Source of the DNA: Neocallimastix lanati (nom. inval.)
Lineage: Eukaryota > Neocallimastigomycota > Neocallimastigomycetes > Neocallimastigales > Neocallimastigaceae
Reading direction: 5' to 3'
NCBI GenBank assembly: GCA_016946835.1
Contig: JACVTC010000008.1
Span: 910,001-974,000 of the forward strand
DNA: 64,000 nt
The notes beneath the pieces were generated by a model. That model saw nothing but the letters and a program-made list of their open reading frames with translations. It was not told where the DNA came from and ran no database searches. Positions 1 to 64,000 of this stretch are shown here, in pieces. Position 1 is the first letter of the stretch; each line of letters starts with the position of its first letter. A program made the position numbers and the translations under genes.

Positions 1-240
1 TCTTTTAGTAATAGAGTTAATTTTCATCCTCCTATTAAAAATAAGTTAGAACAAAAAGTTAATATTAAACCTAAAGAAGATAATGACATAGAGGAATTAA
101 CAAGAAAAATGAGAAGTTTAACAATAAAGGCTTGTTATTTCTGTAAAGAACCAGGTCATTATCAAAACAATTGCCCAAAGTTGAGAGCAATTGTTGAGAA
201 AAATAGGAAGGAAATTAGAAACAATAAACGTTTAAATTGA
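1..240 (+). CDS. gag: Gag C-terminus, Ty3-like element 1 (cut by window edge)
   Basis: An open frame runs from the first base to a TGA at 238-240 and gives about 79 residues of a retrotransposon capsid/nucleocapsid protein. A single CCHC zinc knuckle (Cys-x2-Cys-x4-His-x4-Cys) lies at 133-174, followed by a basic tail, which is the usual nucleocapsid end that binds element RNA during packaging. The same knuckle and tail close the Gag proteins of elements 2, 3 and 4 in this window. The start, leader and 5' LTR lie to the left of the window. The Pol frame begins one base back (-1) at the last sense codons, so Pol is expected as a frameshift product. Confidence 0.9.
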   Translation, partial: SFSNRVNFHPPIKNKLEQKVNIKPKEDNDIEELTRKMRSLTIKACYFCKEPGHYQNNCPKLRAIVEKNRKEIRNNKRLN

Positions 241-263
241 GTAATGGGATAAGAAGCTCTCCC
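231..263 (+). promoter_or_regulatory. -1 ribosomal frameshift signal, element 1
   Basis: Slippery heptamer T TTA AAT (231-237) forms the last two sense codons of Gag, directly before the TGA stop. An 8-nt spacer is followed by GGGA (246-249), which can pair with TCCC (260-263); the fifth pair seen in the sister copies is a T/C mismatch here. Slipping back by one base enters the open Pol frame at 237. The same arrangement and spacing recur in elements 2, 3 and 4. Confidence 0.8.
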
Positions 264-3200
264 ATACTTAATAAAGCAGCTTCACTTAAATATCAAAAAG
301 AAATTAAAAATTCTCGTCTTTCTAATATTGAAGAAACTCCTGCTAATAAAAGGGTGGTTAATAAAAAGAAAGTTGATTATTTAGTAGGAGCATCTAAACG
401 TAAAATTTATGATGTTAATAATGATGAAGGTAGTGCAGAGAAAAGGATTCATAAGTCGTTGAAGGAGAATCCTAAACCTATAATAACTCCTGCATTACGA
501 AAACAGAAAGAACGAGAAGTAAAAGAAAATAATATAAGTAATAAAATTGTTAAACAAATTAAACCATCTATTCTAGCTCAACCACGAATTGAAAAAGAAA
601 AAGAGATTGAAAGACAAATTCGTGATAATGAAAGAGCTAGTAATAGTAATACTAATTATAGTAATAATCATAGAAATGATAATAGTAATGATAATATTAA
701 TAATAATTCATTAGTGAATGATGAAGTTATTATAAATAATGTAAATAATGATAAAAGAAAGAATAAAAATTTAATGAAAGAAAATAATGATAATAAAAAA
801 AGTATTGTGAAGGAGAATAATAAAGTAATTGATTTAACAAAGGTGTTAATTAGTAAAGATAAAGATACTCAAAAAGAAAATAAAAGTTCTAGAGTATCTA
901 GGAAAATTAAGATGCAATCGGGGGAAGAGGAATATGATATTCTTAAAGATTTAAATTCTGCCCATTGCAATATTACTTTTGGACAGTTATTGGATGCTGC
1001 TCCAAAATTAAGATATAAGGTGTCACAGGGTATTAAATTGGATAGGGACCAATCTAATATCTCTGGGGTGTTGGATAATGTGTCAGCCACGACTGTGGTC
1101 GTTAATAACATAGACCACACTTATAAAAGTAAAGGTAACGAACCATGTGAAGAGGATATTGCCATGGTTGATGTTACAGTTGAAGGTGTTTCGGGGAAGG
1201 CTTTAATTGATTCATGTAGTAATTTAAGTATAATTACTCAACAATTTTTAGATAAGCTTCCGTCCGAATATGAACCTATTGATATTAGTCGTGGCAGAAT
1301 TAGGTTGGCAACTAAGAATGATGATTACTCGGAAGGTTATATCATTCGGGTGCCAGTAAAGATTAATAATCTTGTATTAATGGTTAATTGTAGAATAGTA
1401 GAAAAGGAGGATCCTTTTTACGATATTCTAATTAACTTAAAAACCCAAATTGATTATAATTTGTTTATCCACCCCATTTTATATAGTTTGTGTCAAATTA
1501 CTCCTGAGGGAGTAATTGACGTTATTGCACCTATTAATAATGATTATGAAGATGAAGAAAAGTTGTTGTGTATGATTAAGGCTTTGGATGAGGATTCCAA
1601 AAAGAATGATTTAAAGAAAATTGAAGGATTATCCCCAAAGCAATATATTCATCATGAAATTTTCCTAAATACTTTAAACGAAAAATATAAAGATGAAATA
1701 ATTAAAATTCTGGAGGAGAACTTAGAAATAGTTGCTACTTCTTCAGAAGAATTAACACCTTCTGATCTTCCTCCACATAAGATTAATTTAATTCCTGGTG
1801 CGAAACCAGTTAAGCAAAGGTGCTATAGATTAGTTAAATTTAAGTCGGATATACTTAAGGAGGAATTAATTAAATTAATTAATAAGAAATTAATTGAACC
1901 TTCTTGTTCCGAATGGTCATCGCCAATAGTGTTAGTACCGAAGAAGAACGGTAAATGGCGATTATGTATTGATTATCGTAAGGTTAATGATTTAACAGTT
2001 AAAGATTCTTATTCATTACCTTACATTGATGAGATATTTGATAGTTTAGATGGGGCACAGATTTTTACAACAATGGATCTTTACTCTGGTTATCATCAAA
2101 TTTTGATGGATGAGGAAAGTGTAGAAATTACCACCTTCACCACAAAATTTGGTAACTACCAATTCAAGGTTATGCCTTTTGGTTTAACCGGAGCCCCAGC
2201 TACATTTCAAAGGGAAATGAATAGGATTCTTTTCCCATTTATAGGAAAGTTTGTTTTTAACTTTATAGATGATATTTTAATATACTCTAAGAGTATAGAA
2301 GAACATATAAGCCACATTAGGCAAGTGTTGGAAGTATTTCGCCAACACAAATTAAAAATTAACATTGAAAAATGTGCCTTTATGCAGACTGAAGTAGAAG
2401 TCTTAGGTCATAAGGCATCAGTGAAAGGTTTAAGTCCCCAGGATAGCAAAATTAAGGCTATCAAGGAGTGGGTAGCACCTGTTGATGTTCATGAATTACG
2501 ATCTTTTCTTGGAGCAGTAGGATATTATAGAAACTATATTGATAAATATGCCCAAATCTCTGCTCCTTTATGTAAATTATTAAGAAAGAATGTTAAATAT
2601 AAATGGAATAATGAACATCAACAAAGTTTTGATCTGTTAAAAGAAAAGTTAATAAATGCTCCAATTTTAAAATATCCAAGTTTTAATCAAAGGTTTATAA
2701 TTAGAACGGATGCTTCCTATGAAGGTATTGGAGGAGTATTACTCCAAGAAGATTTAGAAACCAAAAAGGAACATCCAGTTCATTATATAAGTAGAAGTTT
2801 AAGTAAAGCCGAGAAAAATTATGGCATTACTGACTTGGAAGGAGCTGCATTAATTTATTGTATTACTAAGTTGAAATCTTATATATTAGGAAATCCTAAT
2901 AAAACAGTAGTAATAACAGATCATAAACCTTTAATCAGTTTCTTTAAAAATAAGGAACCTAATAATGCTAGGCAAGCAAGGTGGTGCTTAACTGTTAGTA
3001 CCCTTGGTGTTGAAATTCAATATCAAATGGGTAAGAAAAATGTGTTAGCCGATGCATTATCTAGGATGAAGAAAAGAGATGATTCTGTGGTATTGGCAAC
3101 TAAGTTAACTTCAAAGGAAGAAGAAGAGTTGCTTTCTAAAACTATTAAAGACTTTATAAATGAAAAATTTGTTACGATAGATGGTGAAGATTACTTTGTT

Positions 3201-4286
3201 GATGGTAATGACTATCGTAAATTAATTACTGATCAAACGGAAAGAGTAAAACTTATTTTAGAAGCCCATAAGATAGGTCATGAGGGATATTATAAGACTT
3301 ATCAAAGGCTTCGTAAAAGTTTTTATTGGAATAATATGGTGATGGATATTAAAAGAGTGGTGCAAAGTTGTGACAAGTGTCAGTTGAATAGGTCACAACC
3401 ATATCCAGAACCTACAGAAAATATTCCAACTAAAGTAGAAGGTCCTTTTATACATTTGGGTTTAGATATTATTGGACCTTTGATTAAAACGAAGAATAAT
3501 AATCAATATATTATGGTTGTGGTGGATTACTTCACCAAATGGGTTGAAGCAGAACCCACGGAAAATATAACATCACAGGATGTGATTAAGTTCTTAATTA
3601 ATGTGTTTGCTCGTCATGGTGTTCCACAGGTAATAACAACTGACAATGGTGTTCAGTTCACCTCGGACATGACGAAAATATTTTTAGATCTCTATGATGT
3701 ATATGTGAAGTTTATTTCCACATATCATCCAGAAAGTAATGGACTTACGGAAAACCGTAATAAAGAGATCGGAAAGTTATTGAGGTTGTTGGGTTCTAAG
3801 AATAAGGATTGGGATGAAGTTTTACCATCCGCCTTATGGGCTCTTAGAACTACCAAAAATAAGGTAACAAAACATTCAAGTTTTGAGTTGGTTTATGGTA
3901 GGGAAGATCAGCAGCCTTTTGATATTGCTGCTAGACCTACCAAGGATATTAATAAGTCATCGGATGAAGTGTTGTTAGAAAAATTTATAAATCATTACCG
4001 ATGGACTTTAGAAGCAGCCGAAAATGTTAAAAATGCAAATAAGTATTGGGCTGCTAGAAGAGAGGAAAAGAATAGTTTGAATGAAGGAAAAAGAATTAGG
4101 GAAGGTGATTTAGTTCTAGTTAGAAATTTTTCAAGAACTAAACTAGAACCTTATTTTGTTGGTCCTCTTAAAGTTATAAAAAAACAATTTAATACGGTTA
4201 CCTTGGCTGATCCAAATTCTGGAATTCAAATGAATAGGAATGTTCATTTGAAGAATATAGTCAAGTATAACTCAGCTTCGATGTAG
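237..4286 (+). CDS. pol: Pol polyprotein, Ty3-like element 1 (protease-RT-RNase H-integrase)
   Basis: 1349 codons, intact, entered by -1 frameshift; there is no ATG at the start and the first codon after slipping is TTG at 237. After a basic Asn-rich linker (about residues 1-240) come a retropepsin-like protease with active-site D325-S-C-S instead of D[ST]G, a Ty3-type reverse transcriptase whose catalytic motif is F-I-D678-D679 instead of YxDD, RNase H beginning at D825, an HHCC zinc finger (H1011, H1015, C1045, C1048) and a D1077, D1136, E1172 integrase core (D-x35-E spacing). The C-terminus ends with a short SH3-like tail and has no chromodomain. It makes and integrates element cDNA from a virus-like particle. 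The only missing parts are outside the window. Confidence in the Ty3/gypsy assignment is very high; the clade is not recognised. Confidence 0.95.
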   Translation: MSNGIRSSPILNKAASLKYQKEIKNSRLSNIEETPANKRVVNKKKVDYLVGASKRKIYDVNNDEGSAEKRIHKSLKENPKPIITPALRKQKEREVKENNISNKIVKQIKPSILAQPRIEKEKEIERQIRDNERASNSNTNYSNNHRNDNSNDNINNNSLVNDEVIINNVNNDKRKNKNLMKENNDNKKSIVKENNKVIDLTKVLISKDKDTQKENKSSRVSRKIKMQSGEEEYDILKDLNSAHCNITFGQLLDAAPKLRYKVSQGIKLDRDQSNISGVLDNVSATTVVVNNIDHTYKSKGNEPCEEDIAMVDVTVEGVSGKALIDSCSNLSIITQQFLDKLPSEYEPIDISRGRIRLATKNDDYSEGYIIRVPVKINNLVLMVNCRIVEKEDPFYDILINLKTQIDYNLFIHPILYSLCQITPEGVIDVIAPINNDYEDEEKLLCMIKALDEDSKKNDLKKIEGLSPKQYIHHEIFLNTLNEKYKDEIIKILEENLEIVATSSEELTPSDLPPHKINLIPGAKPVKQRCYRLVKFKSDILKEELIKLINKKLIEPSCSEWSSPIVLVPKKNGKWRLCIDYRKVNDLTVKDSYSLPYIDEIFDSLDGAQIFTTMDLYSGYHQILMDEESVEITTFTTKFGNYQFKVMPFGLTGAPATFQREMNRILFPFIGKFVFNFIDDILIYSKSIEEHISHIRQVLEVFRQHKLKINIEKCAFMQTEVEVLGHKASVKGLSPQDSKIKAIKEWVAPVDVHELRSFLGAVGYYRNYIDKYAQISAPLCKLLRKNVKYKWNNEHQQSFDLLKEKLINAPILKYPSFNQRFIIRTDASYEGIGGVLLQEDLETKKEHPVHYISRSLSKAEKNYGITDLEGAALIYCITKLKSYILGNPNKTVVITDHKPLISFFKNKEPNNARQARWCLTVSTLGVEIQYQMGKKNVLADALSRMKKRDDSVVLATKLTSKEEEELLSKTIKDFINEKFVTIDGEDYFVDGNDYRKLITDQTERVKLILEAHKIGHEGYYKTYQRLRKSFYWNNMVMDIKRVVQSCDKCQLNRSQPYPEPTENIPTKVEGPFIHLGLDIIGPLIKTKNNNQYIMVVVDYFTKWVEAEPTENITSQDVIKFLINVFARHGVPQVITTDNGVQFTSDMTKIFLDLYDVYVKFISTYHPESNGLTENRNKEIGKLLRLLGSKNKDWDEVLPSALWALRTTKNKVTKHSSFELVYGREDQQPFDIAARPTKDINKSSDEVLLEKFINHYRWTLEAAENVKNANKYWAARREEKNSLNEGKRIREGDLVLVRNFSRTKLEPYFVGPLKVIKKQFNTVTLADPNSGIQMNRNVHLKNIVKYNSASM

Positions 4287-4296
4287 CTTGAGTTTT

Positions 4297-4309
4297 AGAG
4301 GGGGCATCA
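4297..4309 (+). other. Polypurine tract of element 1
   Basis: AGAGGGGG followed by CATCA abuts the TG that opens the 3' LTR, where plus-strand DNA synthesis would be primed. Element 2 has a related GGGGCATCT at the same place. Confidence 0.7.
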
Positions 4310-5333
4310 TGGTAAAGAATGAATTAATAACCTTTATTTTATTATTAATAATTCTTTACTAAATTGTACTTTCCTATATTCTTCATAACCTAAACCTCAT
4401 TGTAAATTTAATTTATTTTGATATAAATTAATTTTAATTTGTAAATAATGTAAATAAATTTTAATTAATCACTTTATTGTTATATTATTAAATATATGTA
4501 TATATTAAAATACAATTATAAATATTAAAATTATACTTTTAAGATACTAAATTATTAAAACTATTAATTAAATATTATTATAAAAATTATTATAAAATTA
4601 TTAAAATTATTAATTAAATATTATTCTAAAAATTATTATAAATTATTAATATTATAAAATTATTAAAATTATTAAATATTATTATAAAAATTTATATATT
4701 ATAACTATTAAATATTATTATAAAATTATTAAGATTATTAATTAAATTTATTATTAAAAATTATTATTAAAAATTTTTACTTATTATAAAAATTACTATT
4801 TAAATATTATCAAATTTATTAATTAAATATTATAAAAATTTTATTTTATTTTGAAAATAATTACAAGTATTATTTAAAATAATTAAAGATTATTAAATTT
4901 ATTATATTAATCTTTAAAAACAATTTATTTAACTTAAAAATATCAAAGAAAATAGTAAAAACTATTTTCTATATATTTATTTTATAATTATTTTTAATTA
5001 AATTATATTTGAATATTATATTATTATATTTATAAAAATTAAAACAAAAATGAATTATTGATATAAAATTAATTCAATAATTCTATAAAATTACTTAAAT
5101 TATAAACAATTAATTATACTTTAAATTTATAAAAAAATATAAATATTGTAACAATTTCTTAAAAATTAAATATGTGTACTTTAAATAAAAAAAAAAAAAA
5201 ACTTTTATATTAATAAAAAAAATAAATAATTTTTAATAAAGAAAGATTTATTTTTTTTTAAAATCAAAGCAGGGTAATACCCGTCCCCCCCTGCTTGATT
5301 TTAAATATCTAAGTGTCAACCCCGAGTCTACCA
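4310..5333 (+). repeat. 3' LTR of element 1 (LTR family 1)
   Basis: Begins TGGTAAAGAATG and ends GAGTCTACCA. A second copy lies at 29699-30630 and a truncated copy at 33683-33980, which fixes the ends. The interior is A/T runs with many short repeats of ATTATTAAA type. The right end is followed by ATTT and then directly by element 2. Confidence 0.85.
5260..5302 (+). other. Strong stem-loop near the end of LTR 1
   Basis: AAAATCAA plus GCAGG pairs with CCTGC plus TTGATTTT across a C-rich loop, a stem of about 13 bp and the most GC-rich part of the LTR. The copy near 30555-30600 keeps most of the stem. By position it could be an RNA 3'-end or packaging structure; the role is inferred only. Confidence 0.55.
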
Positions 5334-5337
5334 ATTT

Positions 5338-5823
5338 TGATAAGAATGTACTAAATAATGCATTCTTAATTAAATCTACGATTTATTTCTAATACATTAT
5401 GTGTACATTATTATTTTTGTACTTTAATAAATTTTTAAATCCAAAGATCAAAAATTAAATCAAAAATTATATTAAACTTTATATTTTTATATTAAATCTT
5501 ATATTAATAGTAATATTTTTATATATTTAAAACTTATATTAGCAATATTAATAATAAATCTTATTTTTTTTATTTTTATATTAATAATGAAAATTTGTAT
5601 TAATAATATTTTTATATATTGATAATTAAAAATTTATATATTATATTTTAACTTTTATTATAAAATTTTATATCGAAATGTTTTATTTTATATTGAAAAA
5701 TATTTTATTTTATTAAAAACCTTTATATTAGAATAGTATTTTTATTTCTATTTGAATATTTTAACAGATTGTAATAAAAATTATAGCCAATTAAATAAAT
5801 TCTTATTAGTAATATTTTAGATA

Positions 5824-5874
<51 letters not shown>

Positions 5875-6169
5875 TTTTATTAATATTATAAATGTATTTT
5901 ATTTATATTGTTATAATTAAATTTTATATAATTGATTATAAAATTCAATTTAAATTTAATAGTTTTTATAAAAAAAAAAAAAAAATAAATAAAATGTAAT
6001 TTAGTGGCAAGAACAACTTTTATGCCTTGAAAAAAAGTATAAATAGTTGTAAATTTTGCTACCAATTTTTAAAAAATCATCAAATAAATTTATAAATAAA
6101 AATAATAAATAAATAAATAAAATTTGTGTTTCTTACTTTATTTTTATTTAATTCTCTAAAACCTTAACA
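5338..6169 (+). repeat. 5' LTR of element 2 (LTR family 2)
   Basis: Begins TGATAAGAATG and ends CCTTAACA; 832 bp, the same length as the 3' copy at 12572-13403 and differing only by a few substitutions and poly-A length. A TATAAATA box at 6038-6045 sits about 130 bp before the LTR end and is a likely promoter. It is flanked on the left by ATTT, matching ATTT after the 3' LTR, which is a plausible 4-bp target duplication. Solo copies of this LTR lie at 32044-32879 (minus) and 62882-63684. Confidence 0.92.
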
Positions 6170-6178
6170 TTTATATGG

Positions 6179-6192
6179 TGGAGATATCGGGG
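6179..6192 (+). other. Primer-binding site, element 2
   Basis: TGGAGATATCGGGG lies 9 bp after the 5' LTR. The TGG start is what pairing with a tRNA CCA end requires. The identical 14-mer occurs after the 5' LTR of element 4 (49967-49980). The tRNA is not identified. Confidence 0.65.
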
Positions 6193-6390
6193 AATTAAAT
6201 AGAAATAATAGTAAATAACATAGATTTTTTTTAATTTTTTTTTTATTTTATATTGATAAACAAGTAAGTCGTTAATCCTTTGATTAACCTATGGCGCTTG
6301 TTTGATATATATATATAATAAAAAAATTTTTTTTAAATAAGTAAAATTAAGATTCTAAAAAAAAAAAACCAAATCTTGTAAAATTATAAC

Positions 6391-6672
6391 AAGGAGCGGA
6401 TAGAGCTCATACACAGTGTATTTCCAGAAAACAACAAAATATCTATTATTCATAGTAGGTTATTGGATAATAGTTATTTTGGGAATTAATTGGAAAGTAG
6501 ACGAAGGTATTTGGTTACCGACCCGGTAATAATAGTTCAGCCTTCAACGTTTCAACACACGAAGGTGCGGGTACTTTCCAAGCACTGGCGAATAAGGAGC
6601 TTACGTCACCGAAGGCGTAAGATTGTTTTTTTTTATATTTTTTTTATTTTTCTTTGTGCTAGTTATAAGGCA
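6391..6672 (+). ncRNA. Conserved structured leader RNA (copy in element 2)
   Basis: This block is shared with the leader of chromovirus A (17440-17790), although the two elements are from different clades. Shared segments in order: GGAGCGG then TAGAGCTCATA at 6393-6411; a hairpin with invariant loop AGTAGGTTA (stem 6444-6451 with 6465-6472); CTGGCGAATAAGG at 6585-6597; a 6-bp hairpin CTTACG/CGTAAG (6600-6605, 6616-6621) with invariant loop TCACCGAAGG; and TAGTTATAAGGCA near 6659. A long-range stem GGAAAGTA/TACTTTCC (6491 and about 6576) encloses GAAGG/CCTTC and TTACC/GGTAA. The stems differ in sequence between copies but stay paired. I recognise no known RNA family. Confidence 0.7.
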
Positions 6673-7196
6673 CTTTATTATATAAAGTATCAGACTTTGG
6701 CTAACTTCGCCATTTAAATTTTTTTTTATTTTTTTTTATTACTGATACTTTATTTGTTTAATAATTCCTGTAAAAGAATCTTAATTTACTTTGAAAATAT
6801 TGTGTTTTTAGTTAATTTTTATTAGTTAATAAAAATATTATTGAATACTTTTAAAATTTTTTTTATTCCGTACATAGATTATCGGATTAAGTTTATCCTA
6901 CATAGTAATTGGGCTAGTGGGCTCTGAACTGCTATATTTTATATTGAATATAGTAATCGTGGCACACGAGTGGCATGACACCATTAGGTAAGCTGCACGT
7001 CAGACAGTGTGTACTATCAGATTGTACGACAATAAAGATTATTTTTTTGTATTTAATAATTATAATTAATTAATAATTTTATTAGCTATAATAATACAAT
7101 ATTTATCGTTTAAAAAGAAAAATTTTTTGAAAGGTGAAAATAATAAATAAAACTTTGCTTCTAAATTTATTACTACAAATATACTAAATTACAAAA

Positions 7197-7470
7197 TTCA
7201 AGTGGTCGATAAAGATTTCGAGCTTGAAAAATATTCTATTAAGTTGTCGATAAAGATTTCGAACTTAAAATTATTCTATTAAGTTGTCGATAAAGATTTC
7301 GAACTTAAAATTATTCTATTAAGTTGTCGATAAAGATTTCGAACTTAAAATTATTCCATTGAGTTGTCGATAAAGATTTCGAACTTAAAAATTATTCTTA
7401 ATAAAGTAGTCGAAAAGAACCTCGTGCTTTATAATTTCTACTAAGTTGTCGATAAGGATTTCGAGCTTAT
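7197..7470 (+). repeat. Seven tandem hairpins upstream of gag, element 2
   Basis: Unit of about 40 bp: outer stem, GTCGA, loop of 6-8 nt (mostly TAAAGAT), TCGA, outer stem. Outer stems vary together: TTCAAG/CTTGAA, TTAAGT/ACTTAA three times, TTGAGT/ACTTAA with a G-U pair, TAAAG/CTTTA, and TAAG/CTTA. The array ends about 170 bp before the gag ATG. Element 3 has the same kind of array with other stems at 23863-24069. Confidence 0.75.
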
Positions 7471-7643
7471 ATCTATTAAAGAAAGCAAATAAAATTATTA
7501 TTTTCAAAAGTTACTAAAATATATTGTTTTAAAAATTGATTCGATATTAAATTACCTATTAAATTATATTTTTAAAGTTGTATTTCCAAATTTATTCTTA
7601 TTTAATCACCTCATTAATATACAACAAGAAATATTTAAACAAA

Positions 7644-8555
7644 ATGTCCAAGGAAACAACTTTGAGCTTTAAAGAATTGAAAAAAGAATTAAGAGATATT
7701 GTGAAACTTAGCAAGGACAATTTAGATATTAAGTCCTGGGTTACTGAATTAAAACTTTGGATCAAGATACAAGGTATTACAGATCCAGAAACAATATTTA
7801 ATGCTTGTTTACTTACCAGCTCTGGTGAAGTACAACGCGTTATTGAAGATTTGGGAGAAGATAGTGATGATGAAAGTGATGATTCATCAGATGAAGAAGA
7901 AGAAGATGATGAAGAAGAAAATGTTGATGATGATATTAAATTTCCTTCTCTTGGAAAAATTATTTCAAGTCTTGAAAATTTTTACGGTATTAAAGAAGAC
8001 CAAAATTTACTTCTTAAAGAACTTCGTGCAATGCGAATTAAAAGAAACGAAAAGATTAAAGACTTTAATGTAAGATATAGAACTTTGTACACTAAACTTG
8101 ATAAAAAGAGAAGAAAGCGCATTGGTGTACTAGATTATATTGATTCTATTCAAAATAATTATGAAGCCTGGAAGAAATTATCCCTTAAAGATGATATAAG
8201 TATGGAGAAAGCTTTCAAAATTGCCGAGAAAGTAGATAGACTTTCTGTAAGGAACAATAATATTAATATCTATAATGTTAATAATTCCCAGCATAATCAA
8301 AATAATCAAAACAGTACTACTTCAAGACTTTATCCTAAAAGAAGAAACGAAACTTTCCAAACAAGTCAAACAAATAATAAACTGAAACCTCAAGATATTA
8401 TAGAAGAATCAACCCAGAAAATGAGAAATTTATCTGTTAAAACTTGCTTCTTCTGTAAGGAAGAAGGTCATTACTCATACTATTGCCCTCAATTAAATAA
8501 GATTATGGAAAAAAATAAAAAAGAAATATATTCCAAAAAGTCTTTAAACTTCTAA
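7644..8555 (+). CDS. gag: Gag, Ty3-like element 2
   Basis: 303 codons from the ATG at 7644; the frame is open further upstream, but the Gag of element 3 starts with the equivalent Met, so this start is preferred. The N-terminal two thirds form the capsid-type domain, including a conserved region of the form K-E-L-K-K-E-L and a W-x5-L-W-I motif. An acidic Asp/Glu/Ser run (about residues 71-96) lies between two conserved capsid segments. One CCHC zinc knuckle lies near the C-terminus. It assembles the particle and binds element RNA. The frame ends in TAA four bases after the slippery heptamer. It is intact, and with Pol makes this element potentially autonomous. Confidence 0.93.
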   Translation: MSKETTLSFKELKKELRDIVKLSKDNLDIKSWVTELKLWIKIQGITDPETIFNACLLTSSGEVQRVIEDLGEDSDDESDDSSDEEEEDDEEENVDDDIKFPSLGKIISSLENFYGIKEDQNLLLKELRAMRIKRNEKIKDFNVRYRTLYTKLDKKRRKRIGVLDYIDSIQNNYEAWKKLSLKDDISMEKAFKIAEKVDRLSVRNNNINIYNVNNSQHNQNNQNSTTSRLYPKRRNETFQTSQTNNKLKPQDIIEESTQKMRNLSVKTCFFCKEEGHYSYYCPQLNKIMEKNKKEIYSKKSLNF

Positions 8556-8575
8556 ATGGGAGCAGAAGCACTCCC
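8543..8575 (+). promoter_or_regulatory. -1 ribosomal frameshift signal, element 2
   Basis: Slippery heptamer T TTA AAC (8543-8549), the same heptamer coronaviruses use, then exactly 8 nt, then GGGAG (8558-8562) pairing with CTCCC (8571-8575) across an 8-nt loop. Gag ends at TAA 8553-8555 inside the spacer. The -1 frame is open from 8549 to the end of Pol. Confidence 0.85.
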
Positions 8576-11500
8576 AATGACAAAACAATAGCTTCATTAA
8601 ATAATTTACAAAATAATACTTTTACTAAGAATACTCCAATTGATAATAATTCCTTTAATGAAGAATCTGAAGAATCTGATTTTAGTGACACAACTGAAAG
8701 TGAGGATAATATCATTATAAATGCTATAAAAAGAAAAATGAATGATAATAACAGCGAAAAAGAAGAAAATAATTCCAAGAAAGTACATAAAAGTTTAAAA
8801 GATAATCCACGTCCTTTCGCAACTCCTGCTTTAAGAAAGAAGAAAGAAAATGAGCTACATAATAAACCAAATAAAGTTTATAAAAATCAAATACTTCCTT
8901 CAATTTTAACTCAACCAAATATTAACAAAGAAAAACAAAAAGAAAAGGAATTAAGAAATATAACAAGAGTAAGAGAAAGTAAAGAAGAAAACAACAATTA
9001 TTCATCAAAAGGAAAGAAAAAAGTTGAATCTGAAGATATACTTGTAATCGATAATGAAATAGAAGATATAGAAATGAATAAAGATAATCAACAAAATAAA
9101 ACTAATACTTTGGAAAAATTAATTTCAACAAAAACTAAAGAAACTAATAATGGAAATACTCAGTTAGTAAAAAGGAATATCAAAATGATGAATAATAAAG
9201 AACCTTACAATATTATGGATGATTTAAATAATCTTAAATCCAGTATTACGATAGGTCAACTCTTGAATGCATGTCCGAAAATTCGTTCACAATTAACTCA
9301 AGGTTTAAAGTTAGAAAAATCTAAAATAATTGGAACTGTAGACAATGTAATAGCACGAACTTTATTAGTGAATAACTATGATCATAGCTACATAAGTAAA
9401 AGTAATGAAGTAGCCGAAGAAGACTTAGCAATGATTGATGCAAGTGTTGACGGAGTACTAGGAAAACTTTTAATTGATTCTTGTAGTAACCTAAGCATCG
9501 TTACTAAGCAGTATTTTGATAAATTACCTGGTGAATATGAAACAGTTGGAAAAAGTCGTGGAAGAATCCAACTAGCAACACAAGATGAAGAATACTCGGA
9601 AGGAATTATTGTTCGATTACCAGTAAAAATTAATAATTATGAATTTAATGCGGACTTTAGAATTATTAAGAAAGAAGACTCATTTTATGATATGTTAATA
9701 AACTTTAAAACTCAAATCGATCATTGTTTATTTATTCATCCGACCTTAAACAGTTTATGTAAACTTTTGTCAGAAAGTGAATACGAAGAAATAGCTAAAA
9801 TAAATAATCAATATTATGATGAAGAAAGTATAATTTGTACTATTAGAAAAGTTAAAGAAACGAATAATGAAAAGGAAATTATAAAGGAATTAACTCCAAT
9901 GGAATTTATTGAGAGTGATGAATTTTTAAGTACCTTAAATAAAGATTATAAAGAACAAATTATTAAAATTCTCAAAGAAATGATTGACATAGTTGCCACT
10001 TCAACAGAAGAACTAACTCCTTCTAAACTTTCACCACATAAGATCCGTTTAAAAGCAAATTCAAAGCCAGTAAAATTAAGAAGTTATAGGTTAACTAAAT
10101 TAAAATCAGATATCTTAAAAGAAGAACTTACAAAGCTTATTAAGAAAGGATTGATAGAACCATCCTGTTCAGAATGGTCATCTCCAGTAGTACTTATTCT
10201 AAAACACAATGGAAAGTGGCGCTTGTGCATTGACTACCGAAAAGTCAATGATATGACAGAAAAAGATTCTTATTCAGTTCCATATATAGATGAAATTTTT
10301 GATAGTCTCGGAGGAGCTAAAATATTTACAACTCTTGATTTATTTTCTGGTTTTCACCAAATCTTAATGGATGAAGAAAGCGTTGAAGTAACCACTTTCA
10401 CTACTAAGTTTGGAAATTATCAATTTAAGGTTATGCCTTTTGGACTTACTGGAGCTCCCTCAACCTTCCAAAGAGAAATGAATAAAATTTTATTCCCTTT
10501 TATTGGTGAATTTGTTTACGTATTTATTGATGATGTTTTGATCTATTCAAAAAGTATCGAAGAACATTTAATTCATATTAAACAAGTATTAGAAGTATTT
10601 AAAGAAAACAAGTTAAAAATTAATATTGAAAAGTGCCATTTTCTTCAAACTGAAGTTGATGTATTAGGTCACAAACTTACTACTAAAGGATTAAGCCCCA
10701 TGGAAAGCAAAATAACAGCTATTAAGAAGTGGGAAGCCCCTTCATCAATTCATGAATTAAGATCATTTCTAGGAGCAATAGGATATTATCGTGACTTTAT
10801 TCCTAAATATGCTCAAATTACCTCACCTTTATGTAAATTATTGAAAAAGAATACTAAATATGAATGGAATAAAGAACAACAAGAAAGCTTTGAACTCCTA
10901 AAAGAAAAATTAATCAATGCACCTATTCTAAAATTTCCGTCATTTGACAAACCTTTTATCATTAGAACTGATGCTTCGTATAATGGAATTGGTGGAGTTC
11001 TTTTACAAAAAGAAGAAGAAACCGGTAAGGAGCATCCAATACATTTTATAAGTAGAAGTTTGAAGAAAGCTGAAAAGAATTATGGTATCACAGATTTGGA
11101 AGGAACCGCTTTGTTTTACTGTATGACTAAATTTAAATCTTATATTGAAGGAAATCCATTACCTACAACTATTTACACAGATCATAAACCATTAGTTGGT
11201 TTATTTAAGAATAAAGAACCTTTGAATGCAAGGCAAACAAGATGGTGTCTAACCGCTAGTATGCTTGGAATTAATATAAAATATGAATCAGGCAAAAAGA
11301 ATGTGTTAGCTGATGCTCTTTCAAGAATGAAAAGTAAGGAAGAGAGAAAGATATTATTAACAAAAATTACTAATGGAAATAATGAAGAATTATTATCTAA
11401 AGTTATAAAGGAATTTATTAATGAAAAGTTTACTGTTATTGATGGTGAAGATTACTTTATCGACAATGGAAATTATAGAAAATTAATAACGGATGAAAAT

Positions 11501-12553
11501 GAAAAATTTAAATTAATTTTAGAAGCTCATAATATTGGCCACGAAGGATATTACAAAACATATCAAAGACTTAAGAAAAACTTTTATTGGAATCATATGA
11601 TTAAAGATATCAAAAGAATTGTTAGTAATTGTGAAAAATGCCAGTTAAATCGTCCTCAACCATATCCAGAACCAACCGAAAACCATCCAACTAAAGTGGA
11701 GGGTCCCTTTGTGCATTTAGGATTAGATATTATAGGACCGTTACCAAAAACAAGAAATAATAATCAATATATTATAGTAACTGTTGATTACTTTACCAAA
11801 TGGGTTGAAGCCGAACCCACTGAAAACATAACTTCCTCTGATATAATTAAATTTTTAATAAACGTTTTTGCAAGACATGGTGTGCCTCAAGTTATTACTA
11901 CTGATAATGGAGTCCAATTCACTTCTGATATGACTAAAATCTTTCTTGATCTTTATGATGTATATGTTAAATTTGTAGCTACTTACCACCCTGAATCAAA
12001 TGGCCTTACTGAAAATCGAAATAAAGAAATTGGAAAATTACTCCGTTTATTAGGAAGGAAAAATCAAGATTGGAATGAAGTTTTACCTTCTGCTTTATGG
12101 GCACTTCGAACTACCAAAAATACAGCTACTGGACATTCTAGTTTTGAATTAGTATATGGAAGAGAAGACCAACAGCCTTATGATATAGCCATAAGAACAA
12201 TTGAAAATGCAGGTAAATCGTATGATGAAATTTTAATGGAAAAATTTGTTCGTCATTATCAATGGACTAGAGAAGCATGCGAAAATGTGAAGAATGCTAA
12301 CAAGTATTGGGCAACAAGACGAGAAGAACAAATAAGTATGAAAAAAGGAAAAGAATTAAAGGCTGGTGATCTTGTTCTTGTTAGAAACTTTAGCCGCACT
12401 AAGCTAGAACCATATTACAATGGACCATTTAAAATTTTAAAAATTCAATTCAACACGGCGACCCTAATCGATCAGAAGACTGGAAAGCAACTCGATAGGA
12501 ATGTTCACTTTAAAAATTTAGTAAAGTTTAACTCCGCTTACAGAGAAGCTTGA
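8549..12553 (+). CDS. pol: Pol polyprotein, Ty3-like element 2
   Basis: 1334 codons counted from the frameshift point; the first ATG in frame is only at 8738, well inside the region alignable with the sister Pol proteins, so frameshift entry is favoured over internal initiation. Order: basic Asn/Lys-rich linker; protease with D-S-C-S (Asp codon at 9476); reverse transcriptase with F-I-D-D at 10523-10534; RNase H (R-T-D-A-S); HHCC finger; integrase with catalytic Asp 11726, Asp 11903 and Glu 12011 (D-x35-E); short C-terminal tail without chromodomain. No stops or frameshifts. Closely related to element 1 Pol throughout. With intact Gag and two near-identical LTRs this is the best candidate for a recently active element in the window. 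Confidence 0.95.
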   Translation, partial: LLNGSRSTPNDKTIASLNNLQNNTFTKNTPIDNNSFNEESEESDFSDTTESEDNIIINAIKRKMNDNNSEKEENNSKKVHKSLKDNPRPFATPALRKKKENELHNKPNKVYKNQILPSILTQPNINKEKQKEKELRNITRVRESKEENNNYSSKGKKKVESEDILVIDNEIEDIEMNKDNQQNKTNTLEKLISTKTKETNNGNTQLVKRNIKMMNNKEPYNIMDDLNNLKSSITIGQLLNACPKIRSQLTQGLKLEKSKIIGTVDNVIARTLLVNNYDHSYISKSNEVAEEDLAMIDASVDGVLGKLLIDSCSNLSIVTKQYFDKLPGEYETVGKSRGRIQLATQDEEYSEGIIVRLPVKINNYEFNADFRIIKKEDSFYDMLINFKTQIDHCLFIHPTLNSLCKLLSESEYEEIAKINNQYYDEESIICTIRKVKETNNEKEIIKELTPMEFIESDEFLSTLNKDYKEQIIKILKEMIDIVATSTEELTPSKLSPHKIRLKANSKPVKLRSYRLTKLKSDILKEELTKLIKKGLIEPSCSEWSSPVVLILKHNGKWRLCIDYRKVNDMTEKDSYSVPYIDEIFDSLGGAKIFTTLDLFSGFHQILMDEESVEVTTFTTKFGNYQFKVMPFGLTGAPSTFQREMNKILFPFIGEFVYVFIDDVLIYSKSIEEHLIHIKQVLEVFKENKLKINIEKCHFLQTEVDVLGHKLTTKGLSPMESKITAIKKWEAPSSIHELRSFLGAIGYYRDFIPKYAQITSPLCKLLKKNTKYEWNKEQQESFELLKEKLINAPILKFPSFDKPFIIRTDASYNGIGGVLLQKEEETGKEHPIHFISRSLKKAEKNYGITDLEGTALFYCMTKFKSYIEGNPLPTTIYTDHKPLVGLFKNKEPLNARQTRWCLTASMLGINIKYESGKKNVLADALSRMKSKEERKILLTKITNGNNEELLSKVIKEFINEKFTVIDGEDYFIDNGNYRKLITDENEKFKLILEAHNIGHEGYYKTYQRLKKNFYWNHMIKDIKRIVSNCEKCQLNRPQPYPEPTENHPTKVEGPFVHLGLDIIGPLPKTRNNNQYIIVTVDYFTKWVEAEPTENITSSDIIKFLINVFARHGVPQVITTDNGVQFTSDMTKIFLDLYDVYVKFVATYHPESNGLTENRNKEIGKLLRLLGRKNQDWNEVLPSALWALRTTKNTATGHSSFELVYGREDQQPYDIAIRTIENAGKSYDEILMEKFVRHYQWTREACENVKNANKYWATRREEQISMKKGKELKAGDLVLVRNFSRTKLEPYYNGPFKILKIQFNTATLIDQKTGKQLDRNVHFKNLVKFNSAYREA

Positions 12554-12559
12554 GTCTTC

Positions 12560-12571
12560 GTCGGGGCATCT
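12560..12571 (+). other. Polypurine-tract region of element 2
   Basis: CGGGGCATCT abuts the TG of the 3' LTR. It is short and only partly purine, but it matches the GGGGCATCA seen in element 1. Confidence 0.5.
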
Positions 12572-13058
12572 TGATAAGAATGTACTAAATAATGCATTCT
12601 TAATTAAATCTACGATTTATTTCTAATACATTATGTGTACATTATTATTTTTGTACTTTAATAAATTTTTAAATCCAAAGATCAAAAATTAAATCAAAAA
12701 TTATATTAAACTTTATATTTTTATATTAAATCTTATATTAATAGTAATATTTTTATATATTTAAAACTTATATTAGCAATATTAATAATAAATCTTATTT
12801 TTTTTATTTTTATATTAATAATGAAAATTTGTATTAATAATATTTTTATATATTGATGATTAAAAATTTATATATTATATTTTAACTTTTATTATAAAAT
12901 TTTATATCGAAATGTTTTATTTTATATTGAAAAAATATTTTATTTTATTAAAAACCTTTATATTAGAATAGTATTTTTATTTTTATTTGAATATTTTAAC
13001 AGATTGTAATAAAAATTATAGCCAATTAAATAAATTCTTATTAGTAATATTTTAGATA

Positions 13059-13107
<49 letters not shown>

Positions 13108-13403
13108 TTTTATTAATATTATAAATGTATTTTATTTATATTGTTATAATTAAATTTTATATAATTGATTATAAAATTCAATTTAAATTTAATAGTTTTT
13201 ATAAAAAAAAAAAAAAAAATAAATAAAATGTAATTTAGTGGCAAGAACAACTTTTATGCCTTGAAAAAAAGTATAAATAGTTGTAAATTTTGCTACCAAT
13301 TTTTAAAAAATCATCAAATAAATTTATAAATAAAAATAATAAATAAATAAATAAAATTTGTGTTTCTTACTTTATTTTTATTTAATTCTCTAAAACCTTA
13401 ACA
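12572..13403 (+). repeat. 3' LTR of element 2
   Basis: Second 832-bp copy (see 5338-6169), TGATAAG to CTTAACA. Few substitutions and compensating poly-A length changes separate the two LTRs, indicating recent insertion. Followed by ATTTT and then the TG of the next LTR. Confidence 0.93.
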
Positions 13404-13408
13404 ATTTT

Positions 13409-15773
13409 TGTAATAATTTAATTAAAAAATTATAATTAAATTATTAATCATTAATATTGTTAAGATAATAACTGAATTTCAATTCAATTTCAATTTCGAT
13501 AATTCAGTTATTTGAATTTCAATATTAATAAATAATAATAATATAATAATTATTATTAAATTAACTTTATTAATATATTTAGGAATTAGTCTAGGCCAAC
13601 TAATTACTAAATATTATTAATATATTGAATTTAATATATATTAAATAATGTAAACACGTGATTGTCATATTAAATTAATTTCTACATATTATATTTTAAT
13701 TATAAAATATAATATTTAGCAATATTTGATTCTTATATTTTATTTATATTAAATATTTATATTATTATCTAACTTTATATTATCAATATCAAACTTATAT
13801 TAATATTATTTACATATTCATATTAATGATTAATATTTTAATAATTAATTATTTTATATAAATACATGTTTAAATTCTTTTGATTAATCCTTTGTAGGAT
13901 TATTGTAATTTAAATTATAGTAATAATTATATAAAATAATAATGTAATAAAATATTATTAAGATTAAATAAAATTTATATTTTAAATAAAAAACTTAATT
14001 ATAAAATTTACTAATAACAATATGTTTTAAATAAGAGTAAAATTAAGTTATTAATTAATTACTATAATTTGGCATCTTGACCTAATCGTTAAGACCAAAT
14101 TATCTAAAAACTTTGACAAATATTTGTTAAGATTTTGATATAATTTATAATTTAAATTTAAATAAAATAATATGTTTTAATAAAAATATTCACTAAGTCG
14201 ATATGTCTATATAGTAATATACTATATAGATATATAATAATAATAATAAATATTTAAATGTTTAGTTTAATAAAAATTTATTTATAATAAACTTTGATAA
14301 TTAGAATTATCAAATTAATTTGATTTTAAATTTATTGATTTTATTTAATAATAAAATATCTATAATATATTACTATTAAGGTAATTTTACAATAACCTTA
14401 CAAAGAACATAAAAGATAGATTTTTACATCTTTCTTTTATACTTTGTAATTTACATAATAATAATATTTAATTATAAGATAATAATAATATAAATAATAA
14501 TAAAATATAAGGATAAATTTAATTATATAATTAATTTGAATAATTGAATTTAATATAGATATGTTGTAAACATATATAAAAACATAATATAAATAAAATA
14601 CACGTGACGTCAAATGTATCATTGAAATTAATTATTAATATAAACCTTATTTATTAATATTCTCAGGATTATTAGGCCTAAGATAACCCTTTAAATATTA
14701 AACAAGAATTTATATTAATTATTAATTATTTAAATATATATATTATTTATAATTAAATAAATAATATTTTTAATTATTGAAATGTAAATAACTGAAATTG
14801 AGATTTCAATTCAGTTATAATTTCAACAATATTAGCTCTAACTGCTAATATTAAAGGTTTAGAAAAGAATCATACTTACCTATGGTTCTTTCTAATTATC
14901 GAGTTTATTATAACGAATTACAATAGACGAAACACTAAAATTGATAAGGAAAAGTTTTAATTATAAAATTTGTTTTATTAAAATAATTTGTTTAATTATT
15001 TATTAAAAATTTTAAATGTTAAAACTTATTGTCATTATTATTATATTATAATTGTTATAATAATAACTCTTGATTTCTCAAAGAGAACTCAAGAGCCTTA
15101 TTTATATTTTTTTGTCAAAATAAGGTTAAAATCAAAAGGGGTTCTAATCTTAACAAATCTCTTATCTAGGAAAAGACTAGAAGAAAAACCTAGATAAGTT
15201 TTTTGATCGATATTCTATCCATATCGATCATCGCGTTAATTAAGTAAAACCGATTACTTTTAAGAAGTAATTGGAAAAACCTTAATTAACCGATTACTTA
15301 ATCTAATATAATGATCGAAAATAAAAGAATAAAATAATGAAAATTATTTCGATCATAAAATTTAAAATTTAATCTATTTAGTTCTATTTTATAGAACTTT
15401 ACATAAAAAATATAAAAAAATACATTAATAATAAAATACATGATTAATACAATACAGAATACATGATAGAATACAGAATACATGATAAAATACAGAATAG
15501 TGTTTTAGTTTATGATTTAATAAGTGAGAGAAAACTAAAACTAATAATTAAGTGAATAATTAAATAAATTTAATATTATTTTAAATGTATAAAAATTATT
15601 TAATTAAATAAATTTTTAATATTAAACTAAATAAAATTTTAATATATAATTAAATAAATTATTAATTATAATTAATTGTATAAATGAAATATGAGTTAAA
15701 TAAAAGTTATATTAATTATAACCTAACTAAGAAAATATAATTATTTTGTTAAAAATAATTATAGATTCTTACA
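13409..15773 (-). repeat. LTR family e (interrupted copy)
   Basis: Begins TGTAATAATTT and ends GATTCTTACA; related to 32886-33678, with shared blocks around the CTCTTGATTTCTC segment and the following TCTAG-bearing inverted repeat. A TATA-like run on the complementary strand suggests minus orientation. About 980 bp remain once the nested fold-back element (13459-14827) is removed. No coding potential seen. Confidence 0.65.
13459..14827. mobile_element. Non-autonomous fold-back DNA element nested in an LTR
   Basis: Left end GTTAAGATAATAACTGAA and the reverse complement of the right end (GTTGAAATTATAACTGAA) match over about 60 bp, and weaker symmetry (TAGGCC, then CACGTG) continues inward around a centre near 14140. 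Each TIR carries an AACTGAA/TTCAGTT repeat. Both ends are flanked by AATATT, a possible target duplication (palindromic, so ambiguous). The centre has a TAATTTGG/CCAAATTA hairpin. No ORF of transposase type is present, so it would be a MITE-like element. The superfamily is not recognised. Confidence 0.6.
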
Positions 15774-16335
15774 ACAAACTAGTAAATTAGTAACTATGGT
15801 TCAATGGTAAGTTATCATAACCATCGGGCTGAACCCTTAGGGTTCGACAACAACTCTTTTCAAATTTTAATAACTTTATATTTATTATAACTAGAATATT
15901 AAAGAAATTAATAGTGTTTATCGGTTAAACAATTGAACCGATAAAACTAGAAAAATCTATTTTATTAATATTTTTTATCATTTTTTATCTAAGATTCATT
16001 TTCTAGAAAGAAAACTTGTTTTCTTTAATTTTCTTTAATTTTCTTTTATTTCTAATAATTACTAATAACAACCGATAACTTAAAATAATTAATTTTCCTG
16101 AAAAACTATAAATAGGTGTAAAATTTCATAATAAAATATTTTTACCTGTGCTTTTATTAATTAATTTTAAAGTAATTTAAAATATTACAATGATTAATTA
16201 ATAAAATAATAATTTACATTTTTTACTAATAAAAAAACTTATTTTAATAAAACATATTTTGAATTACTTTAGTGTCGAGAACCTTTTGTGTAAAAAACCT
16301 TATAACAATCTTAAGTAACATTAAGATTTGTTACA
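15774..16335 (+). repeat. 5' LTR of chromovirus A
   Basis: Nearly identical to 22398-22955. The common right end is TTTGTTACA. The left end is uncertain because the first 15-20 bp present in the 3' copy (TGTAACGAAACTC) are missing or altered. A TATAAATA box lies near 16109. Two hairpins near its start resemble a tRNA arm pair: TATGGT/ACCATA and GAACCC-TTA-GGGTTC. Confidence 0.85.
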
Positions 16336-16387
16336 ATAAAAGCACCCTTTGACAAAAAACACGAAACCTTCTCGAGACAAATCTACT

Positions 16388-16440
16388 CTTTTGGAATCTA
16401 CTCTTTTGGAATCTACTATTTTGGAATCTACTCTTTTAAA
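16388..16440 (+). repeat. 17-bp tandem repeat in leader
   Basis: About four copies of a 17-bp unit built on TCTTTTGGAATCTAC, the last copy diverged. The sequence is non-coding and pyrimidine-rich. Confidence 0.7.
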
Positions 16441-16726
16441 ACTTTAAACAACTCTTGGGCTACCGCTAATAATTATATTATCACTAAAACAATATTTTTT
16501 CTGTGGAATACTTCCTTAAAAAATTCTATTCTTGAATCTAGTATCTTTTGGATTATTTCTTTTTATAGGTTATCTACCTCTCTTTTGCATTCCTTCTTTA
16601 CTCAAATTCTTGCCCAATTTTTCCTTAGATTCTTCGCTTACTCTTTATTATAAACATACTTTCAAATTAAATTCTATCTACCTTTGGATTCCTCTTTGAA
16701 ACTCTACCTATACCTTTTGGATTTTA

Positions 16727-16763
<37 letters not shown>

Positions 16764-16839
16764 TTATTAAATGAATATATAACCCTAACCCTATATTCTA
16801 TAATATATTTAGGTGAATGAATATATAGTATCTTAGATA

Positions 16840-17030
16840 AATATTATAATAAAATTAATTGAACTAATATACTATTTATTAGATAAATTTATAGTAAAAT
16901 TAATTGAACAAATATACGATTTACTAGATAAATTTTATAGTAAAATTAATTGAACAAATATATTATTTATTAGATAAATTTATAGTAAAACTAATTGAAC
17001 AAATATACTATTTATTAGATAAATTCTGAA
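16840..17030 (+). repeat. About 45-bp tandem repeat in leader
   Basis: Four to five imperfect copies containing TAGATAAATTT and TTAATTGAACAAATATA. AT-rich with no coding potential. Confidence 0.65.
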
Positions 17031-17275
17031 AGAAAATTAAGTGGACATATACATAATTTTAGATAAAATTTAACTATAATCTAAGTGAAAGAATATAATA
17101 TATTTTAAGATAAATTAATACTTAAAACTAAATACATATATTAATAATTAGCTAAATAATTTTTTTTTTAAAAAAAAAAAAAAAAAAAAAAATTTTTTAA
17201 TAAAATTTACTAATAAGGAGAATCTGTATAGACAATCCTTATTCTCTTTTATTCTTTTTATTTAATTCCTTAATT

Positions 17276-17362
17276 TTGTGTTGGCCCTCGCTGGTAGGCT
17301 CAGACGTAAGTCCTACATCTCAGCTCTTTCAGTTAAAATTCACTGAAAGAACAGCAACACAA
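17276..17362 (+). ncRNA. Three-way-junction RNA fold in chromovirus A leader
   Basis: Closing stem TTGTGTTG (17276-17283) with CAACACAA (17355-17362), enclosing GTAGG/CCTAC (17294-17298, 17312-17316) and CTTTCAGT/ACTGAAAG (17326-17333, 17342-17349). Three perfect stems within 87 nt of an otherwise A/T leader make chance unlikely. No known class is recognised. Confidence 0.6.
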
Positions 17363-17439
17363 AAAAAAAAGAAAAAGAATTTTTAATTTTTAATAAGTTT
17401 TCGTGTCCATCTTTTTTAAGGTAATACGATAAATATACT

Positions 17440-17790
17440 AGGAGCGGTTAGAGCTCATAAACAGAGTTTCGGCGTATATTAACTAGTTTCAGTAGGTTAG
17501 AAACTATAGTCGTTAATTATTTGAATATAAACGGGCTTCAAAACCCTAGAGTGTAAAGAGAGTGTGGATTAAAAGAGAACTACATCCTACCAACCAACTT
17601 CAACAGTTCGGTGGTTGCTCTATTCGAATAAGCTCTGGCGAATAAGGAACTATAGTCACCGAAGGCTATAGGTTGGTCGTGAAGGTAAAGCGACATTAAA
17701 ATATATAGTTTTTAATTTTATTTTGAGGTCTAGTATATACCTCTAGTTAGTAGCTTTTGCCGGTTTTTTTTTTTTAGTTGTAAGGCATTA
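17440..17790 (+). ncRNA. Conserved structured leader RNA (copy in chromovirus A)
   Basis: Second copy of the block at 6391-6672. Shared: GGAGCGG and TAGAGCTCATA at 17441-17459; hairpin TAGTTTC/GAAACTA (17484-17490, 17500-17506) with loop AGTAGGTTA; CTGGCGAATAAGG near 17634-17646; hairpin CTATAG/CTATAG (17650-17655, 17666-17671) with loop TCACCGAAGG; TAGTTGTAAGGCA near 17776. The stems share no sequence with those of element 2 but both copies pair perfectly, and the loops are unchanged. It ends about 90 bp before the gag ATG. Confidence 0.7.
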
Positions 17791-17877
17791 AAAGCGAAAT
17801 TTAAATTGTATTTACCTTAAATAAAAGTTCTTCAATAATTAAATTATCAAATAAATCTATTTTGAAAAAGCAAGAAA

Positions 17878-20800
17878 ATGGAAGAAGATACCTTTTTAAA
17901 TGCCAGTGCTACCAATAAAGATGGATTCGCTGGAGATCGTCGTTACTTTAAAGGATTTTTAGCAAAAATGAATCTAATATTCATGCTTGATCCCGAACGA
18001 TTTAATAATGATCCAATAAAGGTTGCGTATATCATTTCTAGACTCTACGGCTCTGCAATGAACTGGGCTGCTACTTTAATTGAAAATAACGATCCATGTT
18101 TAAATAACTATCAACAATTCACCTCAAGATTTAAGGCTACTTTTGGGAGCTACGATTCGACTTTCATTGCTAACCAGAAATTGAAGACAATTAAACAAAG
18201 ACGCATCGGTGAAATAACAAACTATATTCTCGAATTCAATAGATATTCTGACGAATCTTCGTGGAATGAAGAAGCTAAAATGGATGCTTTCCTCAATGGA
18301 CTTAACGATCAAATTGCTACCAAAATATATGAAATGTTTCCAGGACCAAGATCTCTTTTCGCATTACAAACTATTGCCTCTAGACCAGATAGTCGTATTG
18401 CTGCGCATAGACAATTTTCTAATCCACAAAACAGATCAAATAATAATAATAATAATGATAACAGAAATAATAACAGAAACAATAATAATAGAAGACAAAA
18501 TAAAGGGAAAAAGCCTTTCAAATTCAATACCCGAGGTCCTTTGTCTAATGAAGAAAAGGAAAGAAGAAGAAAAGAACATCTTTGTGCCTATTGTGGATCA
18601 GCTAACCATTCCCTTGACCATTGCCCACTAGTAAACAGAAATAAAGCCTCTTCAAGCAGTTCTCATATCACTAATCTTGAACCTAAAACCATTCCAAGAA
18701 TAAGAATTTCTGATCAACCCGATGTAAAGCTACCAATTTTTGAATTCTCTCTTAATGTTTCCAATATTTCTACAAAAACTAAAATTCTTCTGGACTGCGG
18801 CTCTCAACTTAATTTAATAGATGTATACTTCGCAAAAGAAAACAATATTCCTTACTCTAGTGAATGTAATCTCCCTAACGTATCTGGAATCGGCGGTATT
18901 CAGTCAATCATAGGTAAAACTGCACCAATATCCTTAAAATATAAAAACCACATATGTAAAACAAGTTTCTATGTTGTTGACCTTCCTTCGTATTGTGCTA
19001 TTTTAGGCATTGACTGGCTAGAAACTCATAATCCCACTATAGACTTTGCCTCAAAAGAACTCTCTTTCAAATCCAACTATTGTATTTCCAATTGTCTTGT
19101 TCTTCCCAGCGCCTTCACTACTTATGTTCCTTTAAATACTATTAAAAAGAATGATAAAAAAGAAGAAGATAAAGAAAGTAATAAAATAAATAAATCGTTA
19201 CCAAAGAAATTACTTCCATTTAAGGATGTCTTTAGCGAAATATATGCGAATGAATTACCTCCCCATAGACCTTATGATTGTGAAATAAAACTTATGCCTA
19301 ATACTGTTCTTTTCTATGGACCTATTTACCCTTTAACAGAAAAAGAATCTACTACACTTAAAGAATATATAGATGAAATGTTAGCAAAAGGATTCATAAG
19401 AAAATCAAAATCCCCTGCTGGTGCACCCGTTTTCTTTGTACTTAAAAAGAATGGTGAATTAAGGATGGTTGTTGACTACCGACATTTGAACGATATTACA
19501 ATTCGCGATTCTTACCCTTTGCCATTAATCAATGACATGCTCGAACACCTTGCCAAAGGAAAAGTCTTTTCAAAACTCGATCTTCGATCTGCCTATAATC
19601 TTGTCAGAATAAAAGAAGGAGATGAGTACAAAACAGCTTTTAACTGCAAATATGGTCATTTTGAATACTTAGTTATGCCTTTCGGTCTGAAGAATGCTCC
19701 TGCCGTATTCCAACACTTTATCAATGACGTTCTCGAAGACTTTCTCGGAAAATTTGTCTTTTGTTACATTGATGATATTATAATTTTCTCTCCTGACTTA
19801 GAAACACACTATGAACATCTTATTAAAGTTCTTTCAAAACTCAGAAAAGCCGGTTTGTACGCTAAATTCGAGAAATGCGAATTTTGCATTCCCTATTTGG
19901 ATTTCCTTGGACATAGAATTTCCTCTGATGGTATCCTTATGGACCCTAAAAAAGTTTCCTCTATTCTTGAATGGCCTGTTCCCACTGATATAAAACAACT
20001 CCAATCCTTCTTAGGACTTGCCAACTATTACAGACGTTTTATTCCAGGATTTGCAGCTTTAACACATCCACTTCATTCACTTTTGAAGAAAAATGAGAAA
20101 TTCGTTTGGACATCTGAAACTCAAAAAGCATTTGACGATTTAAAATCCAAATTTTCTTCTGATTCTGTACTCGCATACCCAAACCGTGATTTACCCTTTC
20201 TTGTCGAAACAGATAGTAGTAATTTTGCTATTGGCGCTATACTTTCCCAAGCTTCTCAAAAGGACAATAAAATTCATCCTATTGCATTCTTCTCAAGATC
20301 TCTTACTGCTGCTGAGAAAAACTACCCAATTTATGATAAAGAACTTTTAGCAATCGTTGAAGCTTTAGAACAATGGAGACATCTCTTAAAAGGAACTTCA
20401 ATCCCATTCACTATTTTCTCTGACCATCGTAACCTTTTATACCAAAAGAAACCCGAGAAAATGTCACAAAGACTTGTTCGTTGGGCTCTTTTCTTATCAG
20501 AATTTAACTTCAAAATCACTTATCGTGCAGGATCTGCTAATGGTAAACCTGATGCACTTTCTCGAAGACCTGATTATGCATCAAATGAAGAAGAACTGTC
20601 CTCTGACATTCCTTTCAACGTCTTAAAACCTGAAAATTTTTGCGCTACCACTTCCATTGCTTCTTTAAATGATCAAATACTCCATGAATACAAGAAAGAT
20701 AAATATTATAATGAAATCTGCAAAAAACTCAACTCTAAAGAAGACTTCCCAGAATCTATTAAATTTTCTTTAAGCAACAACTTCTTACTCTTTGATGGAA

Positions 20801-22076
20801 AAATTTATGTTCCCCTTAACTGTCGTTCTTCAGTATTAAATATCTGTCATGACTCCCTATCTGCTGGTCATTTTGGTTTCAAGAAAACTTTCTCCTTAAT
20901 CAATCGTGACTTTTGGTGGTCATCTATGCAAAAAGATATTAAAGACTATATTAAATCTTGTGAAATCTGTTGTCGTTCAAAGGATTCTAGACACAAACCT
21001 TATGGATTTCTGAACCCACTAGAAATTCCTGACCGACCTTGGACTTCGCTTTCCATGGATTTCATCACTGATCTCCCTTCATCTAATGGATATACTTGTA
21101 TTTTTGTTGTTCTCGATTCACAAAAATGGGTCACTTCATCCCATTTCCTAACGTTCCTTCTTCTGAAGATACTGCTAAGGCATTCATGACTCATATTTTC
21201 AGACTTCATGGATTGCCAAATGAAATTCTTTCCGATAGAGGTACTCAATTCACTTCTAAATTCTGGACTTCTATTTGCAAAACTCTCAATATCTCAATGA
21301 AACTTTCTTCTCCCTTTCACCATCAAACTAACGGTTTAACGGAGAGGGTGAACTCCGTTGTAGAACAATTTCTCAGATGTTACTCTAATTTTAAAGGTTC
21401 AAATTGGCATAATTATCTATTCCTTGCTGAATTCTGCTACAACAATTCTATTCAAGAATCATTAAATAAATCACCTTTCTACGCAAATTATGGTTACAAC
21501 CCTCGCTTCTCACCAGCTGTGCCAAGTTCTATTGATGTTCCGCGTGCTGAAGAATTTACAACAAACTTAGCGAAACTTTTCAAACAATTAAAAGAAAATT
21601 TAAAACAAGCAAGAAATAAACAAGAAAAATTCGCCAACCAACACAGAATTAAAGCACCTGAATTCAAAGTAAACGACAAAGTTTGGATAAACAGTTCATT
21701 CATATTAAGAAATAAAAATAAAAAATTAAAACCAAGAAAGCTAGGACCTTATAAAATAATTGAAAAAGTCTCTCCAGTAACATACAAAATTGATTTTCCA
21801 AAAAATATAAGAATACACCCAATTATCCATGTATCAGAACTTGAGCCATACTACAAAGACAATTTTAAAAGAAAAAAGGAGCCTCCACCTCCAATTATAG
21901 TTAATGATGAAGAAGAATATGAAGTAGAAGAAATACTTGATAAAAGAAAACATTATGGAAAGATTCAATATCTTATCAAGTGGAAAGGATATCCTTTATC
22001 TGAAGCATCTTGGGAACCGGAAGAAAACCTCAACTGTCCAGAAATACTCAAAAAATTTAATAAATCAAACAAATAA
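17878..22076 (+). pseudogene. gag-pol: Gag-Pol with chromodomain, chromovirus A (one frameshift)
   Basis: A single long frame from the ATG at 17878, as in chromoviruses with fused Gag-Pol. Order: capsid domain; Asn-rich linker; CCHC zinc knuckle (C236, C239, H244, C249); protease with D306-C-G-S; reverse transcriptase with Y630-I-D-D; RNase H; HHCC finger; integrase (Asp codon 21058, Asp 21234, Glu 21342); C-terminal chromodomain at about 21919-22067, which in this clade binds modified histones and guides integration into heterochromatin. The first frame stops at 21189. The second frame (open to 22076) joins it at about 21114-21118, between the first and second integrase aspartates, where a few bases are missing. 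Everything else is open, so this is a young copy with one inactivating break. A sequencing indel cannot be excluded. Confidence 0.93.
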
Positions 22077-22370
22077 ACTTATATTTAGAAAATGAATCTA
22101 TAATATTAATTATACAAAAATTTATATTTATTAATATCAAATTTATTTCTATTAATATCAATATCAATAATCTTTATTATTTTTACTTATTAATATAAAT
22201 ATTATTTAAATTCATGTAACCTTATTATTAATAATGTATTTTTATGTTTATCATGTATTGAAATTTTACACCAAATAACTATTAAAATAATTTATATATT
22301 AAAATAATTAAATAAAATTTTCTTAGTATAGTTTAGCCTAGCTTTGAGATTCGTCTGGTATCCGAATCCT

Positions 22371-22382
22371 AGAGGAGGACCA
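22371..22382 (+). other. Polypurine tract of chromovirus A
   Basis: AGAGGAGGACCA stands immediately before the TG of the proposed 3' LTR start (TGTAACG). Confidence 0.65.
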
Positions 22383-22955
22383 TGTAACGAAACTCATAAC
22401 TAGTAAATTAGTAACTATGGTTCAATGGTAAGTTACCATAACCATCGGGCTGAACCCTTAGGGTTCGACACCAACTCTTTCCAAATTTTAATAACTTTTA
22501 TTTATTATAACTGGAATATTAAAGAAATTACTAGTGTTTATCGGTTAAACAATTGAACCGATAAAACTAGAAAAATCTATTTTATTAATATTTTTTATCA
22601 TTTTTTATCTAAGATTCATTTTCTAGAAAGAAAACTTGTTTTCTTTAATTTTCTTTAATTTTCTTTTATTTCTAATAATTACTAATAACAACCGATAACT
22701 TAAAATAATTAATTTTCCTGAAAAACTATAAATAGGTGTAAAATTTCATAATAAAATATTTTTACTTGCGCTTTTATTAATTAATTTTAAAGTAATTTAA
22801 AATATTACAATGATTAATTAATAAAATAATAATTTACATTTTTTACTAATAAAAAAACTTATTTTAATAAAACATATTTTGAATTACTTTAGTGTCGAGA
22901 ACCTTTTGTGTAAAAAACCTTATAACAATCTTAAGTAACATTAAGATTTGTTACA
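22383..22955 (+). repeat. 3' LTR of chromovirus A
   Basis: Matches 15774-16335 almost base for base from ACTAGTAAATTAG to TTTGTTACA, with a TATAAATA box. Both tRNA-arm-like hairpins are perfect here. Followed by ATAAT; no clear target duplication because the left end of the 5' LTR is altered. Confidence 0.88.
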
Positions 22956-23746
22956 ATAATATAGAAATATAATATATACATAAATAAATATTAATAATTT
23001 AAAGTAGCACCTACGTCCTTACTATATTAGTTGGATAAATAATTTCATACAACAAAGTTGTTATATTTCTGTTTGTGCAAGAGAAACAGTGTGATATAAA
23101 ACTTTGAAATATTTATTCCTGTCAAGTACTAATTAGTAAGAATAATAATTTAATTATATTATACATTTATTCATTAATATAAGAATACTTTTATACAATT
23201 TATAACTTATTGTAATCGGCGGCTGTTGGATGAAAAACTCCTTAGCTTAAGGCTTTGTTACAATTAAGTATATGTAGTAATTCGTATTTATATTATCGAC
23301 TAAATTATATTATAATTGAAATTATAAATTCAAATTTATAAATATATACATATATATAGTATCTATATATTGATACCAAGATTGTTGATATATATAGATA
23401 TAAAAATTAAACGTTTATATTAGAGAATAGGAGAAGGATTGCTTTACACATAGGGAGGTAGTAGAGCATTATTGAATAAAGTTTAGTGATACAAGTGATA
23501 ACAGAATAGAAAAAGTGGTAAGGTCCCGCGTTCGTACAGGCACACACTACTCTGTTATATTCACTATTCTGACGGTTCAATAGTGGAGGTCGAACGGCCC
23601 TGTAAAGAATCTGCGTATCCGAAAATAATATAAAGCTAATAATATATATATAAGAAATATTTATAAATTTTCCATATTAATTTTTTTTAATTTAGCAATT
23701 AATTTATTCCGTGCTATATATAAGAAATTCTAGTGTACTGAATTCC

Positions 23747-23777
<31 letters not shown>

Positions 23778-24197
23778 TGTTCACTGTTCTTACTCTGTGG
23801 TTAAGTGAAATTGAGTCAAAGAAGAAAGACTACTATATTTTTTTTTTTACTACCTGTTTGATTTGGTTGTCGAGGTGTATCTTGAACCAAATAATTATCA
23901 TTATAAGTGGTCGAAGTGTCATTCGAGCTTATAACCTTAATATAATTATATCTTCTATTGGTGATCGAAAGGTATTCGAACCAATAATATAAAATTTCCT
24001 TAGGTGGTCGAGTGTTATTCGAACCTAAAAATATATTTCTTGTAGGTGGTCGAAGTGTATTTCGAACCTCATATAAATAACTATAAAGATATAATTTAAT
24101 AAACAATAATTATAAAATATTTTAATCTTGGATATCAAAATAAAACAAAACAAAAAAAAAACAAAAACAAAAAAAAAAAACAAAAAAAACAAACAAA

Positions 24198-24247
<50 letters not shown>

Positions 24248-24412
24248 TATTTTTTCTAATCTCTGAAGTGTTTGTAAACTTATAAATTCTAATACTATAT
24301 TATATATATCTATAACATACTCACACACACATAAAAAAAAAAAAAAAAAAATATTATTATTTTTATTTTGAATATTTTACCTATATTACTGTATAATTTC
24401 TACTCAAGAAAT
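22956..24412 (+). other. Leader region of element 3 (5' LTR not seen)
   Basis: 1.46 kb without a credible ORF. No LTR of family 1 or 2 precedes it, so the element appears cut on its left by chromovirus A. Hairpins are visible: ACAAC/GTTGT and CTGTTT/AAACAG near 23050-23090, and CAGAATAG/CTATTCTG plus GATAACAG/CTGTTAT in a GC-richer patch at 23440-23620. That patch opens with GGAG...TAGAGC, which weakly resembles the shared leader RNA. Hairpin array at 23863-24069, then long poly-A at 24200-24240. Confidence 0.5.
23863..24069 (+). repeat. Five tandem hairpins upstream of gag, element 3
   Basis: Same design as 7197-7470: variable outer stem, G[AG]TCGA or GTCGA, loop, TCGA or TTGA, outer stem. 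Stems: TTGGTT/AACCAA, ATAAG/CTTAT, ATTGGT/ACCAAT, TAGGT/ACCTA, AGGT/ACCT. Compensatory changes against element 2 support real base pairing. Confidence 0.75.
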
Positions 24413-25372
24413 ATGGCTTCAGTTACTAATGATACTACTAATGTTCCTTCATTTAAAGATCTTAAAAAGGAACTAAAATATGTTGATAAATTAAACAAGG
24501 ACCATTTGGATATAAAATCTTGGGCTTCTGAAATTGAGTTATGGATCCAATTACAAAATATCACTGATCCAAAAACTATTTTTGTTGCTTGCCTATTAAC
24601 GTCTACTGGTGAACCAAGACAAATTATCCAAGAATTAGAACTACCTGCTACTACAGCAGAAGAAGATGTAGAATTGAATGGTTCCACTGATACTGGTGAG
24701 ATGTCAGGATCTATCACCAGTAGCTCTACTAGTTCAAGTAGTTCTAGTAATGATAGTGTTAGAACTAACCGTTATCCTTCTTTTGTCGAGATCGTCAACG
24801 CTCTTGAAGTATTCTATGGGGCAAAGGAAGATCAGAATACCTTATTAAGGGAATTGCGTGCTCTTAAAATTGGTAGAAATGAAAAAGTAAGGGATTTTAA
24901 TAAAAGATATCGGACATTATATTTAAAATTAGATAAAACTCACAAAAAACAAATCAGTATCTTGGACTATGCTGATGCACTTGAGAATAATATTGAGGCC
25001 TGGAAAAGAGTAACTTTAATTGATGATATACCACTTTCAAAGTCTTATGAAATTGCAGAAAAAGTGGATAGACTTGCTGTGAGGTTACATCGTGTACCAA
25101 GTCCTAATAGAAATGTTTCCAACAATAATAATAATAATTATAATAAGAGTCGTAGTTCACCACCAAGAAATACTTATGAAAACAGGGACAATAGAAAGGT
25201 TTCTGATGAAAGTGAAAGGGAGAACCTTACACGTGGACCAAGAAACTCTACCGTCAAAACCTGTTTCTTCTGTAAGGAACCTGGACATTATCAACAACAT
25301 TGTCCCAAACTACAAGCCATTATAGAAGAAAATAAGAAACAGATTTTTTTCAAAGGACCTTTAAACCAGTAG
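24413..25372 (+). CDS. gag: Gag, Ty3-like element 3
   Basis: 319 codons from ATG 24413 (the upstream open frame has only a TTG). Alignable end to end with Gag of element 2: the K-E-L-K-K-E-L start region, W-x5-L-W-I, a Ser-rich low-complexity insert where element 2 has an acidic run, a conserved R-x-L-x-L-K-L-D segment and a CCHC knuckle near the C-terminus. The frame is intact and ends at TAG 25370-25372, two codons after the slippery heptamer. Its Pol partner is broken. Confidence 0.92.
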   Translation: MASVTNDTTNVPSFKDLKKELKYVDKLNKDHLDIKSWASEIELWIQLQNITDPKTIFVACLLTSTGEPRQIIQELELPATTAEEDVELNGSTDTGEMSGSITSSSTSSSSSSNDSVRTNRYPSFVEIVNALEVFYGAKEDQNTLLRELRALKIGRNEKVRDFNKRYRTLYLKLDKTHKKQISILDYADALENNIEAWKRVTLIDDIPLSKSYEIAEKVDRLAVRLHRVPSPNRNVSNNNNNNYNKSRSSPPRNTYENRDNRKVSDESERENLTRGPRNSTVKTCFFCKEPGHYQQHCPKLQAIIEENKKQIFFKGPLNQ

Positions 25373-25392
25373 AAGGGAGAGGAAGCACTCCC
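25360..25392 (+). promoter_or_regulatory. -1 ribosomal frameshift signal, element 3
   Basis: T TTA AAC (25360-25366), 8-nt spacer, GGGAG (25375-25379) pairing with CTCCC (25388-25392) across an 8-nt loop. The Pol frame is open from 25366. Confidence 0.85.
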
Positions 25393-27986
25393 ATCAAAAA
25401 AATAGCTTCATTAAAATATACTTCCAATTCTTCTGATGCAGAAAGTAAAGACTACAGAGTGGATTATACTATCAAAAGTCATGATCAGGTAGGAGAATAT
25501 TTTGTCGGTGCGGCAAAAAGAAAACTTGATGAAAGTGATGTTGAGTTAGATAATGGAAAAGGAAGGAAAATTCATAAAAGCCTACGTGATAATCCACGAC
25601 CTATAAACACTCCTGCATTAAGAAAAAGAAAAGAAAGAGAATTGGAAACTGAAGAGGTGATACCTCATAAGAAACAGTTGCAAACATCAATAATTATGCA
25701 ACCAAATATCAATAAAGAAAAGAAAATTGAAAAAGCAATACGTGATAAAGAAAGATTTTTGAAATCTAGTACTAATTCTAAAGAATTCGAAACTGCATCA
25801 TCCAGTCAGTCTAATGTAAGCTTAATTACTAATAAAGAGGAAATAACTTCAAAAGTTGATAATGTAGAAGCTCCAAGGGAAATTAACCAAACTAGAGAAA
25901 GAAAAAAAGACAAAAATAATAATAATAATACTAGTAATCCTAATAATAGTAACAACGGAACTATTAGAAAAACCCCAGTCGTAAATGATATTAATAATAA
26001 TAATACTATTAATATTAATAATAATGAAACTATTATCGATAATAATCATGTAACGAATAATAAAAATATATTAAATAAATTAATTAATACAGATGGTATT
26101 AATAATAATAATAATAATAATGATAATAATAATAGTATGAAAATACCTCGGGTAAATCGAATTATTAAAATGCTTTCTAATTATAAGGAATATGATGTAT
26201 GGGATGATTTAAGCAATACCAAGTGTAATATTACTTTTGGACAGCTTTGGAATGCTGCGCCTAAAATAAGAAGTCAAGTTTCCCATGGTTTAAAACTAGA
26301 AAAAGCCACCACTAATGTTGTTGGCGCTATTAATAATGTAGTTGCTACTACAACATTAGTTAATAATGTTGATCATAACTATAAAAGTAAAAGTACAGAA
26401 ATAACAGAGGAGGATATTGCAATGGTAGATGCCTCTGTTGATGGTGTACCTGGAAAATTACTTATTGATACATGTAGTAATTTAAATATTATGTCACAAA
26501 AATATTATAATTCTCTACCATACCAATATACCGTTGTTGGTCATAGTTGTGGTAGAATAATGCTTGCCACTAGAGACGATGAATACTCTGAAGGAATAGT
26601 CGTTAGGATACCTGTGAAAATTAATGAGCTTTCATTGTTAATTGATTTCCGAATTGTAGAAAAAGAGGAACCATTTTATGACATGCTAATTAATTTAAAA
26701 ACTATAATTGATAATAGATTATTTATTAATCCCTTAAATAATTGCTTATGTAAACATGAATGGTACTATCAGCTCTATTACACCAATAAATAATTCTGCA
26801 ATTGACGAAAAATATATTTGTAGTGTTAACAAATTACTTGAGGATAATAGTAAGGAAAAATATGCTGGTGGGGAATTAAAGAAATTAGAAGGATTACCAC
26901 CTATGGAATATATACATAATACAATATTTATGAATACTCTAAATGAAAAATATAGAACTGATATAATACACCTATTAGAGGACAATATAGAAATTGTTGC
27001 TACGTCGTCCGAGGAATTAACACCATCATTGCTTTCACCACACAAAATAAATCTAAAAGCTGGTACCAAACCTATAAAACAAAGAGCATATCGGCTAGCA
27101 AAATTAAAGACAGATATTTTAAAGGAAGAATTAACTAAGTTAATTAATAAAAAGGTAATTGAGCCTTCAAATTCTGAATGGTCTTCGCCTATTGTTCTAG
27201 TACCAAAGCCTAATGGGAAATGGCGTATGTGTGTAGATTATAGGAAGGTTAATGATTCTACTATAAAGGATTCTTATTCTATACCATACATTGATGAAAT
27301 TTTTGATAGTCTCAATGGTGCAACTATCTTCACTACCATTGACTTATACTCTGGATATCACCAAATTTTAATGGAGGAAGAAAGTATTGGTATAACAACT
27401 TTCACCACTAAGTTTGGTAACTACCAATTTAAAGTTATGCCATTTGGTCTAACCAACGCTCCTGCAACCTTTCAAAGAGAAATGAATAGAATCCTATTTC
27501 CTTTAATAGGAAAGTGTGTTTATAATTTTATCGATGATATACTTATATACTCTAAAACAGTTGAAGAACACCTCCAACATATTCAACAAGTTTTATCCAT
27601 ACTCAAAGAAAATAGATTAAAACTTAATATTGAAAAGTGTCACTTCATGAAAACAGAAGTGAATGTTTTGGGGCATAGATTAACCACTAAAGGCTTAAAA
27701 CCTCTTGATAGTAAAATCGAGGTTATCAGAGATTGGAAACCCCCTCAGGACATCCATGAATTACGTTCATTTTTAGGAGCTGTTGGATACTATAGAAATT
27801 TCATCGATAAATATTCACAAATTACTACGTGTTTGCGTAAATTATTAAGGAAAGGTGTAAAGTATGTTTGGACTAGTGAACACCAAAAATCGTTTGAAGT
27901 ACTGAAAGAAAAACTAATAAATGCACCCATATTAAGTTTCCCTCAGTTTGATAAAGAATTTATTATACGTACCGATGCTTCTTATT
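25366..27986 (+). pseudogene. pol: Pol of element 3, frameshifted and 3'-truncated
   Basis: Entered by -1 frameshift. Asn-rich linker, then protease with D-T-C-S. The frame is lost at about 26752-26757, just after the protease domain, and continues in the next frame (26756-27988) with reverse transcriptase, F-I-D-D near 27530, and the first RNase H motif (R-T-D-A-S). Homology stops dead at that motif; the rest of RNase H and all of integrase are absent and replaced by non-coding tandem repeats. So one frameshift and one 3' deletion. The remaining sequence is close to elements 1 and 2. Confidence 0.9.
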
Positions 27987-28175
27987 AATTTCCTTTATTA
28001 ATATCAAATATAATAAAAATTATTATTAAATATTCTTATAAATTTCTTTTATTAATATCAAGTCTAATAAAAATTATTATTAAATATTCTTATTAAAATC
28101 ATTTATTAATATCAAATCTAATAAAAATAATTATTAAATATTTTATTAGTATTAAATATAATAAAAATTATTACT
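27987..28175. repeat. About 55-bp tandem repeat at the truncation point of element 3
   Basis: Three to four imperfect copies built on TTTATTAATATCAAATATAA and AAATTATTATTAAATATTC. It starts exactly where Pol homology ends. Confidence 0.65.
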
Positions 28176-28849
28176 AAATATTCTTATTAAAAATTATATA
28201 ATATTTAAATCATTACTAATTCTTATTTTTATATTAAGAATAATAAAAACCTATTTCAATAAATATTTGATATAAAATACAGAATTATAAGTTTCTGTAT
28301 AATATTTTCTAAATTTTTGAAATAAACTAAAAATAAAACAAAAATCAAAAATAAATTAAGTCTTTATTAAAATAAAAATGAACTAAAATACAGAATTTCA
28401 ATAATAAAAATGATCTAAAATACAGAAAATATCAATTCTGTATAATTCTCTCTCTGAAAAACAATATCAAGAAGAAGCTACCGCCCGGAATGCCCTTCGT
28501 GATACAATCTCTAAATTAATTTTTATATTTTAATTTAATAAATGTTATTTTTTTTTTTAAAAAATAATTTAAAATAATAGTTAAAAATTAAAATAAAATA
28601 GTTATAATAGTTATTTTTTATAAAGAATATATTAATAATAAATAAAATGTATTAAAATAAAAGTATAAAAAGAAGAATAAATTTCTTTCTTTTTAATACT
28701 TGGAACAAATAATTTTAATTTTAAATTTAAATAAAGAAAATTTTAAAATTTAATTTTTTTCTTGTTTCCAAATTTATTTTTATAGTTATGTGTTAATATT
28801 TATTTCTTTTATTTTGAATATCTTAGTGTTTCAACCCCAGCCCGTATCA
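28176..28849 (+). repeat. LTR a, first of the LTR chain (left end not defined)
   Basis: The right end CAACCCCAGCCCGTATCA resembles the end of LTR 1. A TATA-like AAGTATAAAAAG lies near 28661. The left boundary cannot be set from one copy. A GC-richer patch at 28446-28520 stands out and is treated separately. Followed by TTTT. Confidence 0.5.
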
Positions 28850-28853
28850 TTTT

Positions 28854-29693
28854 TGGTAAAGAACGAACATATAATGGATTATTAATTAGAATTTCAACTT
28901 ACTTTAGAATTCATTATATTGTTCTTTACTTAATATTACTTTACTATATTTTCTATACTAAATTATTTTATAAAAATAATTTTTTTTTATTAAAAGCTTC
29001 TAAAATATTATCAATAATTCTATATTTTTATTATTAATATCAATATCTATAATTTAACTTTAAATTTTATTATTTTATTAAAGTGTTTATTATCAATATT
29101 AATATTTTATTTTTATTTTCAAATATATTATTATATTATTATTATATTGTATCAATATTAAAATTTTATTCTTTTTAGTATTTTATTTTATTTTTAAATT
29201 GATTATTTAATATTTTTATTCCCCAAAAATAAAATCAAATCTTAATTGATTAATAATAAATATTAAATATATTATAGTTTTTAAATTTATTTTATATAAA
29301 ATATAAGAATATTATATTAATAGTCTTGATTAAAATAACTTTATTTTTCTGTAAAATCTTTTTAAATTTTGTTTGTTATTTTTCGTATATATTAAATAAT
29401 TTAGTTTTAGTATATGAAAAATAATATAAAATTATATAAACAAAATTTATTAAAATAAAAATACTTATGAATTAGTTAATTTAAATTAATATAAAATTTG
29501 AAGTAATTAGTAATAGTAAATTATTTTTTTTTAAATATGATAATAAAATGTAGAAAGGCTTTACATATTTATTTTTTTTCAAAAAGTATAAATAAGTGAA
29601 GTTTTTCAATAATTAAAATGTAGACAGAAAAATATTAAAAATAAATAATTAATAAAATTTCTAATAAAACCCGAACCATAACATTTTTTGGTA
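28854..29693 (+). repeat. Solo LTR b
   Basis: TGGTAAAGAACG to CGAACCATAACA, 840 bp, preceded by TTTT and followed by five T's. It carries AAGTATAAATA near 29583, placed like the TATA box of LTR 2. No internal region is attached. Confidence 0.7.
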
Positions 29694-29698
29694 AATAA

Positions 29699-30630
29699 TG
29701 AATTAATAACCTTTATTTTATTATTAATAATTCTTTACTAAATTGTACTTTCCTATATTCTTGATAACCTAAACTTAATAATAAAATTTAATTTATTTTG
29801 ATATAAATTAATTTTAACTTGTAAATAATGTTAAATCAATTTTAAATAATTACTTTATTGTTATGTTATTAAATATATGTATATATTAAAATACAATTGT
29901 AAATATTAAAATTATACTTTTAAGATACTAAACTATTAAAACTATTAATTAAATATTATTATAAAAATTATTATAAACTATTAATATTATAAAATTATTA
30001 AAATTATTAAATATTATTATAAAATTATTAATATTATTAATTAAATTTATTATTAAAAAAAAAAATTATTATTAAAAATTATTAATTATTATAAAAATTT
30101 ATTATTTAAATATTATCAAATTTATTAATTAAATATTATAAAAACTTTATTTTATTTTGAAAATAAATACAAGTATTATTTAAAATAATTAAAGATTATT
30201 AAATTTATTATATTAATCTTTAAAAACAATTTATTTAACTTAAAAATATCAAAGAAAATAGTAAAAACTATTTTCTATATATTTATTTTATAATTATTTT
30301 TAATTAAATTATATTTAAATATTATATTATTATATTTATAAAAATTAAAACAAAAATGAATTATTGATATAAAATTAATTCAATAATTCTATAAAATTCT
30401 TTAAATTATAAACAAATAATTATACTTTAAATTTACAAAAAAATATAAATATTATAAAAACTTCTTAAAAATTAAATATGTACTTCAAAAAATAAATTTC
30501 TAATATTAATAAATAATAAATAAATTTAAATAAAAAGAATTTTTTTTTTTTAATTAAAAATCAAAACAGGGTAATACCCGTCCCCCCATGCTTGATTTTA
30601 ATTCTATATGTGCTAACCCCGAGTCTACCA
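29699..30630 (+). repeat. Solo LTR of family 1
   Basis: 932 bp, closely similar to the 3' LTR of element 1 (4310-5333), including the start, the GAGTCTACCA end and the GC stem-loop near 30555-30600. It is shorter by internal A/T deletions. Confidence 0.88.
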
Positions 30631-30633
30631 TTT

Positions 30634-31509
30634 TGATACAGATTGGAATTCTTAAGCATAAAATTATTAGAAAGCTTGAATAATATCTAACCTATTCAAC
30701 AACAAATTAATAAATTAAAATTTGAAATTAAAATCATAATAAAAAAATTTATTTTAATTAAATTCTAAAACTCGAAATTATACTTTAATTCTATTTTAAT
30801 TTTTAAAATAATAAAATACTAATGTTAACTAATTTCTCTTTTTAATTAAAAGTAAATAGTTTGTAAACAATTTTCTATTTTTTTTTTTATTATTTTGAAT
30901 TCTTTGTTTATAATAATTCTTGTATTAATTGTTTATTTGTTTATTTTATTCTTTATTTTTATAAATATAATTATTCTTAATTGTTTTATTATTAAAAATT
31001 GTAAATACTTTAAATTATTGTAAAAATATAAATACTTGTAAATATTTTATAAAATTAATTTCTCGTTGTTATTAGAAATGTAATAAAAAAATAATAACCA
31101 AATATTATATTAATAAATAATAATAAAAATTAATAAATAATAATAAAAATTAATAAATAATAATAAAAATTAATAAATAATAATAAAAATTAATAAATAA
31201 TAATAAAAATTAATAAATAATAATAAAAATTAATAAATAATAATAAAAATTAATAAATAATAATAAAAATTAATAAATAATAATAAAAATTAATAAATAA
31301 TAATAAAAATTAATACTAAACACAAAAGAAATGTATAATTTTGAAAAATTAATAACAATTCAGTGTTAAACTAGAATAATAATAACTTAATTATTAATAA
31401 TAATAAAACAAATTCATTTATATTAAATTTTATATTAAATCAAACTTGATATATCTACTATCACTTTTGAAGTAATAATTTCAAATTAAGATAATAGAAT
31501 CGTTTGTCA
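30634..31509. repeat. Solo LTR c
   Basis: TGATACAGATTGG to CGTTTGTCA, 876 bp, between T-tracts. It contains a 20-bp tandem repeat. Ends are inferred from the TG/CA pattern and the neighbouring LTRs. Confidence 0.55.
31111..31314. repeat. 20-bp perfect tandem repeat, about ten copies
   Basis: The unit TAATAAATAATAATAAAAAT repeats without change about ten times, then decays. It lies inside LTR c. Confidence 0.95.
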
Positions 31510-31513
31510 TTTT

Positions 31514-32040
31514 TGATAAAGAATAGAATAATAATGATATTTTTAACATAAATTCTTAATAATTTATAATATAAAAATATATTATTATATTCTTTACTAT
31601 TAATAATTTTCTTATATTCTATATTAATAATTTTTCATATTAATTAAATTTTATTATTTTAAATATTAAATTTATGTAATTAATTAATTTATGTGATTGG
31701 ATTTTAATAATGTAATTAAATAATATAAAATATGTATGATCCATATTATTTTATGAAGGGGGCCTTTCTGAGAAAAGAATTAGAAATAGTAGTAAAAATG
31801 AATTAGGAATAGTAATAATTGAAAGGTTTCTCATATTGTTATAAAAATAAATATTAATATTAATAAAGTTATTTTTAACAATAAAATAATTATATAATTT
31901 ATAAATAATAAATATTTTTAATAATAATTCTTTAAATAAAATTTATGTGTAGTAATAATTTCTTTTAGTGTAATTTAGTAGTTAGTTAATTTATATATTT
32001 ATTTAATGTTCACACTCCTTTTACAATATGAACCTCAACA
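31514..32040. repeat. Solo LTR d
   Basis: TGATAAAGAATAG to GAACCTCAACA, 527 bp, flanked by TTTT and TTT. It resembles LTR 1 and 2 only at the ends. Confidence 0.55.
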
Positions 32041-32043
32041 TTT

Positions 32044-32250
32044 TGTTAAGGTTTTAGAGAATTAAATAAAAATAAAAGTAAAAGAAACACAAATTTTATT
32101 TATTTATTTATTATTTTATTTATTAATTTTATTAATTGATTGATTGATTTATGATTTTTAAAAATTGGTAGCAAAATTTACAACTATTTATACTTTTTTT
32201 TTCAAGGTATAAAAGTTGTTCTTGCCACTAAATTACATTTTATTTCTTTC

Positions 32251-32282
<32 letters not shown>

Positions 32283-32879
32283 AAACTATTAAATTTAAAT
32301 TGATTTTTATAATCAATTATATAAAATTTAATTATAACAATATAGATAAAATACATTTATAATATTAATAAAACATTTTTTTTTTTTATAATCTATCTAA
32401 AATATTACTAATAAGAATTTATTTAATTGGCTATAATTATTATTACAATCTGCTAAAAAATTCAAATAAAAATAAAAATACTATTCTAATATAAAGGTTT
32501 TTAATAAAATAAAATATTTTTCAATATAAAATAAAACATTTCGATATAAAAATTTATAATAAAAGTTAAAATATAATATATAAATTTTTAATTATCAATA
32601 TATAAAAATATTATTAATACAAATTTTCATTATTAATATAAAAATAAAAAAATAGGATTTATTATTAATATTGCTATTATAAGTTTTAAATATATAAAAA
32701 TATTACTATTAATAAAAAATTTAATATAAAAATAATAAGTTTAATATAATTTTTGATTTAATTTTTAATCTTTTGAATTTAAAAATTTATTAAAGTACAA
32801 AAATAATAATGTACACATAATGTATTAGAAATAAATTGTAGATTTAATTAAGAATGCATTATTTGGTACATTCTTATCA
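32044..32879 (-). repeat. Solo LTR of family 2, reversed
   Basis: Reverse complement of the element 2 LTR over its whole length (836 bp), from TGTTAAGG to TTCTTATCA, including the poly-T tract and TATA box. No coding remnant is attached. Confidence 0.92.
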
Positions 32880-32885
32880 TTTTTT

Positions 32886-33678
32886 TGTAATAATTTCATT
32901 ATAATATTTATTATAACAAAATTATTAACTACAACCTGATATTAACATCAAGTTGAGAAAATAAGAAAACAATTAGAAAAAATAAAGAAAATTTTAACTT
33001 ATCTTAACAAAGAAGAGTTTATTATAAACAAATATAATAAACAACACAAAATAAAAGAACACTTATTGAAAATGTTGTAGATTTTATTTATTATTATTAT
33101 ATATTTATTAATATTTGTTATATAATAATAACTCTTGATTTCTCAAAAATTTAGAGAAATCAATAGCTATTTATACATAAAATTAAATAATAAAAATTTA
33201 TATAAAATAATAATTTAAAAGGTTTTCTAATCTTAACAATTATCTTATCTAGAAAAAGATTAGAAGAAAAAACTAGATAAGTTCTTTAAGGAAAAACCAA
33301 TTTATTATTAAAATAAATTAGAAAAAACCTTAAAGTCCGATAAAAATAATTTATATTTTAATATGAAAATAAAAAACTTTAAAGTCCGAATAAGTTAATT
33401 CAAATTCTAATTAAAAATAATAATTAAATAATTAATTCATTACTATAGAAATTAATAAAATTTATAATTAATTAAATAAATTAAATAAAATAAATGTATA
33501 CTAAATAAATTTAAAGAAAAAATTTTTTAATTAAATTAAAACTATAATTAAATGTACAAATACATATAAACTTGATAAATAATTACTAATTTAATGAATG
33601 AATGTATAAATTATATAATAGATAAATAATCAAATAAAGAAATTATAATTATTTAACAAATAATTATACTTTCTTACA
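32886..33678 (-). repeat. Solo LTR of family e
   Basis: TGTAATAATTTC to CTTTCTTACA, 793 bp, related to 13409-15773 without the fold-back element. Orientation follows from a TATA-like run on the complement. Confidence 0.65.
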
Positions 33679-33682
33679 TTTT

Positions 33683-33980
33683 TGGTAAAGAATGAATTAA
33701 TAACCTTTATTTTATTATAAAATATTATTAATAATTCTTTACTAAATTGTACTTTCCTATATTCTTGATAACCTAAACCTCATTGTAAAAATAATTTATT
33801 TTAATATAAATTAAACTTGTAAATAATATTAAATCAATCTTAATTAATTTGTTGTATATCATTAAACATATATATATATTAAAATATTATTGTAAATATT
33901 AAAAATTATATACTTTTAAGATATTTTGAATTATTAAAACTATTAATTAAATATTATAAAAATTATTATAAAATTATTAA
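33683..33980 (+). repeat. LTR 1 fragment, cut by the copia insertion
   Basis: The first 298 bp match LTR 1 from TGGTAAAGAATG, then stop where the copia LTR begins at 33981. Confidence 0.8.
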
Positions 33981-34197
33981 TGTTACAATATGTGAATATA
34001 TATATTAAAACAATTCTAGATTAATGATAATATAAATTTAATATATATTTAATATAATGTAATTAATTAATAATATTCTAGAACAAGCCACATTTTAGTA
34101 TAAATACATGTAAATTTTACTACGTTAGATCTTTGTAATTACCTATTTATATTTTATATAAATAAAACTTATTAATAAAAATCTTTAATAAATAACA
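33981..34197 (+). repeat. 5' LTR of copia element P
   Basis: TGTTACAATATGTG to AATAACA, 217 bp, immediately followed by the primer-binding site. It starts like the LTR of the minus-strand copia (TGTTAAAATATTCAC). ATTAA precedes it. No 3' LTR was found. Confidence 0.65.
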
Positions 34198-34212
34198 GAT
34201 TAAGAGTCTCAT
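34198..34212 (+). other. Primer-binding site complementary to the tRNA-Lys(CUU) anticodon arm
   Basis: GATTAAGAGTCTCAT directly abuts the LTR. Its complement ATGAGACTCTTAATC reads as the anticodon stem-loop of a eukaryotic tRNA-Lys with anticodon CUU. Priming from an internal tRNA region is known for Drosophila copia (initiator tRNA-Met half). Confidence 0.65.
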
Positions 34213-34218
34213 TTCAAA

Positions 34219-35187
34219 ATGGCTACTAACTTCTCCATCGATAAGCTCACTGGAAGTGAAAATTATCCAATTTGGTATGCTGCAATTTATGACCACTTTA
34301 AAGCAAAGAAATTAACGAAATATGTAACTTCCAATTACTTAGCCACGTTGAAGATTTCGGAAGCATCAACTGCCAATGAAAGGAAGCTTTATGACGACTG
34401 TATTGCTGAAGATACTCAAGTATGTTCAGCTATTACGGCAAATGTGGTTGGTCGAATAAAATTCTTCATTAAAGACTCTCCAAATGCGTACGCTAGAATG
34501 CAGAAACTAAAAACACTATATTATATAGACAATTCGGCCCTTTGTGGTATGTGGATCAAACAACTATATACGATCCGCACAAATTCCTTCCATGAAACTA
34601 TGGAAGTAATCAATGAAATCTGTGAACAATTTAGGCTTCTCAAAACATCTTCTATGGACCTCCCAAAAATGGAAAAAATATCAATTATGTATGATGCACT
34701 TCCTAAGGAGCTGCAAGACAAGGTCACATTCAGTTCTTCTATGGAAGTAGGAACTTTTTACACCGAAATCAAGGACAAATACACTATGTTATCCTACCGC
34801 TGAGAAAGAAAAAGTAATTATATTTCAAGAATCAACATTCAAAAATCAAAGGATAACTTAGGACAAACACCGAACAATGTATACGAAGATAAAATGGACA
34901 TTGATAATAATGAAAGTCACAGTATTAACTACGTTTCTAATGTACGTAATTATGATAAACAAACAAAATTTTGTATAATTTGTGGTAACCAAGGCCATTT
35001 TGCAAAAGACTGCTATTTTAATTCATGTGGAACAAACAAAAATAACTCAAAAGTTAAAATTATTAACAATAAAAACAACAATTACAATAAAGGAAGCCGC
35101 TATAACAACAACAAAAGAAGAAATAAAAATAACAACCGTAAAAGAAGAAATAATAATACTATAAATAATATTGAATGTTTAGATTAA
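34219..35187 (+). pseudogene. gag: Copia-type Gag, element P (internal stop)
   Basis: ATG at 34219, a few bases after the primer-binding site. The N-terminus has the Y-P-I-W-Y type motif common in Ty1/copia capsid proteins and a helical capsid domain. An in-frame TGA at 34801-34803 interrupts it; the same frame continues to a CCHC knuckle (Cys-x2-Cys-x4-His-x4-Cys, near 34972-35013) and a Lys/Asn-rich tail, ending at TAA 35185-35187. Beyond that stop the frame stays open for about 45 codons before decay. Related to the minus-strand copia Gag at 46791-47821. Likely dead. Confidence 0.85.
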
Positions 35188-35336
35188 AGGGAATTTACTC
35201 CATGCTATGAAGAAATCAATACAATGCATGGTAAATTCATTGATAGTATTGAATATAATGATACTAAATATAATGAACAAGCAAATCACATGATCTTAAA
35301 TAATTATATTATATGAAAATCACGTGATAAATAAAC

Positions 35337-35701
35337 TGATATGCGGGACTTTTATGTGCAATAATTTATAAACAGTGGGTTTTAAATAATGGTAGTTTAG
35401 TAAATTTTATTAATAAAATTATAATATTCGTACAATTAAAATAATAATTCTAATTCCTAAAAAAATACTAATATAAATAATCTAATTTATTTATAAGAAA
35501 TAGGTAATATATTAATTATATATTCTAATATATAGAACTATATTAATTTTATATGAATTAAAGTATTATAATTATAATTATAATAATGCATATTGAAATA
35601 AAATAAAATAAAATAATTATTATCAAAAAGATATAAATTTAATATTTAATAATTATAATTAAATATACAAATATGTTAATACACATATTTGTTTTATATC
35701 A
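35337..35701 (+). repeat. Solo LTR of family B inside copia element P
   Basis: TGATATGCGGGAC to GTTTTATATCA, 365 bp, with inverted ends TGATAT/ATATCA. AAAC on both sides (35333-35336, 35702-35705) fits a 4-bp target duplication. Related copies lie reversed at 42085-46584 and, truncated, at the end of the 47985-48642 insertion. Confidence 0.8.
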
Positions 35702-36019
35702 AAACCAGAAGATTTAAACGAAAATACTGTTTCTCTAACTCAAAATACAAAAGTTTCATCAGAGAATTACATTTTCAATTCACGTGACAATATTGGTCAC
35801 GATACTACTAGAACCATACTTTGGACTTACGATACAGGATCCAGTGAACATATTACGAATGATATTTCAATTCTGGAAAATTTTACCAAAACAAATATTA
35901 CTATGAAGTGTGCAAATAAATCTACATGCACATTTGAAGGATTTGGAAGATTTAATCGCATAATCAACGGCCACAAAATTATACTAGAAAAAGTATTTTA
36001 CTCCAAAGACATAAAGTAA
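35702..36019 (+). pseudogene. Copia protease remnant, element P
   Basis: An open frame of 105 codons after the solo LTR. It holds the Ty1/copia aspartic protease motif D-T-G-S-S-E-H-I-T, followed by the usual V-F-Y-S region before integrase, and ends at TAA 36017-36019. No integrase or reverse transcriptase follows, so the element is 3'-truncated. The cut from gag is due to the LTR B insertion. Confidence 0.85.
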
Positions 36020-37377
36020 TTATAAAGAATTATGTATGGAAGCAATTTTTATATATTATGCTATTCATAATAATTCTGGATATATATTAATAAATATTAT
36101 TGTTGAAAGGACAGATATTGAATATATATTTGATGATAATAATAATAAATTAAAATTTATTTTTAGAATTAATAAACCTCCATCTTATAATAAAGATGAT
36201 GAATATAGTAATTGTAATATAGACAAAAATAAAGTTATATATGATTCTATTATAAATTCACAATGCAAAATCTTAAAAAATTATGTTTGTTATGAATAAA
36301 TTAATATATATAGTAAAATTATAAATTTATTGTATTATTTTATTTTTTAAATGACATTTATAGTTTAATTTAATATTATAATAAATTTTATATAATAAAA
36401 TAATATATATTATTAAATAATAGCATATTTTAAATAAATATTTTCAATATCTTGTTGTATAACAATTAATAAATGTATTTTTAAAAAACGAGATTTTATT
36501 TTTTTATTAAAATAATTAAAAATATTTATTAAATTAATAAATAATAAAAAATAAAAAATAAAAATTTTAATTTTTTAAATAAAATAATTCTATTAGATTT
36601 TCTTTGTTAACATTACTGATTAATATGGTATATTATATTCTATTATTATTTAATATTGATGAAAATAAAAAAAACTAATTAAAAATTTTATCATTATCAA
36701 ATAAATTTTAATTCAAAAAGTCCATGAGAAACTAATTGAAGAATAATCCTATATATATTGAAATAAAAAAGAAGTTAAATAAAATTATTTTAAATAAAAG
36801 TTTATTACTATAATTCGAAAATAAATGACAGTCAAAAAAATATCTTTTTTTAACTAAAAAACTTTGTTAAACAAAAAATCAATTACTATAAAAAATAAAC
36901 ATTTATTAAAATCTTATATTACTCCTAAAACATTATTTCAATATTTTTACTAATTTATAAATGTGAAAGTTAAAAAAAAATAGAATATATATTTGCAAAT
37001 CAGTAATTGCTATAATAAATATAGATACTATGGTATTTTATTGCAGTAATAGATATAAATCTAATTATATAAATTGTTATTTGCTTTAAATATTATAAAA
37101 TAATATTTTTATATACATAATAATAATAATATAAATATTTATTAAATGATATATTTTAAATTTTTAATATATATATATAAAATTTTAAATTATATCATTT
37201 AATAAAAGTTTTATTATAATTTCATATTTCTAAATTGATTTTTTTAAATATTATTAAAAAATTTAAATTTATAAAATTAATAAATAAAAAAAACAAGAAA
37301 AAAAATTTTATATAATTTTATTCAATAATATACAATATTTTGTTTATTTTATTTTATTAAAGAGAATAAAAGAAAAA
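36020..37377. other. AT-rich stretch, mostly without features
   Basis: Contains one 87-codon frame (36036-36299) of low-complexity Asn/Ile/Asp/Lys composition without recognised domains; it may be a remnant of copia element P. The rest is A/T tracts. Nothing else is supported. The last 60 bp before 37378 (A-rich, AGAGAATAAAAG) would be the upstream region of the next gene. Confidence 0.5.
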
Positions 37378-38103
37378 ATGAAATTTTTCAGCGTAATTTT
37401 CACTGATATTATTGCTTCATCTTGTTATGCTAATAGTATCAACTTCCAAAATCTATTAAAAAGAGGTGCTAATTTTGATCCAAGTGCTTTTTCAAATAAT
37501 TTAAGTAAAGAGTGTACTGAAGAACAAACTAATTCTGAATTTAATGAATGTTTAACTATTATAAATATAAATAATTACAAACAAATTTGTAATAATATTA
37601 AGACTGAAAAATGTCAAAAATTTTTAGATAATCTCTTAGAATTCTTTCCTATTTGTAAACAATCTCCTGAATTTGCAGAATTATTTCAACCAACTTTAGT
37701 AAAAACTTTGAAAACATCTTTTGAAATTTCATGTCAAACAGATGAAAATGGTGATTTATGCCCCCTTGCTTTGATGACAATTAGACAAGAAGCTGCTCCA
37801 GAAGCTTTGGATGATACATGTAAATCAAAAGTCTGTACTGAATCTGCTATTAATTCTTATAAAAAAATTGATATAGATCAGATGGCATCATATGAAAATT
37901 TATCAACTACTGGTGGAAGTTACTCTTATCAAGAATTAAATTCTATAAAAAAATTACTCTCTAAATTAGAATCTAACGAATGTAACGCACAATATGAATC
38001 AAATAGTTCAAGTATCATTACTGCTACAAAACTTGGCACTTCTTTATTAATCGCAGCTTTATTACTATCTTTTTTTTTATTAAATAATACTTTAATAAAA
38101 TAA
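37378..38103 (+). CDS. Predicted secreted, membrane-anchored Cys-rich protein
   Basis: 241 codons, complete, ATG in an A-rich context. An N-terminal signal peptide (about residues 1-19: K-F-F then a hydrophobic stretch ending near Y-A-N) precedes a mature region with ten cysteines, several in x-E-C or x-I-C contexts spaced through helical-looking sequence. A Ser-rich stretch then leads into a C-terminal hydrophobic segment of about 16 residues with a short polar tail, consistent with a GPI signal or a single membrane anchor. Codon use and composition differ from the transposons. No catalytic motif or named family is recognised. It is probably a cell-surface or wall protein; many fungi have families of such proteins. 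It is the only convincing host gene in the window. Confidence 0.75.
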   Translation: MKFFSVIFTDIIASSCYANSINFQNLLKRGANFDPSAFSNNLSKECTEEQTNSEFNECLTIININNYKQICNNIKTEKCQKFLDNLLEFFPICKQSPEFAELFQPTLVKTLKTSFEISCQTDENGDLCPLALMTIRQEAAPEALDDTCKSKVCTESAINSYKKIDIDQMASYENLSTTGGSYSYQELNSIKKLLSKLESNECNAQYESNSSSIITATKLGTSLLIAALLLSFFLLNNTLIK

Positions 38104-38989
38104 ACAACTGGAAATTAAAAAATTTATTTATAAAAATAGTACTAAATATATTATAAATATTATAAATAAGTTAAAATTAATTAATATATATTCATGTAAA
38201 TATATATATTAAATTAATAAAAGCTAAAATTTTAATATACTATCAATAAGTATAAAAAAATTTAAATTATTAGTTTTTATACTAACTCTAAATATTTATA
38301 TATAATAAATAAATATATTTATCTTAAAAAAATAAATTGAATCATTTCTATAACATTTAAATTTTCACTTGTATAGTTTGATTCGAATGCTTATCGAAGA
38401 AAGCATGTATAAGTAATTAAAGAAATACTTTTTAGAATTACAAATTTGTGGCGTAGATTTGATAATTAGAAAGTAAACTTTACTAAATATGGGTTGATAA
38501 TTTTAATTATTAAATAATTTTAATAAATTTAAATAAATACTATAATTTAGTGAAAATTAGGTTAGAAATTATTTAGTGAAATCTTATTGGTTAATAATAA
38601 TTTAGTAATTATATATATAGTTAGTAAATAATAATAGTTTAAAGAAGGGTTCTTTTATTAATATTAATTTAGTTTTATTAATAATTTAACCAATAAACAT
38701 GTTTATTAGTATAGTTTACTGTAGTTTTATATTTAGTTTACATTAATAACATAAAAGATTTTGGTAATTAATTATATTTTATTGAATGATTTAATTATAT
38801 TTTAACTAGTTAACAAATATTTATATTGATGATGTATTTTTATTGATGAATGATAATAAATAAATAAAATAAATAAACTAAATATTAAAGTGTGAATATT
38901 ATTATTGTGTGTATTATTCTATATAATATTAGAATATATTATTTTGTCAATTATTCCTGTTATCGTCCAAATAAAATAAAACAAATATT
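38104..38989. other. Intergenic AT-rich DNA
   Basis: No credible ORF. A GC-richer patch near 38370-38410 can form TGCTT/AAGCA but does not fold as a tRNA. It ends at GATAT, the left target duplication of the minus-strand copia. Confidence 0.5.
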
Positions 38990-38994
38990 GATAT

Positions 38995-39308
38995 TGAGAA
39001 ATGTATATGTGTTTTTATTAATAAACTTTATTTATTTTTGTATTTATTTAATACATAAATTTTTTATTAATGTTAAGAACTCACTTTTTTAAGATAATAA
39101 AAATAATTAATTTTTATAGTAAAAATTATATCTTTAATCATGTGATTATTCTATGAATTAATACACATAGATAGATGTTACACAACATAAAAATATAATA
39201 ATAAGATATTAATATAAGATAAGAATATAATATTGATAATAATATAAGAATATAAAAGTATAATATTAATAATATAAAAATATAAAATAAAATGTGAATA
39301 TTTTAACA
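38995..39308 (-). repeat. 3' LTR of copia element M
   Basis: 314 bp, uninterrupted. It matches both ends of 47892-48822. On the minus strand it runs TGTTAAAATATTCAC to CATTTCTCA. Confidence 0.9.
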
Positions 39309-39556
39309 TTCCCCCCTAAACAAGATTTTCTTAAAATTTTGTTTGCGAAGAATAACATTTTATTTCCATTGACATCTTTTGTGAGTACATCGGCAAGATT
39401 GTCTTCGGATTTGATATGTTGTAAAATAACATTATTATTTTTAACATGTTCCTTGAAGAAATGGTAACTTACACGTATGTGTCTCAGTCTTTTTCCAATA
39501 GCGAAATTTTCGGCGGAATATAGACTAGCTTTATTGTCACCATAGTTATTCCAAGT
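39309..39556 (-). pseudogene. Copia RNase H C-terminus and polypurine tract
   Basis: Reading on the minus strand from 39556: a D-N-K-A-S motif, then G-K-R-L-R-H-I, Y-H-F, and L-A-D-V-L-T-K, the classic closing block of Ty1/copia RNase H. It ends at a polypurine AGGGGGGAA that abuts the LTR. The sequence upstream passes abruptly from the integrase-RT linker to this block, so most of the reverse transcriptase has been deleted. Confidence 0.85.
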
Positions 39557-39589
39557 ATATGATTTACTGAACTACATTTTGATATTTTA

Positions 39590-40870
39590 AATTTATTTTT
39601 AATTAGTTCAACAGTGGAGTTTATTACATTATTATTTGATGAGTTATTATTATCATTGTTTTGAGGATTCTCATGAGAATCTTCACTTGTATAGTTACTG
39701 TTGAAATTTGAAGTATTATTATTGAAATTTTGTTGAATTAAAAGTACATTTTGATTGTTGTTGCTTTGGTGATGAACATTTGAATTATTTTCATTTAATT
39801 CATTTTCTAAATCTTCGTCTTTATCTTCTTTTGTGTTAAGTTCTTCAGGTGTGTAATTTTCTTTATTATTTGTTTTGTTATTAAAATTAAAGTTTCTAGG
39901 ATATCTTCTTCGAATACGGCATCACGAACAATGAGTTTTGCAATCATTAGTTCCAAAAATAACATATCCTGGAGAATATTCATCATACCCTAAGAAAATT
40001 CCATATAATGTGTTATTATCAAATTTTGAATTTTTAAGAGAAGCATCTATATAGTAGTATGCTTTGCATCCGATAACACGAAGATTGTCAATGTTCACTT
40101 CTTTATGGTAGTATAATTCATCAGGAATTTTGAATTTTATTGCAGTTCTTGGAGTCATGTTGTATATTTTTACTGCGGTTCTTACAGCATCTTCCCAGAA
40201 ATGGTAGCTTAACTTTGCTTGATTTAATAATGCTTTTGTAGCATTTATTATTGTTCCATTTAATTTTTCAGCTCTTCCGTTGCTTTGTGGGTTTCTTGGA
40301 ACGATAAGATTTCTTTGTATACCTGCTTTGTTACAGATATCTATGAATTTCCTTAAAGTATATTCTTTTCCATTGTCACTATTTTGGTTATTGTTAAATT
40401 TGATTCGTTTGTTACCATACGTATGAAATTTTCAAAAATTTCTGGAACTTCCTATTTTCTTTTTAGTAAAGATATCTAACTTTTTCTTGTGAAGTCATCA
40501 AGGAAAGTTAAAATGTATTTGAAATTATTCCTTGATTCTTTAAGAGGTCCAATAATGTCCGAATGAATTAGTTCCAACGGCCTTGTGCTTCTTGTATTTA
40601 AGGTTTTTTTGAAAGTTCTTTCTTCAGCTTTGATATTTTACAGCCAATACAGAGAGTTTTGTTAATAGTATGGCTTTAATAAGATTATTATTATAGAAAT
40701 GGCATAGTCTTTTATGCCATATACTTAAGGAGTAATGATCTAAATTGTTACTTTGTAAACTATATATTGTTTTATGATTTTCATGTTTACTATTAACATA
40801 TATATTACAAATTTTAATTGAGTTTTCTTTTTCTATATAAAAAGTTGACCATTTAATTTTGCTAATCTAA
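39590..40870 (-). pseudogene. Copia integrase and linker, element M (broken)
   Basis: The minus strand carries a pre-integrase stretch with W-H-x-R-L and H, then T-R-x-L-E-L-I-H-S-D-I-I-G-P-type integrase core sequence near 40520-40600, and the conserved G-C-K-A-Y ... G-I-F-L-G-Y ... G-Y block as an open frame at 39922-40158. A Glu/Asp/Asn-rich linker follows (39600-39900). Several stops and frameshifts separate these pieces (about 40200-40800). In an intact element the integrase inserts cDNA; here only fragments remain. Confidence 0.8.
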
Positions 40871-40871
40871 A

Positions 40872-41346
40872 CTATGTATTGTTATCAATAATGATAACAT
40901 CAGCTAAGTATTGTCTTTTAAGATCGTTAAATGATATTAATGTTTTATTTTCATTAATATCTTCTGAATATAATACATTTTTTATTATGAAGTAAATATT
41001 ATTGATGTATCCAGTAAGATCTCCAATTTTTGAAACTCGTACTATTTCTTTTTCCTTTGTTGGTAGCATCATATTAGTATGATAATCTCTAACATTACGT
41101 AGGTTTTTAAGTGATCCCGTGATATTTGAAGATGCTCCAGAATCTATGAATATTACATAACCATTATTATAATCTGGATGACATTTATGATTGTTAATGA
41201 ATTCATATATAGTTTTTCTATTTAGGTCATTTGTAATTATGCTTGGAATCATAGGTGGGAGTGGACTATCATGAGGTTTTACTAATTTATTGTTACCAAT
41301 AAGGTTTAATTCTAGATTATTATTATTTTCTACGTTATTGATTATG
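40872..41346 (-). pseudogene. Copia protease region, element M
   Basis: Open minus-strand frame with aspartic protease motif D-S-G-A-S (Asp codon 41143-41145) and the following V-L-Y-S block typical of Ty1/copia. The frame appears to begin with Met at 41390, but that part belongs to the solo LTR inserted at 41347; the true coding sequence is cut there. Confidence 0.85.
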
Positions 41347-42081
41347 TGTAAAGAGTTTAGGAGAAACAGATTACAAATAACAAAATACACAAAATATATA
41401 TAAAAACACGTAATAAAAAAATTCCTTTTTAATAAATAATCTTTTATTAAATTTAAAAATAAATCTCTTCTCGTTATTATCTATTTGATAGTCAATAACT
41501 AATACATCGATTTAATTATAGAAATTTGCATGTATTTATAATTTTTTATGATTATATTATAATATATTATTTCTATCTAATTTACATATATTACTATTTA
41601 TTTATAAACAAAATATTTATTAATAATTTTATTAAATAATAATTAACTAAAACTAAACAATAATTAATTCAATAAACTTTCAACTTATTTACAATAATAA
41701 TTAAATTCAATAAAAACTCATTTATTAGATATTTATTATATAAATATTATTAATACTAATGTTTATATATTTACAATTCAAAACTATTTTTATAAACTAT
41801 TTAAACTAATTTTAACTATTTAAAACTATTCCGAAATTAATTTTAAAGTATTTTAAACTAACTAAACTAAGTTAAATAGAATAACTATTTTAAATAAACT
41901 AAACTAAATTAACTAACTTAAATAAATTATTTAAAATTATTTAATTAATAATTTATCCTTTATGAAAAGTTTACATAAATTTATAATTAATTTTCATATA
42001 CGTAAATCATAAATTTATGTAATTTTATTACATTAATTAATTATGTAATAATTAATTATTAGATTTTATTAAATCTTTACA
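41347..42081 (-). repeat. Solo LTR of family 7
   Basis: 735 bp, TGTAAAGAG to TCTTTACA on the + strand, reversed. Perfect 5-bp duplication TTATG on both sides (41342-41346, 42082-42086). Same family as the LTR of chromovirus B (56865-57633). It landed at the very edge of the nested LTR B. Confidence 0.92.
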
Positions 42082-42108
42082 TTATGATATAAAACAAATT
42101 TGTGTAGT

Positions 42109-42609
42109 TGATATGAAATGATAATAAAATAAGAAAATGTGTAAAAATATCATAAAATATTTATAAAATATAAATGTAAATAATAATTACGTATTAAATG
42201 AAATTAATGAATACAAAATGTAAGAAATTAATGTAAAACAAATAGATAAATAGTAAATATGAAAAATATATTAATTAGAGTTTAGGAAATATTTTATTAT
42301 AGTTCATATAGAAAAATAGTAATTTTATAACATTTATTAAGAATAGGAATTTTATTAGAGAATATTATTATAACACCTGATATTTACTCCTTAATATAAT
42401 TTATATATTTCATAGTAAAAATCATATGTTATAATAATATAAAATTTATAATTAAGATAAAGTATAAATAGTACAAAAAATGTTTAATTGCTCAAGGAGC
42501 TAAATAGTTCAAAAATATATAATAAATAAATAAAAAGTTCTTAAAAGAAAACTATACTCAAAACCTCTCTTTAAGTGTATAAAGTTAATTTCTTAACTGA
42601 ACCTTATCA
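42109..42609. repeat. Solo LTR C nested in LTR B
   Basis: 501 bp, TGATATGAAATG to CCTTATCA, flanked by TAGT on both sides (42105-42108, 42610-42613). LTR B sequence is interrupted exactly at these points, as comparison with 35337-35701 shows. Confidence 0.75.
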
Positions 42610-43146
42610 TAGTAACATATTTGTATATTTAACAATAATTATTAAATATTAAATTTATATCTTTTTGATAATAATTATTTTATTTTATTTTATTTCAATA
42701 TGTATTATTATAATTATAATAATTATACTTTATTTCATATAAAATTTATATATTTCTATATATTAGAATATATAATTAATATATTACCTATTTCTTATAA
42801 ATATATTAAATTATTTATATTAGAAATAGAGAACTCTCTTGTAAATTTTTAGGAATTAGAATTATTATTTTAATTGTACGAATATTATAATATTATTAAT
42901 AAATTTTACTAAACAACTATTATTTTAAAAACCCACTGCTTATAAATTATTGCACATAAAAGTCCCGTATATCGAATGTGGTTCATTTCGCCAATTTTTA
43001 AAATACAAATTTTCAATACGCCATTTATTTTTAATGGCTTGTAAAATTTTTTGTTAACGCCATAAAAAATTATAATACAATTAATTTTAAAATAAATAAA
43101 TGTATAAATTAATAAATAAATAGATAAATAAATAAAGAATATAATA

Positions 43147-43600
43147 ATAAAAATATATAAAATAAAATAAAATAAATAGTAGAATATGAATATAAAGTAC
43201 ATATTTAATAAAATAAAATAAAATAAATAGTAGAATATGAATATAAAGTACATATTTAATAAAATAAAATAAAATAAATAGTAGAATATGAATATAAAGT
43301 ACATATTTAATAAAATAAAATAAAATAAATAGTAGAATATGAATATAAAGTACATATTTAATAAAATAAAATAAAATAAATAGTAGAATATGAATATAAA
43401 GTACATATTTAATAAAATAAAATAAAATAAATAGTAGAATATGAATATAAAGTACATATTTAATAAAATAAAATAAAATAAATAGTAGAATATGAATATA
43501 AAGTACATATTTAATAAAATAAAATAAAATAAAATAAATAGTAGAATGTGAATATAAATTACAGATTGAATAAAATAAAATAAAATAAATAGTAGAATAT
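43147..43600. repeat. 51-bp tandem repeat, seven perfect copies plus variants
   Basis: The unit contains AGTAGAATATGAATATAAAG and AATAAAATAAAATAAAATAA. Starts at 43181, 43232, 43283, 43334, 43385, 43436 and 43487 are exactly 51 bp apart, and diverged copies follow. Because 51 is divisible by 3 it produces spurious long ORFs. Confidence 0.97.
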
Positions 43601-43799
43601 TGTTTTAAATAACTATTTTTAAAAACTATCTTATTTTTAAGAAGTATTTTTTTTAAAATAATTTTTATTTTCAAATAATTATATTATTTTTAAAGTACTC
43701 TTTTATTTTTTTTTTTAAAGAATTTTTTATATTTTAAAGATCTTTTGTATTAATTATATGTACTAATTTATTCTTAAAGAACTATTAAAGTTTTAATGA

Positions 43800-44000
43800 A
43801 CTATTAAAAATAAAGTACAGATTGAATAAAATAAAATAAAATAAATAGTAGAATGTGAATATAAATTACAGATTGAATAAAATAAAATAAAATAAAATAA
43901 AATAAATAGTAGAATATTAAAAGTAGAATATTAAAAATAAAGTACAGATTGAATAAAATAAAATAAGTATCTAATATAGAATAAAATAAAATAAATATCT
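43800..44000. repeat. Diverged copies of the 51-bp repeat
   Basis: Two to three units of the same type (AGTAGAATGTGAATATAAAT with ACAGATTGAATAAAATAAAA), separated from the main array by about 200 bp. Confidence 0.75.
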
Positions 44001-44448
44001 ATTATTAATTTTTATTAAAGAATATTAAAGATCAATGTTTTCGAAATGAAAATTTTTTACATTTTTATTATATTCAATTAATGATGTAGTTTAATATTAT
44101 TGGTAGTTAATAATCTCATTAAATATAAATGATTTTTTGCTTTCTAACATATATAATTAAATAAAACATTTTATTTTTAAAAATAAATTGTCTTTAATAT
44201 TCTTTAATAAAAAAAAAATAGTAAATATTTATTTTATTATATATACTTGTGCTTTTATAATATTACATTTAATATTTATTTTATTTTATATACTTGTACT
44301 TATATTATTACATTCATTATTTATTTATTTATTTATTTTACAAATAATTGAAAAACTAATTTTTCAAAATTAATATTAAGAATAATATTGGATAATTAAT
44401 ATAATAATTATAATTATATAATTAAAAAATATTTATAAAAATATAGAA

Positions 44449-45872
44449 ATGAAAGAAAATTTAATTATTGATATAAGTGAATCCAACAAAGGAAAAGAAC
44501 AAATTATTATTAATAAAAAATATAAATTTAATTTTTCATATAAAAGAAAAGATAATTCCAAAGTGTATAAATGTACAGAATATAAAAAAATAAATAAATG
44601 TAAATCTTTTATTATTTTAAATGATAAGAAAGAAATTTTAAAGTATAATAGTTCACATAATCATCCTGAAAATGAATACGATGTATCCCTATCTATAATG
44701 ATACATAAAATTAAAGATGGAATTGAAAAAAGTTCAATTCCTTTTGGTATAAAAATAAAACCCCTATATAATAAAATTTCTAAAGAAATGGGACTTATAT
44801 GTCCAGAATATAATTCAATTAAATCCCAAATATCAAGAAATTTAAATAAAAAACTACCATCCAATGTAACAACATTTGCTGAAATTCCAAGTGAATCTGA
44901 ATATTATAAAACAAAGCGAGGTGAAAATTTTATGATATTCAAAAATTCTAATTTAATAATTTTTCAATCCCCTTTTCAAGCAAAATTATTTAGGGAATAT
45001 AATGATGATATATTTGTTGATGGTACATTTTTTATTGCCCCTAAATTTAGTTATCAAGTATTTATTACAAGAACTTATGCTAAAGAATTAGATAGTTTTT
45101 ACACTACTTCTTTTGCAATATTAAAAAATAAAGAACAAGAAACATATAAAATGTTATTTGAAAAATTGAAAAAAAATGCAAATACATGTAACAATAATAT
45201 TAGAATTGAACCAAAAAATTTGCATTGTGATTTTGAAAGGGCCATATCTAAAGCAGCAAAAACAATATTTCCTAATACAAATATTAAATATTGCATTTGG
45301 CATTATAAAAAATCACTAGAAATTAAAAAAAATAAATTATGCTATAATGAAGTAAAAATAATAATAATATATTTATTTATTATAAAGCTATTTCAAATTT
45401 ACCATTTATAAATCCTGAATACATATTTGATATTTACGTTATAATTAAAATTAAATTCATTAAAAATAATTATTGTCAATTTTTAAAATTTTTAGAATAT
45501 TTTTATAAAACATATTTAATTGATTATGATATGAAAATTTGGAATTATTATAATAATATAGAACATATAACAAACAATGCCTCAGAATCACTCAATAATT
45601 ATTTAAATAATTTATTTCCAACAAAACCATCTTTTTATGAATTAATAGATAAATTAAATGAACTTGAACATTTATCATATTATGATTATCAAAGAAAAAT
45701 AAGAGGAATTTGGAAAATAAAAAAAAGAGCAATAAATAAAGCTAATGAAATCAGTGTCTTAATTGAACGCTACAAAAGTATTGAAGCCATGTTAATTGAT
45801 GCTAAATGTGATAGAAATAATATTATTAATTTGTGGTTTGATTGTTTAACTGATTTAAATAATATAATATAA
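44449..45872 (+). pseudogene. MULE transposase with FLYWCH-type zinc finger (one frameshift)
   Basis: ATG at 44449. Residues 25-73 form a FLYWCH-like finger (C42, C51, H70, H72), which binds TIR DNA in this class. The MULE DDE domain follows: D191 in the F-V-D-G-T-F-F motif, D261 in H-C-D-F-E, and the I-W-H-Y-K-K-S block. The frame stops at 45411, but homologous sequence continues one frame back from about 45385 (L-P-F-x-x-P-E block) through 45531-45872 with N-x-x-E-S-x-N-x-x-L, which holds the likely catalytic Glu. One indel around 45352-45385 explains it. A GT-AG intron of fitting phase was looked for and not found. Otherwise intact, so recently active. Confidence 0.87.
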
Positions 45873-46179
45873 ATATTACTTTATAATAAATAATTAAGAA
45901 ATGAGGAATGACCAAATGAAATAATCAGAATTCTGTCATTCAATAATTTAATTTATAAAGCATATTAAATTTATACAGTTTTAATAAATATTCAAATACA
46001 ATGTATAATTTATAGTTTTATCATTATAATAATTATTTTGTTTAATAATTTTTAAAAAAAAGAATTATTATTAATAAAATTTATATTTTTAATAACATTT
46101 GTAATTTTATATAATTTTTTTATTAATAAAATTTAAATAAAAAAATTATTATTATTAGTTTTATATTTTTAATAACATT

Positions 46180-46400
46180 TAAGTAAAAGAATTATTATTA
46201 ATAACATTTATATTTTTATGTTTTTTTTTTATTATTAACATTTAAGTAAAAAATAATTATTATTAATAACATTTATATTTTTAATAACATTTAAATAAAA
46301 GAATTATTATTAATAACATTTATATTTTTAATAACATTTAAATAAAAGAATTATTATTAATAACATTTATATTTTTAATAACATTTAAATAAAAGAATTA
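46180..46400. repeat. 47-bp tandem repeat near the MULE right end
   Basis: Units at 46301, 46348 and 46395 repeat with period 47 (GAATTATTATTAATAACATT), and more diverged units run leftward to about 46060. Confidence 0.85.
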
Positions 46401-46584
46401 AAATCATAAAATCTAACCATTATATGATTTATTTAATTATTCACTTAATAATTAATTTAAAATTTGAAATAACAAAATAATACAATAAAATAATATTATG
46501 TAGCATAATATAGCTATAGCCACAAATTTATATATATCACGTGAAAAAAAATTGGCGTAATAATGCAACTTCCCCCGTATATCA

Positions 46585-46790
46585 ATTACTGTATCACGTG
46601 ATTCCATAAAATTATTTGATATATTTGATTTATATTCATCATAAATTGATTCATTTGAAATATTATAGTTGATTGGATTTGTTTTAGGTTTGTTATAGTC
46701 CCCTAAATAATTGATTATTAAATCATTTGGTTTATAAGGGTTGTTCATTAGTAGTTCAGGAGACATGTCATATGGATTTTCTCCATCTAG
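46585..46790 (-). pseudogene. Gag-protease linker, copia element M
   Basis: Continues in the same frame as gag after a TGA at 46791-46793, about 60 residues rich in Asn, Pro and Tyr, to the LTR B insertion point. The + copia copy also has an open stretch after its gag stop. Confidence 0.6.
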
Positions 46791-47821
46791 TCAGATATTC
46801 TTCTCATGGGTTTCTTGAGATTCTTCATAATCACTGAGTGCATCAATGATTTCAAGGTTATTTATTGTATCTTTGGCTAGATTAATGCTGCTGAACTTTC
46901 TTGCTATTTCTTTAATTTTATTATTAGGGTTCCTTGCGTTAAAGTAGCAATTTCTAGTAAAATGGCCATGTTTGTCACAGATTGAACAGTACCTTTCCTT
47001 ATTTCTTTTGGTTTTGTTTCTGTTAATTTTATTGTTTTTCTGGTTTCTTCTTCTCCTGTTATTATTGTTGTAATTATTATAATTATTGTTGTAGCTGTTA
47101 TAATTATTGTGATAATTATTATTTCTAGAACTATTTTGGGAATGATTATGACTCGCATTTTTTATAAATGAAATTTCTTCCACTGTTTTTTGGTCTTCTG
47201 CGTTTAAAGTTCTTTTGGCTATGGTTCTGATTTCATTAGCAATCTCTTGAAGATTGTCTTTATAATTAAATTTAATGTAGTTTTTATATTCTCCTGGGAG
47301 TCCCCTCAAGAGTAATTTGAATTTTTCATCTTCGTCTATTTTTTTCCTAATTCTTGGAGTAAATTACAAAGATGTTCGAATTCCGTTGTAAATTTAATGA
47401 CTTCTTTTTCCGTTTTGGCTCTTAAATTTTTTAAGCGGTCATATAGATCTTGAACCTTGTTATTTATAATATTTTATTCGCTTTCCAGATATTTATACAT
47501 GTCGTATGCTGATTTTAAGCGAAGGCCTATCAACATAGCCTTGGTTTCTTTGGAAACCGAGCATAAACTTTGTTGGCGAGCTCTACCGTCCTTTTCTTTA
47601 GTAAGAGAAATTGAGTTTTCAATATTCTTTTTTACTTCTTTTTTAGATTTAAGTTTATCATATAGTTCATTTAATTCTTTGTCGGCGTCGAATTGGATGT
47701 ATTTGTCTATATGACTTATTTCAAGATTTGTTCTCAATTCGTACGCCCAAATATCAAAGTTGTTCTCATTTAATATCTCTCTTGGAGTTGAAGAGGAATC
47801 TATATTATTAGAAGTATTCAT
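46791..47821 (-). pseudogene. gag: Copia Gag, element M (stop and frameshift)
   Basis: ATG at 47821 on the minus strand, about 55 bp after the primer site. The copia capsid-type domain is interrupted by an in-frame TAA at 47474-47476 and by a frameshift in an A7 run near 47345. It then runs open to a CCHC knuckle (Cys-x2-Cys-x4-His-x4-Cys, near 46945-46985) inside a very basic Asn/Arg/Lys stretch, which binds RNA in the particle. It ends in TGA at 46791-46793, followed by CTA. Related to element P Gag but clearly diverged. Confidence 0.88.
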
Positions 47822-47876
47822 TTTGATAATAAATGAGGTTTTAAATAACGGATATATTTTTATAAATAAGAGCTAA

Positions 47877-47891
47877 CTGAGACTTTTAATC
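47877..47891 (-). other. Primer-binding site complementary to the tRNA-Lys(UUU) anticodon arm
   Basis: On the + strand this reads CTGAGACTTTTAATC followed by TGAG, i.e. the anticodon stem-loop of a tRNA-Lys with anticodon UUU, so the element RNA is complementary to it. It directly abuts the LTR end. Confidence 0.7.
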
Positions 47892-48822
47892 TGAGAAACG
47901 TATATGTGTTTTTATTAATAAACTTTATTTATTTTTGTATTTATTTAATACATAAATTTTTTATTAATATTAAGAACTCACTTTTTTAATAATTATTAAA
48001 TATTAAATTTATATCTCTTTTGTCAATAATAATATTTGAAATAATTTCTTATTCATATATTATTCAATATTTATATATATATTATTCATTATAATATAAA
48101 ATATATTAAATATATTAAATTAAATAGTTAATTTCTTCTAAATATATATAATAAGAATATTATTATATATATAACTTAAATATTCATATTTATTTTAAAG
48201 TTTATATTAAAAACACATAATACTTCTATATATTATAATATAATGAAATAGTTTTAGTTATTTTAATTATAATTAAATATATATATAGTTGATATTATTT
48301 ATTATATTCATATTTATTACATAATTATATTATTATATATTTAACTTTATTATTCTTATTTTCATTTTAAGAATTATATAGTTATATTTATTATATTTAT
48401 TATTTTAATATATATTTATTATATATTATACTATACTCCGATATAATATATTTTAAATGTATATTTATTATTATTAATATTTATTAAACTATTATAAAGA
48501 TTTCTAATAACTACTCTTCTTTATTGTAATTTATAGAAGACCCTTGGTTAATTGGGTTTATAAATTAAAATATATTAATAAAGGTTAATTAAATATAATG
48601 ATACTATTAAAAATTAGTAGCACATAAAAGTCCCGCATATCATATCTTTAATCATGTGATTATTCTATGAATTAATACACAAAGATAGATGTTACATAAC
48701 ATAAAAATATAATAATAAAATATTAATATAAGATAAGAATATAATATTGATAATAATATAAGAATATAAAAGTATAATATTAATAATATAAAAATATAAA
48801 ATAAAATGTGAATATTTTAACA
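47892..48822 (-). repeat. 5' LTR of copia element M, with LTR B fragment inside
   Basis: The outer parts match 38995-39308. Between about 47985 and 48642 lies an insertion ending CCCGCATATCA, the end of an LTR B copy. The start of that copy and about 40 bp of the copia LTR are deleted. The remaining inserted sequence is AT-rich and uninformative. Confidence 0.85.
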
Positions 48823-48827
48823 GATAT

Positions 48828-49427
48828 TATTGATGTTTAATAAATATCACGTATCATTGTAACAGATACATGGTAACTTCAAGCCTACCCAATGAAAGTT
48901 CTTTGGTTACGTAACGTATCTTTAAACAATTAGCAATTTCGGCTAATCAAATAAAATCTTTTCTTAATTTCGTACATTAAATTTTATTATTTTATAGTTA
49001 ATTATATAGTTAAATATTTAGTTAAATATATATTTTTATTTAGTGATTAGTAAACTAAGTTAAATTAAATTATTTACCAATCATAAAATTATTAACATGT
49101 ATAAATAATAATTGAACTTGTAACTGTAACTCACTAGCGTTACTATTAACGTAAATTGTTAAAATAAATATTATTATTAATAAATAAAAATATAATTATT
49201 AAACAAATATATTTACCCTGTGTAAGCCCAGTAACTAATAACAAATAGAGTTATAAAGTGCTGCGCTATATTCTAGAGTAATAAAAAATAAATAATTATA
49301 ATTATAATTAATTCTAGTATTTATTATTAACAACTCGAATAGAGAGGTGTTAAGTAATCTTAGCCTTTAAAATTAATTATTATTCGTTATTTTAGTTAAT
49401 AATAAACTTACCTTTTACAGAATTTGT
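48828..49427. other. Intergenic or old-LTR sequence
   Basis: No ORF. A GC-richer patch at 48840-48930 shows GGTAAC/GTTAC and AACTT/AAGTT pairing. Sequence up to CTTTTACA near 49418 might be the end of another LTR. No function can be supported. Confidence 0.4.
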
Positions 49428-49958
49428 TGTTAAAGAATAAAAATAAAAATATGATAAACTTAACTATTTTCAAATAATTAAGTAAAATATTACTTTATTT
49501 AATTTTTAGATTTTTAACCTTAATAAACTTTTCAATTAAACTTTTTAATAATTAAATTAATATTAATTAAAATAAAATAAATTATTAATTGTTTATTCTT
49601 AATATGTTAAAAATATATTTGTAATATTAAATTATACTTTACTTTGTATATTTAAAAATAGTAAAATATCAATTATAAAATAATAACCCTTTAATTAAAG
49701 TTTAAATAATTTTTTAAAATTACACTTTAATTATTATATATAAATATTTTTAATATTTAAATAAATATTATTATTAAGAAATTTTGATTAATTAAATAAT
49801 TAAATAATTTATATTTTTATAATTAAAGCTTAAATTATAAATGAATTATAAAAAGAATGTAATTTTCTTAAGAAAATAAAAACAAAAAAAAAAATAAATA
49901 AAAATTTAATAAAAAAAAAGAAAAAAAAATTATTATTATTATTCCCTGAACCTTACCA
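49428..49958 (+). repeat. 5' LTR of element 4 (probable)
   Basis: TGTTAAAGAAT to CCTTACCA, about 531 bp. The start resembles LTR 1 (TGGTAAAGAAT) and the end resembles LTR 1 and 2. The primer-binding site follows 8 bp later. No second copy is in the window, so the left end is provisional. Confidence 0.6.
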
Positions 49959-49966
49959 TAATTTGT

Positions 49967-49980
49967 TGGAGATATCGGGG
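49967..49980 (+). other. Primer-binding site, element 4
   Basis: TGGAGATATCGGGG, identical to that of element 2. It leads into a short leader of about 180 bp, far shorter than in elements 2 and 3 and without the hairpin array. Confidence 0.65.
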
Positions 49981-50162
49981 ATAATAATAATAAAAATAAT
50001 AGTAATAATAATAAAAGTATTTATATATTATTTTTATTAAATTATATTAAAAGAAAAATTATTTTTGAAGAAAAAAATTTCTTAAAATTGCAAAAACTAA
50101 TTTCCACAGTTTTTGGTATTACTACCTCTGGATTTTATAATTTTAAAACTACCTGAACAATA

Positions 50163-51003
50163 ATGGATTTCAAAGAATTAAAAAAACAACTTAAGGATAT
50201 TACAAAAATTGGTCATTGTAACCAGGATGTTCAAGTATGGGCTACTGACATTGGTTTATGGATAAAACCACAAGATGTGAAAGACCCCAGAACTATTTTT
50301 TATGGATGTTTACTCACTTCCCAAGGTGATGCTCAGCAATTTTAAGAGGACTTGCAAGAGTTGCAAGAAGAAGAAGAAGAATCGGACAGTGATATCAATA
50401 GTGAGGATAATGATAACTCTTCTGAGGAAGCGGATATTGAGAATAAAGAAAAGGAACAACCCTACCCTTCTTTTGAAAAAATCGTTTCTTCCCTGAAAAT
50501 TTTTTATGGCATATCCGAGTACCAGAATTTTTTATTAAGAGAAATTTGTTCCCTACGAATAGGCAAAAACGAAAAGGAAAAAAAATTTCAACAGAAGATA
50601 TAGATCCTTATATACAAAACTTGATAAAAAAAGAAAGACTATTGGCATATTGGACTATACGGACTCTCTTAGACCTAATTACGAAGCCTGGAAACCTGTG
50701 TCCTTAAAGGATGATGTTATAACCTTAGAGAAAGCGTATTTATTAGCCGAAAAAGTGGATCGTTTGTCAAGTCAAAAGTCTGAGGATTCAAGGAAAAACA
50801 ACCAAAGTAATTTGTCAAAACAATCTTTTGCTAAAACAAATAGTAAGTCCACCCTAAGTGAAGAAGATCATTTTAAGAAAGTTAAACAGAGGATTTGTTT
50901 TTACTGTACGGAACAAGGACATTTTCTATCTGAATGTCCAAAATTAAAAAAAATTATTGATGATAATAAACGGAGTATTTTCGATTCAAAATCTTTAAAT
51001 TAA
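50163..51003 (+). pseudogene. gag: Gag pseudogene, Ty3-like element 4
   Basis: ATG at 50163. Homologous to Gag of elements 2 and 3, with the same K-E-L-K-K start, the W-x5-L-W-I motif, a long acidic run, then the capsid tail. Broken by an in-frame TAA at 50343-50345 and by a frameshift near 50580-50600 in an A-rich stretch. The last part (50650-51003) contains the CCHC knuckle and ends in TAA right after the slippery heptamer. No intact copy could be made from it. Confidence 0.9.
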
Positions 51004-51026
51004 ATAATGGGAGAAGAAGCACTCCC
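50994..51026 (+). promoter_or_regulatory. -1 frameshift signal, element 4 (relic)
   Basis: T TTA AAT (50994-51000), 8-nt spacer, GGGAG (51009-51013) pairing with CTCCC (51022-51026). Flanking TAAT/ATTA extends the stem to 9 bp. Preserved although both flanking genes are dead. Confidence 0.8.
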
Positions 51027-54000
51027 ATTAAATATTAACTGTTTCTACAGAAATTCTATTCCCTAAGGAGTTTATCATCAATGTTATCAAAAGAAAGGCA
51101 GAAGATGAGAACACCAATAAAGGAGCTAGGATAAAATTTAAAGATTTAAGGACCCCTAGTGTTCCTATTAACACTCCTGCTATGCAAAGGGCGAATGCCC
51201 AAAACCACCAAATTGGAGAAGCTTTTCATCAATTTCATCCCTCTTTCATGGCGAATCCCAATATTAGAAGAGAGAAGGAGAAAAATATGGCTGCCAGAGA
51301 ACAAGAAATCCGGACCACAATTACAAATAAAATAAATGAAGGTAAGAAATTAAATGATAAAAACAATGCTAATAATCCATCTACTTTTAATAATAATAAT
51401 ATGAATATTAGACGTGAATTGAATTTCCTAAGATATATTAAAAAAACAATATTAGTGGAAAATTTATTCAATAAAATATAATGTAAAATAATATATTTAT
51501 TAAAAGTAAAAAATATTTTAAAAGATATGAAAATTAAAAACCTAAAGTAAAAATTTATATAGAGATATAAAGTAAAATATATAAAGATAAGAAAAAAATA
51601 TATATATATATATATAGAATAGAAAAATTTTAGAAATATAAGAGAAAAAAATAAAAACAATATTGTTAGTAGTATAGTGCAAAAAATTCTTTTGATTTAA
51701 AAATTGATTTAAAAAACCACAGTTATGATTTATATAAAAAGATAAAGATTGCATTAAAAAATTGAAAAGTAATTTAAATTTTATTATTATACTATTTGCT
51801 GATCCCCTCAGAAACCATACAGCTTAAGTTCCATCGTTGGGGTAATTGGATTAAAGGACAAACTGATAATAGGTTAATCGTAATCCCACATAAAAAAATC
51901 TTAGTTCATTCGTTAAAAGATGGTTCTTATGATACCTTAGCAGTTTTAAATCAGAACGTCCCTGAGGAAAAATATATATGCTTCATAGAGAAAGTAAATG
52001 ATAATAAATTTAACGAAAATGGTGAATCTACGGTGCGTGCAGTTAACAAAATTACGAAACCTCCTAACAATTCTCCGGATCTTCCTCCCACTTCTTCAAA
52101 CTATCCTCCCGCTAACAATCTTTCTCCAACTGAATACATTCACCTTGCAGAATTCGTCAACAATCTTGATGAAGAATTCGCTTCTGATCTTGTATCGATG
52201 TTGGAAAATAATCTGGAAGTCTTGGCTACCTCTTCAGAAGAGTTATCGCCTTCTTTATTGATTCCTCACCATATTGATTTAAAACTTGATGCCACTCCAA
52301 TAATGCAAAGAGCTTACTGTCTCTCCAAAGCTAAATCGGACATTCTTAAAAGTGAAATAGGTAAACTTATTGAGAAAAATCTTATTACCCCGTCGAATTC
52401 CCCATGGTCAAGTCCTGTGGTGCTGGTCCCAAAACATAATGGCAAGTGGAGACTCTGTGTTGACTATCGAAAGTTCAATCAAGTAACTATTGTAAAGATG
52501 TGATTATCCCAATCACATTTTAAATTAAAAATTTTTCTTGTGTAATTCAAAAATGTAAATTATTCTTTGATTTATAAAATAATAAACAAAGTAAATAAAT
52601 CATATGAACTAAATTTTTGAATTATATTCTTTAAGCCACAAGATAAATTTTTAATGTAATAATTTTTATAAAATTTAATTCTGAGAAAATTATTGTTGTA
52701 AAATAATTTAAATGAATTAATTAAAGTTTAAAACAAAATAAATTAATAATTTATTTTGTGAAAATTAAGTTTCAAAATTTAATCATGGCTCCTTTAACAT
52801 TGTTTTTAAATCGAAAATAAATAAAGACTTTACTTATAATATTAAAATAATAAATAGATAATAAATGTACTTAATTTTAATTATTTAGTATTTAGTTTAA
52901 TTAATAATTATATTTTTCTAAATTTAGTTATAGTTTATAAATTTATGATATAATAAAATTCATTAGGATAGTTTTATATTAAAATATATGTAATTTAAAT
53001 AAAATAATATATTATCAATGTATTTAGGAAAAGTATAAATAGAAGATACTTTTCACATTTTTTCTCGATGTAATTGTTATTTTAACAAATAACTATTAAA
53101 TATTAATAAAATATATTTTAATAAAAAATTTTTTAATAAAATAAAATTTATTGTATTTTGTTATTGTAATCTATTTTAGTGTTTTCTTTACAACTATTAA
53201 GGACGCATATTCCCTCCCCCTGATTGATGAAATTTTCGACAGTTTAGATGGTGCTACCATTTTTACTACACTAGACCTCTTTAGTGGGTATCACCAGATA
53301 CCCATGGATCCGCAGTATACCTGTCACTAGTTTCACAACTCTTTACGGGAATTATAGTTTTAGAGTTATGCCTTTCGAGCTGACTAATGCTCCCGCGTCG
53401 TTCCAGCGGGAGATAAATCGGATTCTTTTCCCTCTTATTGGTCGATGCGTATATATATTCTTGGATGATATTTTAATTTTTTCCAAAAATAAAGTTGATC
53501 ATATTAAACACATTAATGAAGTTCTAACAATCTTTAAACAATATAAATTAAAAATCAATCTGGAAAAATGTACTTTCATGAAAACTGAAGTTCTTGTTTT
53601 AGGTCATCTATTAACTAGTAAAGGTCTGAAATCCAAAAGTAACAAGGTAGAAGCTATTTTAAATTGGCAACCACCTAAAAATATTTCAGAATTAAGATCA
53701 TTTCTTGGAGCTGTTGGCTATTATAGACAGTTTATTCCGAACTATTCTTCTATGTCTGAACCTTTGTGTAGGCTTTTGAAGAAAAACGCTAAGTTTATTT
53801 GGTCTTCTGATCAAGATTTATCTTTTAAGTTTTTAAAACTATAATTAATGGAATCACTAGTCCTTACATTTCCTAACTTCAATAAACCATTCCTTATCAG
53901 AACGGATACTTCCTATACTGGATTAGGCGGAGTTCTTCTTCAGATGGAGGAAGAGACTGGGATGGAGTTACTCATCCATTATTTTAGTCGTTCCTTGAGT

Positions 54001-55127
54001 AAGGTAGAGAGACACTATAGCGTTACAGACTTAGAAGGTGCTGCCTTGTTCTATTATATTTCAAAATTTAAGCAATACATTCTAGGTAATAAAATTCCAA
54101 TAAAAGTAATAACAGATCATAAACCTCTTATTAATCTATTACAGAATAAAGAACCAGATAATGCCAGACATGCAAGATGGTGTCTTCTAGTATGTTCTTT
54201 AAATATTATCTTGGAGTATGAAAAAGGTAAAAACAACGTTGTAGCTGATTCGCTTTCCCGTTTAAAATCTAAAGAAGATATAATATTGGCTAACCGAAAT
54301 GAGACCGAAGAAGAAAATTCTTTAGAAGAAATCAACACTGATTTAATTATCAAATTTCTAAAAGAAAAATTTTTCAAAATTGAAGGAGTTACCTACTTCA
54401 GGGACAAAGATAACTACAGACCGGTAATTGATGATGACAATAAAAAGATGGAATTAATTTTAAAGGCCCACCAAATCGGTAACGAAAGAATAGAAAAGAC
54501 ATATGAAAGATTAAAGAAGAAATTTTATTGGAAAAATATGTTTGCCGATGTAAAAAGAGTAATTGGAAATTGCCATACTTGTATTATTAACCGAAGTCAA
54601 AAGTATTCAGAACCAACAGAACAATATCCTTCAAAAATGGAAGGCCCCTTCACTCACATGGGTTTAGACATCGTAGGTCCGCTTCCGGTCACAAAAAAAG
54701 GTAATCAATACATAATTGTTACAGTGGATTATTTTACGAAATGGGTGGAAGCCGAGCCACTCCAAAATATTACCTCCCAAGATGTTGCCGCCTTTTTAAG
54801 TAATGTTTTTACTTGACACAGTGCCCCAGAAGTCGTTACAACAGATAATGGCGTTCAGTTCCTCTGATTTTACAAAATTATTTTTGGATCTTTATGATGC
54901 TTATGAAAGATTCACTTCCACTTATCACCCGGAGTCAAATGGGTTAACTGAGAATCGAAACAAAGAGATTGGGAAATATCTTCGCTTGCAGGCAAATAAA
55001 TACCAAGAATGGGATGAATTACTTCCTGCTGCACTTTGGGCCTTACGTACAGCTAACAATTCGACCACTAAGTTTTCAAGCTTTCAGTTAGTTTATGGCA
55101 GAACCGATCATCAGCCCTTAGAATTAC
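51004..55127 (+). pseudogene. pol: Pol pseudogene, Ty3-like element 4
   Basis: The -1 frame opens after the slippery site but stops within about 15 codons. Linker remnants run to about 51425. About 360 bp of non-coding DNA (51425-51785) then replaces most of the protease. Reverse transcriptase begins within 51796-52490, is interrupted by a solo LTR (52491-53192), and resumes at 53198 with a frameshift near 53316, then F-L-D-D near 53460. An in-frame TAA (53842-53844), RNase H, the HHCC finger and the first integrase Asp follow. A TGA at about 54814-54816 and a frameshift near 54865 precede the last catalytic Glu region. Homology ends at 55127, where a reversed LTR begins. Confidence 0.9.
52491..53192 (+). 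repeat. Solo LTR of family 6 inserted in reverse transcriptase
   Basis: 702 bp, TGTAAAGATG to TTTCTTTACA, flanked by the perfect 5-bp duplication ACTAT (52486-52490, 53193-53197). Removing it and one ACTAT rejoins the RT reading. TATAAATA near 53034. The ends resemble family 7. Confidence 0.93.
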
Positions 55128-55690
55128 TGTAAAAAGAGAACACCAAAATAGATTACAAAAACAATGCAATAACAATTTATTTTATTAAAATTTTTTATTA
55201 AAAATATTTTTCTTAATATTATATATTTATTAATAGTTAATAACAATTACATCGAAAAAAAATATGAAAAGTATCTTCTATTTATACTTTTCCTAAATAC
55301 ATTGATAAAATATTATTATATTTAAATTACATATATTTTAATATAAAACTATCCTAATGAATTTTATTATATCATAAATTTATAAACTATAGCTAAATTT
55401 AGAAAAATATAATTATTAATTAAACTAAATACTAAGTAATTTAAATTAAGTACATTTATTATCTATTTATTATTTTAATATTATATGTAAAATCTTTATT
55501 TATTTTCAATTTAAAAACAATGTTAAAAGAGTCATGATTAAATTTTGAAATTTAATTTTCACAAAATAAATTATTAATTTATTTTGTTTTAAACTTTAAT
55601 CAATTCATTTAAATTTTTTATGTTGACTGAAATGTTTATTATCATGACTTATTAATAATATCATTATTTAATTTTATTATATTACAAAAA
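55128..55690 (-). repeat. Reversed LTR of family 6, partial
   Basis: Reverse complement of much of 52491-53192, beginning TGTAAAAAGAGAAC. Similarity fades toward 55620-55690, and neither the exact end nor a target duplication is visible. It truncates element 4. Confidence 0.8.
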
Positions 55691-56864
55691 GTACATCTTT
55701 ATTATTAAAATAGTTATTTATATTATCATAATAAGGATAATTAATTTTTTTTTTTTTTTATTATATCGCGATATAAACTTATATATATTATTTTTATATA
55801 TGTTATTATTATTAATCATATATTATGTCATAACAAAAATTTTATTTTATTTTATAATCCTGTTGACTAATTTTTCAACTAGGATTTATTTTATTTTATA
55901 TAAAACTTTATTTTTATATTTATTTTATATTTACTTTTACATTTATATTTTCAGCTTACATATATGTAGCTGACTATTATCTTATTTTATTCCTCAGCTT
56001 AATTAGTTGACTATATATTTTTCAACTTAATTAGCTGACTATTATTTTATTAATTTATTTAATTATATTTTCATCTTAATAATTAGCTGACAATATTTTT
56101 TTCAGCTTAATATTAGATGATTATTAATATTTTATATTCATATTTTTTAAATTATTTTAATTTTAATTTTATTTTATTTTCTTTATATGTTGTGAAATTT
56201 TATGGGCTTATTTTTATTTGAATATTTAATTATTTTAATTATTTTAATTCTTTTTATGAAAATATATTTCTTTTATTGTTAATTTACAAGAAATATCGAA
56301 ATTTATAAAAATAAATTCTTTATTTTAAAAAAAAAACTTATCTTAAAAATTTTTTTTTTTTTTTTTTTTTGCGTATTATATGTCATATTAATTTGTTTAT
56401 TACGCAGATATTATATGTGTTTTTATAAAGTTGAATATTATTAATTTAAATGATGAATAACAATTAATTTTAGTTTTAAATTATAGTTATATTGTTATGT
56501 ATTTAAAATAAAATATGAATTAATTATTTTATTTTTTGTTATAAGAAAATATATTTTTATTTTTATTATAATATAAATATAATTTCATTTTATTTATTTT
56601 TACTTAACTTTGTTTCTTGCTCAATCTGGTGAGATTGAGACTCTTAGTCTGTTAAAATTAAGAATCTCTTTATTTTATATAAATAAATGGATAACTGTAT
56701 GTCGTTTAATTTTATACATTTCTAGAGTATTTATAGTTATACTAATATGTGGCTTATTATTATCATTGGTCATATATTTCACAATAAATACATTGAAATA
56801 TATAACATCACTCCTTAAATTAATATGATTATAAACCTTAATATTTATATTTCTGACAAATTTA
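55691..56864. other. AT-rich region with hairpin repeats
   Basis: No supported gene. Five hairpin repeats lie at 55951-56120 and poly-T runs at 55747-55759 and 56350-56370. A 72-codon hydrophobic frame at 56610-56828 has no homology I recognise and is not called. Confidence 0.45.
55951..56120. repeat. Five spaced TCAGCT/AGCTGA hairpins
   Basis: First unit TCAGCT-loop-AGCTGA is perfect. Further units (near 55996, 56018, 56074 and 56102) have one changed base or a G-U pair. Loops are mostly TAATT-like. Similar in style to the hairpin arrays in the leaders of elements 2 and 3 but unrelated in sequence. Confidence 0.6.
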
Positions 56865-57633
56865 TGTAAAAAGTTCTATCAGAAACAGATTACAAATAAC
56901 AAATTTTAACACCAAAATAAAAAAGAACACCTAATAAAAATTCGTTTTTTTAAATAAAATAATCTTTATTAATTAAAAAAATTAAATCTCTTTTTTGTTA
57001 TTAACTATCATATAGTCAATAACTAATACATCGATTTAATTATAGAAATTTACATGTATTTATATTTTTTCATTATTACATTATAATATATTATTTCTAT
57101 CTAATTTACATATATTACTATTTATTTATAAACAAAATATTTATTAATAATTTTATTAAATAATAATTAACTAAACTAAACAATAATTAATTCAATAAAC
57201 TTTCAACTTATTTACAATAATAATTAAATTCAATAACAACTCATTTATTATATATTTATTATATAAATATTATTAATACTAATGTTTATATATTTACAAT
57301 TCAAAACTATTTTTATAAACTATTTAAACTAATTTTAACTATTTAAAACTATTCCGAAATTAATTTTAAAGTATTTTAAACTAACTAAACTAAATTAACT
57401 AAGTTAAATAGAATAACTATTTTAAATAAACTAAACTAAATTAACTAACTTAAATAAATTATTTAGATTAAAGTTATTATCCAAAATTATTTAAATAATA
57501 ATTTTTCCTTTATGAAAAGTTTACATAAATTTATAATTAATTTTCATATACATAAATCATAAATTTATGTAATTCAATTACATTAATTAATTATGTAATA
57601 ATTAATTATTAAAGATTTTATTAAATCTTTACA
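56865..57633 (-). repeat. 3' LTR of chromovirus B (family 7)
   Basis: On the minus strand it runs TGTAAAGATTTAATAAAATC to ACTTTTTACA, 769 bp, with a TATAAATAC box. The solo copy at 41347-42081 confirms both ends. The 5' LTR of this element is not in the window. Confidence 0.9.
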
Positions 57634-57645
57634 TTCTCGCCCTTT
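57634..57645 (-). other. Polypurine tract of chromovirus B
   Basis: AAAGGGCGAGAA on the minus strand abuts the LTR start; it overlaps the last codons of pol. Confidence 0.7.
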
Positions 57646-60600
57646 AAGTTGAGCTCCTGCGAACTATAGAGTTCAATCTCCGGGAAGGAATGTCGATTAT
57701 AAATGGTTGATATTTATGCCTAATGTATTCTTCATTAAAATCTTTATCACCATCATCAACCACATTATTCCGTATATTCCTTTTAGATTTACGAAAGTAC
57801 TCTTGAATTAGCTGTCTATCGTAAATTTGATCTTCGTCGATCCAAGAATCTTCAACAGAATCTAGGCCTTTCCAAGATAAGAGGAAACGATTTTTTCCTC
57901 TAAATGTCCTCATATCAATAATTCTTTCAGGAATCTTATCTATGGTATCGGTAGTTAACTTAATATTCTTTCTTTTCCTATTATTTCTATTAGCAAATTC
58001 ATTTTCATAATACGGTTCTAGTAAAGATACATGAAAAACAGGGTAACAACGCATATTACTTGGTAACTTGAGTTCGTAGGCTAATGAACTAACTTTCTTC
58101 ACAATTTCAAATGGACCAAGCATTTGGTCTGCTAATTTCTTCTTTATATTTTTTGTTATATTTCCTTTGAGTAACCAAATTTTTTTACCAACTTCAAAAT
58201 CTGGCAAGGGTAATCTTTTGAAATCAGCATACTTTTTATAAGTTTCTTTAGCTGACTCTAAATTTTCCTTTAAAAATTTAATATTTTCATTTATATCTTT
58301 TACTCTAACATCAGCTCTATGAGGACTATCTGAAGAAGGAATTTCTAAACTAAATTTTGGATTAAATCCATAGTTTGCAAAAAATGGTGATTGATTGATT
58401 GATTGTTGCAGAGTATTATTATAAGCAAACTCAGCAAAAGGCAACAAGTCAACCCAATTATTTTGTCTTTCATTTATGAAACAACGGAGATATTGTTCCA
58501 ATATTCCGTTCACCCTCTCTGTTTGACCATCAGTCTGCGGATGGTTAGCGGTGGAAAGAGTCAAATTAATGTTCAATAACTCGCAAAGGCGGTTCCAAAA
58601 TTCAGAAGTAAATTGCGTACCTCTATCCGAAACAATGGAATCAGGAAAGCCATGTAACCTAAAGATATGGTTAATAAAAGAATCGGCAGCAATTGAAGCA
58701 GTTGGAAGACAACGTAAAGGAATAAAATGTACCATTTTAGTCAGTCTATCTACAACAGTCATGACAGTGGTCATATCTTTGGATTTCGGTAATTCAACAA
58801 TAAAATCCATGGAGATGTCTGACCATGGTCTGTCGGGAATAGACAAAGGAGATAAAAGACCGTAGGGTTTATGTCTTGGAACTTTAACTTTGCAGTAAGT
58901 TTCACAGGACTTAACAAACTTTTTAACATCATTACGTAACTTAGGCCACCAAAAGTTACGATTAATCAAATCAAATGTTTTGCGTACACCGAAATGACCA
59001 GCAGTAACAGAGTCATGGTGTATTTCAAGAACTCTTGTGCGAAGATTCTGAGGGACATAAATTAAGTTATCAAAAAGTAAGAAACCTTCCTTATCAATTT
59101 TACACTTATCAATAAATTTAATAGGTGGATTAACATTACTATTATTTAAAATAAAGGATTTAATTTTTATAAAAAGATCATCATAATTTAAAGATTTCAA
59201 AATAGAATTAATTAAGGACTCGTCACATGAGTTACGATTAATAACACAACAGGAAACATCACGAGAACAATCAAATAAATGATCACTTCTTCTTGACAAA
59301 ATATCTGGTTTACCAGATTTTTTACCGGAACGATACACATGATTAAAATCGAAACGAGAAAGAAATTCATACCAACGAATTTGTCGTTGAGAAAGTAGCT
59401 CAGGCTTCCTAGGAAAAGTAAGGTTTTTATGATCAGTATAAATAGTAAATGGATGGCGAGCACCTTCAAGGTAATGATGCCATTCTTCCAAAGCAACTTT
59501 AATTGCAAGAAGCTCTTTATCATAAATGGGGTAATTTAGTTGAGATTTGGTTAGACTGGTAGAAATAAAAGCAATTGGGTGTAACTGACCATCAAATTCT
59601 TGGGAAAGTATAGCTCCAACAGCGAAATTAGAAGCATCAGTTTCCACAATGAAAGGTTTGTTACTATCAGGATTTCTTAAAATTGGAGCAGAAGTAAAAA
59701 GTTCTTTTAATTTATCAAAGGATTTTTGTTGATCAGAACCCCAGAGAAATGGAACATTTTTCCTGGTAAGTTTATGTAAGGGACGTGCAATCTTAGCAAA
59801 ATCCTTGATAAAAATTCTATAATAATTACATAATCCAATAAATGATTGTATTTCCTTTACATTAGAAGGAACAGGCCAATCTAGGATAGCTTTAACCTTT
59901 TCAGGATCAACTTTCAAACCATCTTTTGATAAAATGTAACCAAGGAAAGTGGTTTCAGTAACATCGAATTCACATTTCTCTAATTTAATGTACAAGTTAT
60001 TTTCTAATAATTTTTTAAGCACCTTTTTAACGTGTTCATGATGTTCCTCTAAACTATTCGAATAAATTAATATATCATCAATGTAAGAAATAACAAAATC
60101 ATCTAAGTAATCGCTAAGAACATCATTTATAAAATGCTGGAAGGTGGCTGGAGCATTTTTTAAGCCAAAAGGCATAACTAAATATTCAAAATGACCATAT
60201 CGAGTACGAAATGCAGTCTTGTACTCATCACCTTCTTTAATTCTTACTAAATTATAGGCAGACTTTAAGTCCAACTTGGTAAAATATTTTGCACCTTTAA
60301 CTCTATCTAATAATTCACTTATTAAAGGAAGAGGATAAGAATTACGGATGGTCATTTCATTCAATTTTCTATAATCAACACATAATCTCAATGAACCATC
60401 TTTCTTTTTAACAAATAATACAGGTGCACCAGCGGGTGATTTGGATTTCCTAATGAATCATTTTTCTAAATTTTCTTTTATATACTTTTTTAGTTCATCT
60501 CGTTCTGCCTCAGTTAAAGGATATATTGGACCATAAAATAATTTTGAATTATCCTTTAATCTTATTTCACAGTCATATTCACGATGTGGAGGGAGTACGT

Positions 60601-60660
60601 TGCAATTTCTTGAATACTTCTGCGTAATTGTTATAAATAGGAGGTATTCCTATAATTTTT
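57644..60660 (-). pseudogene. pol: Pol of chromovirus B: RT, RNase H, integrase, chromodomain
   Basis: A 915-codon frame is open from 60391 to 57644, but homology extends upstream. The RT N-terminus (P-P-H-R-E-Y-D-C, then Y-P-L-T-E-A-E) lies at 60480-60600, interrupted by an in-frame TGA at 60458-60460 in place of a conserved Gly codon and by a frameshift near 60605. RT has Y-I-D-D at 60074-60085; RNase H, HHCC finger and a D,D,E integrase follow, then a C-terminal chromodomain (about 57770-57960) of R-x-L-L-S-W-K-G type. The 915 codons themselves are clean. It is a chromovirus of the same clade as element A but a distinct lineage with different LTRs and 5-bp target duplications. Confidence 0.93.
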
Positions 60661-61797
60661 TGATTTAATTTATTCTCAAAATTACTAATTTTCAATATAA
60701 CACAAATTTTTCACAGAACACTTTTTAGAAATATACTTTTTATTTTCATCTTTATTTAAATTATCATTATGATTACAATTTTTTGTTACATTTTTACATA
60801 AAACATCAATTTTACAAATTTTATTTAATTCATCTAAATTAATATTATTACTATCACTAAATTCATAAATTTCATCATCATTATCAAACATAAAACTATC
60901 ATTTACATCACTATCATAATTAATTATACAAAAATTTTTTACATCATTAAGTTCTTCTTTTTCACTACAAGTTTTAATACGAGTGCGACGACCTCTAATC
61001 GTAATTTCTTCATCAGAATCCATATCGGAATCAGATTCGAAGGAATACTTACGCTTAAGATTATTCTTTTCCTTTGTTAAGGAAAGTTCTTCATATGGTT
61101 CTTTTCCTTTAGTAGAAATTTTGTTTAACTTCTTTTTATTTTTATTTTTTCTATTCCTTTTTCCTACGTTGCAATGTCGAGCACAGTATCCTGAACTGAA
61201 AGAGATTTTCTTTGAATCATGGTAGTTGATAGGGCAATGCTTTTCGATCCAAGGGAGTCCTAAAATAATATCAACATCAGGAATACGGAGGGCATATAAT
61301 TGGATGACCTCAAAATGGTTCTTGAAACGGAGAATACATTTTTCGGTTATATTTTTGACTGTAGATAAACCATATCCCAGACCGGCAACTTTGAAAGGAT
61401 TTTCCGCTTTCATAAGTTTTATATTATTAACTCTTGAAATTCTGGATGAATACAATTAATATCAGAACCAGAATCAATAAAAACTTTCATTTCTACTTCT
61501 TTAGAATCATTAGTTTTAATATAGAAGTCAAGGATATTAGTTTTCCCTTTAAAATTCTTATTCTCGAATTCAACAATTTCCAAAATTTTATGAACATTTT
61601 CATTATCATTAATTAATTTAATTCTTCTGACGGAGGAAGAGGGGAGAGAAGTATTAGAAGAGGAGGCTTCATCATTCGGAATTTTATTGATCACCTTGAA
61701 ATTTTTTGGTTTCTTCTTATTAGGGCAATTGAATTGTAAATGCCCGGCCTTCCCACAAATAAAGCGTAAAGCTTTTCTTCTTCTTTCTTCTTGGCTA
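60661..61797 (-). pseudogene. Gag end and protease of chromovirus B (broken, 5'-truncated)
   Basis: From 61797 downward: last Gag residues (L-S-x-E-E-R-R-R), then a zinc knuckle in which the first Cys is Arg (a TGC to CGC type change) while Cys, His and Cys remain. The protease has D-S-G-S (Asp codon 61473-61475). A frameshift at about 61430-61445 leads into a second frame (to 60685) with the I-I-L-G-x-P-W-I-E block of Ty3 proteases, then an acidic, low-complexity insert. A further frameshift near 60690 separates it from RT. Gag upstream of 61797 is absent. Confidence 0.85.
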
Positions 61798-62351
61798 AGC
61801 TATTGATTGCTAGTCAGCTATTGTATCTTCAGGAAAAGACTAGCAGAAAAACCTGAAGATTTTCTTAATTGCAATAATATTAGAACGAATTATATTTCAA
61901 GGAAATTTATTATTTAATTTATCTAATATTATTGTAAATCATTAAAAATTAAATCTATTATTTAATTTATTTATTATTTAATATTATTATGATAATTATT
62001 TAGAAAAATTTTAAAACTTTAACTATTAAAGTTTGCTATTAATTTATGGTTTAATTTTTTAATTTATTTTTATTTATTTAATAATTTTGTATATGAATCA
62101 GCGATATTAAAATAATTTACCTAAAATTAATTTAACAAAATTTAGTAATAAAATAATGATAAATATAGTTTTATTTGTAAAATTATAATAATTTTATTAT
62201 TATTAAATTTTATTATTCTAAATTTTATTATTCTAAATTTTATTTTTTAATATTTAATTTTATTATACTTATGTATTTTAATTTTTTAATTAATAAAATT
62301 TATATTTAGATTAATTTCTTTTATTTTAATTAATAAAATTTATATTTCTTA
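61798..62351 (-). repeat. LTR family e fragment
   Basis: It shares the TCAGGAAAAGACTAGCAGAA-type inverted-repeat block with 13409-15773 and 32886-33678 and ends TTTCTTACA. Its left end is lost at the junction with the chromovirus B gag. Confidence 0.55.
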
Positions 62352-62354
62352 CAT

Positions 62355-62877
62355 CGTGGTACAAACCACAGTAGAAATATATATTATTGTACTATAATAT
62401 AACAATAATAATTATTTACTATAAATATCTAAATATATTTTATATAATTTAATACGAATTGATTGGAAATAATTACTTATAAAAATATAATATGTATCAT
62501 ACCTAATTAGAAATTATCTCTGATTGGATAATAAAATAAGATTTGAATAAAAACAATTAGAAATAAAAAGAGAGAAATAAGAATTATGAACGAGAGAGAA
62601 TTAATTAAAAATAAGGAACTTTATTTAGTTTAGTTAATAAAAAAATATTATTGTTGTAGGAACTAATTATCAATTAATAGAGAGAGATTATTTATAATAG
62701 GGTTATAAATACATGTAATTAATAATTGTAATAAAATAAATTAAATAAAATTAATAAAGACAAAATAAAATAAATATGCTTTAAAGAGATAAATAATTTA
62801 TTTATCAATAATATTATTTGTATAAAATTCTCTGTCTTCAAAGCCCTTAACTGGTACAATTAACATCGACCGTACCA
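62355..62877 (+). repeat. Solo LTR g
   Basis: TGGTAC to GTACCA (6-bp inverted ends), 523 bp, TATAAATAC near 62705. Flanked by ATCG and TTCG. Confidence 0.6.
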
Positions 62878-62881
62878 TTCG

Positions 62882-63684
62882 TGATAAGAATGTTCAAAAT
62901 AATGCATTCTTAATTAAATTTATGATTTATTTCTAATACATTATGTGTACATTATTATTTTTGTACTTTAATAAATTTTTAAATTCAAAGATCAAAAATT
63001 AAATAATTATATTAAATTTTGTATTTTTATATTAAATCTTATATTAATAGTAATATTTTTATATATTTAAAACTTATATATTAGCAATATTAATAACAGA
63101 TCTTATTTTTTTTATTTTTATATTAATAATCAAAATTTGTATTAATAATATTTTTATATATTGATAATTATAATTTATATATTATATTTTTAACTTTTAT
63201 TATAAAATTTTATATTAAAATGTTTTATTATATATTGAAAAATATTTTTTTTATTAAAAATTTTTATATTAGAATAGATTTTTATTTTTATTTGAATATT
63301 TTAACAGATTGTAATAATAATTATAGCCAATTAAATAAATTCTTATTAGTAATATTTTAGATAGATTATAAAAAAAAAAAAATGTTTTATTAATATTATA
63401 AATGTATTTTATCTATATTGTTATAATTAAATTTTATATAATTGATTATAAAAATCAATTTAAATTTAATAATTTTTATAAAAAAATAAAATGAAATAAT
63501 ATAAAATTTAGTGGTAAAAACAACTTTTATGCCTTAAAAAAAGTATAAATAGTTATAAATTTTGCTACCAATTTTTATAAAATCAACAACGAAGCAATTA
63601 ATCAATTAATAAATTAAAAATAAATAAATAAATAAAATATGTGTATTTACTTATTGTTTTTATTTAATTCTCTAAACCTTAACA
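62882..63684 (+). repeat. Solo LTR of family 2
   Basis: 803 bp, TGATAAG to CTTAACA, an older copy of the element 2 LTR with a much shorter poly-A and scattered substitutions. Preceded by TTCG. Confidence 0.92.
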
Positions 63685-64000
63685 TTTGTTGGAACGTTAC
63701 GTTCAGAAAAATATTAATTTCTTAAATTTAAAAAAATAACCTAATCAAAAAAAAAAAATTAAATTATTTAAATTTATATTTAATTAGTTTATAAGTAATT
63801 AAATAATGATAATTATTTAACAAACAATTAAATTATTAAATTAAAGTATATTTTTAATTAAAAATTAGTATTTTTATTTATGTAAATAATAAATTAAATA
63901 GTTAAATAATTCTAAGTTACTAACATTTCTAAATAATATATATTTAAAATAAATATTGTTAATTATTCTTAAAGTATATTTAGTTAAAATATATTAAATA
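63685..64000. other. Start of a further, unrecognised sequence
   Basis: TGTTGGAACG at 63687 may open another LTR in the chain. It runs off the window; no coding potential is seen. Confidence 0.35.

Follow-up and report, generated by a model that had tools for sequence, protein, structure and literature searches.

A structured leader RNA shared between Ty3/Gypsy retrotransposon families of the fungus Neocallimastix lanati

Structured leaders of LTR elements

Ty1 is a copia element. In its 5′ TIPIRT domain, the first 326 nt have been described as forming a pseudoknot, with kissing hairpins (PMC5454406). For Ty3, the published descriptions give a 5′ UTR of 193 nt and a dimer site, PAL6, at nt 391-396 in GAG (PMC11381356, PMC4974528), and they present the packaging and leader RNA signals of Ty3/Gypsy elements as poorly defined even in yeast (PMC4974528, PMC11381356). 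Retroviral leaders, as reviewed, hold psi and dimerization signals that can be recognized by a heterologous Gag, and co-packaging permits recombination (PMC5086612).

The RNA described here, called module I, sits in the leaders of several LTR retrotransposon families. Compared with the TIPIRT domain as reported, no pseudoknot was found in module I, it lies 0.3-1.3 kb from the putative 5′ end, and it is common to different families (PMC5454406). It has in common with the Ty3 leader the Metaviridae setting, a structured 5′ end, and a candidate palindromic dimer site; unlike that leader, it is shared between families and is cassette-like, two traits that the cited Ty3 descriptions do not mention (PMC11381356, PMC4974528). 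Its likeness to retroviral psi is that of a structured RNA in the same position, with no Rfam match (PMC5086612). Like the motifs reported for the Sireviruses, it is non-coding and conserved over divergent LTR elements, but those motifs concern the polypurine tract (PPT), LTR repeat, and LTR junction of copia elements, whereas module I is a covarying leader RNA (PMC2829016). No description of module I was found in searches of the open-licence literature. What is new in module I is the fold, its sharing across families, and its cassette-like exchange; structured leaders of LTR elements were already known.

Two elements and a shared leader RNA

The window is the whole stretch of DNA that was analyzed, 64,000 nt from the AT-rich N. 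lanati genome (199 Mb, 22% G+C). Two of its elements, e2 and chA, carry module I.

5334..6172, + strand: 5′ LTR of e2, 99.05% identical to the 3′ LTR at 12568-13407
6176..6192, + strand: primer-binding site (PBS) of e2, starting with TGG and judged to be of the tRNA type by its letters
6393..6626, + strand: module I core of e2, helices P1 to P8 (RNAalifold, covariance model, covariation)
7644..8555, + strand: gag of e2 (sequence, profile scores)
15777..16339, + strand: 5′ LTR of chA, 98.6% identical to the 3′ LTR at 22398-22959
17441..17675, + strand: module I core of chA (covariance-model match, covariation)
17878..22076, + strand: gag-pol of chA, as open reading frames (ORFs) 17878-21189 and 21096-22076, the second with the chromodomain

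The chromodomain of chA (PF00385, E 1.1e-17) makes it a chromovirus of the Ty3/Gypsy group, and none was reported for e2 pol in the same domain scan. The two Pol proteins are 33% identical over 643 aa, and a pairwise comparison of the Gag proteins gave no significant similarity. The e2 Gag is probably a very distant relative of the Ty3 capsid with a CCHC knuckle. It misses both the Ty3_capsid and the CCHC cut-offs itself (the knuckle scores 17.5 bits, below the Pfam cut-off of 20.8), but three relatives of it were scanned, and all three passed the CCHC cut-off, while one passed that of Ty3_capsid and another fell just under it. Based on the scores of these relatives, the Gags of e2 and chA are probably very distant homologues. 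In all, 64 proteins similar to the e2 Gag were found, and of the six with a named source, two are from Neocallimastix and four carry the code Orpsp1, which we take to be Orpinomyces. The pol frame of chA is probably interrupted in the window copy, as judged from its two ORFs, which overlap at 21096-21189 within the integrase region.

The initial annotation had proposed that the leaders of these two elements, despite belonging to different clades, share a functional structured RNA in which identical blocks are held by stems that differ and still pair. All of the quoted blocks are where they were said to be. The 24-nt 5′ block GGAGCGGNTAGAGCTCATANACAG lies at 6393-6416 and 17441-17464 (shuffled windows average 0.00 matches) and CTGGCGAATAAGG at 6585-6597 and 17635-17647 (shuffles average 0.34 with two mismatches allowed), while AGTAGGTTA and TCACCGAAGG occupy 6454-6462 and 6606-6615 of e2. 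The 13-nt block around TCACCGAAGG is weak when taken alone, with 4 matches at up to 3 mismatches against a shuffled average of 1.14. The quoted stems do pair, both CTTACG/CGTAAG against CTATAG/CTATAG and the second stem against TAGTTTC/GAAACTA. A single structured RNA, read from the sense strand, is present in two versions, at 6393-6626 in e2 and 17441-17675 in chA. It is placed between PBS and gag in both of these Ty3/Gypsy families and upstream of gag also in two further family types, F3 and chA2. The core has 40% G+C, compared to 22% for the window.

No known RNA class was recognized, in agreement with the initial annotation. At the curated gathering score, Rfam 15 gave 0 matches in the whole 64-kb window, and at relaxed thresholds on the e2 and chA copies everything fell below gathering, the best match (E 0.33) included, with nothing credible among them. 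Two core patterns run against viral contigs gave 3 and 9 matches, none with both patterns, which were taken as chance, and one exact core pattern gave 0 matches in bacterial and archaeal genome contigs.

The fold

As modeled, module I folds over about 190-250 nt into hairpin P1, helix P2 closing a variable domain, the strand GCGAAUAAGGA, and hairpin P8 with the loop ACCGAA. The parts in e2 are as follows.

6394..6408, + strand: P1 hairpin, GAGC/GCUC with loop GGAUAGA (shared block, RNAalifold, covariation)
6414..6419, + strand: 5′ strand of P2, CAGUGU, with its partner GCACUG at 6582-6587 (RNAalifold, covariation)
6444..6472, + strand: P3 hairpin with loop AGUAGGUUA and a covarying stem; another loop in F3 (RNAalifold, covariation)
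6490..6581, + strand: P4 domain; UUGGAAAG/CUUUCCAA form the closing helix, and P5-P7 lie inside (RNAalifold, covariation)
6588..6599, + strand: joining strand GCGAAUAAGGAG, nearly invariant, between P2 and P8 (shared block, copies)
6600..6621, + strand: P8 hairpin with loop ACCGAA (two-sided changes in 5 of 8 pairs)
6656..6673, + strand: P9, a weak candidate hairpin, GUGC-UAGUUAUAA-GGCAC (predicted pairing)

Read along the consensus, GAGC is followed by a 7-nt loop ending in UAGA, GCUC, AUANA, P2, the variable domain, GCGAAUAAGGAR, and P8. P2 has the consensus CAGWGU with GCWCUG (ACUCUG in F3), and a U-A pair of the e2 lineage is swapped to A-U in chA, chA2, and F3. It encloses the P3 hairpin and the P4 helix with P5-P7; F3 has a shorter domain here, with another loop on P3, so AGUAGGUUA stands outside the universal core. 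The universal core is thus smaller than had been claimed. Invariance does hold for hairpin P1, helix P2, GCGAAUAAGGA, and the ACCGAA hairpin, but not for AGUAGGUUA, which is altered in locus L052 and absent from F3. The fold first drawn was also incomplete, since it lacked P2, which closes the domain, as well as the long P4 and the inner helices. P9 was rejected as a conserved helix, with a two-sided change in just 1 of 41 predicted pairs over four chA-type copies.

A palindrome, GAGCUC, falls within the 3′ part of P1 (6403-6408 in e2). It is conserved in most of the aligned copies and lost in L063, and it lies mostly in the 3′ strand of P1 rather than exposed in a loop. No kissing-loop covariation was found in the module I alignment, and a search for extra pseudoknots or kissing loops gave nothing convincing, the candidates being five short runs, most of them at the ends of the alignment.

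Covariation and model scores

RNAalifold, applied to six sequences of the e2 lineage, gave 64 pairs, 14 of them with two-sided changes. A covariance model built from these six sequences alone finds chA in register at 99.7 bits (E 1.5e-23), and it has no other match in the window at E ≤ 1 and one of 4.9 bits at E ≤ 10. It gives 102.2 bits for F3 and 90.1-97.2 bits for chA2; with a sequence-only model of the same alignment, the scores are 48.7 bits for chA, 35.5 for F3, and 42.2-42.8 for chA2. Structure would therefore supply roughly half or more of the model score, a comparison between two models that weight sequences differently.

The covariation holds in a larger alignment of 12 representative copies, which were picked for divergence and fitted to the model. 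A second, weak match in L066 was left out of it by the E-value cut-off. Of 694 pair cells, 91.1% pair, versus 73.3% in shuffles, and 36 of the 64 pairs change on both sides, versus 23.9 when shuffled (0 of 500 shuffles as high; the shuffles ignore relatedness). The covariation score is 0.440, against 0.162 for the shuffled alignments, and sliding the register leaves at most 12 two-sided pairs and a score of 0.089. Covariation above both shuffled and slid controls is what is expected of a conserved structured RNA. Cells with G-U number 59 and those with A-C 16, and this excess marks the sense strand as the one that folds.

Folding energy gives a more mixed picture. Relative to shuffles, module I of e2 has a z of -4.11 and that of F3 a z of -2.03, while the chA version is about as stable as its composition would predict (z -0.69, with 44 of 200 shuffles as stable). 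The antisense strand of the e2 version also folds better than shuffles (z -2.02).

Copies and exchange between families

Further copies had been set as a test beforehand, and they are numerous. The core pattern CTGGCGAATAAGG-NNCTNNNN-TCACCGAAGG has 541 matches genome-wide at up to 3 mismatches, and the reversed pattern has 0. The 5′ block with a non-A base after CAG has 319 matches (reversed, 0), and the 100 among the matches listed are of the e2 type; the form with a non-G base before GAGC has 88 matches, nearly all of them F3 (L021) and 2 of the chA type. Each DNA search scored its best 40 candidates, and family sizes are not derivable from these counts. The covariance model matches 88 of the 89 loci scanned in this genome, some of which overlap (L061 was left out, being the same place as L052). 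The sole unmatched locus, L051, was set aside as a chance match of a short pattern. At the matched loci, the flanking sequence corresponds to LTR, leader, or gag, either of the element families or of relatives, and for chA2 it was recognized through Gag ORFs (L045, L056). With these copies, the covariation, and the absence from Rfam, the central claim of a functional structured RNA with compensatory stems, common to two retrotransposon clades, is supported.

Four family types carry module I: the e2 lineage, chA, F3, and chA2 (loci L031, L042, L043, L045, L053, L055, and L056). F3 and chA2 were grouped with chA by Gag alone, and since all copies come from one genome, the independent family types are about four. 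Divergent copies of the e2 lineage, L062-L067, are 73-83% identical to L052. L062 and L067 had been considered as non-autonomous carriers, which would have argued for packaging, and were rejected because both look interrupted by other sequence. Near the e2-lineage copy of L066, a degraded 3′ half of module I, resembling that of chA, is seen at 2432-2507 on the minus strand.

The likeness between versions of the RNA does not follow the likeness between proteins. For example, chA and chA2 have a nearly identical leader stretch:

17430..17803, + strand: leader cassette of chA common to chA2, 374 nt, 92.3% identity

The alignment with L045 covers 377 columns, and otherwise chA and chA2 share one AT-rich 52-nt piece in non-corresponding places. 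The LTR and gag-pol of chA have no DNA match in the chA2 loci, and the two Gags are 40% identical over 167 aa. The Gags of chA and F3, by contrast, are 67% identical, but the RNA blocks these two have in common are just 34 and 30 nt, and F3 has an exact 40-nt stretch, spanning the joining strand and P8, in common with e2. Because RNA likeness conflicts with Gag likeness, we infer exchange by recombination as the simplest account. Judging from these comparisons, module I appears to behave as an exchangeable cassette that moves apart from gag-pol.

The e2 clade offers a similar picture. The element L104 has the same PBS as e2, a gag that is 67% identical over 592 columns, and a downstream leader that is 82% identical, and it has no module I. 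It does carry a second conserved stretch of the e2-clade leader:

6876..7034, + strand: module II (sequence comparison)

Most e2-type loci have module II, and L104 has it at 90.5%. It is absent from L052, which has module I, and from every chA, chA2, and F3 locus examined. Its fold has a z of -1.98, and no credible Rfam match was found for it. Another e2-clade element, in the window at 49964-51000, has a PBS with one mismatch, about 180 nt from PBS to gag, and neither module. Within the clade, elements were seen with neither module (49964), module I only (L052), module II only (L104), and both (e2).

Priming and upstream AUGs

The leaders are long, 1.4-2.1 kb from the putative start to gag: 6065-7643 in e2, 16148-17877 in chA, 182-2262 in F3 (L021), and 502-1897 in chA2 (L056), with the RNA 5′ ends placed from TATA boxes. 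A self-priming layout, in which the 5′ end of the RNA is complementary to the PBS, is known from Tf1 and Tj1 (PMC4600332), and a candidate self-primer is found in chA:

16148..16158, + strand: GTGCTTTTATT, located 41 nt downstream of the TATA box; complement of 16335-16345 in the PBS region of chA

Such a complement has 11 nt in chA and F3 (L021 183-193) and 12 nt in chA2 (L056 503-514), in each case 41-43 nt past the start of the TATA box, and in chA2 it differs on both sides with pairing kept. On these putative 5′ ends, chA, F3, and chA2 have an apparent Tf1-like self-priming layout. In e2, the PBS is of the TGG type, and the one complement to it is an AT-rich 10-nt piece located elsewhere. 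A search for the gene of the e2 primer tRNA was unsuccessful, as the PBS sequence is found at 1,093 places with up to one mismatch and the two loci that were examined held no tRNA. Since module I is carried with both apparent priming modes, a function in priming is improbable.

The leaders are also poor in AUGs. Pooled over e2, chA, F3, and chA2 (L056), 6 are seen upstream of the RNA against 34.7 expected, 0 within it against 7.4, and 1 downstream against 24.1, where depletion is strongest. Upstream counts as low occur in 0 of 500 shuffles for chA, F3, and both chA2 loci, and in 91 of 500 for e2, whose upstream part is not depleted (2 seen, 3.8 expected). Control stretches from LTR U3 are not depleted either (9 versus 8.6 and 2 versus 2.1), and antisense controls gave 12 versus 17.1 (23 of 300 shuffles as low) and 14 versus 14.7 (141 of 300). 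The antisense strand of the F3 leader is also poor in ATG (11 versus 20.7, with 0 of 300 shuffles as low), and slight deficits are seen there for other triplets; the lack of AUGs in F3 is therefore in part a matter of composition and not of strand. On balance, a shortage of AUGs both before and after the RNA points to scanning of the entire leader by ribosomes, which lowers the case for an internal ribosome entry site (IRES).

Possible functions

Module I probably has an important job for the RNA of the element, because its fold is kept by matching mutations and is apparently passed on as a unit. Our preferred account, a tentative one held with somewhat less than even confidence, is a cis-acting module of genomic RNA of the packaging or dimerization type, that is, psi-like. 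Module I would act in cis on the full-length genomic RNA as a docking module, read by Gag, a partner RNA, or both. P2 and P8 would keep the invariant unpaired letters in position, pairing between RNAs could start at the GAGCUC palindrome of P1, and families that cross-package each other's RNA could swap the cassette by template switching. As expected of a psi-type signal, module I is structured and has its place in the leader 3′ of the PBS and 5′ of gag. This location, together with the exchange between families, is the strongest argument for packaging. Exchange between families needs two RNAs in one particle. Of course, the Gags of e2 and chA are so unlike that one Gag-specific signal is not obvious, and the e2-clade elements that have no module I (L104 and 49964) imply that it is not universally required. 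A role in dimerization has to contend with a palindrome that is partly in a paired strand and is lost in a relative, L063. The lack of kissing-loop covariation and the ordinary stability of the chA version also count against the preferred account.

The difference between the e2 and chA Gags is also the strongest argument for a translation or host role. A translation element, be it an IRES, a ribosome shunt, or an enhancer that binds the 40S subunit or initiation factors (eIFs), would aid ribosomes to reach gag over a leader of 1.4-2.1 kb. Host machinery would be a common partner for elements with very different Gags, long leaders occur in all four family types, AUG depletion is greatest 3′ of the RNA, and the module-less element at 49964 has a short way from PBS to gag. 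AUGs are scarce 5′ of the RNA too (e2 excepted), however, as fits scanning, and the distance from RNA to gag varies from about 200 to about 1,020 nt, which leaves this account a serious rival but rather doubtful. Module I could also be the docking site of a host protein that binds RNA and acts in export, stability, or localization of the genomic RNA. This would explain why it occurs alongside such dissimilar Gags and under either apparent priming mode, and its invariant unpaired letters fit sequence-specific binding. Such a role has no specific support, no known element of this kind was matched in Rfam, and we consider it unlikely, though still a serious rival. One could also consider module I in broader terms, as an autonomous, transferable RNA cassette that Metaviridae families acquire or replace independently of their proteins. 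It would then be an interchangeable leader device, of a new fold and no described RNA class, recruiting a common partner (ribosome, host factor, or generic nucleocapsid). We hold this broader account to be possible, if on the doubtful side.

The remaining functions that the initial annotation had offered beside a packaging signal and the now weakened IRES fare worse. A captured host RNA, such as a Pol III transcript or a structural RNA gene, would fit a module that is absent from close relatives (L104) and forms one block common to families. However, 88 of the 89 scanned loci match the model in element surroundings, there is no Rfam match, and none of the loci examined (a minority of the 541 core places) held a host copy, so such an origin is very unlikely. 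Extremely improbable is a self-cleaving ribozyme or intron-like catalytic RNA, despite the compact fold and the invariant joining letters. The letters GGCGAAU do occur in the joining strand of the HDV ribozyme as well, but the helix order is unlike the HDV fold, and that comparison was rejected. No Rfam ribozyme or intron (HDV-like, hammerhead, or others) matched even at relaxed thresholds, and cleavage between PBS and gag would cut off the genomic 5′ end from gag.

Whichever partner reads it, module I shows a leader RNA evolving by block exchange, separate from gag-pol. Its hundreds of covarying copies in four family types of one fungus are also a natural comparative data set for finding the key letters and helices.

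Other features of e2

The leader of e2 contains, shortly 5′ of gag at 7200-7469, a 40-nt tandem repeat of 6.7 copies. At 8543-8576, the overlap of gag and pol has a classic -1 frameshift layout, with U UUA AAC in frame, a 7-nt spacer, and then a hairpin, UGGGAG/CUCCCA. A similar hairpin is also found 3′ of gag in L104 and at about position 51009 of the window.
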